From assembly GCA_014650475.1 (NCBI GenBank), contig BMVA01000005.1, forward strand, positions 1-64,000: a stretch of DNA of 64,000 nt. Reading direction: 5' to 3'. The notes beneath the pieces are model-generated. The model made no database searches. It saw nothing but the letters and a program-made list of their open reading frames with translations, and was not told the origin of the DNA. This document shows, piece by piece, positions 1-64,000 of this stretch; within the stretch, counting starts at the first letter, position 1; every line of letters begins with the position of its first letter. Origin of the DNA: Streptomyces albogriseolus (GTDB lineage Bacteria > Actinomycetota > Actinomycetes > Streptomycetales > Streptomycetaceae). Position numbers and translations under genes: made by a program.

Positions 1-246
1 GCCCGCAAGCAGCGAACACCCGGGCTGCGCCCGGGTGTTGCGCTCCCGCTCCGCGTGAGCGCTGCTGCTCGCTGCGCGAGCAGCGTCACCCGCCTTGCGG
101 AGCAAGGCGGGTGACGCTCCGTCCGCTGCGCTCCCGGAGCTGCGGGGACTGCGTGGTGGCCTCCGCTGCGCTCCAGCCACCCTCGGGTGCTCCACACCCG
201 AAAGGCCGGCCCCGCTGCGCGGTGCGGCCAACGGGCCTACGGCCCG
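1..246. repeat. Telomere-like terminal palindromes (left end of linear replicon)
   Basis: These bases are almost entirely closely packed inverted repeats. The clearest stems are 15-24/30-39 (10 bp, loop CTGCG), 40-45/57-62, 64-71/77-84 (8 bp, loop CTGCG), 82-98/102-118 (17 bp perfect, three-base loop), 184-189/195-200 and 232-237/241-246. On the bottom strand, which would be the 3' overhang at a left end, loops 25-29 and 72-76 read C-GCA-G, the compact triloop known from streptomycete telomeres. Linear Streptomyces replicons end in such foldback arrays capped by a terminal protein. The opening bases do not match the archetypal CCCGCGGAGCGGG start as I remember it, so this may be another telomere class or the outermost bases may be missing. 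No gene here is credible; bases 247-426 show nothing further. Confidence 0.82.
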
Positions 247-426
247 GGCGGCGAGGAGAGGGGGTGGCTGGTTTGGTGGCATGGGCCTGGTTGGCTATGT
301 GGGAGAGGGTGTTGGGTAGTGGCTTCATCCAGGTTGATGCACATGTAGTCTTGGGGGAAGCACGGGACACCCCCTAACCACCTGATGAGAACTGGGTTGT
401 CTGCGCTTCCAGGAAAAGGGAAAACG

Positions 427-960
427 ATGTGGAGTGCTCAGGACGTGGCGCGGGATGAGGTCCGGCGTCAGGCGAATGGACTGGATGCTGCCGCCGTTGC
501 GGAGAAGGTCGCGGAGGCCGCTGTCCGTGAGCGGGAATCCGCGGAGCGGCTGAGGGGGAATGGTTCCTTCTACAAGTTCGAGATGGACCGGGAGCGGCTG
601 GCTGTCATCTGGCTGACCAAACACGCTGAGTGGCAGCGTGTCAGGGACTTGATGACTGCGCTGGGTTGGAGCGTGTACGAGCCGGAGCAGGATGTTCAGG
701 GCTCGGTGTGGGCTCGTGAGCGTGAGGAACGGCTTGCTGGTGCGCTTGCGGCACAGGCTGCCTCCGGGGAACAGGGGCGTCAGGTAGCGGATGAGCTGCG
801 TGCGGAGGTCTGGCTGTCCGCCGCGTCCAGCCGGCTGCTCCGGACGGTGGCCTACCGGGCGGGGTTGCCTGCTTCTCAGGTCCTGGCCCAGCTTGCCGAG
901 CGCATCGTGGTAAGCGAGGACGGTACGGTCTCTGTGCCGCCCTTCACACCATCCCAATGA
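427..960 (+). CDS. Telomere-adjacent protein of unknown function
   Basis: I do not recognise this 177-aa protein. It is soluble, charged and probably helical: the N-terminal third is rich in Ala, Glu and Arg (AAAVAEKVAEAAVRERES), the middle carries aromatic residues (WLTKHAEWQRVRDLMTALGW) and the C-terminal part is again Ala/Leu helical. ATG at 427 is preferred over the in-frame start at 385 because AGGAAAAGGG lies just upstream. Its TGA overlaps the ATG of the helicase in an ATGA, so the two are translationally coupled and probably act together. Position next to the telomere suggests a terminal-maintenance or helicase-accessory role, which is inference only. Confidence 0.72.
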   Translation: MWSAQDVARDEVRRQANGLDAAAVAEKVAEAAVRERESAERLRGNGSFYKFEMDRERLAVIWLTKHAEWQRVRDLMTALGWSVYEPEQDVQGSVWAREREERLAGALAAQAASGEQGRQVADELRAEVWLSAASSRLLRTVAYRAGLPASQVLAQLAERIVVSEDGTVSVPPFTPSQ

Positions 961-3695
961 TTTCCGAAGCAAGTGAAGAAGGAAGGCGCAGGGAGGGCTT
1001 GAGGGTGCTGGGTATTCAGCTTCGGGAACATCAGGTGGCCCAGAAAGCTGCTTTCCGTAAGTGGGTTGGATTTCCTGCAAGGTCTTTTGTGCCTGCTCAG
1101 GGGGCGCGGGGCATGATCGTGTCCGCGACTGGGTCGGGCAAGACGATCACGGCGGCTGCGTGCGCGCTGGAGTGCTTCCCCGGCGGGCGGATCCTGGTGA
1201 CCGTGCCGACCCTGGACCTGCTCGTGCAGACCGCCCAGGCATGGCGGGCTGTGGGCCACCGGGCGCCTATGGTCGCGGTGTGCTCGCTGGAGAACGACCT
1301 GGTGCTCAACTCGCTGGGGGTGCGCACCACCACCAACCCGATCCAGCTCGCCCTGTGGGCCGGATCCGGGCCGGTCATCGTGTTCGCCACGTACGCATCC
1401 CTGGTGGACCGCGAGGAGATCGACGCACCAATGGGTCAGCGGAAGGTACGCGGGCCGCTGGAGGCCGCCCTGGCAGGCGGAGAGCGGCTGTACGGACAGC
1501 GCATGGCGGGCTTCGACCTCGCCATCGTGGACGAGGCCCACGGAACCGCCGGTGATCTTGGTCGGCCGTGGGCGGCGATCCACGACAACCAGCGGATCCC
1601 CGCCGACTTCCGGCTCTACCTCACCGCGACCCCGCGCATCCTGGCAGCTCCCCAGCCGCGAAGGGCCGCAGGCGGCCAGGAGCTGGAAATCGCCTCGATG
1701 GGCCAGGACTCCGCCACCTACGGGCCGTGGATCGCCGAGCTCGGACTCTCGGAGGCGATCGAGCGGGGCATCCTCGCCGGGTTCGAGATCGACGTGCTGG
1801 AGATCCGCGACCCCTCCCCCGTCCTGGGCGAGTCGGACGAGGCGCTGCGGGGCCGGCGCATGGCGCTCCTGCAGACGGCGCTCCTGGAACACGCCGCGAA
1901 GTGGAACCTGCGCACCGTGATGACGTTCCACCAGCGGGTGGAGGAGGCAGCGGCGTTCGCTGAAAAGCTGCCGGAGACCGCTGCCGAGCTGTATGTCAGC
2001 GACGTCTCCGACGAAGACCTGGCCGCCGCGGACAAGCTCCCGGCGTCCTCGATCGACGCGGAGTTCTACGAGCTGGAGGCCGGCCGCCACGTCCCGCCGG
2101 AGAGGGTGTGGTCGGCGTGGCTGTGCGGCGACCACCTCGTGGCCGAGCGGCGCGAGGTCCTGCGCCAGTTCGCGAACGGCATCGACGCCAGCAACCGGCG
2201 GGTGCACCGGGCGTTCCTCGCCTCGGTGCGGGTGCTCGGGGAAGGCGTCGACATCACCGGCGAGCGGGGTGTGGAGGCCGTCTGCTTCGCCGACACCCGC
2301 GGCTCCCAGGTGGAGATCGTGCAGAACATCGGCCGCGCGCTACGCCTCAACCGCGACGGCTCCACCAAGGTCGCCCGGATCATCGTGCCCGTCTTCCTGG
2401 AGCCCGGCGAAGACCCGACCGACATGGTCGCCAGCGCCTCGTTCCGGCCCCTTGTAGGGGTCCTTCAGGGCCTGCGCTCGCATGACGAACGACTCGTCGA
2501 GCAGCTCGCCTCCCGCGCCCTCACCAGCGGCAAACGCAAGGTCCACCTCCAGCGCGATGAGGAAGGACGGATCGTCGGGGCCGACGGCGCGGGCGACGGC
2601 GAGGACACGCAGGCAGCCGCCGAAGCGGCCCTGCTGCACTTCTCCAGTCCGCGCGACACCGCGACCATCGCCGCGTTCCTTCGCACGCGGGTCTACCGGC
2701 CGGAGTCGCTGGTGTGGCTGCAGGGCTACCAGGCGCTGCTGCGGTGGCGGAAGGAGAACGAGATCACCGGCCTCTACGCCGTTCCCTACGACGTAGAGGT
2801 CGAAGTCGGGGCGACCAAGGCGTTTCCACTCGGCAGGTGGGTCCACCAGCAGCGCAAGGCGCTACGCGCCGGTGAACTCGGTCCCCACCGCAAGACGCTG
2901 CTCGACTTGCCGGAGGCCGGGATGGTCTGGGAACCCGGCGAGGAAGCCTGGGAGAACAAGCTCGCCGCGCTGCGGTCCTACCGGCAGGCCACCGGGCACC
3001 TCGCACCCCGCCAGGACGCCGTGTGGGGCGAGGGCGAGGCGATGGTCCCGGTCGGCCAGCACATGGCCAACCTGCGCCGGAAGAGCGGGCTGGGCAAGGA
3101 CCCGGAGCGGGCCGCTGCGCGCGCGGCACAACTGTCGGAGATCGATGAGGACTGGAACTGCCCCTGGCCGCTGAACTGGCAGCGCCACTACCGCCACCTC
3201 GCCGACCTCGCCGAGGACGAGCCTGGTGGGGTGCTGCCCGACATCCAGCCCGGCGTACTCATGGACGGCGACGACATCGGACGCTGGCTTCAGCGGCAGA
3301 AACAGCCGAGTACCTGGGCGCGGCTCCTGCCCGAGCAGCAGGAGCGGCTGACCCAGCTCGGCGTACAGCCCGCCGAGGCCCAGTCCCCCGCCCCAGCAGG
3401 GACAACCCCCGCAGGGGCGGCCCCGGCGAGGGCCAGCGGCACGACAGTGAAGGGCACGGGCAAGGCGCAGCAGGCCTTCCAGCGCGGGCTGACGGCCCTC
3501 ACGCAATGGGTCGAACGGGAAGGCGCCCACCGGCCGGTGCCCCGCGGGCACAGCGAGGACATCACCATCGACGGCGAGACGAAACCAGTAACCGTGAAAC
3601 TCGGCATCTGGGTATCCAACACCAAGACCCGACGCGACAAGCTCAGCGCGGAGCAGCTGACCTCGCTGCGGGAACTGGGCGTGCAGTGGGCGTGA
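957..3695 (+). CDS. Telomere-associated DEAH helicase with helicase-associated (HA) repeats, TtrA-like
   Basis: This 912-aa superfamily 2 helicase has Walker A ATGSGKT (Lys62), motif II VDEAH (residues 191-195), motif III TATP (about 223-226) and a motif VI stretch QNIGRALRLNR near 456-466. The C-terminal third holds tryptophan-containing HA repeats (for example AWENKLAALRSYRQATGH, and GIWVSNTKTRR near the end), separated by an Ala/Pro-rich linker around residue 810. Helicases of this build lie next to the telomeres of Streptomyces chromosomes and linear plasmids, where TtrA has been tied to conjugal transfer. The gene is the first large one inside the palindromes and is coupled to the 177-aa gene by an ATGA overlap. 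All core motifs look intact. The TtrA equivalence is by family and position, not by alignment. Confidence 0.85.
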   Translation: MISEASEEGRRREGLRVLGIQLREHQVAQKAAFRKWVGFPARSFVPAQGARGMIVSATGSGKTITAAACALECFPGGRILVTVPTLDLLVQTAQAWRAVGHRAPMVAVCSLENDLVLNSLGVRTTTNPIQLALWAGSGPVIVFATYASLVDREEIDAPMGQRKVRGPLEAALAGGERLYGQRMAGFDLAIVDEAHGTAGDLGRPWAAIHDNQRIPADFRLYLTATPRILAAPQPRRAAGGQELEIASMGQDSATYGPWIAELGLSEAIERGILAGFEIDVLEIRDPSPVLGESDEALRGRRMALLQTALLEHAAKWNLRTVMTFHQRVEEAAAFAEKLPETAAELYVSDVSDEDLAAADKLPASSIDAEFYELEAGRHVPPERVWSAWLCGDHLVAERREVLRQFANGIDASNRRVHRAFLASVRVLGEGVDITGERGVEAVCFADTRGSQVEIVQNIGRALRLNRDGSTKVARIIVPVFLEPGEDPTDMVASASFRPLVGVLQGLRSHDERLVEQLASRALTSGKRKVHLQRDEEGRIVGADGAGDGEDTQAAAEAALLHFSSPRDTATIAAFLRTRVYRPESLVWLQGYQALLRWRKENEITGLYAVPYDVEVEVGATKAFPLGRWVHQQRKALRAGELGPHRKTLLDLPEAGMVWEPGEEAWENKLAALRSYRQATGHLAPRQDAVWGEGEAMVPVGQHMANLRRKSGLGKDPERAAARAAQLSEIDEDWNCPWPLNWQRHYRHLADLAEDEPGGVLPDIQPGVLMDGDDIGRWLQRQKQPSTWARLLPEQQERLTQLGVQPAEAQSPAPAGTTPAGAAPARASGTTVKGTGKAQQAFQRGLTALTQWVEREGAHRPVPRGHSEDITIDGETKPVTVKLGIWVSNTKTRRDKLSAEQLTSLRELGVQWA

Positions 3696-3744
3696 GCAAG
3701 CAGGACCTGATCAAGGGGTGTTGGGTCCCGTTACACATAGCTAA

Positions 3745-4577
3745 GCGTTGTCCCGTAAATGATCTACGGCATGCTGGTTGACCAGCGTCGTTCCCCGGTC
3801 ACCCGGCGAGGGTGAGGTTGTGGGGGCGGGCGATGCCGAGCATGGCGTGGTGGACGCCGTCGCCTTTGAGGCGGCAGTCGCGGAGGATCTTCCATGTCTT
3901 CATGCGGGCGAAGGCGTGCTCGATGCGGGCGCGGACCTTGCGGTGTGAGCGGTTGTGCTTCTCTTTCCAGGCCGGAAGGCCAGCCTGGCCGGGTGCGCGG
4001 CGGTGCGGGATGATCAGGCCGGTGCCTCTGTAGCCGCCCTCGGCGATCACCGTGGCGCGGCCGACGGCGGCCTTGGCGCCGGACAGCTCCCACGCCTTGC
4101 AGTCGTTGCGGTTGCCGGGCAGCGGCCGGCCGACGGCGACGAGCCTGGTGTCGGCGTCGATGACGACCTGGTGGTTGGTGGAGTACCGGTAGTTCTTGGA
4201 CTGCTCGGCGATGCTGTGGTCGCGGGTGGGGACCAGGGTGCCGTCCACGATCAGGACGGTGTCCTTGCGGAACCGCTTGCGCTGCTGGGGTGCGAGCGCG
4301 GGTCCGAGGTGGTCGATGATGCGGTCGGCCGCGGACTTGGACACCCCGAACAGCGGTGCCAGTTGGCGCAGGGTGAGGTTGGTGCGCCAGTAGGCGGCGA
4401 CCAGCAGCACCCGGTCCTCCAGCGGCAGGCCCCACGGCCGGCCCCTGCGGGCCGGGTCGGCGCCCTCGCGCCGGAGCGCGGTGATCAGCTTGCCGAGTTG
4501 CCTTGGGCTCAGCCCGCTGAACAGGGGTATCCACGCGGGATCCGAAGCCGTGATGACGCCAGCCATTTTAAGATCAT
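3745..4577 (-). mobile_element. IS5-family insertion sequence, ends uncertain
   Basis: The element is inferred around the transposase at 3799-4566. The only matching inverted sequence I can see at the flanks is a 7-mer, ATGATCT at 3759-3765 and AGATCAT at 4571-4577. Left of that the sequence GTTGTCCCGTAA looks like a terminus, but it has no counterpart on the right. The right terminus may therefore be truncated or diverged, and the limits given are approximate. Confidence 0.45.
3799..4566 (-). CDS. IS5-family (DDE superfamily 4) transposase
   Basis: The protein has 255 aa. The N-terminal half is a helix-turn-helix region (LTLRQLAPLFGVSKSAADR) of the DUF4096/HTH-4 type that precedes the catalytic domain in these transposases. 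Catalytic region: Asp in VLIVDGTLVP, then AEGGYRG, then Glu in ARIEHAFARMK. The second catalytic position usually reads ADGGY in relatives as I remember them; here it reads AEGGY, so activity is uncertain. The ATG at 4566 is followed by a normal-length frame ending LTLAG, the usual C-terminus of Streptomyces members. It sits between the telomere helicase and a hypothetical gene and is an independent insertion. Confidence 0.85.
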   Translation of the reverse strand: MAGVITASDPAWIPLFSGLSPRQLGKLITALRREGADPARRGRPWGLPLEDRVLLVAAYWRTNLTLRQLAPLFGVSKSAADRIIDHLGPALAPQQRKRFRKDTVLIVDGTLVPTRDHSIAEQSKNYRYSTNHQVVIDADTRLVAVGRPLPGNRNDCKAWELSGAKAAVGRATVIAEGGYRGTGLIIPHRRAPGQAGLPAWKEKHNRSHRKVRARIEHAFARMKTWKILRDCRLKGDGVHHAMLGIARPHNLTLAG

Positions 4578-4605
4578 CGCAAGTGGCCGGGGCGTCTCTC
4601 CCTGT

Positions 4606-5427
4606 TCAGTACGTTTCAAGGGCTGGTGGAAGGTTCGCGGTCGTGTGCGCTTCCGCAATGTTGAACACACTGGCGCAAGCCGGACACTCTGCCCGGCCAA
4701 AGACGTATCTGATCCCCTCGGCGAGCCGCTGCTGCCCATCCCGGCCGGCTGTGGCGTGCATCCATCGGCCGGGGTCGCGAAGCTCCTCGGCCGGGGCGGG
4801 CCGCAGCGACCGCCGCTCTATGTCGCCCTGATCCCAGTCTCGAATGGCCGCGTAGCAGCCGTAGTCGCCGACGGCGATGGTCACCTCCGCTTCGCAGTCG
4901 GGGCAGGACACGGCATAGAAGTCATCGGCGAAGTCCCCCAAGGAGGCGCTCCAGTGGTACTGCCCTGCAAGGGCAAGCAGATCACCGAAGAGCCGGTTGT
5001 AGTCGGCCGGACGCGTCCGAAGCCTCTGGTCCACGAGTTCCCGCAACCGGTCGACCTCGTTCGGACAGCCCGCGAGCAGAGCTTCACCGTCGGGGTGCCG
5101 CAACGTGCCACGCACGATGGCACTGGCCAATTCGAGTGCCTGGGTACACGCGGGAGCTAGAGCTGCGAAGCTCGCCGCGGAGACCGTCTCACCATGGAGG
5201 CAGAGACGGTCCCAGAGCTCGTCCCACGCCTCCGGAACTTCCTCTCGTTCCACCTGATCCAGGAGCAATGGCACTCGCCCAACCGCCCCGTGAGCATCGA
5301 CCACCTGCGTCCAGTCCGTCACAAAGGCATTCAACTGTTCCCACAGCCTCGCTGCCAACCTGCAGGATGACCGGGCCACGAGCTCTCGAGCCATTGCGGG
5401 ACAGCCCTTAGCCTCGGCCGCCGGCAC
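4606..5427 (-). CDS. Hypothetical protein with C-terminal CxxC pairs
   Basis: I do not recognise this 273-aa protein. The N-terminal two thirds are helical (for example LWEQLNAFVTDWTQVVDAHG). The last third has CPDC followed about 80 residues later by CPAC, spaced as a zinc-binding treble-clef or ribbon. GTG at 5427 has GAGGAAGG only about 3 bases upstream, which is tight; ATG at 5394 (MARELVARSS) is an alternative with AAGGG at normal distance. Its closest flanks are the IS5 transposase downstream and an IstB scrap upstream, so it may be cargo of the mobile zone. No frameshift is visible. Confidence 0.6.
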   Translation of the reverse strand: MPAAEAKGCPAMARELVARSSCRLAARLWEQLNAFVTDWTQVVDAHGAVGRVPLLLDQVEREEVPEAWDELWDRLCLHGETVSAASFAALAPACTQALELASAIVRGTLRHPDGEALLAGCPNEVDRLRELVDQRLRTRPADYNRLFGDLLALAGQYHWSASLGDFADDFYAVSCPDCEAEVTIAVGDYGCYAAIRDWDQGDIERRSLRPAPAEELRDPGRWMHATAGRDGQQRLAEGIRYVFGRAECPACASVFNIAEAHTTANLPPALETY

Positions 5428-5461
5428 ACCTTCCTCGCACCTGAACGGTCAAGGCAGCACC

Positions 5462-5716
5462 TTGAAAACCGGAGTGCTACCGCGAGAACCAACGAGGACC
5501 TCAGGAGTGGGATACGGCCAGGTGACAGCGGCAACTCTTGTGAGGGAACAAGTGCCAGCCCCAGATGGGTGGACGAAGACCTTCACCGATCTCCGGCTCT
5601 GCGCGGCCATCGTCGACCGCCTGACGTTCAACGGCACGATCATCGAGACCGGCACCGACTCCTTCAGGCTCGCCTCCACCCGGGCACGAGCCGAGGAACC
5701 ATCCAAGGCCGGCTGA
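5462..5716 (+). pseudogene. IstB-like (IS21 helper ATPase) C-terminal remnant
   Basis: Only the last 40 residues or so are recognisable: LCAAIVDRLTFNGTIIETGT followed by DSFRLA, which is the C-terminus of IS21-family IstB ATPases. The Walker motifs and DnaA-like core are missing, and no istA partner is present. The first ~40 residues of this frame are unrelated. This is a scrap of an older IS21 insertion. Confidence 0.65.
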
Positions 5717-5869
5717 GAACCCATCTTTGAGCCGCCGAGCAGGGGGCTGTTTCCTGACGCGCCCTAGAAAAAAGGTTGTGGTCCGCCGTCGATCCGGCCG
5801 CGTCCCGTTCGACGTCATGATGTGCGGCGGCTCGCCGCACGGTGACGCGATAACCTGCCGAGGGACCAC

Positions 5870-6514
5870 GTGGATCAACTGCTGAGAGTCATGAACTTCA
5901 ACGTCTCGAGTGACGGAATCGGTGCCGGTGAGCACCAGAGTCTCGAGAGTCCGTTCGGCCACGACCACCCCGAGAGGTTGTTCGCCTGGGCCGGAGCCAC
6001 GGCGAGCTGGCCCATGCGCACGGATCCCGGGGGGAGCCGGGGCCTCGACGATTACTTCACGCGGGACTTCGCACGCAACATCGGTGCCGAGATCATGGGC
6101 CGCAACAAGTTCGGGCCCCAGCGCGGGCCCTGGCAGGACCATGAGTGGTGCGGCTGGTGGGGGGAGGAGCCCCCGTTCAACACACCGGTGTTCGTCATGA
6201 CCCACCACACACGTCCGTCGTTCACGCTCTCCGACAACACGTTCCACTTCATCGACGGCGACCCGGCGACAGTCCTCGAACACGCGCGGGATGCGGCACG
6301 GGGCAAGGACGTCCGACTCGGCGGCGGGGTCACCACCATCCGACAGTTCCTCGACGCCGACCTCGTCGACACCATGCACGTGGCGGTCTCGCCGGTAAAC
6401 CTCGGGGCTGGACTACAACTTTGGGAGTCTCCCGACGAGCTGCTGGACCGGTTCCACATGGAGGTCGTGCCCAGCCCGAGCGGCGTGACGCACCACCTGT
6501 TCTGGCGAAGGTGA
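5870..6514 (+). CDS. RibD C-terminal/dihydrofolate-reductase-fold protein
   Basis: The 214-aa protein has the fold signature of the RibD-C/DHFR family: an N-terminal strand followed by FNVSSDGIGAG (usual form VSLDGxIA), then GGGVTTIRQFLDADLVDTMH near residues 145-165, and SPVNLGAGLQLWESP near 170-185. Family members are NADPH-dependent reductases; the substrate cannot be read here. GTG at 5870 with GAGGG upstream gives the expected N-terminal strand; ATG at 5891 would cut it. A second, unrelated member lies at 62285-62902. A strong hairpin terminator follows at 6639-6672. Confidence 0.75.
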   Translation: MDQLLRVMNFNVSSDGIGAGEHQSLESPFGHDHPERLFAWAGATASWPMRTDPGGSRGLDDYFTRDFARNIGAEIMGRNKFGPQRGPWQDHEWCGWWGEEPPFNTPVFVMTHHTRPSFTLSDNTFHFIDGDPATVLEHARDAARGKDVRLGGGVTTIRQFLDADLVDTMHVAVSPVNLGAGLQLWESPDELLDRFHMEVVPSPSGVTHHLFWRR

Positions 6515-6638
6515 CGCAAGGACCCGCTCGGGGTCGGCTGACAAGCCTGGCCAAGTACTCAACGAGGACCAGCCATTCAGCTGATTCGCCCTGATCAAGG
6601 GTTCGAAGACGGGCTCTGACACCTGCTGGCCCCGCCTC

Positions 6639-6672
6639 GATGGCCCGCCGCCCTCATGGGCGGCGGGCCATC
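6639..6672. terminator. Bidirectional hairpin terminator between convergent genes
   Basis: A perfect 15-bp stem, 6639-6653 paired with 6658-6672, closes a four-base loop (TCAT). It sits between the end of the RibD-fold gene (6514) on the plus strand and the end of the SUKH fragment (6686) on the minus strand, so it can serve both. There is no long T-run, which is normal in Streptomyces. Confidence 0.75.
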
Positions 6673-6685
6673 CCACGAAGCGACG

Positions 6686-6931
6686 TCATTTCTCACGAAC
6701 ATTCACGGCCCCGCAGACCGCCCATCGACGCTCAAACTGATGGACAAACGCTGCTGCTTGAAGTGAACGAAGCCAGCCGCCGTTCTGCACACGCAGAAGG
6801 CCGAGCAGCGATTCGGGGAGTCGCAGCCCGAGGACTTGCTCCGCGTCGGCGACGGTTGCTTGCGTCAAGGCAGGATGGACACCGTAGGTATCTCTGCTCC
6901 AGAAGGACGCCTTGATCTCATCAAACTTCAT
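6686..6931 (-). CDS. SMI1/KNR4 (SUKH-1) family protein, short or truncated
   Basis: The 81-aa product carries the N-terminal part of a SUKH domain: VADAEQVLGLRLPESLLGLL followed by RVQNGGW, matching the conserved IxxxE..LG..LPxxY..xxNGG pattern. Full SUKH proteins are about 130-190 aa, so the C-terminal half is missing here and the last ~25 residues are not family-like. SUKH proteins are known immunity proteins of polymorphic toxin systems. The start at 6931 overlaps the upstream gene by 11 bases, so the two form an operon. It may be a 3'-truncated pseudogene. Confidence 0.6.
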   Translation of the reverse strand: MKFDEIKASFWSRDTYGVHPALTQATVADAEQVLGLRLPESLLGLLRVQNGGWLRSLQAAAFVHQFERRWAVCGAVNVREK

Positions 6932-7472
6932 CGGCTCCTCCGCTCGGGGCTTCGTGGCGAATCAGCTGGTCGAGCTCTTCGGCCGAGTCGGCGGCGAGGC
7001 GGTAGATGCCCTGGAGGCTCGTTGAACGGGTCAGGCGCCCATCCTCGACGTGCTTGAGCAGTCGCTCGCCCCGGCGGGATGTGTACGTCAGCCGCTCCAG
7101 GAGGCCCCCAGGGACGACCGTGTCGAACCTGAGCGGGGCACCTGGCGGCCCGATGAGCACTTCGGTGACACATCCGGTCTTGAGCGGGCGCCAGTCCAGC
7201 AGCTTCACGTAGTCATCATCAGGAAGCGCCGAGCCGGCGTTCTCGTAGGGGACGATGCGAGCTACCTCCAGCACCCCCAGCACATGGAGACGGGTGCGGT
7301 GGGCTCGCACGGGGTAGATGCGGTCGCCCGGCTGCACCCCCGCGCGCTGGAAGCTCGGCAGCGACTGGTGCGGCCCCCCGAACAGCATCGTCAGCCGCCG
7401 ACCGGCATAGCCGGACCGTTCAAGCTCTCGGCACAAGTCGTTGGTCCACAACGTCGCATATGAGTTCGACAC
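6921..7472 (-). CDS. Hypothetical protein upstream of the SUKH gene
   Basis: I do not recognise this protein of about 183 aa. It contains LTMLFGGPHQSLPSFQRAGV and QPGDRIYPVRAHRTRLHVLG, an arrangement reminiscent of small RNA-binding ASCH/PUA-like beta barrels (GD.IxxxR), but this is only a resemblance. I favour GTG at 7472 (VSNSYATLW). An open frame continues to 7634 but would overlap the divergent DUF4240 gene, and its extra residues look like antisense. No strong ribosome-binding site precedes 7472. It overlaps the SUKH gene by 11 bases; a function paired with it is inference. Confidence 0.55.
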   Translation of the reverse strand: MSNSYATLWTNDLCRELERSGYAGRRLTMLFGGPHQSLPSFQRAGVQPGDRIYPVRAHRTRLHVLGVLEVARIVPYENAGSALPDDDYVKLLDWRPLKTGCVTEVLIGPPGAPLRFDTVVPGGLLERLTYTSRRGERLLKHVEDGRLTRSTSLQGIYRLAADSAEELDQLIRHEAPSGGADEV

Positions 7473-7547
7473 GTCGGCACGGTAGCCGTGCCCTCTGACA
7501 GGCACCGCCCCAGACCGATGTCCGTACGTAGTGACATGCTCGCGGCC

Positions 7548-8083
7548 ATGAACAAGGAGCAGTTCTGGAAGCTGATCGAGAAAGCCCGTGACCGCGCACC
7601 TGACACCAGGGAAGGTTCCGATATCGCCGCCCATGCCTCCGCGTTGCTTGCTCGCTGCTCAGCCCAAGAGATCACCGCGGCACAGCAGACCCTGTGGGAT
7701 CTCATGGCCGACTCCTACCAGAACCCGCTGTGGGCCGCCGCCTATGTCGTCAACGGCGGCTGCTCGGACGATGGCTTCGACTACTTCCGCGGCTGGCTGA
7801 TCGTACAAGGACGCACAACATTCGAGCGCGTCCTCGCAGACCCCGACACCCTTGCCGAACTCCCTGGCGTCCGCACTGCCGCGAATGAGGGTATCGACCT
7901 CGACTGCGAAGACATGCTGAGCATCGCCTGGACGCCCACGAGAAGGCCACTGGTAAGGAACTTCCCGCCGGCGCCTTCACCATCCGTTACCCGTGTCTGG
8001 ACCCTTCCTGGGACTTCGATTTCGACGATCGTGAAGAGATGGCTCGCAGGCTCCCCGCCTTGACCGCGCTGTATTCGTACTGA
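7548..8083 (+). pseudogene. DUF4240 protein with a one-base frameshift
   Basis: The frame begins MNKEQFWKLIEKARDRAP and includes YVVNGGCSDDGFDYFRGWLI, both typical of DUF4240. At about 7930, after LSIAW, the reading frame changes: the downstream family-like sequence DAHEKATGKELPAGAFTIRY continues in another frame to a TGA at 8081-8083, whereas the original frame ends at 8063 with meaningless residues. Loss of a single G (GGG to GG in TGGGAC) explains it. ATG at 7548 is chosen over the upstream in-frame starts because the family starts there. Either a true pseudogene or a sequencing slip. The role of DUF4240 is unknown; members often accompany toxin-immunity loci, as I recall. Confidence 0.72.
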
Positions 8084-8174
8084 CAGCGGGCGCAACATCT
8101 CGTGATTCCGACAGACAACAGCCTGAGCTGACCCATCGTAACCGCTGCTCAAGTCCTATCCGGAAGGCCCCCTC

Positions 8175-8579
8175 GTGAGCTGGGACGTGATTCTCCTACG
8201 CCTGCCCGACGACGTCACCTCGGTTCAGGAGATCCCCGCCGACTACACCCCGGCCCCGCTCGGCAGGCGAGGCGACGTACTCGCGGCTGTCACCCAGGCA
8301 GTTCCCGATGTTGATCTCTCGGACCCCGAGTGGGGTGAAATTTCCAACCCCACGTGGTCCATCGAACTCAACATCGGCTCAGAAGACCCGGTGGAATCCG
8401 TCATGCTCCACATCCGGGGCTCTGGCGACGATGTGCTGACGCCCGTCCTCCGTCTTGCCGAGGCTCTGCGGTGCAAGGCGCTCGACTGCGCCGAAGGGAA
8501 CCTGATCACTCCGGGGCAGACGTCCGGCTGGCACGCTTTCCAGCAGTTCCGCGATCGAATGATGGGCCCCGCTCAGTGA
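8175..8579 (+). CDS. Hypothetical protein, first gene of a DUF4253 operon
   Basis: The 134-aa protein starts MSWDVILLRLPDDVTSVQEI, has a central TWSIELNIGSEDPVESVMLH strand-rich segment and ends in a helix. I know this type as a conserved small actinobacterial protein without assigned function. GTG at 8175 follows GGAAGG. Its stop overlaps the next start in GTGA at 8576-8579, so it is translationally coupled to the DUF4253 gene. An immunity-type role is plausible from the surrounding genes but unproven. Confidence 0.65.
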   Translation: MSWDVILLRLPDDVTSVQEIPADYTPAPLGRRGDVLAAVTQAVPDVDLSDPEWGEISNPTWSIELNIGSEDPVESVMLHIRGSGDDVLTPVLRLAEALRCKALDCAEGNLITPGQTSGWHAFQQFRDRMMGPAQ

Positions 8580-9427
8580 TACCTCCCGGTCACGGCGCCA
8601 GCATCCACCCCCTGCACCCCGAAAACCGATTGAGTCTTCTGCCCGGTCGGATGGTCACGTCCAACGAGGGTGACGGAGATGTACCACCCCTCTGGCCCAG
8701 CGACGAGCCGGCCACGGCCGAGCTGTGGACGCGGATACACGCCGAACACGGGCGCTGCGGCCTCTTGCCGCTGCTGCTCGACTCGCTGGATCCGAACGAC
8801 GGCGGATTCCGTCCGTGGGGATCCAGAGAGGTCTTTCCCGAGCATATGACCTCCCCTGCACGCCACGACTCTGCCAGCCTCCTCGCACGATGGTGGGCGA
8901 CCTATACAGCCGTCGACGAAGACGACGACATGCTCGACACCGACAGGCGCTTCGCCGTCACGGCTCCGTTCGGGCAGACCTGGCCCGGGCTCGCGCCCCA
9001 TCGGGCGACGACAACGAGCCCCGATCAGCTGGCCGCCGAGTCGCGCAGGAGTTCTGTGCCGACCATCCACAGGTACGTCTGGGGCTCGTCGCCGCAGCAT
9101 CCGGCGCCGAGGCTCTGACAGCTGTGGGCTGCGCCGGCCCCCTGCCACTACGACCACGACACCGCGAAGTTCTCCACGGTCGTCTGCGACTGGGAACACC
9201 GGTCCGGACCGGTTCGGTTCGGCGCCCGTGTCGTCGCCGTCGGGTTTTCCACGCTGCACCTCAGTGTCGCTGCACCGCCTGCGGACGAGCGTGAGGCTCT
9301 CCTGGTGTCGGCCGAGCACTTCGCGTTCTGCCCAGACAACATCTGGCAGGGCAGCAGCCCGTACACACTGGCCGCATACGCCGAGCGGATCACTGGCGCC
9401 CGCCGCAGGGACTTCTGGTGGGACTGA
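8576..9427 (+). pseudogene. DUF4253 protein broken by two frameshifts
   Basis: Family sequence runs in three frames. The first goes from VIPPGHGASIHPLHPENRL (GTG at 8576) through DTDRRFAVTAPFGQTWPGL to SPDQLAAE. The second begins near 9040 (VAQEFCADHPQVRLGLVAAA). The third begins near 9135 (YDHDTAKFSTVVCDWE) and runs through CPDNIWQGSSPYTLAAYAER to a TGA at 9425-9427. Joined, they give a full-length DUF4253 protein of about 280 aa. The gene was coupled to the preceding one by a GTGA overlap, and has since decayed (or the assembly contains indels here). Confidence 0.75.
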
Positions 9428-9536
9428 TCCTGTCCGCAAACGCCCAAATGGGAGCTGGCCTACAGGGGGTGCAGGGGCTTCAGGCGGCGGACAGTCTGTG
9501 CCACCAGTGACTGCAGCCGTCGGAGCAGAAGCGCTC

Positions 9537-9995
9537 GCAGCGTCATGCGTCGGCGATCGCGAGTACCGCGTCGAGGACGACAGCGACGACGCCCCCCGCA
9601 TCGAGGACGGCGAGCACGTCGTCCGCATCAGGACCGACGACTCGGGCAAGGCCACGGCGCCGACCCTGACCGCCGGTGAGGGCACGGGCTCGTACACGGT
9701 CACCGCGTCAGTCGGTGACGCCATGACCCAGTTCGCGGTCGAGTTCGTCGCCGGTGACGGGCCCTCGGCGTCCCCGAGCGCGTCGCCCAGCACGAGCACC
9801 TCGGGCACGACCAGCGGCACCGGCTCCTCGACCACGGGCGGCACGTCGACGGACCTCGACAGCGGCAGCTCCGCCTCGACCGGCACCGGTGGCATCGGCC
9901 TCCTCCTCGCGGCGGCCGCGGCCCTGGCCACGGTGGGCTTCGCGGCGTTCCACCTCGCCCCGCGCCGGAGGCTTCGCTCGCGCGACAACTCGTGA
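9537..9995 (+). pseudogene. 3' fragment of a repeat-type surface protein
   Basis: The recognisable part has an immunoglobulin-like strand pattern (ATAPTLTAGEGTGSYTVTAS, then FAVEFVAG), a Ser/Thr/Gly/Pro-rich stalk of about 45 residues, a hydrophobic segment GIGLLLAAAAALATVGFAAF and a basic tail PRRRLRSR. This is the C-terminal end of an exported, membrane-anchored cell-surface protein. The N-terminus, signal peptide and any effector part are absent, and no start or ribosome-binding site is convincing. A polymorphic-toxin origin is possible given the neighbours but cannot be shown. Confidence 0.55.
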
Positions 9996-10007
9996 CGCGG
10001 CGGCACA

Positions 10008-10074
10008 GCGACTGACACCAGGCGTCACCGCGACTGACAGCACGTGTCACCGCGACTGCCCGTACCCGGTCACC
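10008..10074. repeat. Short direct repeats downstream of the surface-protein fragment
   Basis: Two 22-bp units, 10008-10029 and 10030-10051, share GCGACTGACA and GTCACC ends. A third, diverged 23-bp unit (10052-10074) starts GCGACTG and ends TCACC and forms part of the hairpin at 10057-10085. Each unit contains a small inverted core (GTGTCACC against GCGACTGACA is not perfect). Confidence 0.5.
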
Positions 10075-10085
10075 GGGTGCGGGCA
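10057..10085 (+). terminator. Hairpin terminator
   Basis: Bases 10057-10069 pair with 10073-10085 (13 bp with one G-T wobble) around a TCA loop. The hairpin lies 62 bases after the surface-protein fragment and well before the TerB gene, consistent with a rho-independent-like terminator lacking a T-run. Confidence 0.6.
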
Positions 10086-10227
10086 ATCACCGTTTCGGGC
10101 GCCGGAGAAACAGGTGATGAGAGAGGTGCGCGTTTTGCGGAACCTTTGCCCGGGGGCGGGCGTTGGGCCAGTGAGCGCGCGGGAGCGGGTTCGCGAGATG
10201 ACTTCCGACGATGACCGAGGTGACTCA

Positions 10228-10776
10228 ATGGCAGTCTGGGACAAGCTCAAGGACCAGGCCAAGGCTCTCCAGCAGAATCAGGGCGGGCGTGGCGCCACCG
10301 GTGGGCACAGCGGGGGGACGAGGTCCGGCGGTGGCAGCAAGGCCCAGCTGATCGGTGTGCTGAAGACGCAGCTCGGCTCGCTGAAGACCGAGTTGAAGAG
10401 CGGTGCCTACCGGGACGCGAGCATGGCGGTGTGCGCGCTGGTCGCGGCGGCCGACGGGCAGGTGGATCCGGCCGAGCGGCAGCAGGTCGAGTCGATGATC
10501 CTCAGCAACGATGTGCTCCAGAACTTCCCGCCGGAGCAGCTGCGGCAGCGTTTCAACAAGCACGTCGACCAGCTCACGATGAACTTCCAGCACGGCAAGG
10601 CCGAGGCCATGCAGGAGATCGCCAAGGCCGCCAAGAAGCCCACCGAGGCCCGGGCCGTGATCCAGACCGGCATGGTCATCGCCGGTGCCGACGGCCACTT
10701 CACCCAGGCAGAGGCGACAGTCCTGCGCGAGGCCTGCACGACACTGGGGCTGTCCCCGGCCGAATTCCAGCTCTGA
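10228..10776 (+). CDS. TerB-family tellurite-resistance-like protein
   Basis: The 182-aa protein has an N-terminal Gly-rich linker (residues 15-35) and then a TerB-like helical domain: MAVCALVAAADGQVDPAERQ near 60-80 and VIAGADGHFTQAEATVLREA near 150-170. The two Asp-Gly loops are the acidic metal-binding sites characteristic of the family. TerB proteins act in metal-linked stress or defence modules at the membrane; here no other ter gene is adjacent. ATG at 10228 follows GAGG at 10216-10219. The gene is intact and isolated between pseudogenes and an IS. Confidence 0.82.
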   Translation: MAVWDKLKDQAKALQQNQGGRGATGGHSGGTRSGGGSKAQLIGVLKTQLGSLKTELKSGAYRDASMAVCALVAAADGQVDPAERQQVESMILSNDVLQNFPPEQLRQRFNKHVDQLTMNFQHGKAEAMQEIAKAAKKPTEARAVIQTGMVIAGADGHFTQAEATVLREACTTLGLSPAEFQL

Positions 10777-10871
10777 AACCCGGCTCTGATACGACCCCTG
10801 CGACCGCTCTGATCAGCGATCCGGCTTGGGCCTGTGTGAGGTCGTGATCAATCTCGGGTTTACTGATCGTT

Positions 10872-11713
10872 TCAATATGAGGTGCGCAAGCGGCGGCAGA
10901 TGAGGCTGCAGGCCAATTGGAGCAGGCCCTGGTGGAGCTCGGCGCGTCGTTCGTAGCGGATGCGGAGTCGTTTGAACTGGTGCAGCCAGGCGAAGGCGCG
11001 CTCGACCACCCAGCGCACCTTGCCCAGTCCGGAGCCGTGGGCGACGCCTCGTCGGGCGATCACGGGTTTGATACCCCGCTTCCACAGCAGACGGCGGTAC
11101 TTGTCGAAGTCGTAGCCCCGGTCGGCGTACAGGCGCCGGGGCTTGCGACGGGGGCGTCCCCGCCGGCCCCGGATCGGCGAGACGGCGTCGAGCAGCGGCA
11201 TGAGTTGGGTGACGTCGTGCCGGTTGCCGCCGGTGAGGGTGACGGCGAGCGGGGTTCCGTGGCGGTCGACGATCAGGTGGTCCTTGGAGCCGGGACGGGC
11301 ACGGTCGACGGGCGAGGGGCCGACGTGATCCCCCCTTTGAGGGCCCGGACGTGCGACCCGTCCGCGGAGCAGTCGTCCAGGTCCAACGAGCCCGCGCGGC
11401 GCAGCTCGGTCAGCAGGGTCGCGTGCAGGTTTGGCCAGACCCCGGCCTCGGTCCAGTCCCTCAGTCGGCGCCAGGCCGTCACCCCGGAACAGCCCACCGT
11501 CTCCGCCGGGACATCCCGCCAGGCGACACCGGTCCGCAGCACGAACAAGACGCCGGCAAGTGCTGTTCGGTCAGGAACACGCAACCGTCCGGGATAGCGT
11601 CGGCGCCGTTCGGGAGCGGGTGGCAACAGGGGAGCCACCCGCTCCCACAGGTCGTCAGGAACAAGATCAGCACGCACTCCGGACACCCTGCCGACCAAGA
11701 TCGTTGAACACAA
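10872..11713 (-). CDS. IS5-family transposase made by -1 frameshifting (OrfA-OrfB)
   Basis: OrfA (11713-11273) starts MCSTILVGRVSGVRADLVPD and carries the DUF4096 helix-turn-helix region (LRDWTEAGVWPNLHATLLTE). OrfB, in the -1 frame, carries the DDE domain: DRARPGSKDHLIVDRHG, LYADRGYDFD and the Glu in VERAFAWL. The frames join at AAAGGGGGG on the minus strand (plus-strand bases 11330-11338), a classical -1 slippery run: ...RALKGG in OrfA continues as DHVGPSPVDR in OrfB. Both halves look intact, so this element may be active. Confidence 0.8.
11330..11338 (-). promoter_or_regulatory. Programmed -1 frameshift site
   Basis: The minus strand reads AAAGGGGGG exactly where the OrfA and OrfB reading frames of the IS5 transposase overlap. 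The phase difference between the two frames is -1, as required. Confidence 0.7.
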
Positions 11714-11771
11714 GACCAGCAGCTCAACTGATTCTGATTGATCAGTACAGCAGGCCCTGGAAAGCGGAGGG

Positions 11772-12365
11772 TCACCCCGTGACGTGGAACTCGTTCCCGC
11801 TGGCGTCGAGGAACTCGCCGGGTTCCCAGTCGCGTTGGGTGACCTCCAGCCGCAGCCTGTTCCGCGCTTCCTTCGGCGCCGCCGGCGGCCCCATCACCAG
11901 CGAGACCGTACTGGCGGGACTCCGGCGCAACCGGACACCCCAGTCGTGGGACTCGACCGCGTGCCAGTCGGCTTGGGACTGCCAGAAGGCCCACTGTGCG
12001 TAGCGGTCCTCCTCCGCGACGTCGAGGCAGATCGCGACGAGGCCGGAGTCGGCAAGCACGCCGGGGTGACCAGGACGCAGCACGCAGAACTCGTTGCCCT
12101 CCGGGTCGGCCAGCACGTCCCATGGGACGTCCCCCTGGCCAATGTCGACCTGCGTCGCACCGAGTGTGAGCAGGCGCGCCACCTCGGCCTGCCAGTCCGG
12201 CCCCCCGGCCAGGTCGATGTGAAGTCGGTTCTTGTGCGCCATCTTCGGCTTCGCGGTCGGCACGAACCGCAGTTGCAGGCCGCCCATCTGGCCTCGCGTC
12301 GCATCCAACCAGAAACGGTCCATACGCACGGCATCCAGCGCGTCGATCACGATCCCAGTCAGCAT
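11772..12365 (-). CDS. VOC-family (glyoxalase/bleomycin-resistance fold) protein
   Basis: The 197-aa protein has two tandem VOC modules: residues 1-105 (MLTGIVIDALDAVRMDRFWL ... HIDLAGGPDWQAEVARLLTLG ... DPEGNEFCVL) and 110-197 (VAICLDVAEEDRYAQWAFWQ ... FLDASGNEFHVTG). The DPEGNEF and DASGNEF turns are the usual metal-binding Glu positions. ATG at 12365 follows GGGGGA. Members include glyoxalases and antibiotic-binding proteins; the ligand here is unknown. The gene lies between two ends of the same IS5 element, so it may have been carried by, or trapped between, insertions. Confidence 0.78.
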   Translation of the reverse strand: MLTGIVIDALDAVRMDRFWLDATRGQMGGLQLRFVPTAKPKMAHKNRLHIDLAGGPDWQAEVARLLTLGATQVDIGQGDVPWDVLADPEGNEFCVLRPGHPGVLADSGLVAICLDVAEEDRYAQWAFWQSQADWHAVESHDWGVRLRRSPASTVSLVMGPPAAPKEARNRLRLEVTQRDWEPGEFLDASGNEFHVTG

Positions 12366-12419
12366 CCCATTCCCCCAAGCCGTCAAACCGGTCGCCTGCT
12401 CATTGTGGCCGCCGCTGTC

Positions 12420-12530
12420 GGTGCCAGCCCTGGGCCCACAGGTCGGGAGCACGCATCCCGGACACACTGCCGACCAAGATCGCCGAGCGCAAGACCAGCA
12501 GCTCAACTCATTCTGAAACGATCAGTAAGA
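12420..12530 (-). mobile_element. Truncated end of the same IS5-family element
   Basis: On the minus strand this begins TTACTGATCGTTTCAGAATG, nearly identical to the terminal repeat of the element at 10861-11747, and runs on through AILVGSVSGMRAPDLW, matching the OrfA N-terminus (TILVGRVSGVRADLVPDDLW) before homology stops. About 110 bases remain. Confidence 0.75.
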
Positions 12531-12546
12531 ACATCATGGCGCGTCA

Positions 12547-13005
12547 TCACCGAGCCCTGACAGTGATCCGGGCGTAGTCGTATCCCCCGGGCGCAACTGA
12601 GGAGTTGTAGGTGACCGTGAACATGCGCCGTACGTCGCCGAAACGATCCGAGTACGTGACCTCCGACGGGCTGGTGCGCGTCGGCTTCGCCGCGATGTCG
12701 TACGTACGGAGGAAGTCCTCGACGCTGGAGTCCTGGCCGTTGCCCACCTGGTACCGGAGCACCGCCGTGCCGTTGTCCTCCAACTCGGCGTGCGTCGGCA
12801 CGTAGTAGCGCCCCGCGGCTTCGTGCTGATCGTGGTGCATGCCCGCCTTGCGTTCCACGGCCTCCTGCGGTGTGTCCCCAGCCGACGTGAACAGCATGTA
12901 GCCGGCCCAGACGCTCGCGCCGAGCGCCCACACCGCACACAAGGCAAGGAGCCACGTCAGCCACCTACGCCGCCCCGGGCTGGGGCTCGTGGCTCCTGAA
13001 CGCAT
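12547..13005 (-). CDS. Membrane-anchored hypothetical protein
   Basis: The 152-aa protein has a basic N-terminus (PSPGRRR), one membrane segment at residues 15-38 (WLTWLLALCAVWALGASVWA) and an extracytoplasmic domain with alternating strands ending YDYARITVRAR. I do not recognise the domain. The ATG at 13005 is the natural start. It follows the truncated IS5 end directly, and a decayed ISL3 fragment lies upstream, so it sits between mobile debris but is itself unbroken. Confidence 0.62.
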   Translation of the reverse strand: MRSGATSPSPGRRRWLTWLLALCAVWALGASVWAGYMLFTSAGDTPQEAVERKAGMHHDQHEAAGRYYVPTHAELEDNGTAVLRYQVGNGQDSSVEDFLRTYDIAAKPTRTSPSEVTYSDRFGDVRRMFTVTYNSSVAPGGYDYARITVRAR

Positions 13006-13059
13006 CCTCGCTCGCTTCCTGTGCGGACGCCGCTCTCTGCGCGGTCGTTCGACACGCTC

Positions 13060-13228
13060 GCGGCCGGCATCAACCGCGACCGCGACGCGTCACCGCCGGC
13101 CTGATCCTGCCCTGAAACTCCGGCGTCGTCGAAGGGCCACGTCAACCGGATCAAGATACTCAAGCGCCAGATGTTCGGCCGGGCTCGCTTCGCAGCGGCT
13201 CCGCAAGCGGGTCCTCCTCGCCTCGTGA
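13060..13228 (+). pseudogene. ISL3-family transposase C-terminal remnant
   Basis: Across shifted frames this stretch encodes the end of an ISL3 transposase: AAGINRDRD, then VVEGHVNRIKILKRQMF, then LRKRVLLAS. The same residues occur in the larger copy at 14342-15960 on the opposite strand (SGVVEGHVNRIKMLTRQMF). At least two indels interrupt it. Confidence 0.7.
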
Positions 13229-13289
13229 CCGATGTCAGTGACTCCTGAAAGCATGCCATCGTCCGAGACAGCCCTATCAGGAGCAGTGC

Positions 13290-13706
13290 ATGGGAACGTG
13301 GGGAACCGGCCCCTTCGACAGCGACCTCGCCGCGGACTTCGTCGATGCACTCGAAGGACTCACCCACCACCAGGCCATCCACCTGCTGGAGCGAGCATTT
13401 CAGCGAGTCACCGACTCGGGAGAACGCGTCGATGGCGGAGACGGGGCCGAAGCCGTTGCCGCCAGTGCTCTCGTCGCGAGCACCCTCCCGGACAGTCCCA
13501 TCGTGATTGCCCCGGACGACGGCCCCAGGGAACCGCTGCCCGAACTGCCCGCCTTCCTGCGCGCGTCGGCGAGACTCGCACTGGACCGGGTTCTCCAGGA
13601 CGGATCAGAGATGGCAATCGGCTGGGTGGACAGCGCTGACGCTGACCAGTGGCGCCAGGAAGTACGGCAGATCCTCCAAGCACTCGGAACACCCACTGAT
13701 CACTGA
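13290..13706 (+). CDS. DUF4259-domain protein
   Basis: The 138-aa protein starts MGTWGTGPFDSDLAADFVDA, the hallmark N-terminus of DUF4259, and continues with a helical region (AAEAVAASALVAS equivalent) and a C-terminal ADADQWRQEVRQILQALG helix. ATG at 13290 follows CAGGAG. DUF4259 members are small soluble proteins without known activity that often turn up as lone accessory genes. It lies between an ISL3 scrap and a further hypothetical gene. The gene is intact. Confidence 0.82.
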   Translation: MGTWGTGPFDSDLAADFVDALEGLTHHQAIHLLERAFQRVTDSGERVDGGDGAEAVAASALVASTLPDSPIVIAPDDGPREPLPELPAFLRASARLALDRVLQDGSEMAIGWVDSADADQWRQEVRQILQALGTPTDH

Positions 13707-13878
13707 TCATGACCGCTTCACGGACGTCGTGCCAGAACCACCCGAGGTTCTGGCTCACGTTCCGTGCAGCAGTGACTGAGCGTTGCATCCCGGGAGGTAG
13801 CTGCCTCGCTGGTCAGGGCTGGAGTTGATCCGGCCCTACGAGGCTAGTGTGCTGGTTCACGATCCGAGGAGAGCTGGC

Positions 13879-14337
13879 GTGCTCGACAGACCGCGGGTGG
13901 AGAAAGCCCTTGATGTCCTACATGCCGAGCTGGAGGGCGGGCGGGCGGCGACGGAGTTGACCACTCGGGCTGCATGGCTGGCCTTCATGCGATTCGCGCG
14001 GCAGCGCTTTGCTACCGCGCCGACGCCCGACTCAGACGGCTTGCTCTTCCAGTTCGGCACGTACGCCTTCAGCGGGCGGCCGATGTTCATGGTGGACCTC
14101 ACGCGGCAGTTCGACATCGGTGACGACAGAGGTGAGCACGACCACTACGTACAGGTCCACTGCGAACTTCGCTACGAGTGCGAACCCGTCCTGGATGCCC
14201 TGGGGAGCTTCGACTCCTGGTTCTTCTACGACGCCAATGCGGACCCCGACGAGTGGTTCGCCGCCATGGAGAGGCACCTCGAACTGGTGCTTGCGCGCAG
14301 GCCATCCGGGATCAATGTGTACGAGGAGCCCGTGTAG
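13879..14337 (+). CDS. Hypothetical protein
   Basis: I do not recognise this 152-aa protein. It has a helical N-terminal part (VLDRPRVEKALDVLHAELEG) and a strand-rich centre (GLLFQFGTYAFSGRPMFMVD, then HYVQVHCELRYECE), followed by WFFYDANADPDEWFAAMERH. GTG at 13879 is chosen over ATT/ATG-like starts further upstream because GAGGAGAG lies six bases before it. It abuts the 3' end of the ISL3 pseudogene (14342). The size and acidic composition resemble immunity proteins, which is a weak inference. Confidence 0.62.
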   Translation: MLDRPRVEKALDVLHAELEGGRAATELTTRAAWLAFMRFARQRFATAPTPDSDGLLFQFGTYAFSGRPMFMVDLTRQFDIGDDRGEHDHYVQVHCELRYECEPVLDALGSFDSWFFYDANADPDEWFAAMERHLELVLARRPSGINVYEEPV

Positions 14338-14341
14338 ATCA

Positions 14342-15960
14342 TCACGCCGGCAGGACTCGCTTGCGTAGGAGGGCAAAGCCGGCGCGGGCGAACATCTGGC
14401 GCGTGAGCATCTTGATCCGGTTGACGTGGCCTTCGACCACTCCTGAATTCCAGGGCAGCGTGAGGCCTGCGATGACGGGGTCGCGGTCTCGGTCGATGCC
14501 GGCAGCCAGGGTGTGGAGGCTGGGCAGGTCGTCCTGCCGAAGGGCGAGCCAGTCAGGCAGGCACTCGCCCTGGCCGTCGGTGAGCATGACCGCAAAGGAG
14601 CGGACGTGCCGGGTGAGGGCATCGAGTTCGGGGCAGTGGGTGCGGACGGTCTTGAGCTGGAGCTGTTCGAGCTCGGTGAGGGTTTCCGGGAGTCTGAGGA
14701 TCCATCCGGCGACCGTCCGCGGTGAGGGAGGACGGGCGGTCACCGGCTGCGGCAAGGTGCGCTTCTTGTGCAGGTAGGCGCGGACGCGCTGGTAGCTGCC
14801 TTTGTAGCCGAGGGGCACGCTCTCCTCCCAGAGCTTCCATGCGTTGGTGCACCCTTCGGTCCAGCGATCGTCGAGGTAGGGCTTGTACTCGGCGAGGACG
14901 GAGGGCCGGTTCTGCCACTGAATAGGCCTTCAGGCCTGTCAGCACGGGAGAACCGCTGGACCGTGTTCTGACTCATGCCGAGTTGCCGGGCCACGGACCG
15001 CTTGCTGTGCCCGGCGGCCAGCAGTGCGTGAATGGTGGCGTGCTTGGCGCGGGTCCGCTCAGCGAAGCTGTGCCCGGTCGGCAGCGTGAACTGGACGGCT
15101 TCCTTTCGGAGGCGCGCTCCGGCTCGGGTTCCGGGGTCGCAGGAACGAGGGCTCGGAGGCAGTGGCGGTGCTGGGGGACCGCGCTCGGCGGCTTCGCTCA
15201 GGTTGTGCCACAGATGCCACCGGTCCGCGACCTGGACCGCCTGCGGCGCCCCGGCTGCGGCGCCTTCTGCGAAGAACGGCGCCCGGTCCCGGCAGACGAC
15301 CTCGATACCGGGCCGCTGGGCAAGCCAGGCGGCCAGGCTCGATGCTTCTCGATCAGGCAAGAGATCGATCGGACGGCAGGTTTCGACGTCCACCAGGACA
15401 GTGCCGTAGCGGCGGCCCTTGCGGGTGGCGTACTCGTCGACGCCGACCACCCGCGCTGTCGACACCTCCGGCTCGGGCAGCGCCTCGACCAGCCGCAAGA
15501 CCGTACTCCGGCTGATGGGCATGCTGAGCACGGCAGCCAAGCGGGCGCCGACTCGACCGACCAGGGCAAGGCCGACCGCGGTCAGGGTGGAACGCAGCCG
15601 CTCGGTGCGCTGGCCATACTTGCGGGTCAGGCCGGGTATCTGCTCCACGAACGTCCGGCGCGGGCACTTGGTATTCCGGCGCCGGAACCGCCGGACCCGC
15701 AGCTGAAGTACGACGCTTCGCCCGGCGCTCGGGACATCAGCGAGAAACCGCAGGTAGGAGCTGTGAACCCCGGTCGGGCAGACTCCGCATCCCGGGAAGG
15801 CGGCGCCAGCCATCGTGCACTGTGCGTCGACGCGCTCTCTCTCGATGTCGACGCCCACCGACAGCACCGCGATGTCCGCATTCGCCGGGAATAGCAGCTC
15901 CTTCAGCCGGAGCACGACCTCTTCCACGGCCCAAAGTGTCAGCCCCGCCCCGCTGACCAC
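14342..15960 (-). pseudogene. ISL3-family transposase, frameshifted
   Basis: The 5' part (15960 to about 14925) holds the zinc-binding N-terminus (FPGCGVCPTGVHSSYLRFLA), the catalytic Asp region VVGVDEYATRKGRRYGTVLV and QVADRWHLWHNL, and a helix-turn-helix HSKRSVARQLGMSQNTVQRF. Near 14925 family sequence moves to another frame (QWQNRPSVLAEYK, then PLGYKGSYQRVRAYLHKKR) and ends SGVVEGHVNRIKMLTRQMF to 14342. One base has been lost, so no full protein is made. Terminal repeats are not evident. Confidence 0.82.
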
Positions 15961-16011
15961 CGCCTATTCTCGGGCGACTCCGCATGCCGCTTGGGAACGC
16001 TCAGCCGTCAC

Positions 16012-16136
16012 TCACCGTGGCCACTGCACGGAACCTGAGCCAGAACCCGAGAACGGGGGTCGTTTGTCGATGAGCGCGAGAGGCACCCCGAAGGCGGCCG
16101 CGTCGGTGTGCACGAGTTGGGGAGGCACCCGCCGCT
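16012..16136 (-). other. Coding-like scrap, unrecognised
   Basis: On the minus strand a short frame reads VPPQLVHTDAAAFGVPLALI then DKRPPFSGSGSGS before TGA at 16012-16014. Codon composition looks coding, but it has no credible start. It is probably the 3' end of a gene cut off by the ISL3 insertion. The rest of 15961-16250 holds nothing I can name. Confidence 0.3.
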
Positions 16137-16250
16137 GATCTGATGGGGACACATACTCCGGACTCCGGCGCCGAGCGTTGTGAACCGTGCTGCCGAGATC
16201 GTCACCAGCTGCAAGCAGGCTGGCGGATACGGCCGCAGGCAGGACCTTGC

Positions 16251-17552
16251 CTACACAGCCGCATCGATGGGGCTGTCCCGCTCCGGGAGCAGCTCGGGCA
16301 TCCCCTCCACCAGCACCACGACGCCGATTACCTCACCGGCCTCGGAACGGCCGACCCACACCGGGTAGGTACCGTCCCCGGTCGTCGCGAAGGACACGAG
16401 CTCGCCGCCGGAAACCTCATCCCAGGTGCGCTGCATGAACATGGAATCGTCATCGATGTCCTCGTACCCGTCCAGATCCGACTCCCCCCGGATCAGCCCC
16501 CGCTCGAAGAGCGCGATGAGCGGCTCCCAGGCCCCGGCGTCAGCGAAGCAGCCGGTGGCGCCGTCGGTGTCGAAGCCGGCTATCTGCTGCTCGATGAAGA
16601 GCCGGGGATCGTCTTCCGGACCGAGGGCCATCTCCCAGGTCGCCGCGGGGGTGCCGCTGACGAGCAGGCGGACGGCCGTGGGTTCCGTGGTCGTGACCTC
16701 GGCGTTCCGCCACTCGCAGTGGTAGCTGTAGCGGACCCGCGCCTCGTCGAGTACGTACTCCCCGGGCGGGACGGGGACCGTGATGTGCGGCCCGTCGCCG
16801 TGGTCGATGTCCGGGCCGGAAACGGCCAGCAGCCCGCTGGGTACGCGCAGGGTGCCGACCCGACGCGGCTCCACGACGGTCATCTCGGGGTGGTACCCGT
16901 CGGTCACGCGTACCCCGGGCCGGAACAACTCGTTGATCGGCCCGGGCTGCGCGGGGCGCGGCGGACGCCAGCAGGTGGCGGGGGTGTCTCCGTCACCTGG
17001 TTCGGCTGCCTCGGCCACCTCAGCCGCCTTGACAGCCGGTGGCTCAATGAGCTCGTGTACCTGGGCCGAGAGCAGCGGCCACTCCCCGAAGGCGGGGCGG
17101 TCCATCCAGCGCTCGTCATTCCGGAGTCCGGGCGAGGTGACGTAGGAGCCCCCGCCCTCCCCCTGCCGCTCCTCCGTCCGTCGGCCCCTCCCGTCCGGAA
17201 AGAGGTCCAGGGTGATGCGTGGGCACGCCTTGTCGAACTCCGCCATCTCCGGGCCTGTGTAGTACCAGCCGACGGAGTACCGGCGCAGCAGCAACGACGG
17301 GTCGTCCAGCAGCCGCATGTCCAGGTCGTAGGTGCGGCGACCGTGGGCGTCGTAGACCCACAGCCCGACGTAGTGGTCTCGCCAGGAGACGAGCCGGACT
17401 TCCAGCGGAGCCTCCCGGCCCGGCTCCCGGTACACCACCACGTACGGAAGCCCGGCGGCATCCCGCTCCCGGGCCTGCTCGGCGGACATCGGCCGCCAGG
17501 GCGCGCAAGTCTTCAGGTCCCACGCCTGGGCGTACCCCACCTCGACGACCAT
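16251..17552 (-). CDS. DUF4241-domain protein
   Basis: The 433-aa protein starts MVVEVGYAQAWDLKTCAPWR. Its C-terminal half carries the DUF4241 pattern: RVGTLRVPSGLLAVSGPDID near residue 225, YSYHCEWRNAEVTTTEPTAV near 275, GFDTDGATGCFADAGAWEPL near 330, and a final GVVVLVEGMPELLPE. ATG at 17552 follows GAGGAG. The N-terminal 200 residues are an extra region of unknown fold. DUF4241 is uncharacterised; the conserved GTDGxxGCF-type turn suggests a structural or binding site. The gene is intact, unlike several of its neighbours. Confidence 0.78.
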   Translation of the reverse strand: MVVEVGYAQAWDLKTCAPWRPMSAEQARERDAAGLPYVVVYREPGREAPLEVRLVSWRDHYVGLWVYDAHGRRTYDLDMRLLDDPSLLLRRYSVGWYYTGPEMAEFDKACPRITLDLFPDGRGRRTEERQGEGGGSYVTSPGLRNDERWMDRPAFGEWPLLSAQVHELIEPPAVKAAEVAEAAEPGDGDTPATCWRPPRPAQPGPINELFRPGVRVTDGYHPEMTVVEPRRVGTLRVPSGLLAVSGPDIDHGDGPHITVPVPPGEYVLDEARVRYSYHCEWRNAEVTTTEPTAVRLLVSGTPAATWEMALGPEDDPRLFIEQQIAGFDTDGATGCFADAGAWEPLIALFERGLIRGESDLDGYEDIDDDSMFMQRTWDEVSGGELVSFATTGDGTYPVWVGRSEAGEVIGVVVLVEGMPELLPERDSPIDAAV

Positions 17553-17711
17553 CGCCGCTCCTCTTTCTGCAAACCCGCCTTGGTTCTGTGCTGAGCTGCA
17601 AGGTAGCCGCTGCCTGTGACAACGACCCTGCAGGCCCGTCGTGACGAGTGGGAGCGAGCAGGCGTGGACCCGGGCCGATGACACAGCTTGCCGCCCTTTA
17701 CTCCTTCGCCC

Positions 17712-18086
17712 CTAATGCATCCACTCGCCCAGACACCCGACGTGGGGCGAGCCACGGACACGATCCGCTGGACCGTGATGCAGTTGGCCACTCGAGACGA
17801 GTTCCGTGAGCTGATCGATCCCGACCATTGCCGGGACGTGGCGACCTCAGCGGTCGCAGCCTCCACTGTGGCGCTGACCGGGCTCCGCGATGGCACGGTC
17901 GCCGAACGGCTTGCCCACGCTTGGTCGCCCGATGCTGCCGACGAGGCTTGGTATCCGGCTGTCCGGCGGGGCCGCGCCTGCCGCGCCTCACACCGGCCGG
18001 GTGGGCTCGCCCGCACCCGGACACAAGGTCTCGTTCGAGTTCTACAGTTGCGGCAACAACGCCTGGAAGCACGACGGTCACGGTAG
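17712..18086 (+). CDS. Hypothetical protein, probably a 5' gene fragment
   Basis: From ATG at 17712 the frame reads MHPLAQTPDVGRATDTIRWT ... REFRELIDPDHCRDVATSAV-like helical sequence up to about residue 85 (SPDAADEAWYPAV), after which it becomes Arg-rich and overlaps the M23 remnant in another frame. I take the first 85 residues as real coding sequence joined to unrelated DNA. I do not recognise the family. Confidence 0.35.
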   Translation, partial: LMHPLAQTPDVGRATDTIRWTVMQLATRDEFRELIDPDHCRDVATSAVAASTVALTGLRDGTVAERLAHAWSPDAADEAWYPAVRRGRACRASHRPGGLARTRTQGLVRVLQLRQQRLEARRSR

Positions 18087-18397
18087 GCACACCGGCCAGG
18101 ACTTCGCTGCCGCCACGGGAGCTCCCCTGGTCGTCGCCGTGAGCGCCGGCTCCATCACCTGGTCGAACGGCAACGGCGGAGCTACGGCCAGTGGATCGGG
18201 CTGGCCGCGGCCAACGGGCACGTCCATACCTACTGCCACCTCTCGCAGCGCCAGGTCATGGCCGGTCAGCACGTCACCGCCGGGCAGCGGCTCGGCGCCG
18301 TCGGAAGCACCGGCAACTCCAACGGGCGCACCTGCGCTTCGAGATGTCCAAGGGCCCCACCTGGTCCTACGGCAATGTCGCCAGGCCCAGCCGGTGA
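18010..18397 (+). pseudogene. M23 metallopeptidase remnant with frameshifts
   Basis: Family sequence runs in three frames: HTGQDFAAATGAPLVVAVSA then GSITWSNGNGGA, next (from about 18180) YGQWIGLAAANGHVHTYCHL then GQRLGAVGSTGNSNG, and finally (from about 18325) AHLRFEMSKGPTWSYGNVAR to a TGA at 18395-18397. HTGxDFA, HxH and HLRFE are the M23 zinc/catalytic motifs. Upstream signal peptide and domains are lost. An intact unrelated M23 gene lies at 56984-58111. Confidence 0.72.
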
Positions 18398-18549
18398 AGG
18401 AGGTGAGGAACCGGCCATGACGCACCACACCCCCCACCCGTCCCCCAAGAACCCGATGTGATCGGGCCGTAATGGTTTGTCTACCGGGAGCTGGCACACA
18501 ACGGGCCCAGGCCCTGCTGTCAGCCGGAACGGCTCGTCCAGGTCCCCTC

Positions 18550-18771
18550 TCACCGTTCGCCCGTGCGGCGAGCGGAGAAGGAGGCGAGCACGGCCAGGAG
18601 CAGACCGTCACACAATGCCCACTTATGTGGCATACGCGCGTTGGAGAGGTAGTACTCGGCAGTCGCGCGGATGGATTCGTGGCGCTGGATCGCGCCATCC
18701 CCGTCGGTGTCGAGCACGCATCGGCCGGGGGCCGGATGACAGGCGTGACGAGCGCGCCGATCACCATGCAC
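18550..18771 (-). pseudogene. EF-hand motif remnant
   Basis: One calcium-binding loop is clear: VLDTDGDGAIQRHESIRATA, with Asp at positions 1, 3 and 5, Gly at 6 and Glu at 12 of the loop, followed by EYYLSNAR. Streptomyces calerythrin-like EF-hand proteins carry several such loops; only one remains here and no start or ribosome-binding site is convincing. Confidence 0.38.
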
Positions 18772-19047
18772 CGGCCCTCATACACGGTCCGGCCGGAAAG
18801 TCTGCGTCGCCCATCCGTCGCCCCCCAAGTGTGAGTAACGGCCCCGCCTTCTGACAGGCCTGCAGACGACTGGCACCACCAGTTGCGCGGCAGCTTCTAG
18901 CTTTCGCGGCCTTTTGCGTCGTGATGAATGGCCGATACCGGGCAATCGATGAGTACCGGTTGGAGTCGAGGTCCGGTGTGAGTCGTCCGCCGACTTCACC
19001 GGCGCCTTCGTCCTGCACCGTCTCGCCCATATGATCGGAGCCGCAGC

Positions 19048-19332
19048 ATGACCGACATCACCGCTCTCCCGCTGTCCCGCGTCGCCGACGAGATCGGCCC
19101 CCGCAGGCCGGGCGCGATCTACCAGAACGTCGACGGCTGCTTCGAAGTCCTGGTGTTGGTCACCGACCCGGCCGAGGCCGCGCGGCTCCTGCACCGCGCC
19201 GGCGCCCGCTGGGCCGTCGTCGTCCGCGACACTCTGCGTCCCGACGGTCAGCCCTTCGCAGTCGGCTCGGTGTGGACGGACAGCGACTATCTGGTCCATC
19301 CCACCACCATGGCCTACGGGGCGGCAGCCTGA
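19048..19332 (+). CDS. Hypothetical small protein
   Basis: The 94-aa protein starts MTDITALPLSRVADEIGPRR and continues with YQNVDGCFEVLVLVTDPAEA then LHRAGARWAVVVRD, an alternating strand-helix pattern of a small alpha/beta fold. I do not recognise it. ATG at 19048 has GGAG nine bases upstream. It stands alone, with about 220 bases of unassigned DNA before the efflux pump gene. Codon use is typical of the region. Confidence 0.6.
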   Translation: MTDITALPLSRVADEIGPRRPGAIYQNVDGCFEVLVLVTDPAEAARLLHRAGARWAVVVRDTLRPDGQPFAVGSVWTDSDYLVHPTTMAYGAAA

Positions 19333-19554
19333 CGGCCCACGACGGTGTCAGTCCAGACGGAGGAAGCCTCGGGGCCGGCCGGTCAAAGGACCTGACCGTC
19401 GCCGAGCACTTCCCCCGCCGCCGCCTCGACAGGCCGCCTCTCGGCTGAGCGACCGGCCAGCAATGGCTCTTGACCATTCCTCTGGCTCCGACGTCGTGGT
19501 GGTCCGCAGCCTTCACAGCGACTCCACCACGTTGCCTACTGCATCTCGCAGCTG

Positions 19555-20997
19555 TCAGACACCGGCCCGCTCACCCTGCGCGCCCGAAGCTGCATCGGCT
19601 TCCCGGGCCACGAGTGCCTTGTCGCTTCGCATCACCAGCAAGGTGATCAGCCCGCCCGCGGCTGCGATCGCGGCAGCCCAGACGAACGCCGCGCTGAAGC
19701 CGTCCGTGAGCGCGGGCAGGTTGCCCAGCCGACCGGCACCCTGCGACGTGGCCACTGCGGTCAGTGCTGCGAGACCGAGCGCCGAACCCACCTGGTAGGT
19801 GGTGTTGACGATGCCGGACGCGAGGCCCGCCTGCTCCTGCGGGGCACCGGACATCGCGGCCATCATCGCCGGTATGTAGGCGAGCGACATGCCGAGCGCG
19901 GCGACCAGCGAGGCCGGCAGGACGTCCACCACAAAGGTGCCGGTGGGTTCGACCGCGGAGAGCCACAGCAGCCCGGCGGCCAGGACCAGCAGACCGCTCC
20001 CGATCAGTGGCTTGGCGCCGAACTTCGCCAGAAGCCTGGCAGTGATCGCGGTCATGAAGATCATCAGCAGGACGGTCATCGGGAGCAGAGAGGCGCCGGA
20101 GGCGAAGGCCCCGTAGCCGAGCACCTGCTGGAGGTACAGGTTCAGGAAGTACCACATGGGGATCCACGCCGCACCGAGCAAGGTCATCGCGAGGTTGGCG
20201 GAGCCCAGCCGCGGGACCCGCCAGATACCCAGCGGCATGAGCGGTTCGCGCACCGTCTTCTGGATCACGAAGAACAGCAGGAGCAGTGCGGCGGCACCAA
20301 GCAGCTGAAGCACCGTGCCGGTGGAGGCCCAGCCGGCCTCCGGCGCACGGACGATGGCGAACACGGCAAGCGCCAGGCCCGCGGTGACCGCAGCCGCGCC
20401 GAGTACGTCAACTGCGCCTCGGCGGCTGCCGACGGCGGGCAGGAGCCTGGTGGCGGCGAGGGTGGCTATGCCGATGGGGATGTAGATGATGAAGATCCAG
20501 GGCCAGCTGAGCCACTCTGTGAACACTCCGCCGAGGAACACACCGGCTGTTCCGCCGGCAGGGGCCGCTGCGCCGTAGAGAGCCATTGCCTTGCCGAGCT
20601 CCTTCGGATCGTGTGCGAAGAGCATCATCAGCAAGGTCATGGCCGCGGGTGCGATCAGCGCGCCGCCCACCCCCTGAACGGCACGGCCGACCACCTCGAT
20701 CCAGGCCGTCTGCGCTGCGGCCGCGACGATCGAGCCGGCGATCAGCACGACCCACCCTGTGTTGAAAACCTTGCGGGCGCCGAGCAGATCGGAGAGGCGG
20801 CCACCGAGGAGCAGAAGGCCACCGAACGCAATGACGTAGGCATTGAAGACCCACTGCAACTCGCCCTGCGAGAAACCGAGGTCCTTCTGCATCTCGGGGA
20901 GCGCCACCCCGATGATCGACGTGTCCATGATCACCATGAACTGAGCTGCCGCAAGCACCGCCAGCGCCCACCAGCGTCTCGCATTGTCGGTTTGCAT
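19555..20997 (-). CDS. MFS drug-efflux transporter, DHA2 (14-TMS) family
   Basis: The 480-aa protein shows the DHA2/QacA-EmrB features: TM1 with AAQFMVIMDTSIIGVALPEM, motif A GGRLSDLLGARKVF between TM2 and TM3, and motif C-like GAAAPAGGTAGVFLGGVFTE in TM5. About 14 hydrophobic segments can be counted. It would export amphiphilic drugs or toxic ions by proton antiport. ATG at 20997 is preferred to GTG at 21006 because AGGGTGG lies just before it. Two G/C-tract palindromes at 21017-21070 sit directly upstream. No regulator gene is adjacent. Confidence 0.88.
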   Translation of the reverse strand: MQTDNARRWWALAVLAAAQFMVIMDTSIIGVALPEMQKDLGFSQGELQWVFNAYVIAFGGLLLLGGRLSDLLGARKVFNTGWVVLIAGSIVAAAAQTAWIEVVGRAVQGVGGALIAPAAMTLLMMLFAHDPKELGKAMALYGAAAPAGGTAGVFLGGVFTEWLSWPWIFIIYIPIGIATLAATRLLPAVGSRRGAVDVLGAAAVTAGLALAVFAIVRAPEAGWASTGTVLQLLGAAALLLLFFVIQKTVREPLMPLGIWRVPRLGSANLAMTLLGAAWIPMWYFLNLYLQQVLGYGAFASGASLLPMTVLLMIFMTAITARLLAKFGAKPLIGSGLLVLAAGLLWLSAVEPTGTFVVDVLPASLVAALGMSLAYIPAMMAAMSGAPQEQAGLASGIVNTTYQVGSALGLAALTAVATSQGAGRLGNLPALTDGFSAAFVWAAAIAAAGGLITLLVMRSDKALVAREADAASGAQGERAGV

Positions 20998-21016
20998 GGG
21001 TTCCACCCTTCGCTAG

Positions 21017-21070
21017 ATACCCCCCAGGGGTATTTGGTCGTCGCACCGTAACATACCGGAGGGGGGTATG
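21017..21070 (-). promoter_or_regulatory. Two CsoR/RcnR-like operators upstream of the efflux gene
   Basis: Site 1 (21017-21033) is ATACCCC-N3-GGGGTAT, a perfect 7+7 palindrome with C/G tracts. Site 2 (21052-21070) is CATACC-N7-GGTATG with a G-run inside. AT-flanked C-tract/G-tract palindromes are the recognition form of CsoR/RcnR-family metal, sulfide or aldehyde sensors. Site 1 ends 20 bases before the pump's ATG, where bound repressor would block transcription. Confidence 0.6.
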
Positions 21071-21414
21071 TAAGCGGGGTGCGTGGCGCCAGGAACCGGT
21101 AGGCCACGGCTCCGCCAAAGGGATCGCATGCCCGTGTGGAGACCGTCGCCCGGTCGCTGGAGCCGGATGTGGTCGCGGGCCTGCCGAGCATGTGGCGCCC
21201 CTGTGACGCTGGTCCTGCTGCGGGACCGCGCGGGACTGCCTCACCGGACTCGTGCATGCGGGAGCAGGGTCGTCCACCAGAGCGAAGAAGGTCAGGCCTG
21301 CGTGCCGTAAAACCGGCCCCGGTTACGCGAGGTGCCCCGCACCAGGTGTCGCACAGCCGTAGGGTCGCAGGTCTGCACGGATCGACGATCCCTGACCTGT
21401 ACGGAGGAAACACG

Positions 21415-21720
21415 GTGTCGAAAGGCGTGCCCGGGCTGCCGCCGCTTCGCCCCTTGGGGGAGGAGGACCTGCCACGGCTGTTCGAGATCCAGCTCAACGA
21501 GGGGGCCCGCCAGCTCGCCGCCTTCGTCACCGAGGAGACCAAGGACCGTAAGGCGTATAAGGAGGTCGCGGTGCGACCGATCCACGCCCGGGTGGCCGAG
21601 GACAATGCCGGCTCGGTGCGGGTCCTGGAACGCAATGGGTTCGTGCGTATCGGCAGCGAGGACTCGTTCGCCGGGGGGTGTCAGGCCACCGTCACCGCGC
21701 TGGTCTACAAGCTCGGCTGA
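21415..21720 (+). pseudogene. GNAT acetyltransferase with internal deletion
   Basis: The frame starts at GTG 21415 with GGAGGA upstream and reads LRPLGEEDLPRLFEIQLNEG, the start of a GNAT domain. After TKDRKAYKEV it jumps straight to RPIHARVAEDNAGSVRVLER then NGFVRIGSEDSF, the last third of the domain. The middle, with the acetyl-CoA-binding Q/RxxGxG/A loop, is missing (roughly 70 residues). The join is in frame, so a 101-aa protein could be made but it should not bind acetyl-CoA. Confidence 0.72.
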
Positions 21721-21904
21721 CCAGGGGGGCTCCAGCGGCGAGATCTCTCTGCTCACCTACCGCCACGTCCAGCGGCTCAACCGGCTCATACAAAATAGCG
21801 AGGCCCGGAAAGGCTCCGTTTTCGAGAAGGTGCGGACTTGCTGTGAGGTGGCCGGCAAGTGGGCTGTGGAACAGGCGGTGGGTCGTCTTGTCGGTTCAGC
21901 TGTC

Positions 21905-22618
21905 TCAGTAGACGCTCAGCCCGTACGCCGACAGCCACTCGGACACCGGCTGGTAGTACGTGACGCCTCCCGAACTGCAGTTCCCGCTGCTGCCGACGAT
22001 GACGCCGAGAGCGGTGCCGCCCGAGAAGGCCGGACCGCCGGTGTCTCCGGGCTCGGAGCAGAGGTTCGACCGGAACAGTCCGTACACGGCTCCTTCCCCG
22101 TGGTTGATGGTGACGTTCAGGGCCTGGACGGTCCCGCAGCGATATCCGGTGGTTCGCCCGACGTGGCAGACCGACTGCCCGACGACGGGATACGCCGCGT
22201 TGGTGATGTCACGTGTACCGGCGCCGACGCCCAGCGAGATCTCGCCCGGGTAGGCGACCGCCGTATTGGTGTACCGGACGCTCGCATAGTCGTTGCCCGG
22301 GAAACTCACCCCCGCGGTGACGCCGACGCCCACGGTCAGGGCAGGGTCGGCATACCAGGTACGGGCGTCCTGGGCGCACCGGCCCGAAATGAGCGCGTAC
22401 AGGATGGAGCCGGAGCGGGCGTTGAAGCCGACGGTGCAGCGGGTGCCGGTGCTGTAGAGGGTGTCACCCCCGCGCACCGCGACGGCTGCCTGGTGCCCCG
22501 CCAGTCGGTCGGCATGCGCGGCCGATTCGACGGCAGTGGACCAGCCCAAGAGCAACGCCAGCACGACGACGGCTTGGAAGATGGTTCGGAGGGGTCTTTC
22601 GGAACACAGGGGAGTCAC
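21905..22618 (-). CDS. Streptogrisin-like S1 protease homologue lacking catalytic His and Ser
   Basis: The 237-aa protein has an N-terminal export segment (IFQAVVVLALLLGWSTAVES) and a full streptogrisin-type fold. The family's TAGHC becomes ISGRC (Arg80 in place of His), Asp110 remains in NDYASVRY, and GDSGG becomes GDTGG (Thr193 in place of Ser). Disulfide cysteines and the CSSGGVTYYQPVSEWLSAYG C-terminus are kept. GTG at 22618 follows AGGAGG. There is no frameshift. It should be secreted and proteolytically dead or nearly so; a binding or inhibitory role is possible. A propeptide is short or absent. Confidence 0.8.
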   Translation of the reverse strand: MTPLCSERPLRTIFQAVVVLALLLGWSTAVESAAHADRLAGHQAAVAVRGGDTLYSTGTRCTVGFNARSGSILYALISGRCAQDARTWYADPALTVGVGVTAGVSFPGNDYASVRYTNTAVAYPGEISLGVGAGTRDITNAAYPVVGQSVCHVGRTTGYRCGTVQALNVTINHGEGAVYGLFRSNLCSEPGDTGGPAFSGGTALGVIVGSSGNCSSGGVTYYQPVSEWLSAYGLSVY

Positions 22619-22849
22619 GACGGCCTCCTATGGCATGCACCTGCCATTGTGGGACTCCTCGACGCGGTTGGTCAGGCTGAAAGCCGCCAACCCCGGGGAG
22701 GGCTGGCTGATGGCAGCGGCGGGACGGCGGATCCAGAGGATCCGGATCCGCCCTGGTCGAGCAGACGGAGATGACGGTGTCTCATCTCGTTGTGCGGGGC
22801 AGTAGCGTGGCGGCGCGGCTGGGTCACGACGGAGCGTTGCACGATCACC

Positions 22850-23083
22850 GCTACGCGGCACCTCGGTGGTTCAGGCGGCGCTGCCGGCGAACTCGCCTCG
22901 GTCTTCGACCCGGCTTCGCCCTTCGGTTTCCGGTTCACCATGACGGGAGTACCGTTCGGCTCCGATGTCTCCGGTTACCTCGACGGCGCCGCCCTCGCCC
23001 TGGACTCGTACGCGGAGGACGGCACACCGGCGGACTGGGACATGCCGCTGCTGCCGGCCCAGGTGTACTGCCCGAGCGGGTGA
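22850..23083 (+). pseudogene. 3' remnant of an unrecognised gene
   Basis: From about 22865 the frame reads GGAAGELASVFDPASPFGFR then FTMTGVPFGSDVSGYLDGAA and ends PLLPAQVYCPSG at 23083. Third codon positions are strongly G/C, so this is real coding sequence. There is no plausible start, and upstream residues are not coding-like. The family is unknown to me. Apart from it, 22619-22850 shows nothing. Confidence 0.4.
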
Positions 23084-23086
23084 CGG

Positions 23087-23560
23087 TCAGAAGCCGAGGT
23101 CGCTGAGACCAGGGTGGTCGTCGGGGCGACGGCCCGGCGTCCAGAAGTACCTGCGCTCCGATGCCGCGATCGGAAGGGTGTTGATGGAGGCGTGGCGGGT
23201 GTGCATCAGTCCGTTCTCGTCGAACTCCCAGTTCTCGTTGCCGTAGGAGCGGTACCAGTGGCCGGCGTCGTCGCGGTGCTCGTAGGCGAAACGCACCGCG
23301 ATGCGGTGGGTGTCGTACGCCCACAGCTCCTTGATCAGCCGGTAGTCGAGTTCAGTGGCCCACTTGCGGGTCAGTAGGGCGACGATCGCCTCCCGCCCGG
23401 TCGCGAATTCCGAGCGGTTGCGCCAGTGCGAGTCCACCGTGTAGCCCAGCGAAACCTTCTGCGGATCACGGGAGTTCCACGCGTCCTCGGCGAGACGGAC
23501 TTTCTCCGCAGCGGTCTCCTGGGTGAACGGCGGTACCGGGGGACGGATGGCATCGGTCAT
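23087..23560 (-). CDS. DUF1348 (NTF2-like fold) protein
   Basis: The 157-aa protein contains [60 protein letters not shown] and [13 protein letters not shown], the conserved blocks of DUF1348, a SnoaL/NTF2-fold family. ATG at 23560 has GAGGAG upstream. Members are small, probably ligand-binding or enzymatic alpha+beta barrels of unknown substrate. It is divergent from a TetR gene, and paired operators lie between the two, so it is the probable target of that regulator. Confidence 0.85.
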
Positions 23561-23608
23561 CTGAGCTCCTCGCTCCGAGGCGTTGTGCACACGCTCTGCG
23601 CCACGAGG

Positions 23609-23659
23609 GAGAACGCACGTTCTCGGCTCGCCCTGTTACAGTAGAGAACGATGGTTCTC
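23609..23659. promoter_or_regulatory. Twin TetR operators between DUF1348 and TetR genes
   Basis: Two copies of GAGAAC-N4-GTTCTC occur at 23609-23624 and 23644-23659, 35 bases apart. They lie in the divergent intergenic region and are perfect 6+6 palindromes. Binding of the adjacent TetR protein to both would repress both directions. Confidence 0.72.
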
Positions 23660-23677
23660 CAGGCAAGGGGGGCGAAC

Positions 23678-24280
23678 GTGCCGGACCGCGAGGCGGCCCA
23701 GGACCAGGCACTCAAGGCGGCCGAGGAGCTCTTCTACAGCCGGGGCATCCAGGCAGTGGGAATGGACGCGGTGCGCAACGCCTCCGGACTGTCCCTCAAG
23801 CGCCTCTACCAGTTGTTCCCCTCCAAAGAGGCCCTGGTGCTGGAGTTCCTGGACAGGCGTGACCGTCGGTGGCGCCAGGCACTGGCCCACCACGTGGACG
23901 CTCGCACCACACCCGAGGACCAGGTCGTCGCGGTGTTCGAGTGGCTGCACACATGGTTCTCGGAACCGGGCTACCGCGGGTGCGCCTTCATCAACTCCTT
24001 CGGCGAACTGGGCGGCATCTCGCCCGAAGTCGCCGCTCGGGCCCGCCGCCACAAACAGGCCTTCCGCGACTATCTCGTCGCCCTTGTCACAGCCACCGGG
24101 CGACCAGCCGCGCTGGGAGACCAACTCGTGCTGCTGGCCGAGGGCGCCATCACCACGGCAGCGATCACCGGCACCTCCCAGCCGGCGACCCAGGCGCGTG
24201 ATGCCGCGCGCCTGCTCATGCTTGCGTACTCGCGGGACAACGGGGAGCGCCCCGACGTCAGTCAGCAGACCGGTGAATGA
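23678..24280 (+). CDS. TetR-family transcriptional regulator
   Basis: The protein of about 200 aa has the N-terminal TetR helix-turn-helix: ALKAAEELFYSRGIQAVGMD then AVRNASGLSLKRLYQLFPSK. The C-terminal ligand domain includes LHTWFSEPGYRGCAFINSFG, as in the YjdC/TetR_C type. GTG at 23678 is chosen because AAGGGGGG lies before it and because an earlier ATG at 23651 would fall inside the second operator. It is probably autoregulatory and controls the divergent DUF1348 gene. Confidence 0.85.
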   Translation: MPDREAAQDQALKAAEELFYSRGIQAVGMDAVRNASGLSLKRLYQLFPSKEALVLEFLDRRDRRWRQALAHHVDARTTPEDQVVAVFEWLHTWFSEPGYRGCAFINSFGELGGISPEVAARARRHKQAFRDYLVALVTATGRPAALGDQLVLLAEGAITTAAITGTSQPATQARDAARLLMLAYSRDNGERPDVSQQTGE

Positions 24281-24372
24281 GTACCCGGGGGTCCATCGCC
24301 TGAGCACACGTACTCACGACGCGCTGCCTGGCCTTGGCGAGAGTGAGGGCCTACCGAAGGCAGGAGATCGCC

Positions 24373-24714
24373 GTGCGTAAGACTCTCAGAACCAGCCGAG
24401 CCGCTCACCGTTCCCGGCGCGGTGCCCGGCGTTTCACCGCCGTCCCGGCTCTGGGCGTCGCGACGGCCCTGGTGTTGGCCGGATGCGGGCTGGAGTACCA
24501 GGAGGACATCTGCGGCGCCGGCGAGTACCCGGCCACTCACGTCGGTTCCACCGGCTCCGTGTGCGTCTCGGACGGCGAGCAGCCTCCCAGGGGTTACACG
24601 CGCTACCCCGAGGGCAAGGTGCCGCAGCAGGTCGACGACACGTGGGACGTGTACTGGCGCAGCCATGCGGTCGACGAGAACGGTGACATCGTGGACGCTC
24701 CCGAGGGCGGCTGA
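24373..24714 (+). CDS. SCO0607-type lipoprotein
   Basis: The 113-aa protein has a basic N-terminus (RKTLRTSRAAHRSRRGARR), a short hydrophobic stretch and the lipobox LVLAGC, so it is lipidated at that Cys and anchored to the outer face of the membrane. The mature part has conserved Cys residues (EDICGAGEYPATHV, GSVCVSDGEQPPRGYTRYPE) and ends ENGDIVDAPEGG. I recall this as a Streptomyces-wide lipoprotein of unknown function. GTG at 24373 follows AGGAG. An in-frame ATG at 24334 would give an overlong n-region. Confidence 0.78.
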   Translation: MRKTLRTSRAAHRSRRGARRFTAVPALGVATALVLAGCGLEYQEDICGAGEYPATHVGSTGSVCVSDGEQPPRGYTRYPEGKVPQQVDDTWDVYWRSHAVDENGDIVDAPEGG

Positions 24715-25585
24715 ATCGCCCGGCCGGTGGCGGCACCGTTCACCGAGCCGTTCAGCGCGCGGCGGCGCGAGGGAGCCCACGTGAGGGGACGTCAGGTCCT
24801 GTGTACGGCGCTCACCGACCGGAGTGATCCGAGCACGGAGATCGGCGCTGCGGTGACCCGCGGGCCGGGTCGGATCTGTGTGGGCGTCGTCGGCGACGAT
24901 CACGTACAGGTCGTGGTCGGAAGTACGGGGTCACCATGCCGGCGTGGGCCGCCCGTCGGCCTCGACCGGGTGCCGTGCCGGTATGAGGAGGGATGGTGGA
25001 AGAGAGCGGGTCCGCGTGGCGAAGCGCGGGCCTGTGACTGACTCCGACGGCAAGGAGCGTTCCTTCCGGTGGCCGCACAGCCCGCACGCCCTGAAGGCAG
25101 CGGTCCGGGGACCGCCTGGCTCATGGCTGTCTCGCCGTTCAAGCCTTCTCTCGTCACATCGGTCGGCCGCGTGGGCCGCCGCGTCGGTGACGCGGACGGT
25201 GCTGACGGAGATCATCGAGGGTGCCCAAAGAGCGGCGGCGGTGGCCCGGAAGAAGCTGATTGCCGGGGACCTCCTCCCGGCGATCGACCGGAACATCGAG
25301 CTCGAGGTGGGGCACAAGTGGTACGACCACGGTCCGACGTTCAAATGCCTGACCGGTGTCCTGTACGACGCCGAGGGTGTCATCGTGCCTTCTCGTGGGC
25401 GAAGCAGGTCGCGCAAACCGAGTGCTGTGGCCGGCGCCCACGGGTTTCGAGGCGGGGGTCAGGAAGCTGCTGTGGAGCCAGGGGGTGACGGCCGTGCCGG
25501 CAATGGTCCGCGACCTGGACGGCATCGCGAGTGTGTTCCTGACGGCCGGGCTGCTTCGGGCGACCACGTACGCCATGGGGTCCGC
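24715..25585. other. Gap with two coding-like fragments, otherwise empty
   Basis: On the plus strand about 25200-25390 reads EIIEGAQRAAAVARKKLIAG then NIELEVGHKWYDHGPTFKCL and TGVLYDAEGVIV, and about 25440-25590, in a different frame, reads GFEAGVRKLLWSQGVTAVPA then MVRDLDGIASVFLTAGLLRA and TTYAMGSAY. Both have coding-type third positions but no start, no shared frame and no family I recognise. They look like remains of one or two decayed genes running into the 3' end of the NTPase gene. I see nothing in 24715-25190. Confidence 0.4.
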
Positions 25586-28500
25586 CTACCGCGGTGGCCA
25601 CGGCCACCGGCCGTGGCGCGGACGTTGCGCCGGGGTGACGCTCCGCAGTCCGGCGAGCAGTCGCCGCGATTCCTCCCGCGCGGCCCCGTGCACCTCAGGG
25701 GCCTCCTCGGCGAGCCGCTCGCGCAGGGAGAGCGCCTCTTGCGCCGCGGCGACGGCCTCGTCCGTACGGCCGAGAGCCAGGTACGCGCGGGCGAGCACGT
25801 CGAGGCTGCGGGCCAGGTGGGGTGCCTGTGCCGCGGCGTCTGTGCCGGTGGGCCGGCGCAGGGCGGCGACGGAGCGTTCCAGCGGGTCCAGCGCGTCGGC
25901 CGGACGGCCGGTCAGCACCCGGCAGAGGCCGAGGGTGTACAGGGACCTGGCCGCCGCGGCCGCGTGGGCCGCCGGATCCTCGGTGGCCAGGCGCTGCCAG
26001 AGGGCGGCCGTCTCCTCGGCGGCGGCCAGCGCCTGCGGCCATCGGCGCAGCACCGTCAGGACCACGCAGAGGTTGTTGAGGCAGCGGGCCAGTTCGGCGT
26101 CGTGCGCCGCGGGGTTGGCCCGTGCCAGCCGGCGGAGCATCGCCACCGCTCGCATCGCGGGCTCCAGCCCGTCGGCCGGACTTCCGGCCCGTGCCCGGTT
26201 GATGCCCAGGTTGCCGAGCGCGGTGGCGAGCGGGCGCTCGTGGACCGCAGGGCATTGCTGCCAGAGCCGGCTCCGGATGGCCACGGCCGCCTCGGTCTGC
26301 GCCAGGGCTTCCGCCGGGCGGCCGGTCTCCGCCAGCCACTGGCCCCGGTTGTCCAGTGCCTGGGCCAGCATCGGCTCGAACCCGGCCGGGTTGGCCTCGG
26401 CCAGCCGCCGCAGCACGGCGATCTCCCGCTCGTTCGTGGCCAGGGCCTCATCCCACCTGCCGGCTTCCGCCAGGTCGACGCCGAGGCCGGACAGGGAGCC
26501 TGCGAGACCGCGTTCGTGCGCCGCGGGGTTGCCGCGGGCCAGGCGGGACTGAATGTCGACCGCTTCGCCCGAGGCAGCCAGGGCCTCCGCCCGGCGGCCG
26601 AGCGCGGCAAGGTCGCGAGCGAGGTTGACGAGGATGTCGGCGAGATCGGGTTCGTGGATCTCGGGGTGAACGGCGGCGAGCCGGCGCCGGATGGCCAGGG
26701 ACCGCGCCGTCGCCTCCAGGGCCTCGGTGCGGCGGCCCTCGTCGGCCAGCCACGCGCCGAGGTTGTGCAGAGCAGTCGCGAGGCGGTGGCCGTGCTGCTC
26801 CGGGTCCGCCTCGGCCACCGGACGCAGCAGTTCCACGGCCTCCGCCAGAGCTTGTCCGGCCTCGGCACGACGGCCGGTCTCGGCCAGCCAGAGGCCGAGG
26901 TTGCTGAGTGCTGCCGGCAGACCGGTGCTGTCGGCAGTGGCATCGGCCCAGCTCCGCAGCAGGGACACCGCGCGTTCGCTCGCCACGAGGGCCTCCGCGG
27001 TCCGTCCCGCGTGCCAGAGGTAGTTGCCGAGGCCGCTCAGGGCGTCCGCCAGGTTGGTCTCGAAGGCGGTCCGCACCGTGGCCACGGCCTCCTCCCAGTC
27101 CTCCACCGCCCGTTCCATCGCCGCGACGGCGAGGTCGTACTGACCGGCGTGCGAGTGACGAACAGCGGTCTCGGAGCGGATCAGCGCCCTGAGCACCGGC
27201 CGCTGTGACTCGTCTTCCCATGGCGTCTCGGCGATCAGCCGCTCGCCGAGACGGGCCGTCAGCGCGGCCATCCCCACGTCGAGGTCGACGTGGCGGTGCT
27301 GGGGGAAGCGCCCGGCGATGGCCTGGCCCACCGCGGTGTCCAGCCCGTCGACGCGGGCGAGACCGGCCAGTGCGGCGCTTCCGGCGTCGACCGCGAGCCG
27401 GGGATCCTCGCGCAGCAGCGGCTGCAGGTGTCCGGAGACGACGTGCGGCCACCGTTCGGCAGCGGCGGCCAGGAAAGTGACCGCCCGCGGGGTCCAGGCC
27501 GGGGCGGTGCCGTCGCCGTCACGGCCGAGGAGGGTGCGTACGGCATCCGCCGCCCAGGGCGAGGACGGATGGTCGGCGCGATGCCCCGGGAGGGTGAGCG
27601 CTATGAAGTCCTCGGCGAGGCGGTCGGGGTACAACGGCTCCAGTACGGGCACGCCGGCCTCGGGGCCTGCGCCCTGTGGGGCGGACGCGCCGGGAGCGCC
27701 GTCCGGCGGGTAGCAGACGGCGTGGTCACCGCAGACTTGTCCGGCCGGGCCGATGCCGAGTGAAACGAGTACGGCGGTACCGGCGGAGCGGGGTAACGGG
27801 CCGGTGAGCGCCGCCGCGAAGACGGCCTGGCGCATCACCTCCGGCGCGGTCCGGAACGTGCGCTTCGACGGGTCCAGCTCATGGGTGCCGTCACCGAACA
27901 GCCGGGCCCAGTGGGCGTGCTCGCGGTCCAGCAGATACATCGTCAGGCCCGCCGCATCCCCCTCCGGCGGCGGGCGGCCCACGGCGTGGGCGTCGACGGC
28001 GACCAGCGCGGCCATGTGCAGCGTCAGCGTGAGGCCGAAGTCGGGGTGGTCCAGATGGCCGGGGACCGGGACGGCCGCGGCGCGGTTGTCGAGCCCGTAG
28101 CGGGCTGCGAAGGCGCGGTGCGCCGCGTCGAACATCAGCCGGCGGTCTCCACTCCCCTCGTCCGGCTCCAACGGCCGCAGGTACTGGGTGGAGGTGCCCG
28201 CCTGCTGGTTGGTGAGGGAGGCCCGCAGAGCCGGCCACGCGTCCGCGGTACGGGCGAGCAGCAGCACCCTGGTCCGCACCCCGGACTGGTGCAGGACCGC
28301 GTTGCTCAGCAGCCAGGCCAGGTGGGTGGGAGGCCAGCGGTCGGCGTAGTCGACGATCAGGAGCATCCCGGCCGCCCCGTCCGCACGGAGGTCCTGGCTC
28401 CCGGGTGGCGGCAGCACACTGCCCGGGCCGTGGGTGGCCGTGATCACCTTCCAGCCGGCATCGACGGCCTCGGCGGCGAAGCGGGATGCGAGCCGGGACT

Positions 28501-28837
28501 TGCCCTGCCCGCCCGGACCGTGCAGCCAGCGGGCCGCGAGCCGGGGTCCGTCACGGCACCAGCGGTGCAGATCGGCGAGTTCGTCCTGCCGTCCGGTGAA
28601 CTCGACGACGGCGAAACGGGCGTTGAGCATCCGGCTCGGCAACTCACGGAGGAACTCCGGATCAGTGTCCGCGGGCGGACGCCACTCCTCCAGCACGTAG
28701 AGCGGCAGCCCGTCGCCGAAGACGTGGACGGAGGCGCCCACCACCCCGTACGCGAAGCCGCCGGCAGCCGTGACGTTCTGCTGGACGGACGGTGGGACCG
28801 TGGGCCGCCCGGCCCCGGACCCGCGCTCTTCACCCAC
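25586..28837 (-). CDS. STAND-type P-loop NTPase with C-terminal TPR array
   Basis: The 1083-aa protein has an N-terminal QQNVTAAGGFAYGV motif (residues 19-32), then a P-loop GPGGQGKS (Lys113) and Walker B LLIVDYADRW (Asp163). A helical segment follows, and from about residue 600 to the end comes a long series of TPR-like repeats (for example LSNLGLWLAETGRRAEAGQA, LHNLGAWLADEGRRTEALEA). This is the STAND switch plan: nucleotide-dependent oligomerisation with a repeat sensor. GTG at 28837 overlaps the end of the upstream gene by eight bases. No classical effector domain (TIR, nuclease, protease) is visible, so the effector may be the small partner. A defence or signalling role is inferred. Confidence 0.78.
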   Translation of the reverse strand: MGEERGSGAGRPTVPPSVQQNVTAAGGFAYGVVGASVHVFGDGLPLYVLEEWRPPADTDPEFLRELPSRMLNARFAVVEFTGRQDELADLHRWCRDGPRLAARWLHGPGGQGKSRLASRFAAEAVDAGWKVITATHGPGSVLPPPGSQDLRADGAAGMLLIVDYADRWPPTHLAWLLSNAVLHQSGVRTRVLLLARTADAWPALRASLTNQQAGTSTQYLRPLEPDEGSGDRRLMFDAAHRAFAARYGLDNRAAAVPVPGHLDHPDFGLTLTLHMAALVAVDAHAVGRPPPEGDAAGLTMYLLDREHAHWARLFGDGTHELDPSKRTFRTAPEVMRQAVFAAALTGPLPRSAGTAVLVSLGIGPAGQVCGDHAVCYPPDGAPGASAPQGAGPEAGVPVLEPLYPDRLAEDFIALTLPGHRADHPSSPWAADAVRTLLGRDGDGTAPAWTPRAVTFLAAAAERWPHVVSGHLQPLLREDPRLAVDAGSAALAGLARVDGLDTAVGQAIAGRFPQHRHVDLDVGMAALTARLGERLIAETPWEDESQRPVLRALIRSETAVRHSHAGQYDLAVAAMERAVEDWEEAVATVRTAFETNLADALSGLGNYLWHAGRTAEALVASERAVSLLRSWADATADSTGLPAALSNLGLWLAETGRRAEAGQALAEAVELLRPVAEADPEQHGHRLATALHNLGAWLADEGRRTEALEATARSLAIRRRLAAVHPEIHEPDLADILVNLARDLAALGRRAEALAASGEAVDIQSRLARGNPAAHERGLAGSLSGLGVDLAEAGRWDEALATNEREIAVLRRLAEANPAGFEPMLAQALDNRGQWLAETGRPAEALAQTEAAVAIRSRLWQQCPAVHERPLATALGNLGINRARAGSPADGLEPAMRAVAMLRRLARANPAAHDAELARCLNNLCVVLTVLRRWPQALAAAEETAALWQRLATEDPAAHAAAAARSLYTLGLCRVLTGRPADALDPLERSVAALRRPTGTDAAAQAPHLARSLDVLARAYLALGRTDEAVAAAQEALSLRERLAEEAPEVHGAAREESRRLLAGLRSVTPAQRPRHGRWPWPPR

Positions 28838-29288
28838 GGTCCGCCTGCGCGGCTTCGCCGGCCGCCGGCGTGGCGGGACCCGCGTGGTAGTGGATGTCAC
28901 CGCCCTGGACGCCGAACGCTGTGCCCTGGCCGTGGGCGGTGACCTGCTGCACCCAGCGGGACTCTCCCTGCGGCAGGGCCGGGCGTATCTCGTCCAGCAG
29001 CGCACGCAGTTCGTCTGCGGCGGCCGGGTTCTCGCGAAGGAAGGCGGCCAGTCTGCGGTTCCAGACCGGCACGAGTTCCCGTCGCACTCCGGGACTGTCG
29101 GCCTCGCTCAGGACCAGCTCGGCGTCGGCGTCCAACTGGTGCTCGACGGTCGCCTGCCTGGGTGGCTCACCTCGTCCGAGGAGCCTGGCGGTCCCGGTCC
29201 GCGCCGCTTCCCAGGCATCGGTGGCCATTGCGGCCACCACGGTGGTGGCACCGGACAGAGCGAGGGCGGCAAGGGTCTGGTCGAGCAC
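28830..29288 (-). CDS. Small partner of the STAND NTPase
   Basis: The 152-aa protein has a hydrophobic/amphipathic N-terminus (TLAALALSGATTVVAAMATD, residues 5-24), a helical middle (VWNRRLAAFLRENPAAADEL) and a C-terminal QQVTAHGQGTAFGVQGGDIH motif (about 113-132). The same QQ-VTA-Gly-AYGV type motif opens the NTPase it is coupled to. Small proteins of this plan precede NACHT/TPR proteins in many actinomycetes. GTG at 29288 follows GGAGGAG. It may be the membrane-acting effector or adaptor; that is inference. Confidence 0.65.
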   Translation of the reverse strand: MLDQTLAALALSGATTVVAAMATDAWEAARTGTARLLGRGEPPRQATVEHQLDADAELVLSEADSPGVRRELVPVWNRRLAAFLRENPAAADELRALLDEIRPALPQGESRWVQQVTAHGQGTAFGVQGGDIHYHAGPATPAAGEAAQADRG

Positions 29289-29564
29289 CGGATCTCCTCC
29301 ATGTCGCAGGAACGGACGGCATCGGGCGGCCGGAGCGGGCGCGTCGGGCCCCGGCGGCGCCTGCGGCCGGCCGGCACCGCCCCTCCCACTCCTACGCCTC
29401 GGTCAGTACAACGCCCGGTGGAGCGGAAAGGATCCCCCTGGCCGCGCTCCGCACGCCCTGAACGCCCCTCGGCTCGTCATCCGGGCTCGCGGGGCGGTCC
29501 CCCGCCCGTCAGGGCGGCTGACCGTCGAGGCAGGAGCGACGCGTACGGTGCGAAGAGCGCGGTG

Positions 29565-29960
29565 CTACCGGGCCAACGCAGCCAGTGCCTCCCTCGCGTT
29601 GTGCTCGGCGATGTCCCGCATCTCCGTGCGGTGCGGGAAGCCGCCGTCGAGCAGGCGCAGGGGGCCGGCCACCAGTGAGAGACGCATCGCGAGCAGATGA
29701 AGGTCGAGCCGTGCCGGATCGAGTCCGGGGCGGGACAAGGCTGAGTACGGCTGAGTACTGGTCGCTGAAACGCAGCCGCAAGGAACACGTGCTCCCACTC
29801 GACGTGGAAGAACATCGCGCCTTCGATGTCGATGAGGACGAGGTGTCCGGAGGCATCGACCAAGACGTGGTCGGGCCCGAGTTCGCCGTGGATCAGTCCG
29901 TGCTCCGTGCGCGGAGCCACTCGTGTGGCCAGTTCCTGCAAGCGATCGTGCAATCCCAAG
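29565..29960 (-). pseudogene. Aminoglycoside-phosphotransferase-fold kinase fragment
   Basis: The catalytic loop and metal site survive: GLIHGELGPDHVLVDASGHL then VLIDIEGAMFFHVEWEHVFL. Downstream family sequence moves to another frame (YSALSRPGLDPARLDLHLLA, MRLSLVAGPLRLLDGGF, DIAEHNAREALAAL) and ends at 29565. The N-lobe is absent. At least one or two frameshifts near 29740-29770 and the missing N-terminus make it non-functional. Confidence 0.68.
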
Positions 29961-29991
29961 CTGATGGTCGCCGAGGGCCTGGGCGGCCACG

Positions 29992-30186
29992 GTGCTGCCC
30001 GACTTCAGGGTCATCGGTGATCCCCTGGAACGGCGGGGCACGATCACCGTACGGCCCCTCGCCGGTGACGCGACCGACGTGCTGCTGGTCCTGCAGCGTC
30101 GACACTCCGGTTCCGTCCCGCGGGCCGTCCGCGATCTGCACGGGCTGTTCGTGCGCAACGCCCGTGCGTACCGCGCCGCTTCGTGA
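29992..30186 (+). pseudogene. Possible LysR-type regulator C-terminal remnant
   Basis: The frame reads LPDFRVIGDPLERRGTITVR then PLAGDATDVLLVLQRRH and ends VRDLHGLFVRNARAYRAA at 30186. This resembles the last strand-helix units of a LysR co-inducer domain. No DNA-binding part is present. Confidence 0.38.
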
Positions 30187-30679
30187 AGCGAGCGGCCGAG
30201 GTGGTGCGCACATGCCCCTGTGTGGCTGCCTGGCTCCATGACCGTGCCCATGACCCGCCGCCACGTCGACTACGTGCGTGTCGCCGCGGCGGGTTGTTCC
30301 GCCGTGAGTTGACTCCGTCCTCCGGCCCCGACCAGCCTTGTCCCACGCGTACGCGTCGAGGTGTGCGCGGCGGCCGTAACGGCCGGCGAAGCCGGCCGCC
30401 TCCGGGTGCAGCGGGACCGCCTCGCCCGGGGAGGGATCCCGAACTCCAGGTGTCTCGGGCAGTAACCGCCACCGGAGATGAGCGGCGGACAGCCCACGAG
30501 GACGATATGCGCATTTCAGCCCGGCCTTCAACGACTGAGCATCCTGTCACTCTGCTGATCTTCAGCCCGCTGGAGCGGCGGGTGCCGCGCAGCCGTGGTC
30601 TGCTGGTCATCCGCTGCACGAGCGGTCCCCGGTCGGCAGGGGGTGCCGGCACGTCCCGCCACGCAGTCACACACCTGGC
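30187..30679. other. Gene-poor gap
   Basis: I see no convincing gene, repeat or strong hairpin in these roughly 490 bases. Open frames here are short, lack ribosome-binding sites and have no family-like sequence. They probably represent more eroded DNA between the kinase/LysR scraps and the rhodanese gene. Confidence 0.5.
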
Positions 30680-31096
30680 TCACGGCAGCGCCGGCCCCGC
30701 ACGGTCCTGCGGTGCGCTGACAGGCAGGCCCTCCGCACGCCACGCCTGGAAGCCACCGATCAGATCGGTCGCGCGGTGCAGCCCCAGTTGGTGCAGCGAT
30801 GCGGCCGCCAGGCTCGAGGCATACCCCTCATCGCAGATCACCACGATCCGCTGATCGTGATCCGTGGCCTGCGGGACGCGGTGGGAACCCACCGGGTCCA
30901 GCCGCCACTCCAGCTCGTTGCGTTCGATCATGAGAGCCCCGGGGATCAGCCCGTCGCGCTCGCGCAGTTCGGCGTACCGGATGTCGACCAGCAGCGCCCC
31001 GTCGGCAGCCGCCGCGTACGCCTCCTGCGGGCCGACGCGGTCGAGCCCGGCGCGGACCCGCGCCAGGTGCTCGTCGATGGACAGGCTTCCGCTCAC
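30680..31096 (-). CDS. Rhodanese-like sulfurtransferase
   Basis: The 138-aa protein is a single rhodanese domain: LVDIRYAELRERDGLIPGAL near residues 38-57, the active-site loop VVICDEGYASSLAA with the persulfide Cys near 97, and LIGGFQAWRAEGLPV at the C-terminus. GTG at 31096 overlaps the TGA of the cysteine dioxygenase gene (GTGA), so the two are translationally coupled. The pair suggests handling of cysteine-derived sulfur: thiol oxidation by the dioxygenase, sulfane transfer by the rhodanese. The reading frame extends further upstream but into the dioxygenase gene and is not used. Confidence 0.88.
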   Translation of the reverse strand: MSGSLSIDEHLARVRAGLDRVGPQEAYAAAADGALLVDIRYAELRERDGLIPGALMIERNELEWRLDPVGSHRVPQATDHDQRIVVICDEGYASSLAAASLHQLGLHRATDLIGGFQAWRAEGLPVSAPQDRAGPALP

Positions 31097-31656
31097 TGCC
31101 AGTCCTCCGGCTTCTCGACCTCCTCGAGCCGGAGCACCGAACCGGTCCGGCTGAAGCGGCGCATCAGCGGCAGCGGCGGGTAGTAGGCATGCACGGAGAC
31201 GGCATGCTCGGTGCGTGACTCGTTCAGCACTTCGTGTACGTGGTGGTGGCCGAAGGCCCGGCTCGCGCCGCGTGGCAACGTGCGTCGGCGGTCGACTCCT
31301 CCGACCAGCTCCAGGGATCTCCACCCCTTGGTGGGGAGGCGTACCGCGAGCGCGTTCTCAGTGAGTTCGCCCGTCGCCGTGGTGAAGGCGCCGATCGATT
31401 CACCGTGGTCGTGCCAGCCGGTACCCGTGCCGGGCGGCCAGCCGATGAGCCATGCCTCGCTGCCACCCGGGCCCTCAAAGCGTACCCAGGTACGGCCTTC
31501 GGGGTCGAGTGGGAGCGCGGAGACGAGGTCGGCGTCCGCTGCGGTGCGGCGCACGAATTCGAGAAGCTGGGCAGGGGTGGGGCCCGGGGAGTCGGCGAAC
31601 CTCTGTGTGACAGAGGTGACTTGAACCGGAGCAGAAGTAGTCGTCCTGAGGGACAC
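31093..31656 (-). CDS. Cysteine dioxygenase family protein
   Basis: The 187-aa cupin protein has the iron-binding motif TGWHDHGESIGAFTTATGEL (two His) and a third His in AFGHHHVHEVLN, then SVHAYYPPLPLMRRF. Cysteine dioxygenases convert L-cysteine to cysteine sulfinate with O2 and non-haem iron; this subgroup also includes other thiol dioxygenases. GTG at 31656 is the start, with a weak AGGAC upstream. It is the first gene of a two-gene operon with the rhodanese. No regulator lies beside it. Confidence 0.87.
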   Translation of the reverse strand: MSLRTTTSAPVQVTSVTQRFADSPGPTPAQLLEFVRRTAADADLVSALPLDPEGRTWVRFEGPGGSEAWLIGWPPGTGTGWHDHGESIGAFTTATGELTENALAVRLPTKGWRSLELVGGVDRRRTLPRGASRAFGHHHVHEVLNESRTEHAVSVHAYYPPLPLMRRFSRTGSVLRLEEVEKPEDWQ

Positions 31657-32528
31657 GGGTACCGTCCTGGGTTCGCTGGGTGCGCGCGGGCATCACACAG
31701 AGCGCGGCGCAAGGAGGAAGGCGATTTCAGCAGGACGGACGACACAGGCAGCCCGCGTAGCGGAGGAGGTCCATGTGGACCCTTCGCCATAGGTGCGGTG
31801 CAGTGTCGCTCATGCTCCATGACTACAGCAGGAGGTGCGCCGGGGCAAGTGCCTCTCACAGTGTGGCGGCGGGCGGCTCAAACCGGTTGACGTCCGTGCC
31901 GTCGGGCCGATCACCGCTCCCGGCCCGGTTGCACATCGACCGGCCTGCCCGACCACGCCGACGTGCTGTGCACCAAGCGGCTGCGGCGCTCGAACGGGCT
32001 GCCGCGTAACCGGTCCACCGGCTGAACTGTGAGGTGATGGAGCACTGCACCGTGCAGCACTTCGAGATACTCGGCGCACCGGACCATGACATCGTGGCGG
32101 CCCTCAAGACCCCCGGCGGAGAATCCTTCCCCTTCACCGTCTCACCGCGCCTCGCCGGCTTCCACCGTCTTGAGACATCCCGGACGGATGAACTGCACCC
32201 TTAAGGTCCGTCCGGCGGATCACCGACGGAGCTGGAGCCGGATCGCCGCGGCGGTGACAGCGGAGCTGTATGCCTTGTCGCCGCTGACGTGGTCCGGCCG
32301 GGTCCCAGGTCGTCCGCCCAGCGGCCGGGGGACGCTGATCCGATCCAGGACCTGACTCATGTGCGGGGTGTCGCCCCCTTGAGCCCGGCGTGAGCAGCAG
32401 GGCCACGGCCGACGCCTCGGCGTGCAGCGGAAAGCGCCCCTCGGGCGGCGACGAGAGGCCCATGCCGGCCCCCAGGGCTCCCGGCCGGCCGCGCGGGCGC
32501 GCCGAACGCCCGTGCGGCCGAACGGAGT
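31657..32528. other. Gap with one short coding-like fragment
   Basis: A plus-strand frame at 32037-32204 reads MEHCTVQHFEILGAPDHDIV then AALKTPGGESFPFTVSPRLA and ends TSRTDELHP (55 aa). It has GTGAGGTG before the ATG and plausible codon use, but I recognise no family and it is probably a gene scrap. The rest of this 870-base stretch, including 32205-32528 before the rhamnosidase end, shows no convincing gene. Confidence 0.4.
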
Positions 32529-35500
32529 TCAGACCGCGAACCGGTGTGTGCCGGAGCCGACGCGGAACACCTGGCAGTCGTCCTCATGGCGCAGTGGTAT
32601 TGCGCCTGTGTGCTGGACCCGGTCCGTGGCGGACGCCGGGATCCACACCTGTGCGGTGGTGTTCGCCGGCAGCGAGCATATGAGTTCGAAGCGGCCGTGC
32701 CGGTGCCTCCACCGGGTGGAGATCGGTCCCCGTACGGAGGTGAGTGTCGCCCGTGCCTCGTTGATGCCGCCGCCGGGACGCGGGCGGACGACGACCTCGC
32801 GGTAGCCGGGCCGGCCCGGGGCGATGCCCGCGATGTGGGCGTACATCCACTCGCCCACCGAGCCGTAGGCGTAGTGGTTGAAGGAGTTCATGCCGGGGTC
32901 CTGGAAGGTGCCGTCGGGCCGCAGGGAGTCCCAGCGTTCCCACATCGTCGTCGCGCCGTGGTCGATCTGGTAGCCCCAGCTGGGGAAGGTGCGCTGGGTG
33001 AGCAGCCGGTAGGCGATGTCGGTGTGTCCGGTGTCGGTGAGCACGGGCAGCAGCCGGGGGGTGCCGAGGAAGCCGGTCGACAGGTGCCAGTCGCGGGCCT
33101 CGATGAGGGCCACGAGCCGGGCGGCTGCCGCATCCTTGAGTTCGTCGGGTACGAGGCCCATGGACAGGGCGAGGACGTACGCGGTCTGCGTGTCGCCCTT
33201 CACCCGGCCCGCGGCGTCGATGTAGGCCCGCTGGAAGGCGTCCCGTATCCGCCCGTACAGGTTCTCGTGGGGTGCCGGGTCCCGGCCGAGTTCGTGTGCC
33301 ATCCTCGCGGCGAGGTCCGCGACGTGCGCGAAGTAGGCGGTGGCGATGACGTCCTTCGGGGTCTCGTCGTCGACGTTGAGCCAGTCGCCGAAGCCGTCCG
33401 CCGGCCGCAGCAGGCCGTCGCTGTGCTGCTCCAGGTAACCCAGCCAGGCCACCACGGACTGCCACGCGTCCTTGAGGACCCGCAGGTCCCCGTACGCCTG
33501 GTAGAGGGCCCAGGGGACGGTCACGCCCGCGTCGCCCCAGCCCGCCGCCCCGTCACCGAGGTGTCCGACGTCGGGCGCCACGTGTGTGAAGGAGCCCTCA
33601 GGCGTCTGCGCGTCGCGCAGATCCGTCAGCCACTTCGTCAGGAAGCGCGCCGACTCCATGGTGTACGCGGCGGTGGGGGCGAAGACGTTGATGTCGCCGG
33701 TCCAGCCCAGGCGTTCGTCGCGGGCGGGGGTGTCGGTCGGGACGGAGAGGAAGTTCCCCCGCTGCCCCCAGGTGATGTTGGTGTGCAGCTGGTTCAGCAT
33801 CGGCGAGTTTGTGGCGAAGGTGAGTGTGGCGGGTGCGTCGGTGTGCATCACGCGGCCGGTGACCGTCCGCGTGGTGGGGGTGCCGGGGAAGCCGGTGACC
33901 TCGACGTAGCGGAAGCCGTGGAAGGTGAAGCGGGGCTCGTACGTCTCGGTGCCGCCGCCCTTGAGGATGTAGGTGTCGGTCGCTTTGGCGGTGCGGAGGT
34001 TCGCCGTGTAGAGCGTGCCGTCCGGGTTGAGGACCTCGGCGTGCCGCAGCCGCACTACGGTGCCTGCCGGGCCCTTCACCCGCAGCCGTACGGATCCGAC
34101 CATGTTGCGGCCGAGGTCGAACACGAACACCCCGGGCTCGGGCTCGGTGACACCGGCCGGTGTCAGTTCCTGGGTGACCCGTACCGGGGGGTCGGCCTGG
34201 GCCACGATCTGCGGCGGGAGCGCCTCGTCCGCCTCACCGGCGCGCAGCCAGTCCCCGTCGTCGAAACCCGGTGAGGTCCAGCCAGGAGTCTCCCTGCGGG
34301 CGTCATACCTCTCGCCGTCCAGCAGGTCGGCCGTCACGACCGGGCCCGTCGAGGCGGACCAGCCGGTGTCCGAGGTGACGCGCTGTGTCGTGCCGTCGGC
34401 GTAGTCGACCTCCAGCTGCGCCAGCAGCGCCGGATGCCGGCCGTACTGGTGCGGGCCGAACATGCCGACGTTGCCGGCGTACCAGCCCGGCGCGAGATAC
34501 ACGCCCAGGGCGTTCCCGCCGGAACGCACCAACTGGGTGACGTCATGCGTCTGGTACTGCACCCGTGTGCGGTAGTCCGTCCACCCCGGTGCGAGGTGGT
34601 CACGGCCGACGCGGACACCGTTGAGATGCGCCTCGTACAGGCCGAGCGCGGTGACGTACAGCCGGGCCCGCTCCACCCTCGCCCGCCGCAGCGAGAACTC
34701 ACGGCGCAGCCGGGTCACGGCGTGCAAGGTGGGCGTGACCCTCCCCCACGGGCCCTCACCCCACGGCGCCGCCTGCCGCGCGGCCGCCCATCCGGTGTCG
34801 TCGAAACCGGCACCGCGCCAGTCCCCGTCGGGCTCCTGGTCGGTGACCTTCCAGGCGGCGTCCGTCACGATCCGCCGCTCGCCAAGGGCCGTCCGCACGA
34901 CGAGGACAGCGAGCAGACCGGCGGGACCCTCGGTGGCGTTGACTGCCTCGACCGCGATCACGTTGCCCCCGGACACCACCTGGCCGAGGACGTCCACGAC
35001 GGCGGGTCGCTGCCAGTCCTGGTTGTCCGTGGCCAGGTCGGTGCCGGCCACCTCGCGGCCGTTGACGGACACCGAGTAGGCGTTGTCCGCAGTGATGACG
35101 AGCGTGGCCGAGGTGATCTCCCCGGGCAGGTCCACGGTGCGCCGGAACCAGCGGGTGGCGGCCGGAACACTGCTCGCCGGATCACCCTCCGGGAACCAGA
35201 TCCAGTGACCGCCCTCGAGGGACGGCGCGTCGGTCAGTTCCGCGGGGGCGGAGATCCACCGCGCGGACCACTGCCCGGCGTCCATCAGGCCGGTCTCCCA
35301 CCAGGCCGGCTCGCTCCACCGGGAGACCCGGCCCTCGCCGTCCCAGACCCGCACGGTCCAGAAGTACCGTGTCCTCGGCCGCAGTTCAGGACCTGCGTAG
35401 GGGACGAGGTGCGACTCGTCGGAGGCCACCCTGCCGCTGTCCCAGACATCGGGCCGTGCCAGCGCGGAGGCGGTGGTGGCCACCCGCAACTGGTAGGCGC

Positions 35501-35741
35501 TCTGCCGCATCCCCGGCTCGCGTGAGGCCATGGGCCAGCTGAACCGCGGACGCGGCTCGTCCAGGCCCAGCGGATGCCGGGCGTACTCGACGGCGGGGGC
35601 GGTGATCTCGACGGGTGCGGACCGGCCGCCCGCCCGGGCAGTGGTGGGGGACACGGGAACGGCCTGGGCCGGCCCGGCTCCGGCGGCCGCGGCGGCAACC
35701 ACGGCCGCCGTGCTCGCCAGGACATCTCTACGGCTGATCAC
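32529..35741 (-). CDS. Tat-exported alpha-L-rhamnosidase, GH78
   Basis: The 1070-aa enzyme starts with a twin-arginine signal (ISRRDVLASTAAVVAAAAAG, ending at PAQA). Then come a fibronectin-like domain (PRPRFSWPMASREPGMRQSA, about residues 50-150), the Bac_rhamnosid_N beta domain (RARLYVTALGLYEAHLNGVR near 360), a concanavalin-like domain and the (alpha/alpha)6 catalytic domain with DERLGWTGD and GATTMWERWDSL, closing with a C-terminal beta domain. It would release terminal rhamnose from plant or microbial glycans outside the cell. GTG at 35741 follows GAGGTGG. Two LacI-type operators lie upstream. Confidence 0.92.
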   Translation of the reverse strand: MISRRDVLASTAAVVAAAAAGAGPAQAVPVSPTTARAGGRSAPVEITAPAVEYARHPLGLDEPRPRFSWPMASREPGMRQSAYQLRVATTASALARPDVWDSGRVASDESHLVPYAGPELRPRTRYFWTVRVWDGEGRVSRWSEPAWWETGLMDAGQWSARWISAPAELTDAPSLEGGHWIWFPEGDPASSVPAATRWFRRTVDLPGEITSATLVITADNAYSVSVNGREVAGTDLATDNQDWQRPAVVDVLGQVVSGGNVIAVEAVNATEGPAGLLAVLVVRTALGERRIVTDAAWKVTDQEPDGDWRGAGFDDTGWAAARQAAPWGEGPWGRVTPTLHAVTRLRREFSLRRARVERARLYVTALGLYEAHLNGVRVGRDHLAPGWTDYRTRVQYQTHDVTQLVRSGGNALGVYLAPGWYAGNVGMFGPHQYGRHPALLAQLEVDYADGTTQRVTSDTGWSASTGPVVTADLLDGERYDARRETPGWTSPGFDDGDWLRAGEADEALPPQIVAQADPPVRVTQELTPAGVTEPEPGVFVFDLGRNMVGSVRLRVKGPAGTVVRLRHAEVLNPDGTLYTANLRTAKATDTYILKGGGTETYEPRFTFHGFRYVEVTGFPGTPTTRTVTGRVMHTDAPATLTFATNSPMLNQLHTNITWGQRGNFLSVPTDTPARDERLGWTGDINVFAPTAAYTMESARFLTKWLTDLRDAQTPEGSFTHVAPDVGHLGDGAAGWGDAGVTVPWALYQAYGDLRVLKDAWQSVVAWLGYLEQHSDGLLRPADGFGDWLNVDDETPKDVIATAYFAHVADLAARMAHELGRDPAPHENLYGRIRDAFQRAYIDAAGRVKGDTQTAYVLALSMGLVPDELKDAAAARLVALIEARDWHLSTGFLGTPRLLPVLTDTGHTDIAYRLLTQRTFPSWGYQIDHGATTMWERWDSLRPDGTFQDPGMNSFNHYAYGSVGEWMYAHIAGIAPGRPGYREVVVRPRPGGGINEARATLTSVRGPISTRWRHRHGRFELICSLPANTTAQVWIPASATDRVQHTGAIPLRHEDDCQVFRVGSGTHRFAV

Positions 35742-35765
35742 TACGCCACCTCGCACGGGTAGGAA

Positions 35766-35778
35766 TTGAATCGTTTCA
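35766..35778. promoter_or_regulatory. LacI-type operator upstream of GH78 gene
   Basis: TTGAATCGTTTCA is close to the LacI/GalR-family consensus TTGAAACGTTTCAA with a central CG. It is 25 bases upstream of the GTG at 35741, a position where a bound repressor blocks transcription. Confidence 0.6.
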
Positions 35779-35961
35779 CATGGGGTGAGCGTGGCCACCG
35801 TAGAGGCGTGGACGCGAGGGGTCAATGAGGGGCGCGCGTCGGAATGAAAGGAGAGGAGTCAGTAAGCGCTTGCGGTGGTGCGGGTGTTACGGGTGGTGAC
35901 CTCCACGTAGGGGACGGGAGGTCCGGAGGGCAGCCAACTCGACGCGCCGCCGTAGGGAAGA

Positions 35962-35977
35962 ATTGAACGGTTTCAAT
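35962..35977. promoter_or_regulatory. Second LacI-type operator
   Basis: ATTGAACGGTTTCAAT is a near-perfect 16-bp palindrome of the same type, 196 bases upstream of the first site. Two sites at this spacing could support looping by a LacI tetramer. No LacI gene is in the window, so the regulator is encoded elsewhere or was lost. Confidence 0.6.
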
Positions 35978-36273
35978 CAGCGGTGGCCGCGCGGCCGGAA
36001 TACCGGTCTACCTGTTCAAGGGCAGTGAGCAGGCCGTCGGCCGTACCGCGGCTTGCCTGGGCGGTGCGGCTTGACGATCCTCGCAATGCCCCCGGTCGGC
36101 GTTCCTGTCACCCGAAAGCGCAGGAACGCCAGCCCTCTGCCCCCGCTGCGTCAGGACACGACGGCTGCTACCGCCGGCCAGGGACGTTTCCGGCACCGGG
36201 CGTCTGGCTGGCGGAACAGGTTGCACGGCCAACAGCGTCACCCTGACCCAGCGTCAAGTCAGCGGATGTCGGA

Positions 36274-36849
36274 TCAGGGGGCGTCCACCAGGGTCCGGCC
36301 GTCGGTGACGACCGAACTTGTGACGCCGTTCGCGTAGTTGGACTGCACGCGGGACCGTTCGGTCGCGTTGGGGACGGCGTTGGTGCAGGCGGTGCCGGCG
36401 CTGGAGCCGGACATCAGCTGCGAGCACGGGCCGGGCTTGGTGTCCGGCAGACCAAGGCTGTGACCGAGTTCGTGGGCGGCGATCCGGGTCTTGTTGTAGC
36501 CCTGGTTCACGGCCTGACTGCCGAGTTCGACGCGGACCTGGCGGCCGGGGCGGACGGGACCGAGCGTGGCCTGCGGCCAGCCCGTCGTCGCGACGATCAC
36601 GATCTCCGCGGCGCCGCCGGGTGCCGCTTCCACCAGCCTCACGTTGGTGACGTTGGCGTTCCACGAGGCGACCCCGGCCGCGATGGCGGCTTCCCAGCCC
36701 GCGGCGCGGCTGTCGTCGTAGCGGAGGGTCACCACCGCCGCCTGGGCGCTGGGGGGTTCGACGGAGGGGGCGGCGGACGCGGCACCCGCCGTCGCGAGGA
36801 CGAGCGCCGTCGCGGACGTACCTGCCTTGATCCATGTGACGAGGGGCAT
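36274..36849 (-). CDS. snpA: Snapalysin, M7 small neutral metalloprotease
   Basis: The 191-aa protein has a signal peptide (ATALVLATAGAASA) and a short mature enzyme with the metzincin zinc site AAHELGHSLGLPD (HExxHxxGxxD) followed by CSQLMSGSSAGTACTNAVPN, including the Met-turn. Snapalysin is a secreted casein-degrading protease found only in streptomycetes and relatives. ATG at 36849 is the natural start. In most loci the gene is divergent from a LysR regulator (snpR); none is next to it here. A CCAT-N3-ATGG palindrome near 36961 lies in the 280-base upstream gap and could be an operator. Confidence 0.9.
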   Translation of the reverse strand: MPLVTWIKAGTSATALVLATAGAASAAPSVEPPSAQAAVVTLRYDDSRAAGWEAAIAAGVASWNANVTNVRLVEAAPGGAAEIVIVATTGWPQATLGPVRPGRQVRVELGSQAVNQGYNKTRIAAHELGHSLGLPDTKPGPCSQLMSGSSAGTACTNAVPNATERSRVQSNYANGVTSSVVTDGRTLVDAP

Positions 36850-37128
36850 TGCTGCTCCTGTTCCGTGGGGGGAGTCCGGCCCCGGCAGGACCGGGTTCGT
36901 GAAGGGAGCGGCTCAGTTGTCCGGTGGGGCCGGACACGCCTCTGGCCGACCTCCGGGACCATACGATGGTATGCCGGGACCGATCGGACAGTCATGCACC
37001 TGTCATGTTGATTTTCCGTCATGTTCGGTGAGGGGCGACGACTCGGGCCGGTCCCCTCTGGGGGGCAGAGCATGGCGCCCGCGCTGACGGCAGATCAAGT
37101 GAGAGGCGTACGCCGCAGCCCGTGCTCG

Positions 37129-37713
37129 TCACGGCCCAGGGTGCGGTGCCGTGAGGTAGTGCTGCACGGTCGGTGCGAGCCAGGCTGTGATTTCTTCCGG
37201 GTGCAGGTGCACGGCGGGCGGGAAGCGCAGGACGTAGCGGGTGAGGGCCAGGCCGAGGAGTTGTGCGGACACCAGTGCGGCGCGCGCCGGCGCCTGTTCC
37301 GGGTCGGGGCACACCCGCCGGGCCAGGGGGAGCAGTTGGTCGCTGAAGATGCCCCGCATGCGCTCGGCGCCGGCGTCGTTGGTCGCGCCGACCCTCAGGA
37401 GTGCGGTGAGCACCTCGTTCCTCTCCCACTGGTCCAGGAAGTGCGTCACCAGTGTCCGGCCCTCCTCGCCGCGTGGCAGTGAGGCGGCATCGGGCAGCTT
37501 CAGGTCGATGGCGACGGCCGCCGCGAACAGGCCCTCCTTGTTGCCGTAGTAGCGCATGACCATGGAGGGGTCGATCTTCGCCTGGTGGGCGATGGCGCGG
37601 ATGGTGGCGCGCTCGTAGCCGTCGGCGGCGAACCGCTCGCGGGCCGCCTCGAGGATGGCCCGGCGGGTGGCGTCGGAGCGGCGGGCGGGGGCGGGGGACG
37701 TGCTCTCGTTCAT
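37129..37713 (-). CDS. TetR-family regulator divergent from FAD monooxygenase
   Basis: The 194-aa protein has an N-terminal HTH (AILEAARERFAADGYERATI then RAIAHQAKIDPSMVMRYYGN) and a TetR_C ligand domain (LRVGATNDAGAERMRGIFSD). ATG at 37713 (MNESTSPAP) is chosen because the upstream in-frame residues fall in the operator array. It is transcribed away from the monooxygenase gene and almost surely represses it and itself through the repeats at 37727-37842; the inducer would be the monooxygenase substrate, such as an aromatic antibiotic. This regulator-enzyme pairing is common for antibiotic-inactivating flavoenzymes. Confidence 0.88.
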   Translation of the reverse strand: MNESTSPAPARRSDATRRAILEAARERFAADGYERATIRAIAHQAKIDPSMVMRYYGNKEGLFAAAVAIDLKLPDAASLPRGEEGRTLVTHFLDQWERNEVLTALLRVGATNDAGAERMRGIFSDQLLPLARRVCPDPEQAPARAALVSAQLLGLALTRYVLRFPPAVHLHPEEITAWLAPTVQHYLTAPHPGP

Positions 37714-37726
37714 GCCAACGATCGTA

Positions 37727-37842
37727 GGCCAACGCGCATTGGCCAACAAGCATAGGCCAACAAGTGTTGACCTCGGGGGCGGCACCCGTCTACCGTTGCC
37801 AACATGCGTTGACCAACGACTGTTGGCCTACACGTGTTGGCG
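37727..37842. promoter_or_regulatory. 14-bp-periodic TetR operator array
   Basis: The intergenic region holds two blocks of a 14-bp unit close to GGCCAACNNGNNTT. Block 1 gives palindromes GGCCAA-N6-TTGGCC at 37727-37744, 37741-37758 and 37755-37772; block 2 gives 37797-37814, 37811-37828 and 37825-37842. Successive palindromes share four bases, so each half-site serves two neighbours. Sites differ from the consensus by at most a few bases. Block 1 abuts the TetR start, and block 2 precedes the monooxygenase start at 37857. Confidence 0.75.
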
Positions 37843-37856
37843 ATTGGGAGGTCACT

Positions 37857-39365
37857 GTGAACGGCACCAGCAGCACCGGCAAGGGCACCGGCCCCGCCCC
37901 GGGCGCCACGCACCCCGTGATCGTCGTCGGCGCCGGCCCCACCGGCCTCCTCCTGGCGGGCGACCTCGCCGAGGCCGGCGTCGCCGTCACCCTGCTGGAG
38001 AAGCGCCCCCGCCAGGTCAGCAACCTCTCCCGGGCGTTCGGAGTGCACGCCCGCACACTGGAGCAGCTCGACGCCCGCGGCCTCGCCGACGACCTGCTCG
38101 CCACCGGCAGCACCATCACCCGGCTGCGCCTCTTCCGCCGCCTCTCCCTCGACCTGAGCACCCTGCCCTCCCGCTTCCCCTTCCTGCTGATCACCCCCCA
38201 GTACGAGGTCGAACGTCTCCTGGAGCAGCGCGCCCGGCGGCTCGGCGTCCGGTTCCACCACGAGACCGAGCTTCTCGCGCTGCGCCAGGACGCCGACGGC
38301 GTCGACCTCGACGTCCGCACCCCGGACGGAACACCCGCCACCCACCGCGCCGCCTACGCCGTCGGCACCGACGGCCACCGCAGCGCCGTGCGCCAGGCCG
38401 TCGGGCAGCCCTTCCCCGGCGTCTCCGTCATCACCTCCCTCTTCCTCGCCGACGTCCGCCTCGCCGAGAAGCCCGGCAGCGTCCTCACCGTCGACGGCAC
38501 GGGCGACGTGTTCGCGATGATCGCCTCGTTCGGCGACGGCTGGTACCGCGTCATGGGCTGGAACCGCCGCAACGAAGTCCCCGACGACCACCCCCTCGAC
38601 CTCGGCGAGGTCAGGGACGTCACCCGCCGCGCCCTGGGCACCGACTACGGCATGCACGACGCCCGCTGGCTCTCCCGCTTCCACAGCGACGAACGCCAGG
38701 CGCCCCAGTACCGGGTCGGGCGGGTCTTCCTCGCCGGCGACGCCGCCCACATCCACTCCCCCGCAGGCGGCCAGGGCATGAACACCGGGCTGCAGGACGC
38801 CGCCAACCTCGGCTGGAAACTCGCCGCCGTCGTCAAGGGCCAGGCCCCCGACAGTCTTCTGGACACCTACCAGGCCGAACGCCACCCCGTCGGCAAGGCG
38901 GTCCTGCGCAGCAGCGGCGGCCTCGTCCGCCTCGCCCGCGCGCACAACCCCGCCCTGCGCGCCCTGCGCGCGACCGTCACCGCCCTGATCAACACCGCCG
39001 CCCCCGCCCGCACCAGAGCCCTCGCCCAGATCACCGGCATCGGCTACCGCTACCCAGCCCCACGCGGCGCCCACCCCCTCACCGGGACCCGCGTCCCGGA
39101 CGTCACCCTCGCCGGCGACCGCCGCCTGTACCAGGCCCTGCGCGGCGGACGCTTCGTCCTCATCACCCCGCCCACCGTGCGGCTCCCCCACGACGCCGTC
39201 CCGGACGACCGGCACGGCACACCGCCGGCCGTCGAACACTGGGCCGGCGACCGGCGGACCGCCGTGCTCGTCCGCCCCGACGGATACGTGGCCTGGGCAG
39301 CGGACGACGCCCGCACCGCGGACCTCGAAGCCGCCCTGACCGCACGGTTCCCCAGCGCCGGCTGA
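37857..39365 (+). CDS. FAD-dependent aromatic monooxygenase (PheA/TfdB type)
   Basis: The 502-aa group A flavoprotein monooxygenase has the Rossmann GAGPTG at residues 25-30, an LEKRPRQVSNLSRAFGVHAR ribose/flavin-contact region near 50-70, the DG motif AVGTDGHRSAVRQ and the second FAD motif GDAAHIHSPAGGQGMNTGLQ from 294. A C-terminal thioredoxin-like domain completes it. It would hydroxylate an aromatic ring with NAD(P)H and O2; relatives inactivate rifampicin or tetracyclines or act in polyketide tailoring. GTG at 37857 follows GGGAGG. The gene is divergent from its TetR repressor. Confidence 0.88.
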   Translation: MNGTSSTGKGTGPAPGATHPVIVVGAGPTGLLLAGDLAEAGVAVTLLEKRPRQVSNLSRAFGVHARTLEQLDARGLADDLLATGSTITRLRLFRRLSLDLSTLPSRFPFLLITPQYEVERLLEQRARRLGVRFHHETELLALRQDADGVDLDVRTPDGTPATHRAAYAVGTDGHRSAVRQAVGQPFPGVSVITSLFLADVRLAEKPGSVLTVDGTGDVFAMIASFGDGWYRVMGWNRRNEVPDDHPLDLGEVRDVTRRALGTDYGMHDARWLSRFHSDERQAPQYRVGRVFLAGDAAHIHSPAGGQGMNTGLQDAANLGWKLAAVVKGQAPDSLLDTYQAERHPVGKAVLRSSGGLVRLARAHNPALRALRATVTALINTAAPARTRALAQITGIGYRYPAPRGAHPLTGTRVPDVTLAGDRRLYQALRGGRFVLITPPTVRLPHDAVPDDRHGTPPAVEHWAGDRRTAVLVRPDGYVAWAADDARTADLEAALTARFPSAG

Positions 39366-39440
39366 CCGTCCCGGCCCTGCCCCCGGCCGACCGCCTCTTG
39401 GTCCAGGATGCCGCGGCCCGCCGCCCCGTCCGCATTGCTC

Positions 39441-39461
39441 ATACGCCGTTGCGCGGCATAT
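39441..39461. promoter_or_regulatory. Probable PadR operator
   Basis: ATACGCCG-TTGCG-CGGCATAT is an 8+8 near-palindrome with AT-rich ends, about 10 bases upstream of the PadR gene's ATG. PadR proteins bind such ATGxxx/xxxCAT-like palindromes and usually autoregulate. Confidence 0.5.
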
Positions 39462-39470
39462 GTTGGCGGG

Positions 39471-39812
39471 ATGAGCGAGCGTCCGCTGCAGGAGCCGACC
39501 CTGCTGATCCTCACGGCACTGGCCGACCGGCCCCGGCACGGGTACGCCGTCACCCAGGAGGTCAAGGCGCTGTCCGAAGGGCGGGTCGTACTGCGGACCG
39601 GCACGCTCTACGGGGCCCTGGACCGTCTCCTCAAGGACGGGCTCATCGAGGTGCACCGGGAGGAAGTCGTCGACGGGCGGGCCCGGAAGGTGTACGCCCT
39701 CGCCCCGGCCGGGCGCGAGACGCTGTCGGCGGCGGCCGACCGGATGGCCGCGACCGCCCGCGAGGCCACCCGCCGGCTCGGGCTCACCGGCCGCCCCGCG
39801 ACGCAGACGTGA
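39471..39812 (+). CDS. PadR-family transcriptional regulator
   Basis: The 113-aa protein is a single PadR winged helix: LQEPTLLILTALADRPRHGY at residues 5-24, VVLRTGTLYGALDRLLKDGL near 38-57 and DGRARKVYALAPAGRETLSA near 66-85. It belongs to the short PadR-s2 class, which works as a dimer. ATG at 39471 is preceded by GGCGGG. Its TGA overlaps the next gene's GTG, so it is co-translated with a membrane protein, a standard PadR arrangement in which the regulator controls its own membrane partner. Confidence 0.9.
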   Translation: MSERPLQEPTLLILTALADRPRHGYAVTQEVKALSEGRVVLRTGTLYGALDRLLKDGLIEVHREEVVDGRARKVYALAPAGRETLSAAADRMAATAREATRRLGLTGRPATQT

Positions 39813-40582
39813 TCGGACCGCTTCTGCGGCTGTATCCGCGCCGGTACCGGATCGAGGCCGGACAGGAGATCCTCGCCGTCCACCGCGAGTCGATGGACGG
39901 CGCCCGCGCCGCGGATCGGCTCCGGGAGGCCGCCGACATCGCCGGCCATGCCCTGCGGATGCGGTTCGGGGTGACGTCCTCGAGCGCGGCCGGGCGGCTG
40001 CTGGCGCAGGCCGCCCCGCAGGTCGCCGGGGTCGCGGCGGCCTACTGCGGGCTGCACCTGAGCCGCTGGTACACCGCGGCGAGCCTGTCCCCCGCCTTCC
40101 CGCCCCTTGACGCCGACAGCTGGACCGTGCGGCTGTTCATGTCCGCGCTCGTGGCCGTCGGCGCCGTCACCGCGCTCACCAGCCGGTGGCGGGCCGGAGT
40201 GTGGGCGGCCGTCGTCGGGCTGGTGGCTTTCGCGGCCGCCACCGTCGTCAGCGGGCCCGCTTTCGGTGATCCCGTCGTCACGCCCCTCATGGCCCTGCTC
40301 GCCGCGCTGGCCCTGGCGGCCGCCCCGCCCGATCTGCCGCCGGGGAAGCGAGACCGTGCGACCGCCGGGGCGACGGCCGCCGCGGTGTGGGTGCCCGTCA
40401 CCGCGCTGTACGCCGGTGTGCTGCCGGTGAGTACCGACTACGGGTTGTGGCCCCTGCTGGTGCTCGGGGCCTGTGGGATCGCGCGGGCCCTGCGGCAGCG
40501 GACTCTCGCCGTCGTCCGCGCGGCCGCGACGGTCGTGGCCTGTCCGTTGTTCCTCGCCTACGCTCACACCGTCGGGCCCTGA
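39809..40582 (+). CDS. Membrane protein coupled to PadR
   Basis: The 257-aa protein begins with an amphipathic cytosolic segment (GPLLRLYPRRYRIEAGQEIL) often seen in PadR-linked proteins, and then has about five to six membrane helices (for example FMSALVAVGAVTALTS, GVWAAVVGLVAFAAATVVSG, LLAALALAAAP). No enzymatic motif is visible. GTG at 39809 overlaps the PadR stop in GTGA. The function is unknown; permease-like or stress-sensing roles are possible. Confidence 0.78.
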   Translation: MIGPLLRLYPRRYRIEAGQEILAVHRESMDGARAADRLREAADIAGHALRMRFGVTSSSAAGRLLAQAAPQVAGVAAAYCGLHLSRWYTAASLSPAFPPLDADSWTVRLFMSALVAVGAVTALTSRWRAGVWAAVVGLVAFAAATVVSGPAFGDPVVTPLMALLAALALAAAPPDLPPGKRDRATAGATAAAVWVPVTALYAGVLPVSTDYGLWPLLVLGACGIARALRQRTLAVVRAAATVVACPLFLAYAHTVGP

Positions 40583-40723
40583 GACGTCCGGCCGGCGCCG
40601 GGGGCATCCCCGCCGCCCGATAGTCAGTTGAGCGACATATACTCGTGGTCGTCCTGTCACCGTTCAGGACGCCCAGCTCGCGTGCCCAGTTCCGGGACGC
40701 GCCGACACCCAGGTGGCCCCCCG

Positions 40724-41530
40724 ATGCCGTTCACGCTCTCCCACCCGGCCGCCGTACTGCCGTTGCTGCGCCCCCCGTTCTCGGCGGCCGCCCTGGTCTG
40801 CGGGACCATCGCACCGGACGTGCCGTACTTTCTCGGCGCGGCCGGCATCCCCGTGAGCGCACAGTCCTGGTACGAACCGTTCCTCAACGCCACCACGTCC
40901 CATCAGCTGTCCGGGGTCGCCGTACCGGCGGTCCTCGGGGCCGCGTTGATGGCGGCATACACCGTGGTGCGGCGGCCGGTGGCCGCTCTCCTGCCGGCCG
41001 GGCTGTCTCCCGTCGGCCGGGACCGGCGCGGCCGTCCCCTGCGGCGGGCGGGATGGGTACTGCTGTCCCTCGCCATCGGCATCCTCACCCACCTGGCGTG
41101 GGACTCCTTCACGCACGCCGACGGGTATCTGGTCACGCACCTGGGTGTTCTGCGGTCCCACCTGGTCGGGGACCTCACCGTGGCCCGCGCCGTGCAGCAT
41201 CTCAGTACGGCCCTGGGTCTTGTGGCCGTCGCCGTCTTCCTGTGGCGCAGGCTGCGCGGCGGCGCCCCGGCGGGGCGGGGCGGCGAGGAGGACTCCCTGT
41301 CCGGGGCCGCCCGGCGGGCCGTTGCCGGCGCCCTCGCCGTCGTGGCGGTGGCCGGCGCCGCCGCCAACACCGCGCCCCTGGCCGATTATCGAGGAGTCGG
41401 CGCGCGGGACGTCACCGAGGCGCTCCTGTCGGACTGGGTCACCGGCGGCGGCGCCGCTCTGGCCTGCGCCGTCCTGGCGTACGCCGGGGGATGGTGGGCG
41501 CACAGGGCGGTCCCGTCCGGGCGGGCGTGA
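40724..41530 (+). CDS. DUF4184-family membrane protein
   Basis: The 268-aa protein starts MPFTLSHPAAVLPLLRPPFS and has CGTIAPDVPYFLG near residue 30 and LSLAIGILTHLAWDSFTHAD near 115, the family's HP, PD and HxxWDxxTH signatures. About six membrane helices are visible. The conserved His/Asp residues resemble those of membrane-bound metal-dependent hydrolases (YdjM-like), although activity is unproven. ATG at 40724 follows AGGTGG. An earlier in-frame start at 40628 adds a non-family leader and is rejected. Confidence 0.85.
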   Translation: MPFTLSHPAAVLPLLRPPFSAAALVCGTIAPDVPYFLGAAGIPVSAQSWYEPFLNATTSHQLSGVAVPAVLGAALMAAYTVVRRPVAALLPAGLSPVGRDRRGRPLRRAGWVLLSLAIGILTHLAWDSFTHADGYLVTHLGVLRSHLVGDLTVARAVQHLSTALGLVAVAVFLWRRLRGGAPAGRGGEEDSLSGAARRAVAGALAVVAVAGAAANTAPLADYRGVGARDVTEALLSDWVTGGGAALACAVLAYAGGWWAHRAVPSGRA

Positions 41531-41624
41531 AGCGCGCCGTGGCGTCCCGTTCCCCGGACGCCCTTCGCCGACCACCCCGCGTGAGCGAGCAGCAGCCCGC
41601 CTGACGCGGCCAGACGTGCGTGTC

Positions 41625-41927
41625 TCACGTCCGCGCGTAGGTGAGGCAGTCCACCTGCTCGCGCTCGTAGCCCACGGTGATGGCCGGGGCGTGGCACTCG
41701 AGCCCGCTGTTGTGGCGGCAGTCGGCCATCTTGCAGGCTCCGACCCGGCCGGTGGTCGACGGCTCACCGCCCTCGATGTCGGCGCCCATGAACGTGTCGC
41801 AGACCGGACTGTCGAGGTCTCCCACGGTGATCGCCGCGGCGTGGCAGGTGTGGTCGTGGTTGTAGGCGCAGCCCTCGGCCGCGCATTCGCTGATGACGGG
41901 CAGTTGCATGACGGGGGTGGCTGCCAT
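41625..41927 (-). CDS. DUF1540 protein with two Cys-rich repeats
   Basis: The 100-aa protein carries two tandem DUF1540 units: CAAEGCAYNHDHTCHAAAIT followed by VCDTF, and CKMADCRHNSGLECHAPAIT followed by DCLTY. Each has four Cys (plus His), suggesting a small metal-binding knot. ATG at 41927 has GAAGGG upstream. DUF1540 proteins are widespread in Firmicutes and actinomycetes without assigned function; metal storage or redox buffering is inference. The gene stands alone between DUF4184 and MarR genes. Confidence 0.85.
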   Translation of the reverse strand: MAATPVMQLPVISECAAEGCAYNHDHTCHAAAITVGDLDSPVCDTFMGADIEGGEPSTTGRVGACKMADCRHNSGLECHAPAITVGYEREQVDCLTYART

Positions 41928-42091
41928 GGCGGATCGCCCTTCTCGTGAGCACGTGCGGAGCGTCCGGAGCTTTCGGCGCGACATCCGTCCGGGCCGGACG
42001 CTCGCGGAACGCTGCTTTCCTGTCTTCCACTGTCCGCGACGGCAGGGGGCGGCGCACGTCCGCAGGCGGCACGGGACACGGAAATTCTGGG

Positions 42092-42517
42092 CTACCTGCC
42101 GTGCAGATGGGTGCTCAGGCGTGACAGCAGGGGCAGCGCCGCCTCGAGCGTCCTGCGTTCGTCGGAGCTGAGGGCGTCGTTGATCGCGGCGCCGAGCCAG
42201 TCGGCACGCCGTCGGCGTTCCTCGGCCAGACGGTCATGTCCCGCCGGCGTGAGGTGGAGCAGGAGCTTGCGCCCGTCGCCGGGGTGCGCCTCGGCCCGCA
42301 CGAGGTTCCGGGCCAGGAGGTCTTTGACCGTCTTGGCGGCCGACTGGTGGCTGACTCCCCGCTGTTGGGCGATCTCGGCGGTGGTCAGCGGGCCGCCGCG
42401 GTCCAGGTAGCCCAGGACCGCGGCCTCGCCGGGCGGCATCGTGTCGGCGGTGCGCACCGTGCGCACGAGCTCTCCGATGGTCAGGCGGAGTTCCTCGGCC
42501 AGTCGTCTGTCGTCCAT
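42092..42517 (-). CDS. MarR-family regulator
   Basis: The 141-aa protein is a typical MarR winged helix: LTTAEIAQQRGVSHQSAAKT near residues 44-63 (recognition helix) and GDGRKLLLHLTPAGHDRLAE (wing) near 80-99. ATG at 42517 (MDDRRLAEEL) is favoured; GTG at 42526 is nine bases upstream and also possible. It is divergent from a metallo-beta-lactamase-fold gene across an 80-base region containing TTGTAC/GGTTGTAG-like half-sites, so it probably represses that gene and itself. Confidence 0.87.
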   Translation of the reverse strand: MDDRRLAEELRLTIGELVRTVRTADTMPPGEAAVLGYLDRGGPLTTAEIAQQRGVSHQSAAKTVKDLLARNLVRAEAHPGDGRKLLLHLTPAGHDRLAEERRRRADWLGAAINDALSSDERRTLEAALPLLSRLSTHLHGR

Positions 42518-42596
42518 GACCGTCACTTTACCCGCTTACATCAATCAAGTTGTACAGTCTGGTTGTAGATATTGCGACGGCTCGGAAGGCCCTCCC

Positions 42597-43241
42597 GTGA
42601 AGCTCACCAAGCACGCCCACGCCTGCGTCACGATCGAGAAGGGCGGCACCCGCCTGGTCATCGACCCCGGCACCTTCACCCCGGACGCGGCCGAAGCCGT
42701 CGCCCGGGCGCACGCCGTACTGATCACGCACGAACACTTCGACCACTTCGACGAACAGCTCGTCGCCGCCGCTCTGGAGGCCCGGCCCGGCCTGCTGGTC
42801 TACGGCACCGCCGCCGTGGCGGCAGCCCTCGGCAGCCACGACGGGCGCGTGCAGGCCGTCACCGCGGGCGACGCCTTCACCGTCGGGTCCGTCACCGTCA
42901 GCGTCCACGGTCACCGGCACGCGCTGATCCACCCCGACATCCCGTGCCCCGACAACGTCGGCTACCTCCTCGACGACGGTGCCGTCCACCATCCCGGCGA
43001 CGCCTACTGCGTGCCCGACGCCCCCGTGCGCACCCTGCTGCTGCCGACCAGCGGCCCCTGGACGAAACTCGGTGAAGCCGCCGACTACGTCCGCGCCGTC
43101 AAGCCCGAGCGCGTCATCGAGATCCACGAACTCATGCTCAGCGACCTCGGCCGGCAGTCCACCGCGCGTCTGCTCGGCGAGGAGGGACTGACCGGCGTTC
43201 CGGTCGAGCGCCTCGGTCCCGGTGCCGGCGTTCAGCTGTGA
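42597..43241 (+). CDS. Metallo-beta-lactamase-fold hydrolase (UlaG-like)
   Basis: The 214-aa protein starts MKLTKHAHACVTIEKGGTRL and has the metal motif ITHEHFDHFD near residues 42-51, HGHRHALIHPDIPCPDNVGY near 102-121 and VHHPGDAYC with the bridging Asp. This is the UlaG/YycJ-like short MBL type, likely a phosphodiesterase or lactonase; substrate unknown. GTG at 42597 follows GGAAGG. It is divergent from MarR. Its last 10 bases overlap the end of the convergent GH65 gene. Confidence 0.86.
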   Translation: MKLTKHAHACVTIEKGGTRLVIDPGTFTPDAAEAVARAHAVLITHEHFDHFDEQLVAAALEARPGLLVYGTAAVAAALGSHDGRVQAVTAGDAFTVGSVTVSVHGHRHALIHPDIPCPDNVGYLLDDGAVHHPGDAYCVPDAPVRTLLLPTSGPWTKLGEAADYVRAVKPERVIEIHELMLSDLGRQSTARLLGEEGLTGVPVERLGPGAGVQL

Positions 43242-45640
43242 GACCCCCCGGCGTCTTCCGTGAGGGTCCGGGTCTCCCCCGGCGCCACGGTCACCGTGCG
43301 CCCGGCCAGGACCACGCGGATCGGTGACTCCGCCGATTCGGGCACCTCGATCTCGATCTCCCCTTCACGGCGGCGTATGCCGATGCCCCAGTGGCCCCGG
43401 TAGCGCAGGGAGAAGCTGTACTCCGACAGGGCGGGCAGCGGCACCGGGTCGAGGTGGAGGGCGTCCTCGCGGGTCTCCAGGCCGGTCAGCCCGCGTTGCA
43501 CCAGGTCCAAGGTGCCGGCCATGGCGCCGAGGTGGATGCCTTCGCCGGTGGTACCGCCCTGGATGTCGGCGATGTCGGCCTCCAGGGCCTCACGGACGTA
43601 GCGCCACGCGTCGGCCCGCCGGGCGCGGGCGAGGACGAGGCCGTGGACGAGTCCGCTGAGCGTGGAGCCGTGGCTGGTGCGCCGCAGGTAGTGGTCGACG
43701 GTCCTGCGCCATGTCTCGTCGTCGACGTCGTAGCCGAGGCGGTCGAACAGGCCGCGCAGTTCGGCTGAGGAGAACAGGTGGCCGAGCATCAGGACGTCGG
43801 CCTGCTTGGACGCCTGGTAGCGGTTCACGGAGTCGCCCTCGGCCTCGAGGATGCGGTCCAGCCGCCGGATGCTGGGGTAGCGGGCGCGATAGGCGTCCCA
43901 GTCCAGCTCGGCGAGGTCGCCGTACCCGTCGAACTGGCTGATGACGCCCTGGTGGAACGGGACCCGCAGCCGGCGGGAGACCTCCTCCCACTTCGGGAGT
44001 TCGCCGGCGTCCAGCCCGATGCGTTCGAAGAGTTCCTCGCGCCGCCAGGCCGGCACGCGCCGCACCAGGTCAAGGGCCCGGCTCAGCACCCAGGCGGCGG
44101 TGACGTTGGTGTACGCGTTGTCGTCCAGGCCCGGACGGTCGGCGTCCGGGTAGCGGTCGTGGTACTCGTCGGGGCCGACCACGCCGCGGATACGGTAGCG
44201 GCCGGTGCCGGGCTCGTACTCGGCGCCGTCCGCCCAGAAGCGGGCGATCTGCAGCAGCATCTCGGCGCCCCTGGTGTGCAGGTACTCGGTGTCGCCGGTG
44301 GCCTCGCAGTACTGCCACACGTTGTAGGCGATCGCCGAGCCCACATGGTGCTGGAGGTGGGAGTGGTCGGGCAGCCACCGGCCCGAGCGCGGGTTGAGGT
44401 GCAGCTGCTGGGTCTCCTCACGGCCGTCGCTGCCGGACTGCCACGGGTACATGGCCCCGCTGCGGCCCGCCGCGCGGGCGGCACGGCAGGCTCTCGGCAG
44501 GCGCCGGTGGCGGTAGTCGAGCAGGGCCCGCGAGACCTCCGGGAAGTGCAGGTTGAGGTACGGCAGGACGAACAGCTCGTCCCAGAACACATGCCCCCGG
44601 TACGCCTCCCCGTGCAGGCCGCGGGCGGGCACGCCCACGTCCAGGTCGGCGGTGTTGGGGGACAGCGTCTGCAGCACGTGGAACAGGTGGAGGCGCAGGA
44701 TGCGGCCCGCCTCGCCCGGCACCCGGATGTCCGCGCCGCGCCACAGGCGGGCCCACGCCGTGGTGTGCGAGGCGAGGAGCTCCGGGAAGGCGTCGGCCTC
44801 GGCCACCCGGTCGAGCGCCGCGCCGAGGGGGTCGGCGATCGCCCGGTCGCGGGAGGTGTGCAGAGCCACCGTCTTGTCGACGACGGCGGGCCGGCCCGGG
44901 CCGACGGGCACCACCAGCCGGTGCACGGCCTTGCGGTGGGAGGGACGGATCTCCGACGCCGTGGCGGGCTCGGAGGTGACCGTGCGGGCCGCCATGCCGA
45001 TGCCGATGTCGGAGGCGCTGGTGCGGCAGCTCAGCCAGGCCGTGTCCGCCGCCGAGGCGCCGGTGCGCATCCGGACCAGGTGGTGCCGTGCCAGAGACCG
45101 GTAACGGCGGACGTTGCTGTTGGTGACGTCGCCGTCGAGGGCGGACTCCACCTCGATCTCCCCGGACCAGCCCTCGGAGGTGACGACGGTACGCAGCGCG
45201 GCGAGATGCGGGTCCACCATGTGCACCAGGCGGACCTGCTCCACCTCCAGCACGCCCGCTCCGTGGACCTGGTAGCGGAATGTGCGGGTGAGCACGGCCC
45301 GGCGCAGGTCCAGGGTGTGCCGGTGGTCGATCAACCGGCGGGTGTCCGGGGAGAACCAGGGGCCCGTCGCCCCGTCGGCGAAGCGCGGACGGAGACGCAG
45401 GGGCAGCCAGTCGGGCAGGTTCACCATGTCCTCGTTCACCACCTGGCGTCCCGCCACGGTGGACTCCAGGCGGTTGTAGACGCCGGCGGCGTACGTGCCC
45501 GGGTAGTGCAGGAGGCCCGCCCGGCTCTCGGGCACGGCGCCCCGGGTGGCGAAGCGGCCGTTGCCGAGGGTGCAGAGCGACTCCCGCAGCCGTTCCCCGC
45601 CCGGGACGTACCCCTCGTACTCCCAGGTCCATTCCGACAT
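43232..45640 (-). CDS. GH65 disaccharide phosphorylase (maltose/trehalose/kojibiose type)
   Basis: The 802-aa enzyme has the N-terminal beta-sandwich (ESLCTLGNGRFATRGAVPES, residues 20-39), the (alpha/alpha)6 catalytic domain with HVFWDELFVLPYLNLHFPEV and the acid Glu492 in GVVGPDEYHDRYPD, then KQADVLMLGHLF and the phosphate-site region GTTGEGIHLGAMAGTLDLVQ, and a small C-terminal sheet. Family members phosphorolyse alpha-glucosyl disaccharides to beta-glucose 1-phosphate, saving an ATP. ATG at 45640 follows GAGAGGG. It is the distal gene of the minus-strand stress arm. The exact linkage specificity cannot be read from sequence alone. Confidence 0.88.
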   Translation of the reverse strand: MSEWTWEYEGYVPGGERLRESLCTLGNGRFATRGAVPESRAGLLHYPGTYAAGVYNRLESTVAGRQVVNEDMVNLPDWLPLRLRPRFADGATGPWFSPDTRRLIDHRHTLDLRRAVLTRTFRYQVHGAGVLEVEQVRLVHMVDPHLAALRTVVTSEGWSGEIEVESALDGDVTNSNVRRYRSLARHHLVRMRTGASAADTAWLSCRTSASDIGIGMAARTVTSEPATASEIRPSHRKAVHRLVVPVGPGRPAVVDKTVALHTSRDRAIADPLGAALDRVAEADAFPELLASHTTAWARLWRGADIRVPGEAGRILRLHLFHVLQTLSPNTADLDVGVPARGLHGEAYRGHVFWDELFVLPYLNLHFPEVSRALLDYRHRRLPRACRAARAAGRSGAMYPWQSGSDGREETQQLHLNPRSGRWLPDHSHLQHHVGSAIAYNVWQYCEATGDTEYLHTRGAEMLLQIARFWADGAEYEPGTGRYRIRGVVGPDEYHDRYPDADRPGLDDNAYTNVTAAWVLSRALDLVRRVPAWRREELFERIGLDAGELPKWEEVSRRLRVPFHQGVISQFDGYGDLAELDWDAYRARYPSIRRLDRILEAEGDSVNRYQASKQADVLMLGHLFSSAELRGLFDRLGYDVDDETWRRTVDHYLRRTSHGSTLSGLVHGLVLARARRADAWRYVREALEADIADIQGGTTGEGIHLGAMAGTLDLVQRGLTGLETREDALHLDPVPLPALSEYSFSLRYRGHWGIGIRRREGEIEIEVPESAESPIRVVLAGRTVTVAPGETRTLTEDAGGSHS

Positions 45641-45688
45641 GCTGCCCTCTCTTCGGTTGTGCGGGGCGCGAGCCGGCACCGCCCGGTG

Positions 45689-46573
45689 TCAGCCCCGTTG
45701 CGGGACGACGGCCACGGGGCACGCGGCGTGGTGCAGCAGGACGTGGGCCACCCGGCCGAGCTGCAGCCCGATGTGGCCGTGCCGCCGCCGCGCCCCCACG
45801 ACCAGCAGGTCGGCCTGGGAGGAGGCCTCCTGGAGCACCTGGTGGGCGGGCCCTTCGACCGTCCGTCGGTTCACGTCGGTCCCGGGGTGCTCGCGGACCG
45901 CCTCGGACAGCACGTCGGTGAGCAGCGCGGAGGCGCGTTCCTCGCGTACGCCCGCGGCGTCGTCGACGATCAGCGGGTGGTCGACGGGCTCGTGGGCCGG
46001 GCGGCGCCAGGCCCGGACGGCGTCCAGGGCGCAGCCGCGTGCCTCGGCCTCGCGGAAGGCGAAGCGTACGGCGGCCGAGCTCCGCGTGGGGTCGGCGACG
46101 CCCACGACGACACGGCCGTACCCTCCCTGCCGGTTCCGCGTCCCGCCGCGCACCACGATCACCGGGCAGACGGCCCGGGCGGCCACCGTGAGGCTCACCG
46201 AGCCGAGCAGCATCCCCGCGACCCCGCCGCGCCCGCGCGAGCCCGTGACCAGCGTGGAGGCATCGTGGGCCGCGTGCAGAAGCGCGGACACCGCGTCCTC
46301 GGACACGACGTCGCCCGACACCTCCAGGTCCCGGCGGCGCAGACGGGCGCGCTCGACGCCGGCCGCCACGATGTTGTCGGCCATGACCTCTTCGGCGGGG
46401 CGGCCGGTGGCGAAGGACGGCACGCGGGTCTCGTACCGCTCCCACAGCGACGCGTGGACGATCCGCAGGGGAAGTCCGAGACGGGCGGCCTCGTCCACGG
46501 CCCAGTCCACCGCCTCCAGGCTGGAGCCTGATCCGTCGACGCCCACGACCAGGGGGAGCCTCACGGTCACCAC
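45689..46573 (-). CDS. Universal stress protein, tandem UspA domains
   Basis: The 294-aa protein has two Usp domains. Domain 1 (1-143) has LVVGVDGSGSSLEAVDWAVD and the ATP-binding VTGSRGRGGVAGMLLGSVSL. Domain 2 (150-294) has VVVGVADPTRSSAAVRFAFR and LLVVGARRRHGHIGLQLGRV. The GxxG(x9)G(S/T) site is complete in domain 1 and altered in domain 2. Tandem Usps of this type are induced by hypoxia and dormancy in mycobacteria. It lies 48 bases upstream of GH65 in the same direction, and a BON scrap separates it from the DUF1918 fusion gene. Confidence 0.9.
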   Translation of the reverse strand: MVTVRLPLVVGVDGSGSSLEAVDWAVDEAARLGLPLRIVHASLWERYETRVPSFATGRPAEEVMADNIVAAGVERARLRRRDLEVSGDVVSEDAVSALLHAAHDASTLVTGSRGRGGVAGMLLGSVSLTVAARAVCPVIVVRGGTRNRQGGYGRVVVGVADPTRSSAAVRFAFREAEARGCALDAVRAWRRPAHEPVDHPLIVDDAAGVREERASALLTDVLSEAVREHPGTDVNRRTVEGPAHQVLQEASSQADLLVVGARRRHGHIGLQLGRVAHVLLHHAACPVAVVPQRG

Positions 46574-46588
46574 CGCCTTCCTGCACCG

Positions 46589-46732
46589 GTCCGGGACGGG
46601 CTCGTCACTTCGGAGGGGCGCATCCGGGACACCTCGCTGCTCTCCCTCGCCGTGCGGCTCGCGCGGGCCGTGGAGGGGGTCGTGGACGCCGAGCCCCGCC
46701 TCATCGGTGTGTCCGCCGGTCGGCGGGGGTGA
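46589..46732 (+). pseudogene. BON-domain C-terminal remnant of a CBS/BON protein
   Basis: On the plus strand the frame VRDGLVTSEGRIRDTSLLSL then AVRLARAVEGVVDAEPRLIG ends at TGA 46730-46732. This matches the end of the BON domain found after paired CBS domains in actinobacterial stress proteins. The CBS part is missing. Its tail overlaps the 3' end of the DUF1918 fusion gene on the other strand by about 30 bases. Confidence 0.6.
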
Positions 46733-47621
46733 TGCGCTTGCCGGTGAGGTGTGTGGGCCGGATCGACACCCATACGTCGCGGGTGCCGCCGGCCCACGTC
46801 TCGGTGTGGGCGCGCCGGGCGAGTTCCCGTACGGCGTCGGGTTCCGTGACGGTGCTCGCGGGGCCGACGGCGAGGACGCTCCAGCCCCGGCTCAGCGCCT
46901 CGTCGACGTGGTCGACCTCGAAGGCGACCTCGTTCCCGGCCGCTGCGGCGGGCACGGAGCCGGGCTGGGTCCGGAAGACGATCGCCTCGTCCACGACCTC
47001 GTAGTTGACCGGGACGACCGCGGGGCGTCCGCCGGGCGTCGTCACGGCGACGCGTCCCACGCCGTGTGTGGACAGCAACTGCCTGCACTCCTCGGGGCCG
47101 AGGTCGCTCAGCTGCGGGTGCGGCAGGGCGTGACCCTGGCCGGGCGGCCGGTCGGCGCCTGCCCCGCGGAGCGCCGAGGCGGTGGTGTCGAGGGCGCCGG
47201 CCAGGGCGAGGAGGGTCGCGGTGGTCGGGTCGGCCGGCTGTTCCTCGACGTACGCCAGGTACTGGGGCGAGATCCGGGCCCGGCGCGCCGTCTCCTCCCG
47301 GCTCAGCCCGCGCCGGCGGCGTTCGACGGCCACGCGCCGGCCGATGTCGCCGGGGTTGGGCGTGCCCGGAGCAGTGGCGGGTTGCTCCCCGGTGACCGGC
47401 GGGGAGGTGCCGTCGGCCGTCCCGGCCTCTTCGGATTCCAGGTGCTGGATGTGCGCGTCGGGGCCGGGGAACATGAGCGTCACGTTCTCCGTGTCCGACC
47501 AGCGCACGTCGTAGGGAGGTGTTCCGTCCTCGTGGTGCAGTCCGACGATCTCGCCGTCGCGCCTGACGACGCCGGTGGTCGAGCTTTCGACGACGAGCCG
47601 GTCGCCGAGGTGAGCATGCAT
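46701..47621 (-). CDS. DUF1918 - XRE helix-turn-helix - flavin split-barrel fusion
   Basis: The 306-aa protein joins three parts. Residues 1-60 are DUF1918 (MHAHLGDRLVVESSTTGVVR, DGTPPYDVRWSDT). Residues about 92-145 are a Cro/XRE HTH (GRRVAVERRRRGLSREETAR, YLAYVEEQ). Residues about 165-300 are a pyridoxamine-oxidase-like FMN split barrel (CRQLLSTHGVGRVAVTTPGG, PAVVPVNYEVVDEAIVFRTQ, FEVDHVDEALSRGWSVLAVG). ATG at 47621 follows GAGGGG. This would let a DNA-binding protein sense flavin or redox state. It lies within the stress cluster, upstream of the Usp gene. Confidence 0.84.
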   Translation of the reverse strand: MHAHLGDRLVVESSTTGVVRRDGEIVGLHHEDGTPPYDVRWSDTENVTLMFPGPDAHIQHLESEEAGTADGTSPPVTGEQPATAPGTPNPGDIGRRVAVERRRRGLSREETARRARISPQYLAYVEEQPADPTTATLLALAGALDTTASALRGAGADRPPGQGHALPHPQLSDLGPEECRQLLSTHGVGRVAVTTPGGRPAVVPVNYEVVDEAIVFRTQPGSVPAAAAGNEVAFEVDHVDEALSRGWSVLAVGPASTVTEPDAVRELARRAHTETWAGGTRDVWVSIRPTHLTGKRITPADRRTHR

Positions 47622-47739
47622 GTCCGCTGCCCCTCTTCCCGGAGTGGTGCTGTCTCCAACGTGCCACGGGCGGCACACGGTCGCACGGCACGGCTTGCGT
47701 ACGGCCGCCGGTGCGGGCGGGTGCGGACCGGGGCGTGTG

Positions 47740-49098
47740 TCACGGCGGCGCGGACAGGCCCGCGGCCGCGGTCCGTTCCTCCAGCCGGCGCCGGACGCGC
47801 GCCGTGAGGTCGCGCAGCGGCTCGGAGACCGACGCGCGCGGGGCGACGGGTTCCCGGATCCGGCGGGCCGACGGCGGCAGTGCGCCCAGGTCCGCGGTGA
47901 GCCTGTCCCGGCATGCGCCGAGCGTGGTGCGGGGGCGGGTGCGCCGCCCGTCCCGCATCACTGTCTCCAGCAGGGGTTCCGTGCCGTCGGGGGCCCGCTC
48001 GCCGGCCAGGGCGATCACGTCGGCGCATCCGGCGCCGCGGAACACCTGTTTGGGCGCGGGCGCCGTCACCTTCGCCGACGACAGTTTCATCACCGGCCGG
48101 CCGTCGTACTCCACCATCTTGTAGGCCGTGTCCAGGTACGGGGCGTCGGCCGACACGCCGACGCGGGTGCCGACGGCGTAGATGTCGATGGGGGCGCCGG
48201 AGCGGACCAGGTCCTCCACCGCGTACTCGTCCAGGCCGCCGCTCGCGGTGATCCGCACGCCGGGCAGGCCGGCGTCGTCGAGCAGGGCACGGGCGCGCCG
48301 CGCGAGGGCGCCGAGGTCGCCGCTGTCGAGCCGTACCGCGGAGCCGGCGTCGTGGACGGCGGGCCCGAGGTCCCGCAGGACGCGCGCCGCGGTGCGCACG
48401 CCTTCCTCGGTGTCGTAGGTGTCCACCAGGAAGGTCACCGGTCCGGGGTGGGCCCGTGCGAAGGCCCGGAAGGCGTCCTCCTCGGTGGGGAACGCCTCGA
48501 CGTAGGAGTGGGCCATGGTGCCGACGGCCGGGATGCCCAGCGCGGTGGCGGCGGCCACGTTGCTGGTGCCGGCGAAGCCGGCCATCGCGCCCGCGCGGAC
48601 CGCCTGGAACCCGGCCTGCGTGCCGTGGGTGCGGCGCAGGGAGAAGTCCACCACCGGATGCCCGGCCGCCGCGAGGACGCACCGTACGGCCTTCGAGGCG
48701 AGGGTGGTCTGGTGGTTCAGCTGGTTGAGCACGTACGTCTCGACGAGCTGTGCCTCGGGGAGGGGCGCGGTCACTTCGAGCAGGGGCTCCCCGGCCAGGA
48801 CGGTCCGGCCCTCGGGGACCGCCCGCACGTCGCCGGTGAACTCCAGACCCAGCAGGGGCCGCAGGTCGCGCGGCGGGCGGTGCAGCGCGGCGGCGAACGC
48901 CTCGACGTCGGTGGGGTCGACCAGAAGGCCGGAGAGGTGGTCCAGGGCCGATTCGAGTCCGGCCGCGACCAGGAAGCCGCGCCCGGCCGGCAGGTCGCGC
49001 GCGAAGAGGCTGAACGTCGCGGGTGCGGTCATGCCCTCCCGCAGGTAGGACATGGCCATCGTCACCTCGTACAGGTCGGTGGTCGTCGCGTCGGACAT
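47740..49098 (-). CDS. pncB: Nicotinate phosphoribosyltransferase
   Basis: The 452-aa enzyme starts TTDLYEVTMAMSYLREGMTA, the conserved opening of NAPRTase, and has FSLRRTHGTQAGFQAVRAGA near 160, the PRPP-linked VRLDSGDLGALARRARALLD near 260 and YAVGTRVGVSADAPYLDTAY near 310. It converts nicotinate and PRPP to nicotinate mononucleotide, the salvage entry to NAD. ATG at 49098 has GAAGAGG upstream; ATG at 49104 is also possible. A second NAPRTase inside stress clusters is known from other actinomycetes. It probably supports NAD turnover under low oxygen, which is inference from context. Confidence 0.92.
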   Translation of the reverse strand: MSDATTTDLYEVTMAMSYLREGMTAPATFSLFARDLPAGRGFLVAAGLESALDHLSGLLVDPTDVEAFAAALHRPPRDLRPLLGLEFTGDVRAVPEGRTVLAGEPLLEVTAPLPEAQLVETYVLNQLNHQTTLASKAVRCVLAAAGHPVVDFSLRRTHGTQAGFQAVRAGAMAGFAGTSNVAAATALGIPAVGTMAHSYVEAFPTEEDAFRAFARAHPGPVTFLVDTYDTEEGVRTAARVLRDLGPAVHDAGSAVRLDSGDLGALARRARALLDDAGLPGVRITASGGLDEYAVEDLVRSGAPIDIYAVGTRVGVSADAPYLDTAYKMVEYDGRPVMKLSSAKVTAPAPKQVFRGAGCADVIALAGERAPDGTEPLLETVMRDGRRTRPRTTLGACRDRLTADLGALPPSARRIREPVAPRASVSEPLRDLTARVRRRLEERTAAAGLSAPP

Positions 49099-49136
49099 GT
49101 GCATCGCCTCTTCCGCCGTGTCCGGCCGTCCTCGTG

Positions 49137-49739
49137 TCACCGGGGGAACCGGCCGGCCCAGAGGGGCTCGACCTGCTCCCACTCGGCGTCCCACTGCGTG
49201 TACCTCCTGCGGTCCAGTGTGTGACGCACGCCCACCCGCGCCACGTACAGCGCGCTCGCCACGCCGACCGCCGCCGCGCCGCCCGCGAACCAGCCGGTGG
49301 TCACGGCCTGCTCCTTGGTCATCGGGGGTCCGGTGACGTCTCCGTCGCCCGTCACCCACACCCGTACCGTGGCGCCCTCCCGGGTGTCGGACTTCACCGG
49401 TGTGCTGCCCGTCCGCACCGTTCCGTCGTCGTCGGTCCAGCGGATGCTCGCCTGCTCCTTCGCCGTGGCGCCGATGTTCTCGGTGATCGACTCCACCGAG
49501 GCGTTCACCTGGTGCCGCTCGGCCGACTGGGTCTGAACGGTGTGCATCCCCGAGTGGTAGGCGGTCCGTCCCGCTCCCAGGGCGACGGCCGGAAGGCCCA
49601 GGGCGAGGACCAGCAGCAGGAAGCAGCCGAACCAGGACTCGAAGCGGTCCGACCGACGGCGCAGCGGGTTCGCCGTGCCGGATGTGTGTTCCCGGTGCGG
49701 CGGCAGCGGTCCGGACGGGCGCGGATTGCGTGCGCTCAT
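49137..49739 (-). CDS. Rv1733c-family membrane protein
   Basis: The 200-aa protein has two membrane segments, residues 36-58 (FGCFLLLVLALGLPAVALGA) and about 148-170 (GWFAGGAAAVGVASALYVAR), flanking an outside domain of about 90 residues with VKSDTREGATVRVWVTGDGD. This is the plan of Rv1733c, a DosR-regulated latency antigen of M. tuberculosis. Function is unknown. It is the first gene of the minus-strand arm, divergent from the APH/AAA gene, with a DosR-like box at 49817-49830 between them. ATG at 49739 is the natural start. Confidence 0.83.
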   Translation of the reverse strand: MSARNPRPSGPLPPHREHTSGTANPLRRRSDRFESWFGCFLLLVLALGLPAVALGAGRTAYHSGMHTVQTQSAERHQVNASVESITENIGATAKEQASIRWTDDDGTVRTGSTPVKSDTREGATVRVWVTGDGDVTGPPMTKEQAVTTGWFAGGAAAVGVASALYVARVGVRHTLDRRRYTQWDAEWEQVEPLWAGRFPR

Positions 49740-49816
49740 GACTCGCCCTCCAGCAGGTCGCCGGCGGCCCCCCTCGTCCTGCTTCCAGACTGGAGGAAGA
49801 GGGCGTGCCGGTCACA

Positions 49817-49830
49817 GGGCCGAAGGTCCC
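49817..49830. promoter_or_regulatory. DosR/OsdR-like box in the divergent stress promoter
   Basis: GGGCCGAAGGTCCC fits the DevR/DosR core GGGAC-N4-GTCCC with a single mismatch (C for A at position 4). It lies 78 bases upstream of the Rv1733c-like gene and 200 bases upstream of the APH/AAA gene. No response regulator is encoded in the window. Confidence 0.5.
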
Positions 49831-50029
49831 GGGGCGGGCTGCTCGGCCGTCCCCGCCCGGCGGAGACGGTGGGGCCGAGAGGCCCGTAGGCAGCGGTTCG
49901 GGATCGGGGTACTCGTCGGGCGGAGGGACGGTACGGGGGTCCGTGGCCTTCCCTCGGGTCCACGGCTCCGGGGTCAGCGTCCTTCAGCGTCCTTCCTTCC
50001 CACAGCCGAACGAGCCGGAGGGTACCGTC

Positions 50030-51550
50030 ATGTGGTCGATCGTCACCGCGGGGTCGGGCCGCCCCCGCGCGGAGGTGTGCGAGACGCACACCGCGGTCCT
50101 GTTCTTCGCCGGTGACCGCGTCTACAAGGTGAAGAAGCCCGTCGACCTGGGTTTCCTGGACTACACGGCGGTGCAGGCCCGCCGGACGGCGTGCGAGCGC
50201 GAGGTGGAGCTCAACCGCCGCTTCTCCCCCGACGTCTACCTGGGGCTCGGCGAGCTGCGCGAGCCCGGCGCCGGGGATCCTGAGCCGCTCGTGGTGATGC
50301 GCCGGATGCCCGCGGACCGCCGTCTCTCCCGCCTGGTGCGGGAGGGGGCGGCCGTCGACGACGTCCTGCGGTCCGTCGCCCGGCAGCTCGCGGCCTGGCA
50401 CGCCCGGGCGCCCAGGGGTCCGGAGGTGGACGAGCAGGGGACCCGGGACGCGCTGGCCGCGCGCTGGGAGGACAGTTTCCGGCAGGTGCGGGAGCTGGCC
50501 GGGGACGGCGGCCTGCCGGAGGAGGTGCCCGAGGCGGAGCGGCTGGTACGTCGCTATCTGGCGGGCCGTGGGCCTCTGTTCGACGCTCGGATCGAGCAGG
50601 GCCGGGTGGTCGACGGCCACGGCGATCTGCTCGCCGAGGACGTCTTCTGCCTCGACGACGGCCCGCGCCTCCTCGACTGCCTGGAGTTCGACGACCGCCT
50701 CCGCCATGTCGACGGCCTCGACGACGCCGCGTTCCTCGCCATGGACCTGGAGCAGCTCGGCGCCCCGGAGGCCGCGGCATACTTCCTCGCGCGGTACGGC
50801 GAGTACTCCGGTGACCCCGCGCCGCCTTCCCTGTGGCACCACTACGTCGCCTACCGCGCGTTCGTCCGCGCCAAGGTCTCCCTCATCCAGGCACGCCAGG
50901 GCGGGCCGGGAGCGGAAGCGGCGTTCCGGCAGCTGGTCTCCACGACGCTGCGCCATCTGCGGACGGCGGCCGTCGGTCTGACGCTGGTCGGCGGGTTGCC
51001 GGGCAGCGGCAAGTCGACCCTGGCGGGGGCGCTGGCCGACCGGTCGGGTGTCACCCTGCTCAGCAGCGACAGGCTCCGCAAGGAGCTGGCGGGCATCCCG
51101 GCGGAGCGGTCCGCGGCGGCGGGATACCGCGAGGGGATCTACACGCCGGAGTGGACGGCGAAGACGTACGCGGCGCTGCTCGACCGCGCGAGGACGCTGT
51201 TGTCCGCCGGGGAGTCCGTCGTCCTGGACGCCTCCTGGTCCGACGCGGCCCAACGGGACGCCGCCCGTCGCGTCGCCGAGCGGACGGACGCGGACCTGGT
51301 CGCCCTGCACTGCCATGTGCCGGGTGACGTGGCGGCGGCCCGGCTCGACGCGCGCACGTCGGGGCCCTCCGACGCCGACGCCTCCGTCGCCGCCGCGATG
51401 CGGGCCGCGGAGCCGCCGTGGCCGGAGGCCGTCCCGGTCGACACCGGCGGCTCGCTGGGCGCCGCGGTCGACGCGGCCCTGGCCGCCGTACGCCCGTGGG
51501 GCGCGGTGCAGGCGCCGGTGTTCCGGCGCCCCTACATGGAGCCCGACTGA
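50030..51550 (+). CDS. Bifunctional APH-fold/AAA P-loop kinase protein
   Basis: The 506-aa protein fuses two kinase-type domains. Residues 1-310 are an aminoglycoside-phosphotransferase-like fold: VLFFAGDRVYKVKKPVDLGF (nucleotide Lys), VVDGHGDLLAEDVFCLDDGP (catalytic loop) and LLDCLEFDDRLRHVDGLDDA (metal Asp). Residues 318-500 are a gluconate-kinase-like P-loop NTPase with GLPGSGKST (Lys328) and LSSDRLRKELAG. ATG at 50030 follows GGAGGG. Such fusions are found in DosR-type regulons of several actinomycetes (Rv2004c resembles the type). Substrate unknown. Confidence 0.85.
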   Translation: MWSIVTAGSGRPRAEVCETHTAVLFFAGDRVYKVKKPVDLGFLDYTAVQARRTACEREVELNRRFSPDVYLGLGELREPGAGDPEPLVVMRRMPADRRLSRLVREGAAVDDVLRSVARQLAAWHARAPRGPEVDEQGTRDALAARWEDSFRQVRELAGDGGLPEEVPEAERLVRRYLAGRGPLFDARIEQGRVVDGHGDLLAEDVFCLDDGPRLLDCLEFDDRLRHVDGLDDAAFLAMDLEQLGAPEAAAYFLARYGEYSGDPAPPSLWHHYVAYRAFVRAKVSLIQARQGGPGAEAAFRQLVSTTLRHLRTAAVGLTLVGGLPGSGKSTLAGALADRSGVTLLSSDRLRKELAGIPAERSAAAGYREGIYTPEWTAKTYAALLDRARTLLSAGESVVLDASWSDAAQRDAARRVAERTDADLVALHCHVPGDVAAARLDARTSGPSDADASVAAAMRAAEPPWPEAVPVDTGGSLGAAVDAALAAVRPWGAVQAPVFRRPYMEPD

Positions 51551-51676
51551 GGGTGGCGCCCTGCCGTACCCGATGCCGTCGACGTGTGAGGCCGCGGCCC
51601 GTGTCCCCGGTTGCTCAGGGGTTCGTACCGGGCGACGGTGGACAGAGGCGGCCGCGCCGTCAGGGAGTGGAAGACC

Positions 51677-52744
51677 ATGCGAGCCCTCGTCTACCACGGT
51701 CCCGGAAGCATCTCCTGGGACACCGTCGCGGATCCCGTGATCGAGGATCCCGGTGACGCCGTCGTGCGCGTCGAGACCACGACGGTCTGCGGCACGGACC
51801 TGCACATCCTGCGCGGGGACCTGGCCGAGGCGGCGGGGGGCACGGTCCTCGGCCATGAGGCCGTCGGCGAGGTGGTCGCGACCGGCGACGGCGTCCGGCG
51901 GCTGCGTCCGGGCAACCGTGTGGTCGTCTCGTCCGTGTCCGCCTGCGGCCGCTGCCGGCCGTGCCGCGACCGTATGTTCGGGCAGTGCCGCGGGGGCGGC
52001 GGCTGGATCCTGGGCCATCTCGTTCACGGCACCCAGGCGGAGTACGTGCGGGTGCCGTTCGCCGATCACTCGACGCACCGCCTGTCCTTCTCCCCGTCGT
52101 CCGACGAGGCGGTCCTGCTCGCGGAGGTCCTTCCCACCGCCTACGAGGTGGGCGTGCGGAACGGCGAGGTGGGCCCCGGGGACACGGTGGTCGTGGTGGG
52201 CGCCGGGCCGGTCGGTCTCGCCACGGTGGCTGTCGCGCGGCTCTACTCGCCCCGCCGGGTCATCGCGGTGGACCTGTCCACCGCCCGGCTGAAGGCCGCG
52301 CTCCGCATGGGCGCCGACGCGGCCGAGGTGCCGGGGCGGATGATCGGCGAGCTGTACGACGGGCCGGGCGCCGACGTGGTGGTGGAGGCGTCGGGCGAGC
52401 CGGAGGGTTTTGTGCTGTGCACCCGCGCCGTCCGCACGGGCGGCCACATCGCCGTCATCGGTACGCCGGGCCGGTCCACCACGCTGCATCTGGAGTCGCT
52501 GTGGCGTAAGAACGTGACGATCAGCACCGGCCAGGTCGACACCTCGTCGACGCCCTGGCTGATGGAGCTGCTGAGGTTCGGACGCCTGCGGGTGTCCCCG
52601 CTGATCACCCATTCCCTGGGGCTCGAGCGGGCGGTGGAGGCCTACGAGGTGTTCTCGCACGGCACGGCGTCCGGCGCCCTCAAGGTCGCCCTGCATCACT
52701 GGCGCGACGACGGGGGTTCCGGCAGCGTGGAACAGCGGGGGTGA
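51677..52744 (+). CDS. Zinc-dependent alcohol dehydrogenase (MDR family)
   Basis: The 355-aa enzyme has the catalytic zinc ligands CGTDLH (Cys38 region) and GHEAVGEVV, the structural zinc set CGRCRPCRDRMFGQC near residues 92-106, and the NAD(P) Rossmann VVVVGAGPVGLATVAVARLY near 172-191. ATG at 51677 has GGAG upstream. It would interconvert an alcohol and aldehyde with NAD(H), serving as a redox outlet under oxygen limitation. It follows the APH/AAA gene after 126 bases and precedes a Usp gene by about 25, so it belongs to the plus-strand stress arm. Confidence 0.9.
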   Translation: MRALVYHGPGSISWDTVADPVIEDPGDAVVRVETTTVCGTDLHILRGDLAEAAGGTVLGHEAVGEVVATGDGVRRLRPGNRVVVSSVSACGRCRPCRDRMFGQCRGGGGWILGHLVHGTQAEYVRVPFADHSTHRLSFSPSSDEAVLLAEVLPTAYEVGVRNGEVGPGDTVVVVGAGPVGLATVAVARLYSPRRVIAVDLSTARLKAALRMGADAAEVPGRMIGELYDGPGADVVVEASGEPEGFVLCTRAVRTGGHIAVIGTPGRSTTLHLESLWRKNVTISTGQVDTSSTPWLMELLRFGRLRVSPLITHSLGLERAVEAYEVFSHGTASGALKVALHHWRDDGGSGSVEQRG

Positions 52745-52768
52745 CTCCGGCTGGGTGAGGTGATGGTC

Positions 52769-53215
52769 ATGGCATCGTCCGAGGTACCGCGGATCGTCGT
52801 GGGCGTGGACGGCTCCTCGTCGTACGCCGCGCTGCGCTGGGCGGACCGGTACGCGCGGCTCGTCGGCGGTGCGGTCGAGGCCGTCTGTGTCTGGGACACG
52901 CCGTCCTCGCGAGGGTGGGGCGGACCGGCGATCGAGCCCCTGTTCGACGCGGAGCAGGCGCGGGACCGCTTCGCCCGGGAGCTGGACACGGTCTTCCCCG
53001 ACGGTCTTCCGGCCGGGCTCACACAGCATCTGATCGAGGGCGATCCGTCCGACGTGCTGATCCGTGCCTCCGAGGGGGCCGAGGTGCTCGTCGTAGGCCG
53101 CCGCGGGCGCGGTGGTTTCGCCCGGGCGGTGCTGGGCTCGGTCAGCCAGCGGTGCGCCCAGCACGCGGCCTGCCCCGTGGTCGTGGTGCGCCGGGAGGAC
53201 GATCCGACCCGCTGA
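52769..53215 (+). CDS. Universal stress protein, single UspA domain
   Basis: The 148-aa protein has VVGVDGSSSYAALRWADRYA at the N-terminus and the ATP-binding loop VVGRRGRGGFARAVLGSVSQ near 112-131, so it is the nucleotide-binding Usp type. ATG at 52769 is best placed after GAGGTG; ATG 52763 and GTG 52760 are in frame. It follows the alcohol dehydrogenase closely and is likely cotranscribed. Confidence 0.9.
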   Translation: MASSEVPRIVVGVDGSSSYAALRWADRYARLVGGAVEAVCVWDTPSSRGWGGPAIEPLFDAEQARDRFARELDTVFPDGLPAGLTQHLIEGDPSDVLIRASEGAEVLVVGRRGRGGFARAVLGSVSQRCAQHAACPVVVVRREDDPTR

Positions 53216-53359
53216 CCCCCTGACCCGGCGGGGCCGCCCGTCCCCGGCCGTGCCCCGGCCGGCCCCTGCGACCCCCGGCCGTTTCACCGATGCTGAGAGC
53301 TGGAGTACGACGACCGCGCACCACGTGATCGTCACCGGCTTCCGAAGGGACCGGTCACC

Positions 53360-54049
53360 ATGAGCACACACGTCACCTCCTCGGCCGTACCACCGCCCGG
53401 CCCTGCGGGTCCCCAGGGGTATCCGGCCCGGTTGACGGCCCGGCTCGACGCGCCGCTGTCGCGCTGGCTGTGGCTGGTCAAGTGGCTGCTCGCGCTCCCC
53501 CATCACGTCGTCCTGTTCTTCCTGTGGGCGGCGGTCGCGGGGGTGAGCGTGGTGGCGTTCTTCGCGATCCTGTTCACCGGCCGGTACCCGCGGCCGTTGT
53601 TCGACTTCACCTCCGGTGTGCTGCGCTGGAGCTGGCGTGTGGCGTACTACGCGTACGGCGCTCTGGGCACCGACCGCTATCCGCTGTTCACCCTCGCCGA
53701 CGTCCCCGACTACCCGGCGCACTGGGACGTGACGTACCCGGAGCACCTGTCCCGCGGACTCGTCCTGGTGAAGTGGTGGCTGCTGGCCCTGCCGCACTAC
53801 CTGATCCTGGGCTTCCTCGTCGGCGGCGCCCGTCTGGCCTGGTTCTCGGGCGGCCTCATCGGCCTGCTCACGCTGTTCGCGGGCGTCGCGCTGGCCTTCA
53901 CCGGGCTCTATCCGCGCGGGCTGTACGACCTGCTGCTCGGCCTCAACCGCTGGGTGCTGCGGGTCGCCGCCTACGCGGTGCTGCTCACGGACGCGTATCC
54001 GCCGTTCCGGCTGGACCAGGGCGGGCGGGAGCCGGGGACGGCGGCGTGA
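53360..54049 (+). CDS. DUF4389 membrane protein
   Basis: The 229-aa protein consists of two similar halves, each with LxxWLLALPHH-type helix: WLWLVKWLLALPHHVVLFFL near residues 36-55 and LVLVKWWLLALPHYLILGFL near 136-155. Each half is followed by a second helix and an aromatic-rich loop with YPRPLFDF or YPRGLYDL. About four membrane helices result. DUF4389 function is unknown; members recur in actinobacterial stress clusters. ATG at 53360 has GAAGGGA upstream, and it precedes ppdK by 56 bases. Confidence 0.87.
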   Translation: MSTHVTSSAVPPPGPAGPQGYPARLTARLDAPLSRWLWLVKWLLALPHHVVLFFLWAAVAGVSVVAFFAILFTGRYPRPLFDFTSGVLRWSWRVAYYAYGALGTDRYPLFTLADVPDYPAHWDVTYPEHLSRGLVLVKWWLLALPHYLILGFLVGGARLAWFSGGLIGLLTLFAGVALAFTGLYPRGLYDLLLGLNRWVLRVAAYAVLLTDAYPPFRLDQGGREPGTAA

Positions 54050-54105
54050 GCCGCTCGCGAAGGCGCACGGGGGTGTCACGTGGACTCACGAGAAGGAGCA
54101 CCGAC

Positions 54106-56772
54106 ATGGTCCGTTACGTGTACGCGTTCGGCGAGGGCGGCCGGGACCAGGCCGACCTGCTGGGCGGCAAGGGAGCCAACCTGGCCGAGATGACCCGGCT
54201 GGGGCTGCCGGTGCCGCCCGGTTTCATCGTCACCACCGAGGCCTGCCGCGCGTTCCTGGCCACCGGCGGTGAACCGCCCGGCCTGTCGCGTGACGTCTCG
54301 GACCATCTGGCCACGCTGGAACGGGCCGCGGGGCGGCAACTGGGGCAGCGCGACGACCCGCTGCTGGTGTCGGTGCGCTCGGGTGCCCGCCATTCCATGC
54401 CCGGCATGATGGAGACGATCCTCGACGTCGGTCTCAACGACGACTCGGTGCTGGGCCTGGCGAAGTCCGCCGGTGACGAGCGGTTCGCCTGGGACTCCTA
54501 CCGCCGCCTCGTCCAGATGTTCGGCTGCACGGTGATGGGCGTCGACGGCGCCCTGTTCGAGCAGGCGCTGGACGCTCTGAAACGGGACGTGGGCGCGGCG
54601 GACGACCTGGGGCTGAACGCGGCCGACCTGGCCGGCCTGGTGGAGACGTACAAGGAGCTGATCCGCCGGGAGACCGGCGAGTCCTTCCCGCAGTCCCCTG
54701 CCGAGCAGCTGCAACGGGCGGTCCTGGCGGTGTTCCAGTCGTGGAACGGAGAACGCGCCCGCCTGTACCGCCGGCGCGAGCACATCCCGGACGATCTAGG
54801 TACGGCCGTCACCGTGCAGACCATGGTCTTCGGGAACCTGGGCCCGGACTCCGGCAGCGGCGTCGCCTTCACCCGCGACCCGGCCACCGGCCGGTCCGGC
54901 GTGTACGGCGACTACCTCGCCAACGCGCAGGGCGAGGACGTCGTCTCGGGCATCCGCAACACGGTGCCGCTGGACGAGCTCGCCCGCATCGCCCCGGAGG
55001 CGTACGAGCAGCTGCGCCGGCACATGGCGACGCTGGAGGCGCACTACCGCGACCTGTGCGACATCGAGTTCACCGTCGAACGCGGCCGGCTGTGGATGCT
55101 GCAGACCCGCGTGGGCAAGCGCACCGCCGAGGCCGCCTTCACCATCGCCTCCGCCCTGACCGACGAGGGGCTCGTCACCGCGGGCGAGGCGCTGGACCGG
55201 GTCCACGGGGACCAGCTGGCGCGGCTGATGTTCCCCCGGTTCGACGCGTCCGCCGTCGGGGAGCCGCTCGCGCACGGTGTGCCCGCCTCCCCCGGGGCCG
55301 CTGTCGGGGCGGCGGTGTTCGACTCCGCGGAGGCGGTCCGGCGCGCCTCGGCCGGGGAGAAGGTCGTCCTGGTGCGGGAGGAGACCACCCCCGACGACCT
55401 GCCCGGCATGGTCGCGGCGCAGGCCATCCTCACCAGCCGCGGCGGCAAGACCAGCCACGCGGCCGTGGTCGCGCGCGGCATGGGCACGGTGTGCGTGTGC
55501 GGGGCCGAGGAGCTCACCGTGGACGTCCGCCGGCGGCGCTTCACGGTCGGCGGCACCACCGTGGAGGAGGGCACGGTCGTCTCCGTGGACGGCTCGGCGG
55601 GGGCCGTGTACCCGGGTGCGGTGCCGCTGGTCGACTCGGCCGTCGTGCGGTACTTCGAGACGGGTGAGCGCCCGGACGCGCTGGTCGACGCCGTGGCACG
55701 CGCCATGGAGCACGCCGACGGAGTGCGCCGGCTGGGCGTCCGGGCGAACGCCGACACCCCCGAGGACGCGGCCCGCGCGCGTCGCTTCGGGGCGGAGGGC
55801 ATCGGTCTGTGCCGTACGGAGCACATGTTCCTCGGCGACCGGAGGCGACTGGTCGAGGCGATGATCCTGGCGGGCGGCGACGCGGAACGCGACCGGGCGC
55901 TTGAGGCGCTTCTGCCGCTCCAGCGGCGGGACTTCGGCGGCATCCTGGAGGCGATGGACGGTCTGCCCGTCACCATCCGTCTGCTCGACCCGCCGCTGCA
56001 CGAATTCCTGCCCGACCGCACGGAGCTGGCCGTGCGCGTCGCCAGGGCCGAGGCGCGGGGCGGTCCGCCCGACGAGCACGACATGCGGCTGCTCGACGCC
56101 GTCAACCGGATGCACGAGGAGAACCCGATGCTGGGGCTGCGGGGCGTCCGCCTCGGGCTGGTGGCTCCCGGGCTGGTCGCCATGCAGGTACGGGCGATCG
56201 CCGAGGCGGTCGTGGAGCGCAGGCGGGCGGGCGGGGACCCGCGGGCGGAGATCATGGTGCCGCTCATCGACACCGTGGAGGAACTGCGTCTGGTGCGTGA
56301 GGAGGTCGACCGGGTGCTGGCCGACGTCTCCGCGGAGTCCGGGATGCCGGTCGACTGCCCGGTCGGCACGATGATCGAGCTGCCGAGGGCGGCGCTCACC
56401 GCCGGACTCATCGCGGAGGAGGCCGAGTTCTTCTCCTTCGGCACCAACGACCTCACCCAGACCACATGGGGTTTCTCCCGCGACGACGTCGAGGCGGCCT
56501 TCTTCTCCGCCTACCTCGACAAGGGCGTCTTCACGGTGTCCCCCTTCGAGACGATCGACCGCAAGGGGGTGGGACGCCTTATGGAGATCGCGGTCGCCGA
56601 GGGGCGCGCCGCACGGCCCGGTCTGCAGATGGGCGTGTGCGGCGAGCACGGCGGGGACCCGGAGTCGGTGCACTTCTTCCATGCCGTGGGCCTGGACTAC
56701 GTGTCCTGCTCGCCCTACCGCGTACCGGTCGCGCGGCTGGAGGCGGGGCGGGCGGCGCTGGAGGGCGGGTGA
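54106..56772 (+). CDS. ppdK: Pyruvate, phosphate dikinase
   Basis: The 888-aa enzyme is full length. The N-terminal ATP-grasp domain has LLGGKGANLAEMTRLGLPVP (residues 18-37) and LVSVRSGARHSMPGMMETIL. The phosphohistidine domain carries the catalytic His451 in SRGGKTSHAAVVARGMG, with Thr449 at the known regulatory position. The C-terminal PEP/pyruvate barrel has EGIGLCRTEHMF, FFSFGTNDLTQTTWGFSRDD and QMGVCGEHGGDPESVHFFHA with the catalytic Cys. It interconverts pyruvate + ATP + Pi and PEP + AMP + PPi. ATG at 54106 follows AGAAGGAG. In a dormancy cluster it could let PPi drive ATP formation. Confidence 0.95.
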   Translation: MVRYVYAFGEGGRDQADLLGGKGANLAEMTRLGLPVPPGFIVTTEACRAFLATGGEPPGLSRDVSDHLATLERAAGRQLGQRDDPLLVSVRSGARHSMPGMMETILDVGLNDDSVLGLAKSAGDERFAWDSYRRLVQMFGCTVMGVDGALFEQALDALKRDVGAADDLGLNAADLAGLVETYKELIRRETGESFPQSPAEQLQRAVLAVFQSWNGERARLYRRREHIPDDLGTAVTVQTMVFGNLGPDSGSGVAFTRDPATGRSGVYGDYLANAQGEDVVSGIRNTVPLDELARIAPEAYEQLRRHMATLEAHYRDLCDIEFTVERGRLWMLQTRVGKRTAEAAFTIASALTDEGLVTAGEALDRVHGDQLARLMFPRFDASAVGEPLAHGVPASPGAAVGAAVFDSAEAVRRASAGEKVVLVREETTPDDLPGMVAAQAILTSRGGKTSHAAVVARGMGTVCVCGAEELTVDVRRRRFTVGGTTVEEGTVVSVDGSAGAVYPGAVPLVDSAVVRYFETGERPDALVDAVARAMEHADGVRRLGVRANADTPEDAARARRFGAEGIGLCRTEHMFLGDRRRLVEAMILAGGDAERDRALEALLPLQRRDFGGILEAMDGLPVTIRLLDPPLHEFLPDRTELAVRVARAEARGGPPDEHDMRLLDAVNRMHEENPMLGLRGVRLGLVAPGLVAMQVRAIAEAVVERRRAGGDPRAEIMVPLIDTVEELRLVREEVDRVLADVSAESGMPVDCPVGTMIELPRAALTAGLIAEEAEFFSFGTNDLTQTTWGFSRDDVEAAFFSAYLDKGVFTVSPFETIDRKGVGRLMEIAVAEGRAARPGLQMGVCGEHGGDPESVHFFHAVGLDYVSCSPYRVPVARLEAGRAALEGG

Positions 56773-56983
56773 CGGGCGCCCAGGGGATTGCCCGCGGGGA
56801 CGGCCGGTGGTGCCGGATGCCCTGGGGAGCGTGCCCCATCGGGCAGTTCACTCTGTCCTCGCGGCTGATGCCCCGTCGATCACGGAACGCGTAGCGTCCG
56901 GGGGAGCCGGCGTTTCTCGCCGTGACTGAGGACAGGGAAGGCACGGCGGACCGCTCACGGCGGGGACCGCCGGGATTGAGAGC

Positions 56984-58111
56984 ATGCAGAACGTGCCCGA
57001 GGGGGGCGGCGCGGCACAGCCCGCATCGCGGACTTCCACCACTGCCACCACTGCCACCGCCGCACCGCGCCGCCGTCGCGGCCCTGGCGCCTGCCTGCTG
57101 ATCGTGCTGCCGGGCGTGGTGACGCTCGGCGCGGTCTTCGCGTTCGTCTCGTTGGTCGGCGGTGAGACGGCCGTGCCGCAGGATCGGACGCCGGGCCAGG
57201 CGGAGTCCGCCGTCAGCAACGTGGACGGTTCCTACGTTCCCTGGCTGCGCAAGGCGACCGCCGACTGCGCCGTGGGGGTCACCCCCGCGCTCCTCGCCGC
57301 TCACATCGACCAGCTGTCCGGGTGGCAGGGCGACAGCGCGAGCCTGTCCGAGCTGGGCATCGCTCGTTTCTCGCAGGCCGGTTGGAAGCAGTGGGGCCGG
57401 GACGACGACGGCAACGGCACGTCCTCGCCGCTCGACAAGGTGGACGCGATCATGGCGTTGGGGCGGCAGGACTGCTCCCTGTCGAAGCGGATGACCGCGC
57501 TGCGCACCAAGGGCACCGTGAACGGAGATCTCGCCGACCTCACGCTCGCCGCGTACGCGGTCGGGGCGGACGAGGTGACGAAGGCCGGCAAGGTCCCGTC
57601 CTCGGCGCGCCTGTTCGTGTCCGAGGTGAAGGAGCGGCTGCCGCAGTACAGCGCGTTGGTCCGGCGCAACCCTGAGCAGGGAGGCGGCGTTCAGACCGTC
57701 GGCGCGCGGCTGCAGCCGCCCGTCGTCACCCTCTCCGTCACGTCGCCGTTCGGCTCGCGCAGGCACCCGCTGACGGGAGTGACGAAGCTGCACACGGGCG
57801 TCGACTTCGACGCGCCGCAGGGGGCTCAGGTGTCGGCGGCCTGGGGCGGGGTGGTGGAGTTCGCGGGCATGACGCCGGCGTACGGATACCGGGTGGTGAT
57901 CGACCACGGCGCGGTCGACGGGAAGCGGCTGCAGACCACCTACAGTCACCTGTCGGCGCTTCAGGTGAGCACCGGTCAGGGCTTGTCGAACGGCCAGGCG
58001 GTGGGGCTGGTCGGCTCGACGGGGCTGTCCACGGGGCCGCACCTCCACTTCGAGGTGCTCCTCGACGGGCAGTACACGGACCCGGTGGCCTGGCTCGCCA
58101 ACGGCGGCTGA
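56984..58111 (+). CDS. M23 endopeptidase with lytic-transglycosylase-like N-domain
   Basis: The 375-aa protein has one N-terminal membrane anchor (residues 37-60, LLIVLPGVVTLGAVFAFVSL), an SLT-like helical domain (ALLAAHIDQLSGWQGDSASL, FSQAGWKQWGRDDDGNGTSS) near 95-230, and a C-terminal M23 domain with SPFGSRRHPLTGVTKLHTGV then DFD, TTYSHLSALQVSTGQGL and GPHLHFEVL supplying the zinc and catalytic His/Asp. It would cut peptidoglycan cross-links outside the membrane. ATG at 56984 is preceded by GAG. It stands as a single gene after ppdK, separated by 210 bases in which I see no feature. Confidence 0.88.
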   Translation: MQNVPEGGGAAQPASRTSTTATTATAAPRRRRGPGACLLIVLPGVVTLGAVFAFVSLVGGETAVPQDRTPGQAESAVSNVDGSYVPWLRKATADCAVGVTPALLAAHIDQLSGWQGDSASLSELGIARFSQAGWKQWGRDDDGNGTSSPLDKVDAIMALGRQDCSLSKRMTALRTKGTVNGDLADLTLAAYAVGADEVTKAGKVPSSARLFVSEVKERLPQYSALVRRNPEQGGGVQTVGARLQPPVVTLSVTSPFGSRRHPLTGVTKLHTGVDFDAPQGAQVSAAWGGVVEFAGMTPAYGYRVVIDHGAVDGKRLQTTYSHLSALQVSTGQGLSNGQAVGLVGSTGLSTGPHLHFEVLLDGQYTDPVAWLANGG

Positions 58112-58121
58112 GGGCGAACGG

Positions 58122-58505
58122 TCAGGCGTCCCGGTCGACTTCGGGGTGGGTGAACCGCACGGGCTTGTCCAGCGAGCGGGCGTAGGCGATTTCGGCGCGG
58201 GTGCTGTCCCCGATGTAGTCGCCGACCACGAGCACCTCGTCGGCGAGCCGGATCTTCGCCCGGTGCAGAGCGTCGAGTCGCGCCTTCAGCGCCTCGGCCT
58301 CGCCAGGGCCGGCCCAGAGCGCGTGCGGCGTCTTCAGGTCGCATCCCGGCTTGACGACGATCTTCCCGTCCTTGGTCTCCCGTACATCGGCCTCGGCCAT
58401 CTCGGTCATGAAGCGGGTGGAGCCGCAGATCGCGACGACGGGCGGGAGGCGCAGCCAGTCCTTGGCGGCGGCGAGGTGTTCCTCGGGGGTGAGCGGTTGC
58501 GACAC
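58122..58505 (-). CDS. Nucleoside 2-deoxyribosyltransferase-like protein
   Basis: The 127-aa protein contains VVAICGSTRFMTEMAEADVR near residues 22-41 and ADEVLVVGDYIGDSTRAEIA near 88-107, the GSTRF and DSTRAE motifs of the Rossmann-like MazG/deoxyribosyltransferase superfamily. The conserved Glu in RAEIAYAR matches the family nucleophile position. Activity on nucleosides or ADP-ribose derivatives is possible, but the family member is uncharacterised. ATG at 58505 has GGAGAAG upstream. It is convergent with the M23 gene, ten bases apart. Confidence 0.72.
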   Translation of the reverse strand: MSQPLTPEEHLAAAKDWLRLPPVVAICGSTRFMTEMAEADVRETKDGKIVVKPGCDLKTPHALWAGPGEAEALKARLDALHRAKIRLADEVLVVGDYIGDSTRAEIAYARSLDKPVRFTHPEVDRDA

Positions 58506-58682
58506 GGCTTCTCCTGGTGGTGTGGTTCAGGGGGCCTTCAGCCGGCCCCTGAACATGATGCGCGTGCGGGGGGGGAACCGCGCTGGGGGTGCGGACGGGT
58601 CGAAGGTGTCGCCGCGGCCGCCGGGCTGCGGTGTGCGGGCGCCGGGGTCGGCACTAGGGTGGGCCGCGACGCGATGGGGGGC

Positions 58683-58886
58683 ATGATGGCCAAGGTCAGC
58701 ATCAGTCTGGACGCCGAACTCGTGGTGGAGGTCATGGTCCTGGCGGGGATCGGCTCGCCGCAGGACGCGGTCGAGGCGATCGTGCGGGACTACGTCGCCC
58801 GCGGGCACCGTACGGAGGCGCGTACCGGGCTCAAGGAGCAGGGGTTGCGCGAGGTCGACGTCAAGCCGCGGGAGCCGGAGGGCTGA
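58683..58886 (+). CDS. VapB/DUF2191-like small protein
   Basis: The 67-aa protein starts MAKVSISLDAELVVEVMVLA and continues GSPQDAVEAIVRDYVARGHR, a ribbon-helix-helix-like pattern resembling VapB-type antitoxins (VxIDxxLxxxA...GxxTxxEAVxxAL). A run of five G residues precedes the ATG at 58683; ATG at 58686 is also possible. No VapC-like PIN toxin lies beside it. It may be an orphan antitoxin or a small DNA-binding protein. Confidence 0.65.
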   Translation: MMAKVSISLDAELVVEVMVLAGIGSPQDAVEAIVRDYVARGHRTEARTGLKEQGLREVDVKPREPEG

Positions 58887-58994
58887 GTCGCGCCCCGCCG
58901 CGCGACGGCGGCCCGCCGTATCGCGCATCCCCGCCCCCGCAGCGGGCACCCGGGCCGGGAACTCACTGGTCAGGGGCTGGAAGGGGCGTACGCG

Positions 58995-60662
58995 ATGGAT
59001 GAGCAGGAGCGGGGCGCCGAGCTGCGTCGCGTTGCCCGCGAGCGGTTCGGGTGGAGTGATCTGGGCGCGGAGCAGGCCGAGGCGATGCAGGGGCTGCTGG
59101 ACGGCCGTGACGTGCTGGTCGTGATGCCCACCGGCTCCGGCAAGTCGGCGATCTACCAGGTGCCGACCGTGCTGCTCGGCGGCCCCGCCGTCGTCGTGTC
59201 GCCGCTGATCGCCCTGCAGCGTGACCAGGTCACGGGGCTGCGGGACAGCGCGGCCCCGGACGCCGTGGCCGTGAACTCCGCGCAGTCGCAGTCGGTGACC
59301 GACGAGGGCTGGCAGGCTGTCGAGGACGGTGACGCCGAGTACCTGTTCCTCTCCCCCGAGCAGCTGGCCAGGAAGGACGTCCTGGAGCGGCTGCGTGACC
59401 TGCGGCCGTCGCTGTTCGTCGTCGACGAGGCCCACTGTGTGTCCGCCTGGGGACACGACTTCCGTCCGGACTACCTCACCCTCGGTGAGGCCGCCGAGCG
59501 GCTGGGCCGCCCGCCCGTTCTCGCGCTGACCGCGACAGCGGCGGCTCCCGTCCGGGAGGACATCGTCGAGCACCTGCACATGCGCGACCCTCGGCTCGTG
59601 ACGGCCGGCACGGACCGGCCCGCCATCCGGCTGACGGTGCACACGTACACCGACGATCCCTCCAAGCGCGAAGCCGTCTCCCGCTGGACGGCGGCGGCGC
59701 CCGCCCCGGGCATCCTGTACACCGCCACCCGCAAGGACGCCGAGGCGTATGCCGAGCGTCTGCGCCAGGACGGAGTCGACGCCGAGGCGTATCACGCGGG
59801 CCTGAAGGCCGCCGAGCGCCGGCGGATCCAGGACGGGTTCATGGACGGCGCTCCCGCCGTGGTCGTCGCCACCTCGGCGTTCGGGATGGGCATCGACAAG
59901 CCCGACGTACGGTTCGTCGCCCACGCGTCCGTGCCCGAGTCGCTCGACTCCTACTACCAGGAGGTCGGGCGGGCCGGCCGGGACGGGGAGGCCGCCGACG
60001 CCGTGCTGTTCTACCGGCCCGAGGATCTGGGGCTGCAGAAGTTCCTCACGTCCAGGTCGCTGGACGCCGAGGCGCTGCGACGGATCATGAGCACGCTGCT
60101 CGAGCGGGACGCGCCGCAGAGCCGCAGTCGTACGGCGGAGCTGTGCGGGCTGTCGCGCCGGAAGGCCGGCGATCTGCTGAACCTGCTGGAAGAGGCCGGC
60201 GCCGTGGTCGTCGAGGGGAGGCGCCGTGCCGTTCGGGCCGTGTCCGGGCGGTCGGCGGAGGAAGCCGCGGAGGCGGCGGAGGAGGTGTTCGAGCGGCGGC
60301 GCCGTATCGACCGCTCGCGCATCGAGATGATGCGCGGCTACGCGGAGACGCCGAGCTGTCGCCGTCAGTACCTGCTCGGCTACTTCGGTGAGCAGCTCGA
60401 CGTTCCGTGCGGGCATTGTGACGTGTGCGAGCGACTGGACAACGAGCCCGGTGCGTCGGACGCCGGACGTCCGGACGCCGCTCCCCCGCCCGGGGACGCC
60501 GGTCCGTACGAGCCGAACGAGCGTGTGCGGCACGCCGATTGGGGTGCGGGCACCGTGATGCGCAGGGAGGAGGACCGGGTGGTCGTGCTGTTCGAGCAGG
60601 TCGGCTACAAGACGCTGTCGCTGTCGGCCGTCGAGGAGGGTGACCTGCTGACCGGCGCATGA
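58995..60662 (+). CDS. recQ: RecQ-family ATP-dependent DNA helicase
   Basis: The 555-aa protein has the RecQ motif 0/I FGWSDLGAEQAEAMQGLLDG and MPTGSGKS (Lys50), DEAH at 144-147, ALTATAAAPV (motif III), TSAFGMGIDKPDVRFVAHAS (motif V) and YYQEVGRAGRDGE (motif VI). A RecQ zinc-binding domain follows (CRRQYLLGYFGEQL then PCGHCDVC, four Cys). The tail from about 505 is a small SH3-like beta domain (VRHADWGAGTVMRREEDRVV) instead of HRDC. It unwinds DNA 3'-5' in recombination and repair. ATG at 58995 is preceded by GGAAGG. Confidence 0.93.
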   Translation: MDEQERGAELRRVARERFGWSDLGAEQAEAMQGLLDGRDVLVVMPTGSGKSAIYQVPTVLLGGPAVVVSPLIALQRDQVTGLRDSAAPDAVAVNSAQSQSVTDEGWQAVEDGDAEYLFLSPEQLARKDVLERLRDLRPSLFVVDEAHCVSAWGHDFRPDYLTLGEAAERLGRPPVLALTATAAAPVREDIVEHLHMRDPRLVTAGTDRPAIRLTVHTYTDDPSKREAVSRWTAAAPAPGILYTATRKDAEAYAERLRQDGVDAEAYHAGLKAAERRRIQDGFMDGAPAVVVATSAFGMGIDKPDVRFVAHASVPESLDSYYQEVGRAGRDGEAADAVLFYRPEDLGLQKFLTSRSLDAEALRRIMSTLLERDAPQSRSRTAELCGLSRRKAGDLLNLLEEAGAVVVEGRRRAVRAVSGRSAEEAAEAAEEVFERRRRIDRSRIEMMRGYAETPSCRRQYLLGYFGEQLDVPCGHCDVCERLDNEPGASDAGRPDAAPPPGDAGPYEPNERVRHADWGAGTVMRREEDRVVVLFEQVGYKTLSLSAVEEGDLLTGA

Positions 60663-60676
60663 GGGTGGGGCGCCGG

Positions 60677-60697
60677 CCCGACCTGTACATGGTCGGG
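60677..60697. terminator. Hairpin between convergent recQ and small gene
   Basis: CCCGACC at 60677-60683 pairs with GGTCGGG at 60691-60697 around TGTACAT. It lies between the 3' ends of recQ (60662) and the minus-strand gene ending at 60709, the expected place for a shared terminator. The stem is only seven base pairs. Confidence 0.4.
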
Positions 60698-60708
60698 TCG
60701 CGCTCACT

Positions 60709-61017
60709 TCAGGGGCGCGGGCGGACGCGCACCCAGCGTGGGCGCGCGTCGCTGCCCCGGCGTCCGGCCACCGACGCGCAGCGTGGGCACACCCGCTGCA
60801 CCTTGTCGGCCGCGCCGCCCGACTCGGGGAACGTGTCGGGCCAGCTGACGTGGGAGAAGCGCGCGAGGCGCGAACGGCTGAGGGACAAGCCGCAGACGGT
60901 CTCGTTGCGGCCCGGCTCCCAGGCGTGGACCTCCCCGGCGGGCAGCCTGCGGCGGCCGTCCTCCTCGTCGGTCCACTGCCCGGAGGCGGCGACGGCGTAC
61001 CGCGCGCCGCGCTTCAT
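60709..61017 (-). CDS. Hypothetical actinobacterial protein
   Basis: The 102-aa protein starts MKRGARYAVAASGQWTDEED and contains VHAWEPGRNETVCGLSLSRS and RLARFSHVSWPDTFPESGGA then CPRCASV. A lone Cys followed by CxxC and several His suggests a metal-binding site. It is a familiar conserved Streptomyces protein of unknown role. ATG at 61017 is chosen because longer in-frame starts give low-complexity, antisense-like residues. Confidence 0.65.
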   Translation of the reverse strand: MKRGARYAVAASGQWTDEEDGRRRLPAGEVHAWEPGRNETVCGLSLSRSRLARFSHVSWPDTFPESGGAADKVQRVCPRCASVAGRRGSDARPRWVRVRPRP

Positions 61018-61168
61018 GGCCTGCGTCCCGGCTCGGCGGAGCTGTTCCCGGTCACGTCGGCACCGTCCTTGCCCTCGGCGGCTCTTCCTGTGCGGTCGCG
61101 GCGCCCCGTTGCGGCAGCGCCGCCCGCACCGGACGAGTGCCACAGGGGCCGCCGTCCATGCCCGGCGC

Positions 61169-61627
61169 CTACTCGCAGCCGGTGCCGTCGCCGTCGCGGT
61201 CCAGGTGGCTGCCGTAGCCGGGGTCGCCGACGTGTACGGGTGCCGCACCGGCGGCTCGGGCGGCAGAGCAGTTCTCGTAGTAGACGCTGCCTCCGCCTCC
61301 TCCGCCACCGCTGTAGTCCTCCTCGACGGGTTCCGCGGTCACGGTCCTGGTGACCTTCACCTTCACCTTGGCCGTCTCCGTTTCCGTCACCGTCACGGTC
61401 GGGGCGGGTTCCGGAGCGGCGGACGGTGTGGCGGTCACCGTCGCGGTGACGGTCGCCGCCGGCTGGGCCTTGGCCGCCATAGGCTTCGCGTCGCCCTTCG
61501 CGCTGCTGTCCTCGCCGCTCGCTCCGATGCCGATGAAGAACGCGAGACCGAGCGCCGGCAGCACGTACCGCTTGCGCGCCCACTTCGGCGCGGTGCGGCC
61601 TGCTGATGTGTACGGATTGGTCATCAC
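61169..61627 (-). CDS. Excalibur calcium-binding domain protein
   Basis: The 152-aa protein has an N-terminal membrane segment (YVLPALGLAFFIGIGASG, residues 21-38), a Thr/Val/Ala-rich linker (TVTATVTATPSAAPEPAPTV) and a C-terminal excalibur domain: VYYENCSAARAAGAAPVHVG then YGSHLDRDGDGTGCE. The DxDxDG loop binds calcium and the two Cys form a disulfide outside the cell. ATG at 61627 or 61624 starts it. Such proteins are attached to the envelope; enzyme activity is not expected. Confidence 0.88.
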   Translation of the reverse strand: MMTNPYTSAGRTAPKWARKRYVLPALGLAFFIGIGASGEDSSAKGDAKPMAAKAQPAATVTATVTATPSAAPEPAPTVTVTETETAKVKVKVTRTVTAEPVEEDYSGGGGGGGSVYYENCSAARAAGAAPVHVGDPGYGSHLDRDGDGTGCE

Positions 61628-61706
61628 GCCCCCCGGGTGCCAGTTGAAGCACGAACTGTAGCGGTTGTGTGAAGAAAATATGAACTCGCTGGACGATGGC
61701 GCCCCG

Positions 61707-62252
61707 TCAGCAGTCCACGGCGGGAAGGCGGTCCAGGCCGGTCTCTCGCATGATGCGGTCGACGGTTTCGTGCAGTGCGCTGTCGGCGGTGATGACGGTT
61801 TCGATGCCGCCGGGCAGGAGGTCGCACGGGCGGTACCACTCGCGCAGCCGGCTCTCTCCGACGGTGTCGGCGATCGGCTTGGTGGCGTGGCGGGCGAGCG
61901 TCTCGTCGAGGGGAACGTCCAGGTAGTACGCGTGACTCCGGCCGCGATGGTCGGTGTGCAGCCGGGTCAGCATGGCGCCGTAGCGGTCGGCGCGGAGGAT
62001 GCCTTCGACCACGACGTGGAAGCCGGCGTCCAGGGCGTGGCGCGCGGTGAGGTCGATCAGGCCGATGGTGGCCGCGCCGGGGCGGTCGTGCTCGCGCAGG
62101 ACGACACGGCGGAGGTTGTCCTGGGCGACCAGGGCGAGTCCGCGGCCGAACCGTGCGCGCAGTCCCGCCGCGACGGACGACTTCCCCGAGGCGCTGTTGC
62201 CGCGCAGGATGACCAGCCTGGTGTGCTCCGTACCCGCCCTCACGGCCTTCAC
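61707..62252 (-). CDS. P-loop kinase-like protein
   Basis: The 181-aa protein has the Walker A LRGNSASGKSSVAAGL near residues 16-31, a lid/Walker B region VVVEGILRADRYGAMLTRLH near 79-98, and YYLDVPLDETLARHATKPIA, as in zeta-toxin/AAA_33 and phosphotransferase-type small kinases. Substrate unknown. GTG at 62252 is the start; the ribosome-binding site is weak. It is transcribed in the same direction as the next two genes but separated by short gaps, so an operon is possible. Confidence 0.82.
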   Translation of the reverse strand: MKAVRAGTEHTRLVILRGNSASGKSSVAAGLRARFGRGLALVAQDNLRRVVLREHDRPGAATIGLIDLTARHALDAGFHVVVEGILRADRYGAMLTRLHTDHRGRSHAYYLDVPLDETLARHATKPIADTVGESRLREWYRPCDLLPGGIETVITADSALHETVDRIMRETGLDRLPAVDC

Positions 62253-62284
62253 GGTACGGGTGGACGGCGGGGTTCCGCGGGGGA

Positions 62285-62902
62285 TCAGCGCGGTACGTCG
62301 TAGGAGATGTGGGTCGCCGTCGACGTGCGGGTCACGCTTCGCTGCGTGAGGGTACGGGCCACCCCGCCGGTGAAGAGGGGTGTGCCCCCGCCCAGCACGA
62401 CGGGGGCGAGGTGCAGGGTCAGTACGTCGATCAGCCCGGCGTCGAGGGCCGAGCTGATCGTGATGCCGCCGCCCATGACGTACACGTCGAGGTCCTTGCC
62501 GCTGCGCGCGGACGCCGCCCGCGCACGTTCGCGCGCGGTGGCGACGGCGTCGCGCACACCGGTGGTGACGAACGTCCAGTCGAGGTCGGACGTGCGTACG
62601 GACGCGGGCGGTTGGCTCGTCAGGACGACGAACGCCGGCTTGCCGACCTCACCGGCGCCGTAGCCGGACTCGTCGTTCCAGCCCTTCGGGCCGTCGACGA
62701 TGTCGAAGAGGTGGCGGCCCAGGACGACGGCACCGGAGCGTTCGGTCGTCTCGCGTACGATCCGGCGGTCCTCCGGGTCGCCGGAGAACGCCCAGGTGTG
62801 CAGGCCCTCGCCGCCGGTGCCGAGGCCGTTGAGCAGACCGGGGTCGGGGCCGGTCACGTAGCCGTCGAGGGAGATCGAGATGTCAGCGATGATGCGGGTC
62901 AT
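62285..62902 (-). CDS. Dihydrofolate-reductase-fold (RibD C-terminal) protein
   Basis: The 205-aa protein starts IIADISISLDGYVTGPDPGL, the canonical opening of the family, and has SGAVVLGRHLFDIVDGPKGW, VYVMGGGITISSALDAGLID near 140-159 and LAPVVLGGGTPLFTG. These are NADPH-binding reductases related to RibD and DHFR, often acting on pterin- or flavin-precursor-like compounds. ATG at 62902 is used. It is 30 bases downstream of the MBL-fold gene end and runs in the same direction. Confidence 0.9.
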   Translation of the reverse strand: MTRIIADISISLDGYVTGPDPGLLNGLGTGGEGLHTWAFSGDPEDRRIVRETTERSGAVVLGRHLFDIVDGPKGWNDESGYGAGEVGKPAFVVLTSQPPASVRTSDLDWTFVTTGVRDAVATARERARAASARSGKDLDVYVMGGGITISSALDAGLIDVLTLHLAPVVLGGGTPLFTGGVARTLTQRSVTRTSTATHISYDVPR

Positions 62903-62932
62903 GCAAGTGCAGACCCGGTTCGCCGCTCGAAG

Positions 62933-63817
62933 TCATCGGCGGCCCACCGACGGTCCGGGAGTTGGGGCCTTCTCCTTGTAGAGGGCGACCGCGCCTCCCC
63001 AGAGGGCGCCCGGGTTCAGCCGGTCGGGGAAGCGTTCCAGCATGGCGTGGAAGAAGCCGAGCGGGTCGTCGTGCCGGGCGAGGAGTTCGTCGGCGGCGTC
63101 GAGGTAGGCGCGGGTCTCGGCGATCGCGCGGGCGGCGTCGTCGTCCAGCTCCTTGTTCTTGTGACCGGTGACGATGTGGCGTGGACGGAGGTCCTCCACG
63201 ACGGTGACGGCCTTCCGCCAGGCGTCACGGCCGCCGTCGGCGGATTCGGCGAGGTACTGGTGGACGCCGTTGTAGATCACGTCACCGGCCACGACGAGGC
63301 CGAGGTCCGGCACGTGCAGGACGCTCGTCCCGTCCGTGTCGCTGTGGCCGACCTCCACGATGTGCAGCTCGTGGCCCTCGAGGGTGAGGCGGTCGCCGGG
63401 CACGGTGACGGCGGTGACGGGGGCGTCCGGGATCTGTCCCGGGAAGAGTTTGTCCCAGAACTGCGGGCGGATGGCCGCGTTGCGGTGCATCTCCTTGATC
63501 GTGCCCTCGGAGGCGACGACGGTCGCGCCGAAACGTTCCGCCATGAGGCCGGCGGTGAACCAGTGATCACCGTGGCCATGGGTCGCGAAGATGTGGGTCA
63601 GATTCTTGCCGGAGGCCGCCACCCAGTCCCCCACCGCCTCCGCCTGGGCGGTGGTCAGCGGCGGATCGACCAGGACGGCGTCCCGCTCTCCGTGGACGAG
63701 GGTGACGGACAGGGGTGAGAACATCCGGCGGTCGCCGTTGGGGACGGGTTCCGTGACGTTCTGCGGGATGGGGTCGGCTACGAAGACGTCGTAGGCGAGG
63801 GTGCCGCTGGTGGGCAT
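62933..63817 (-). CDS. MBL-fold metallo-hydrolase
   Basis: The 294-aa protein has the metal motif IFATHGHGDHWFTAGLMAER near residues 70-89, then HIVEVGHSDTDGTSVLHVPD, VVAGDVIYNGVHQYLAESAD and PRHIVTGHKNKELDDDA, giving the HxHxDH-H-D-H set. The type resembles quinolone-degrading or lactonase-like MBL proteins; the substrate is unknown. ATG at 63817 (MPTSGTLAYDV) has GAGGAA upstream and an in-frame extension before it is not family-like. It follows the partial gene at the right edge by eleven bases. Confidence 0.88.
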   Translation of the reverse strand: MPTSGTLAYDVFVADPIPQNVTEPVPNGDRRMFSPLSVTLVHGERDAVLVDPPLTTAQAEAVGDWVAASGKNLTHIFATHGHGDHWFTAGLMAERFGATVVASEGTIKEMHRNAAIRPQFWDKLFPGQIPDAPVTAVTVPGDRLTLEGHELHIVEVGHSDTDGTSVLHVPDLGLVVAGDVIYNGVHQYLAESADGGRDAWRKAVTVVEDLRPRHIVTGHKNKELDDDAARAIAETRAYLDAADELLARHDDPLGFFHAMLERFPDRLNPGALWGGAVALYKEKAPTPGPSVGRR

Positions 63818-63827
63818 GATGAGTTCC

Positions 63828-64000
63828 TCACTGACTGGGTTCGCGCCGCCGGTCACCGTCGGGCGACCGGCCGGCAGCGGCGAGGGCGGCGTGGTACGCC
63901 GGGCCCCGGATGATCGTGACGGCGTCCTGATCGACCGGCTCGCCGTCCGGGCCACGGAATTCGAGCCGCACGGGGCGCTCCCCGTCGGCCGTGCAGACCA
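63828..64000 (-). CDS. C-terminal end of a gene running off the window
   Basis: On the minus strand the frame reads CTADGERPVRLEFRGPDGEP then VDQDAVTIIRGPAYHAALAA and ends at TGA 63828-63830. Codon use is coding-like throughout. I do not recognise the family from this tail. The next gene's ATG is eleven bases downstream, so the two are probably cotranscribed. Confidence 0.6.
   Translation of the reverse strand, partial: VCTADGERPVRLEFRGPDGEPVDQDAVTIIRGPAYHAALAAAGRSPDGDRRREPSQ

Follow-up and report, generated by a model that had tools for sequence, protein, structure and literature searches.

What kind of replicon end lies at the start of contig C5 of Streptomyces albogriseolus? The stretch of DNA analysed here (the window, 64,000 bases) comprises bases 1-64000 of this contig, which belongs to a Streptomyces draft genome of 8,066,392 bases in 66 contigs, and it opens with an array of palindromes whose first bases, as the initial annotation stated, differ from the archetypal telomere start: the window does not begin with CCCGCGGAGCGGG. 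Two explanations were offered at that stage, a non-archetypal telomere served by a terminal protein pair of its own or a telomere whose outermost bases are missing. Our analysis makes it very probable that the array is an archetypal telomere (S. coelicolor/S. lividans type) ending a linear replicon, and that the outermost 27-28 nucleotides are absent from the assembly. The lost part would span Palindrome I, a short spacer and, from Palindrome II, the loop and the outer arm.

Window base 1 is also base 1 of C5, so that the array begins right at the contig edge, although this is the edge of a draft contig and does not by itself prove a physical replicon end. Its homologues, too, are located for the most part at the ends of contigs or replicons. 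Together with its homology to archetypal Streptomyces ends, the position of the array bears out the initial description of the region as a Streptomyces-type terminus. C5 is 406,724 bases long and, on the basis of this length and of metabolic enzymes seen among the 20 ORFs scanned (out of 56 called), probably represents a chromosome end. A gene for an ISL3-type transposase lies near the telomere, at window 14740-15960.

The packed inverted repeats that had been noted were confirmed across window 1-250 by an inverted-repeat search and by single-stranded DNA folding (Table 1). Folding energies are -102.5 kcal/mol for the bottom strand of this region (shuffle mean -75.0, z -6.8) and -99.6 kcal/mol for the top strand (shuffle mean -72.1, z -7.4), and in each case 0/200 shuffles fold as well. 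Among 509 tiles of 250 bases from the 64 kb, tile 1-250 ranks first in stability on both strands, its bottom-strand value comparing with a mean of -59.2 kcal/mol (sd 9.4) for the other 508 tiles. Three of the five distinct perfect hairpins (stem of 9 or more, loop of 3-5) found in the whole 64 kb sit in the array, and the 17-bp perfect stem reported at 82-118 proved exact. The second longest perfect hairpin of the window (loop of 3-5) has a 15-bp stem and a TCAT loop, is located at 6639-6672 and could be a terminator.

Table 1. Features of the telomeric end (window coordinates; loops as read on the bottom strand)
Feature	Coordinates	Strand	Sequence	Remarks
Palindrome II, inner (right) arm only (probable)	1..9		GCCCGCAAG	Contig edge directly after the expected TGC loop
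Spacer before Palindrome III	10-14
Palindrome III	15..39			11-bp stem, loop GCA
Palindrome IV	40..62			10-bp stem with one mismatch, loop GGA
Palindrome V	64..84			9-bp stem, loop GCA
Palindrome VI	82..118			17-bp perfect stem, loop TCC
Palindrome VII position	116..140		GCTCCG...CGGAGC	Consensus fold of 17 telomeres
Inner, less regular inverted repeats	155-181, 183-201, 204-229, 232-246			232-246 kept in the 17-row consensus fold
ttrA-like terminal helicase gene	957..3695	+		Inward; Pfam HA/ResIII/DEAD

The typical loop of an archetypal hairpin is GCA (PMC7205883). GCA loops had been ascribed to the array from the outset, and on the bottom strand this holds for Palindromes III and V but not for Palindromes IV and VI. 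The first nine bases were assigned to one arm of Palindrome II by position-by-position comparison with L083, L071, L051, L040 and other loci that have the loop and the other arm.

Alignment with known archetypal telomeres, a check proposed in the initial annotation, gave a local score of 256 over window 11-250 against the right end of the S. lividans plasmid SLP2 (NC_004933). Both ends have Palindromes III to VII, ordered alike and with conserved pairing, and both show GCA loops in Palindromes III and V and a terminal helicase that points inward. The SLP2 right end, however, opens with Palindrome I, 27 bases beyond the position of window base 1, whereas in the window Palindrome I is missing, as is the outer half of Palindrome II. 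They differ too in the loop of Palindrome VI and in the Palindrome II arm, which is of the GGGC/GCCC kind in the window and of the ATCG/CGAT kind in SLP2. The nearest relative is L083, a contig end from S. althioticus JCM 4344 (BMSW01000031) that shares 93.5% identity with the window where the two align and has the same kind of Palindrome II, with one base differing in the first 14; unlike that of the window, its tip is complete and even extends one base beyond Palindrome I. The helicase encoded inward of the array is 80% identical to the SLP2 terminal helicase (BLASTP, 716/899), and its position and similarity suggest that it is TtrA. An inward ttrA gene is described as usual at archetypal ends (PMC8743542).

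The hairpins of the array are conserved among these relatives. For Palindromes III and IV we aligned 49 copies (32 distinct), namely the window and those 48 of 59 relatives (see below) that have a 48-base stretch. The structure is paired in 97.8% of 672 pair cells and shows two-sided changes in 10/21 pairs, and slid versions of it reach a paired fraction of 64.0% at most; these values are biased in its favour, the sequences having been picked by similarity and the structure drawn from one of them. The observed value was reached by 0/500 shuffles on four of five measures and by 286/500 on the fifth (further pair types). A consensus fold of 17 longer telomeres keeps hairpins III, IV, V and VI as well as that at 116-140, with two-sided changes in 23/74 predicted pairs; from about 155 inward, pairing becomes less regular and long-range.

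How distinctive is the window's start? Six Streptomyces telomere classes have been set out (PMC8743542) and further non-archetypal ends described (PMC7205883). Ends of the SCP1, Sg2247, Sg13350, pRL1 and pRL2 classes are, like the window, palindromic with small loops, but according to PMC8743542 they have different sequences, our own sequence comparison covering one presumed Sg2247 end. Ends of the SCP1 type begin with a single-base run (G on the new strand) and rely on Tac/Tpc; the assembled start of the window, from which the outermost bases are missing, has no such run. The absence of Palindrome I from the assembled start is the observation in favour of a non-archetypal telomere (SCP1, griseus or pRL type) with a terminal protein pair of its own. 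Several results count against it, beginning with the homology of Palindromes III-VII to archetypal ends. The left end of pSHJG1 (CP003276) is presumed to be of Sg2247 type, since the archetypal match of that plasmid lies at its opposite end, and it reaches scores of only 23-29 against the window. As the SLP2 left end opens with Palindrome I yet scores only 34, a low score alone does not separate telomere classes.

The terminal protein genes also speak against this explanation. A search of the genome for tpg and tap, again suggested in the initial annotation, identified a single tap-tpg pair above the family cut-offs, on contig C36. We used profile searches with the Tpg model NF047541 (cut-off 90 bits), which was recognised through the SLP2 proteins, and the Tap model NF047542 (cut-off 600 bits). 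One Tpg gene scores above cut-off (C36:16919-17464, 291.9 bits), with a weak Tpg fragment (29.9 bits) also on C36, and 0/14 control genomes match the model. Likewise, one Tap gene is above cut-off (C36:14684-16864, 1105.9 bits); four weaker Tap-model matches (17-77 bits) lie on other contigs, and in the controls weak matches were seen in 8/14 genomes and matches above cut-off in 0/14. The C36 Tpg and Tap proteins are 86% and 82% identical, respectively, to the pSV2 pair, and residue 114 of the Tpg is Thr, the residue reported to be the deoxynucleotidylation site of Tpg (PMC3572947). The sole Tap and Tpg above cut-off are thus an archetypal-type pair. With the array homologous to archetypal ends as well, the proposal of a non-archetypal telomere was not supported by these comparisons, and we consider it extremely unlikely.

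What, then, lies outside base 1? The exact window start (20 specified bases of window 2-22) had no match in the genome-contig collection, from which records of the window's own genome were possibly excluded. Since the same Palindrome II could therefore not be viewed whole elsewhere, we ran a relaxed pattern scan for Palindromes II of the window's kind. This returned 23 loci, 18 in Streptomyces and five in other bacteria, the latter all internal and with low alignment scores. Every one of the 18 Streptomyces loci is within 31 bases of a contig end. In 11 of these 18 ends, at least 22 bases are present outside the Palindrome II pattern, and nine of the 11 carry the exact sequence CCCGCGGAGCGGG, a further point against a non-archetypal telomere. 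Of the other two, L085 has a Palindrome I that differs in its first two bases, and L074 has the tip CCCGCGAAGCGGG, a Palindrome I variant with a different loop. L074 is a contig end of S. endocoffeicus CA3R110 in which the complement of the tip is found in Palindrome III, not IV, and possibly represents a distinct telomere subtype.

Where Palindrome I is present in relatives it begins 41-42 bases outside Palindrome III, which places it 27-28 bases outside window base 1. Because the longer homologues carry the archetypal Palindrome I at this distance, the suggestion that the outermost bases are missing is the better supported of the two made initially, and Palindrome I, though unseen in the assembly, is the predicted tip. 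An independent pointer comes from within the array. In typical telomeres, Palindrome I is described as complementary to part of Palindrome IV (PMC4513846), and window 45-57 (CCCGCTCCGCGTG), within Palindrome IV, is a 12/13 complement of the archetypal Palindrome I, scored against the class consensus as the window's own Palindrome I is missing. Sites complementing Palindrome I this well occur once per strand in the 64 kb. Were the tip instead an L074-like variant of Palindrome I, this would make a hybrid telomere, archetypal in its body but with initiation at a different site, and served by plasmid-borne Tap-Tpg in trans; we think this very improbable.

An incomplete tip is common among the relatives compared here. 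Searched against 392 genomes of the genus, including that of the window, the array had matches with E values of 0.001 or better in 127, many of these matches being short and weak. Only seven of the 31 nearest genomes match (own genome counted), so relatedness does not predict a match. In a plasmid collection there are 84 matching records, 83 named Streptomyces and one [Kitasatospora]. In L007-L015, nine of the best loci from other genomes, the alignment begins at window base 8-11, 28-39 bases from the record end. From a wider set of 64 loci, assembled from best matches and pattern hits rather than as a random sample, five were dropped: L002 (the end of contig C23, below), L017, L020 and L024 begin inward of Palindrome III, and L090 aligns only at window 115-178. 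The remaining 59, with C36 of the window's own genome among them, can be read through Palindrome III.

Exact Palindrome I is present in 24/59 of these relatives and nearly exact in L085. Thirty of the 59 stop within the Palindrome I-II region, at 15-37 bases beyond Palindrome III; the window, with 14 bases outside Palindrome III, is cut one base closer than the shortest of them. As these 30 are without part or all of Palindrome I, such a start is by itself no sign of a non-archetypal telomere. The other four are the variant L074, L016 and L027 with extra sequence, and the internal L019. In L016 and L027 the extra sequence lies beyond the telomere, in the outer ~130 bases; it resembles sequencing adapters (Illumina P5-like and nanopore-adapter-like) and is likely to be an assembly artefact at telomere tips. 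In one study it was noted that the ends of its own sub-clade I perhaps do have Palindrome I, left unsequenced (PMC7205883).

The stop of the contig at base 1 is also what would be expected if the telomere were truly eroded in the cell. However, the 30 cut relatives stop at varied points, and they include chromosome-length contigs such as L018, L032, L042 and L044; for this pattern, loss of ends in assembly is, in our judgement, the easier reading. An end without Palindrome I would, moreover, have lost the template where Tap-Tpg starts, as described in PMC4513846. Erosion in the cell is accordingly a most unlikely explanation, and we infer that the tip was lost in assembly.

Could the array instead be internal, a repeat or pseudo-telomere in a contig that extends further to the left? 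Internal pseudo-telomeres do exist: L019 (G067:C1 near 9482596), from another genome, is 92% identical to window 25-144 and sits on a chromosome-length contig, ~25 kb inward of its end. The coincidence of window base 1 with contig base 1 argues against this, as does the proximity to contig ends of all 18 Streptomyces loci with the window's kind of Palindrome II. Within the window's own genome, the array matches are at a contig edge (C5 and C23) or 37 bases from one (C36). An internal origin thus appears exceedingly improbable.

The matches on C23 and C36 are both at 3' ends. That on C23 is 84% identical over window 52-271 and sits at the contig edge, broken inside Palindrome IV. That on C36 is 79% identical over window 11-178, and here the tip is complete: CCCGCGGAGCGGG is followed by a second palindrome, and the alignment with the window sets in just before the third. 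The ttrA-like helicase gene beside the C36 telomere (locus L003, minus strand, beginning at base 878 when the locus is reversed) has an early in-frame TGA at a position that encodes Cys in the window copy, and may be a pseudogene or reflect an assembly error. Two further exact matches to Palindrome I, one on C6 and one on C35 (3 kb from the contig end), lie inside contigs and were taken as chance, since a reversed control pattern has eight matches in the genome compared with four for Palindrome I.

In several respects C36 looks like a linear plasmid, though the contig is only 27.6 kb long. The tap-tpg pair, at C36:14678-17467 (L066:6679-9468), is about 10 kb from the C36 telomere, and ParA/ParB-like proteins and a D5-type domain are among the other products encoded on the contig. 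Excepting the telomere itself, 66% of the last 19.6 kb of C36 matches pSALBX2, a linear plasmid of S. albogriseolus of 336,677 bases, at 98.7%. The sole tap-tpg pair found may therefore reside on a plasmid and act on the chromosome end in trans, and we infer that it serves the C5 end. Plasmid-encoded tap-tpg acting in trans on a chromosome has been described for S. rochei and S. clavuligerus (PMC8743545).

By analogy with what has been published for the archetypal class, capping of the C5 end might proceed as follows. Replication would leave a 3' overhang of about 300 nt, which would fold. Palindromes II and III would form GCA-capped hairpins to be bound by Tap, which would join Tpg on the folded overhang (PMC4513846, PMC8743542). 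From a primer on Thr-114, Tap-Tpg would then synthesise the first 13 nt with Palindrome I as template, and a polymerase would fill in the remainder. With tap-tpg located on a contig that resembles a linear plasmid, capping of the chromosome end may be plasmid-dependent. What appeared to be a new telomere class is thus very probably a familiar and widely shared one with a missing tip.
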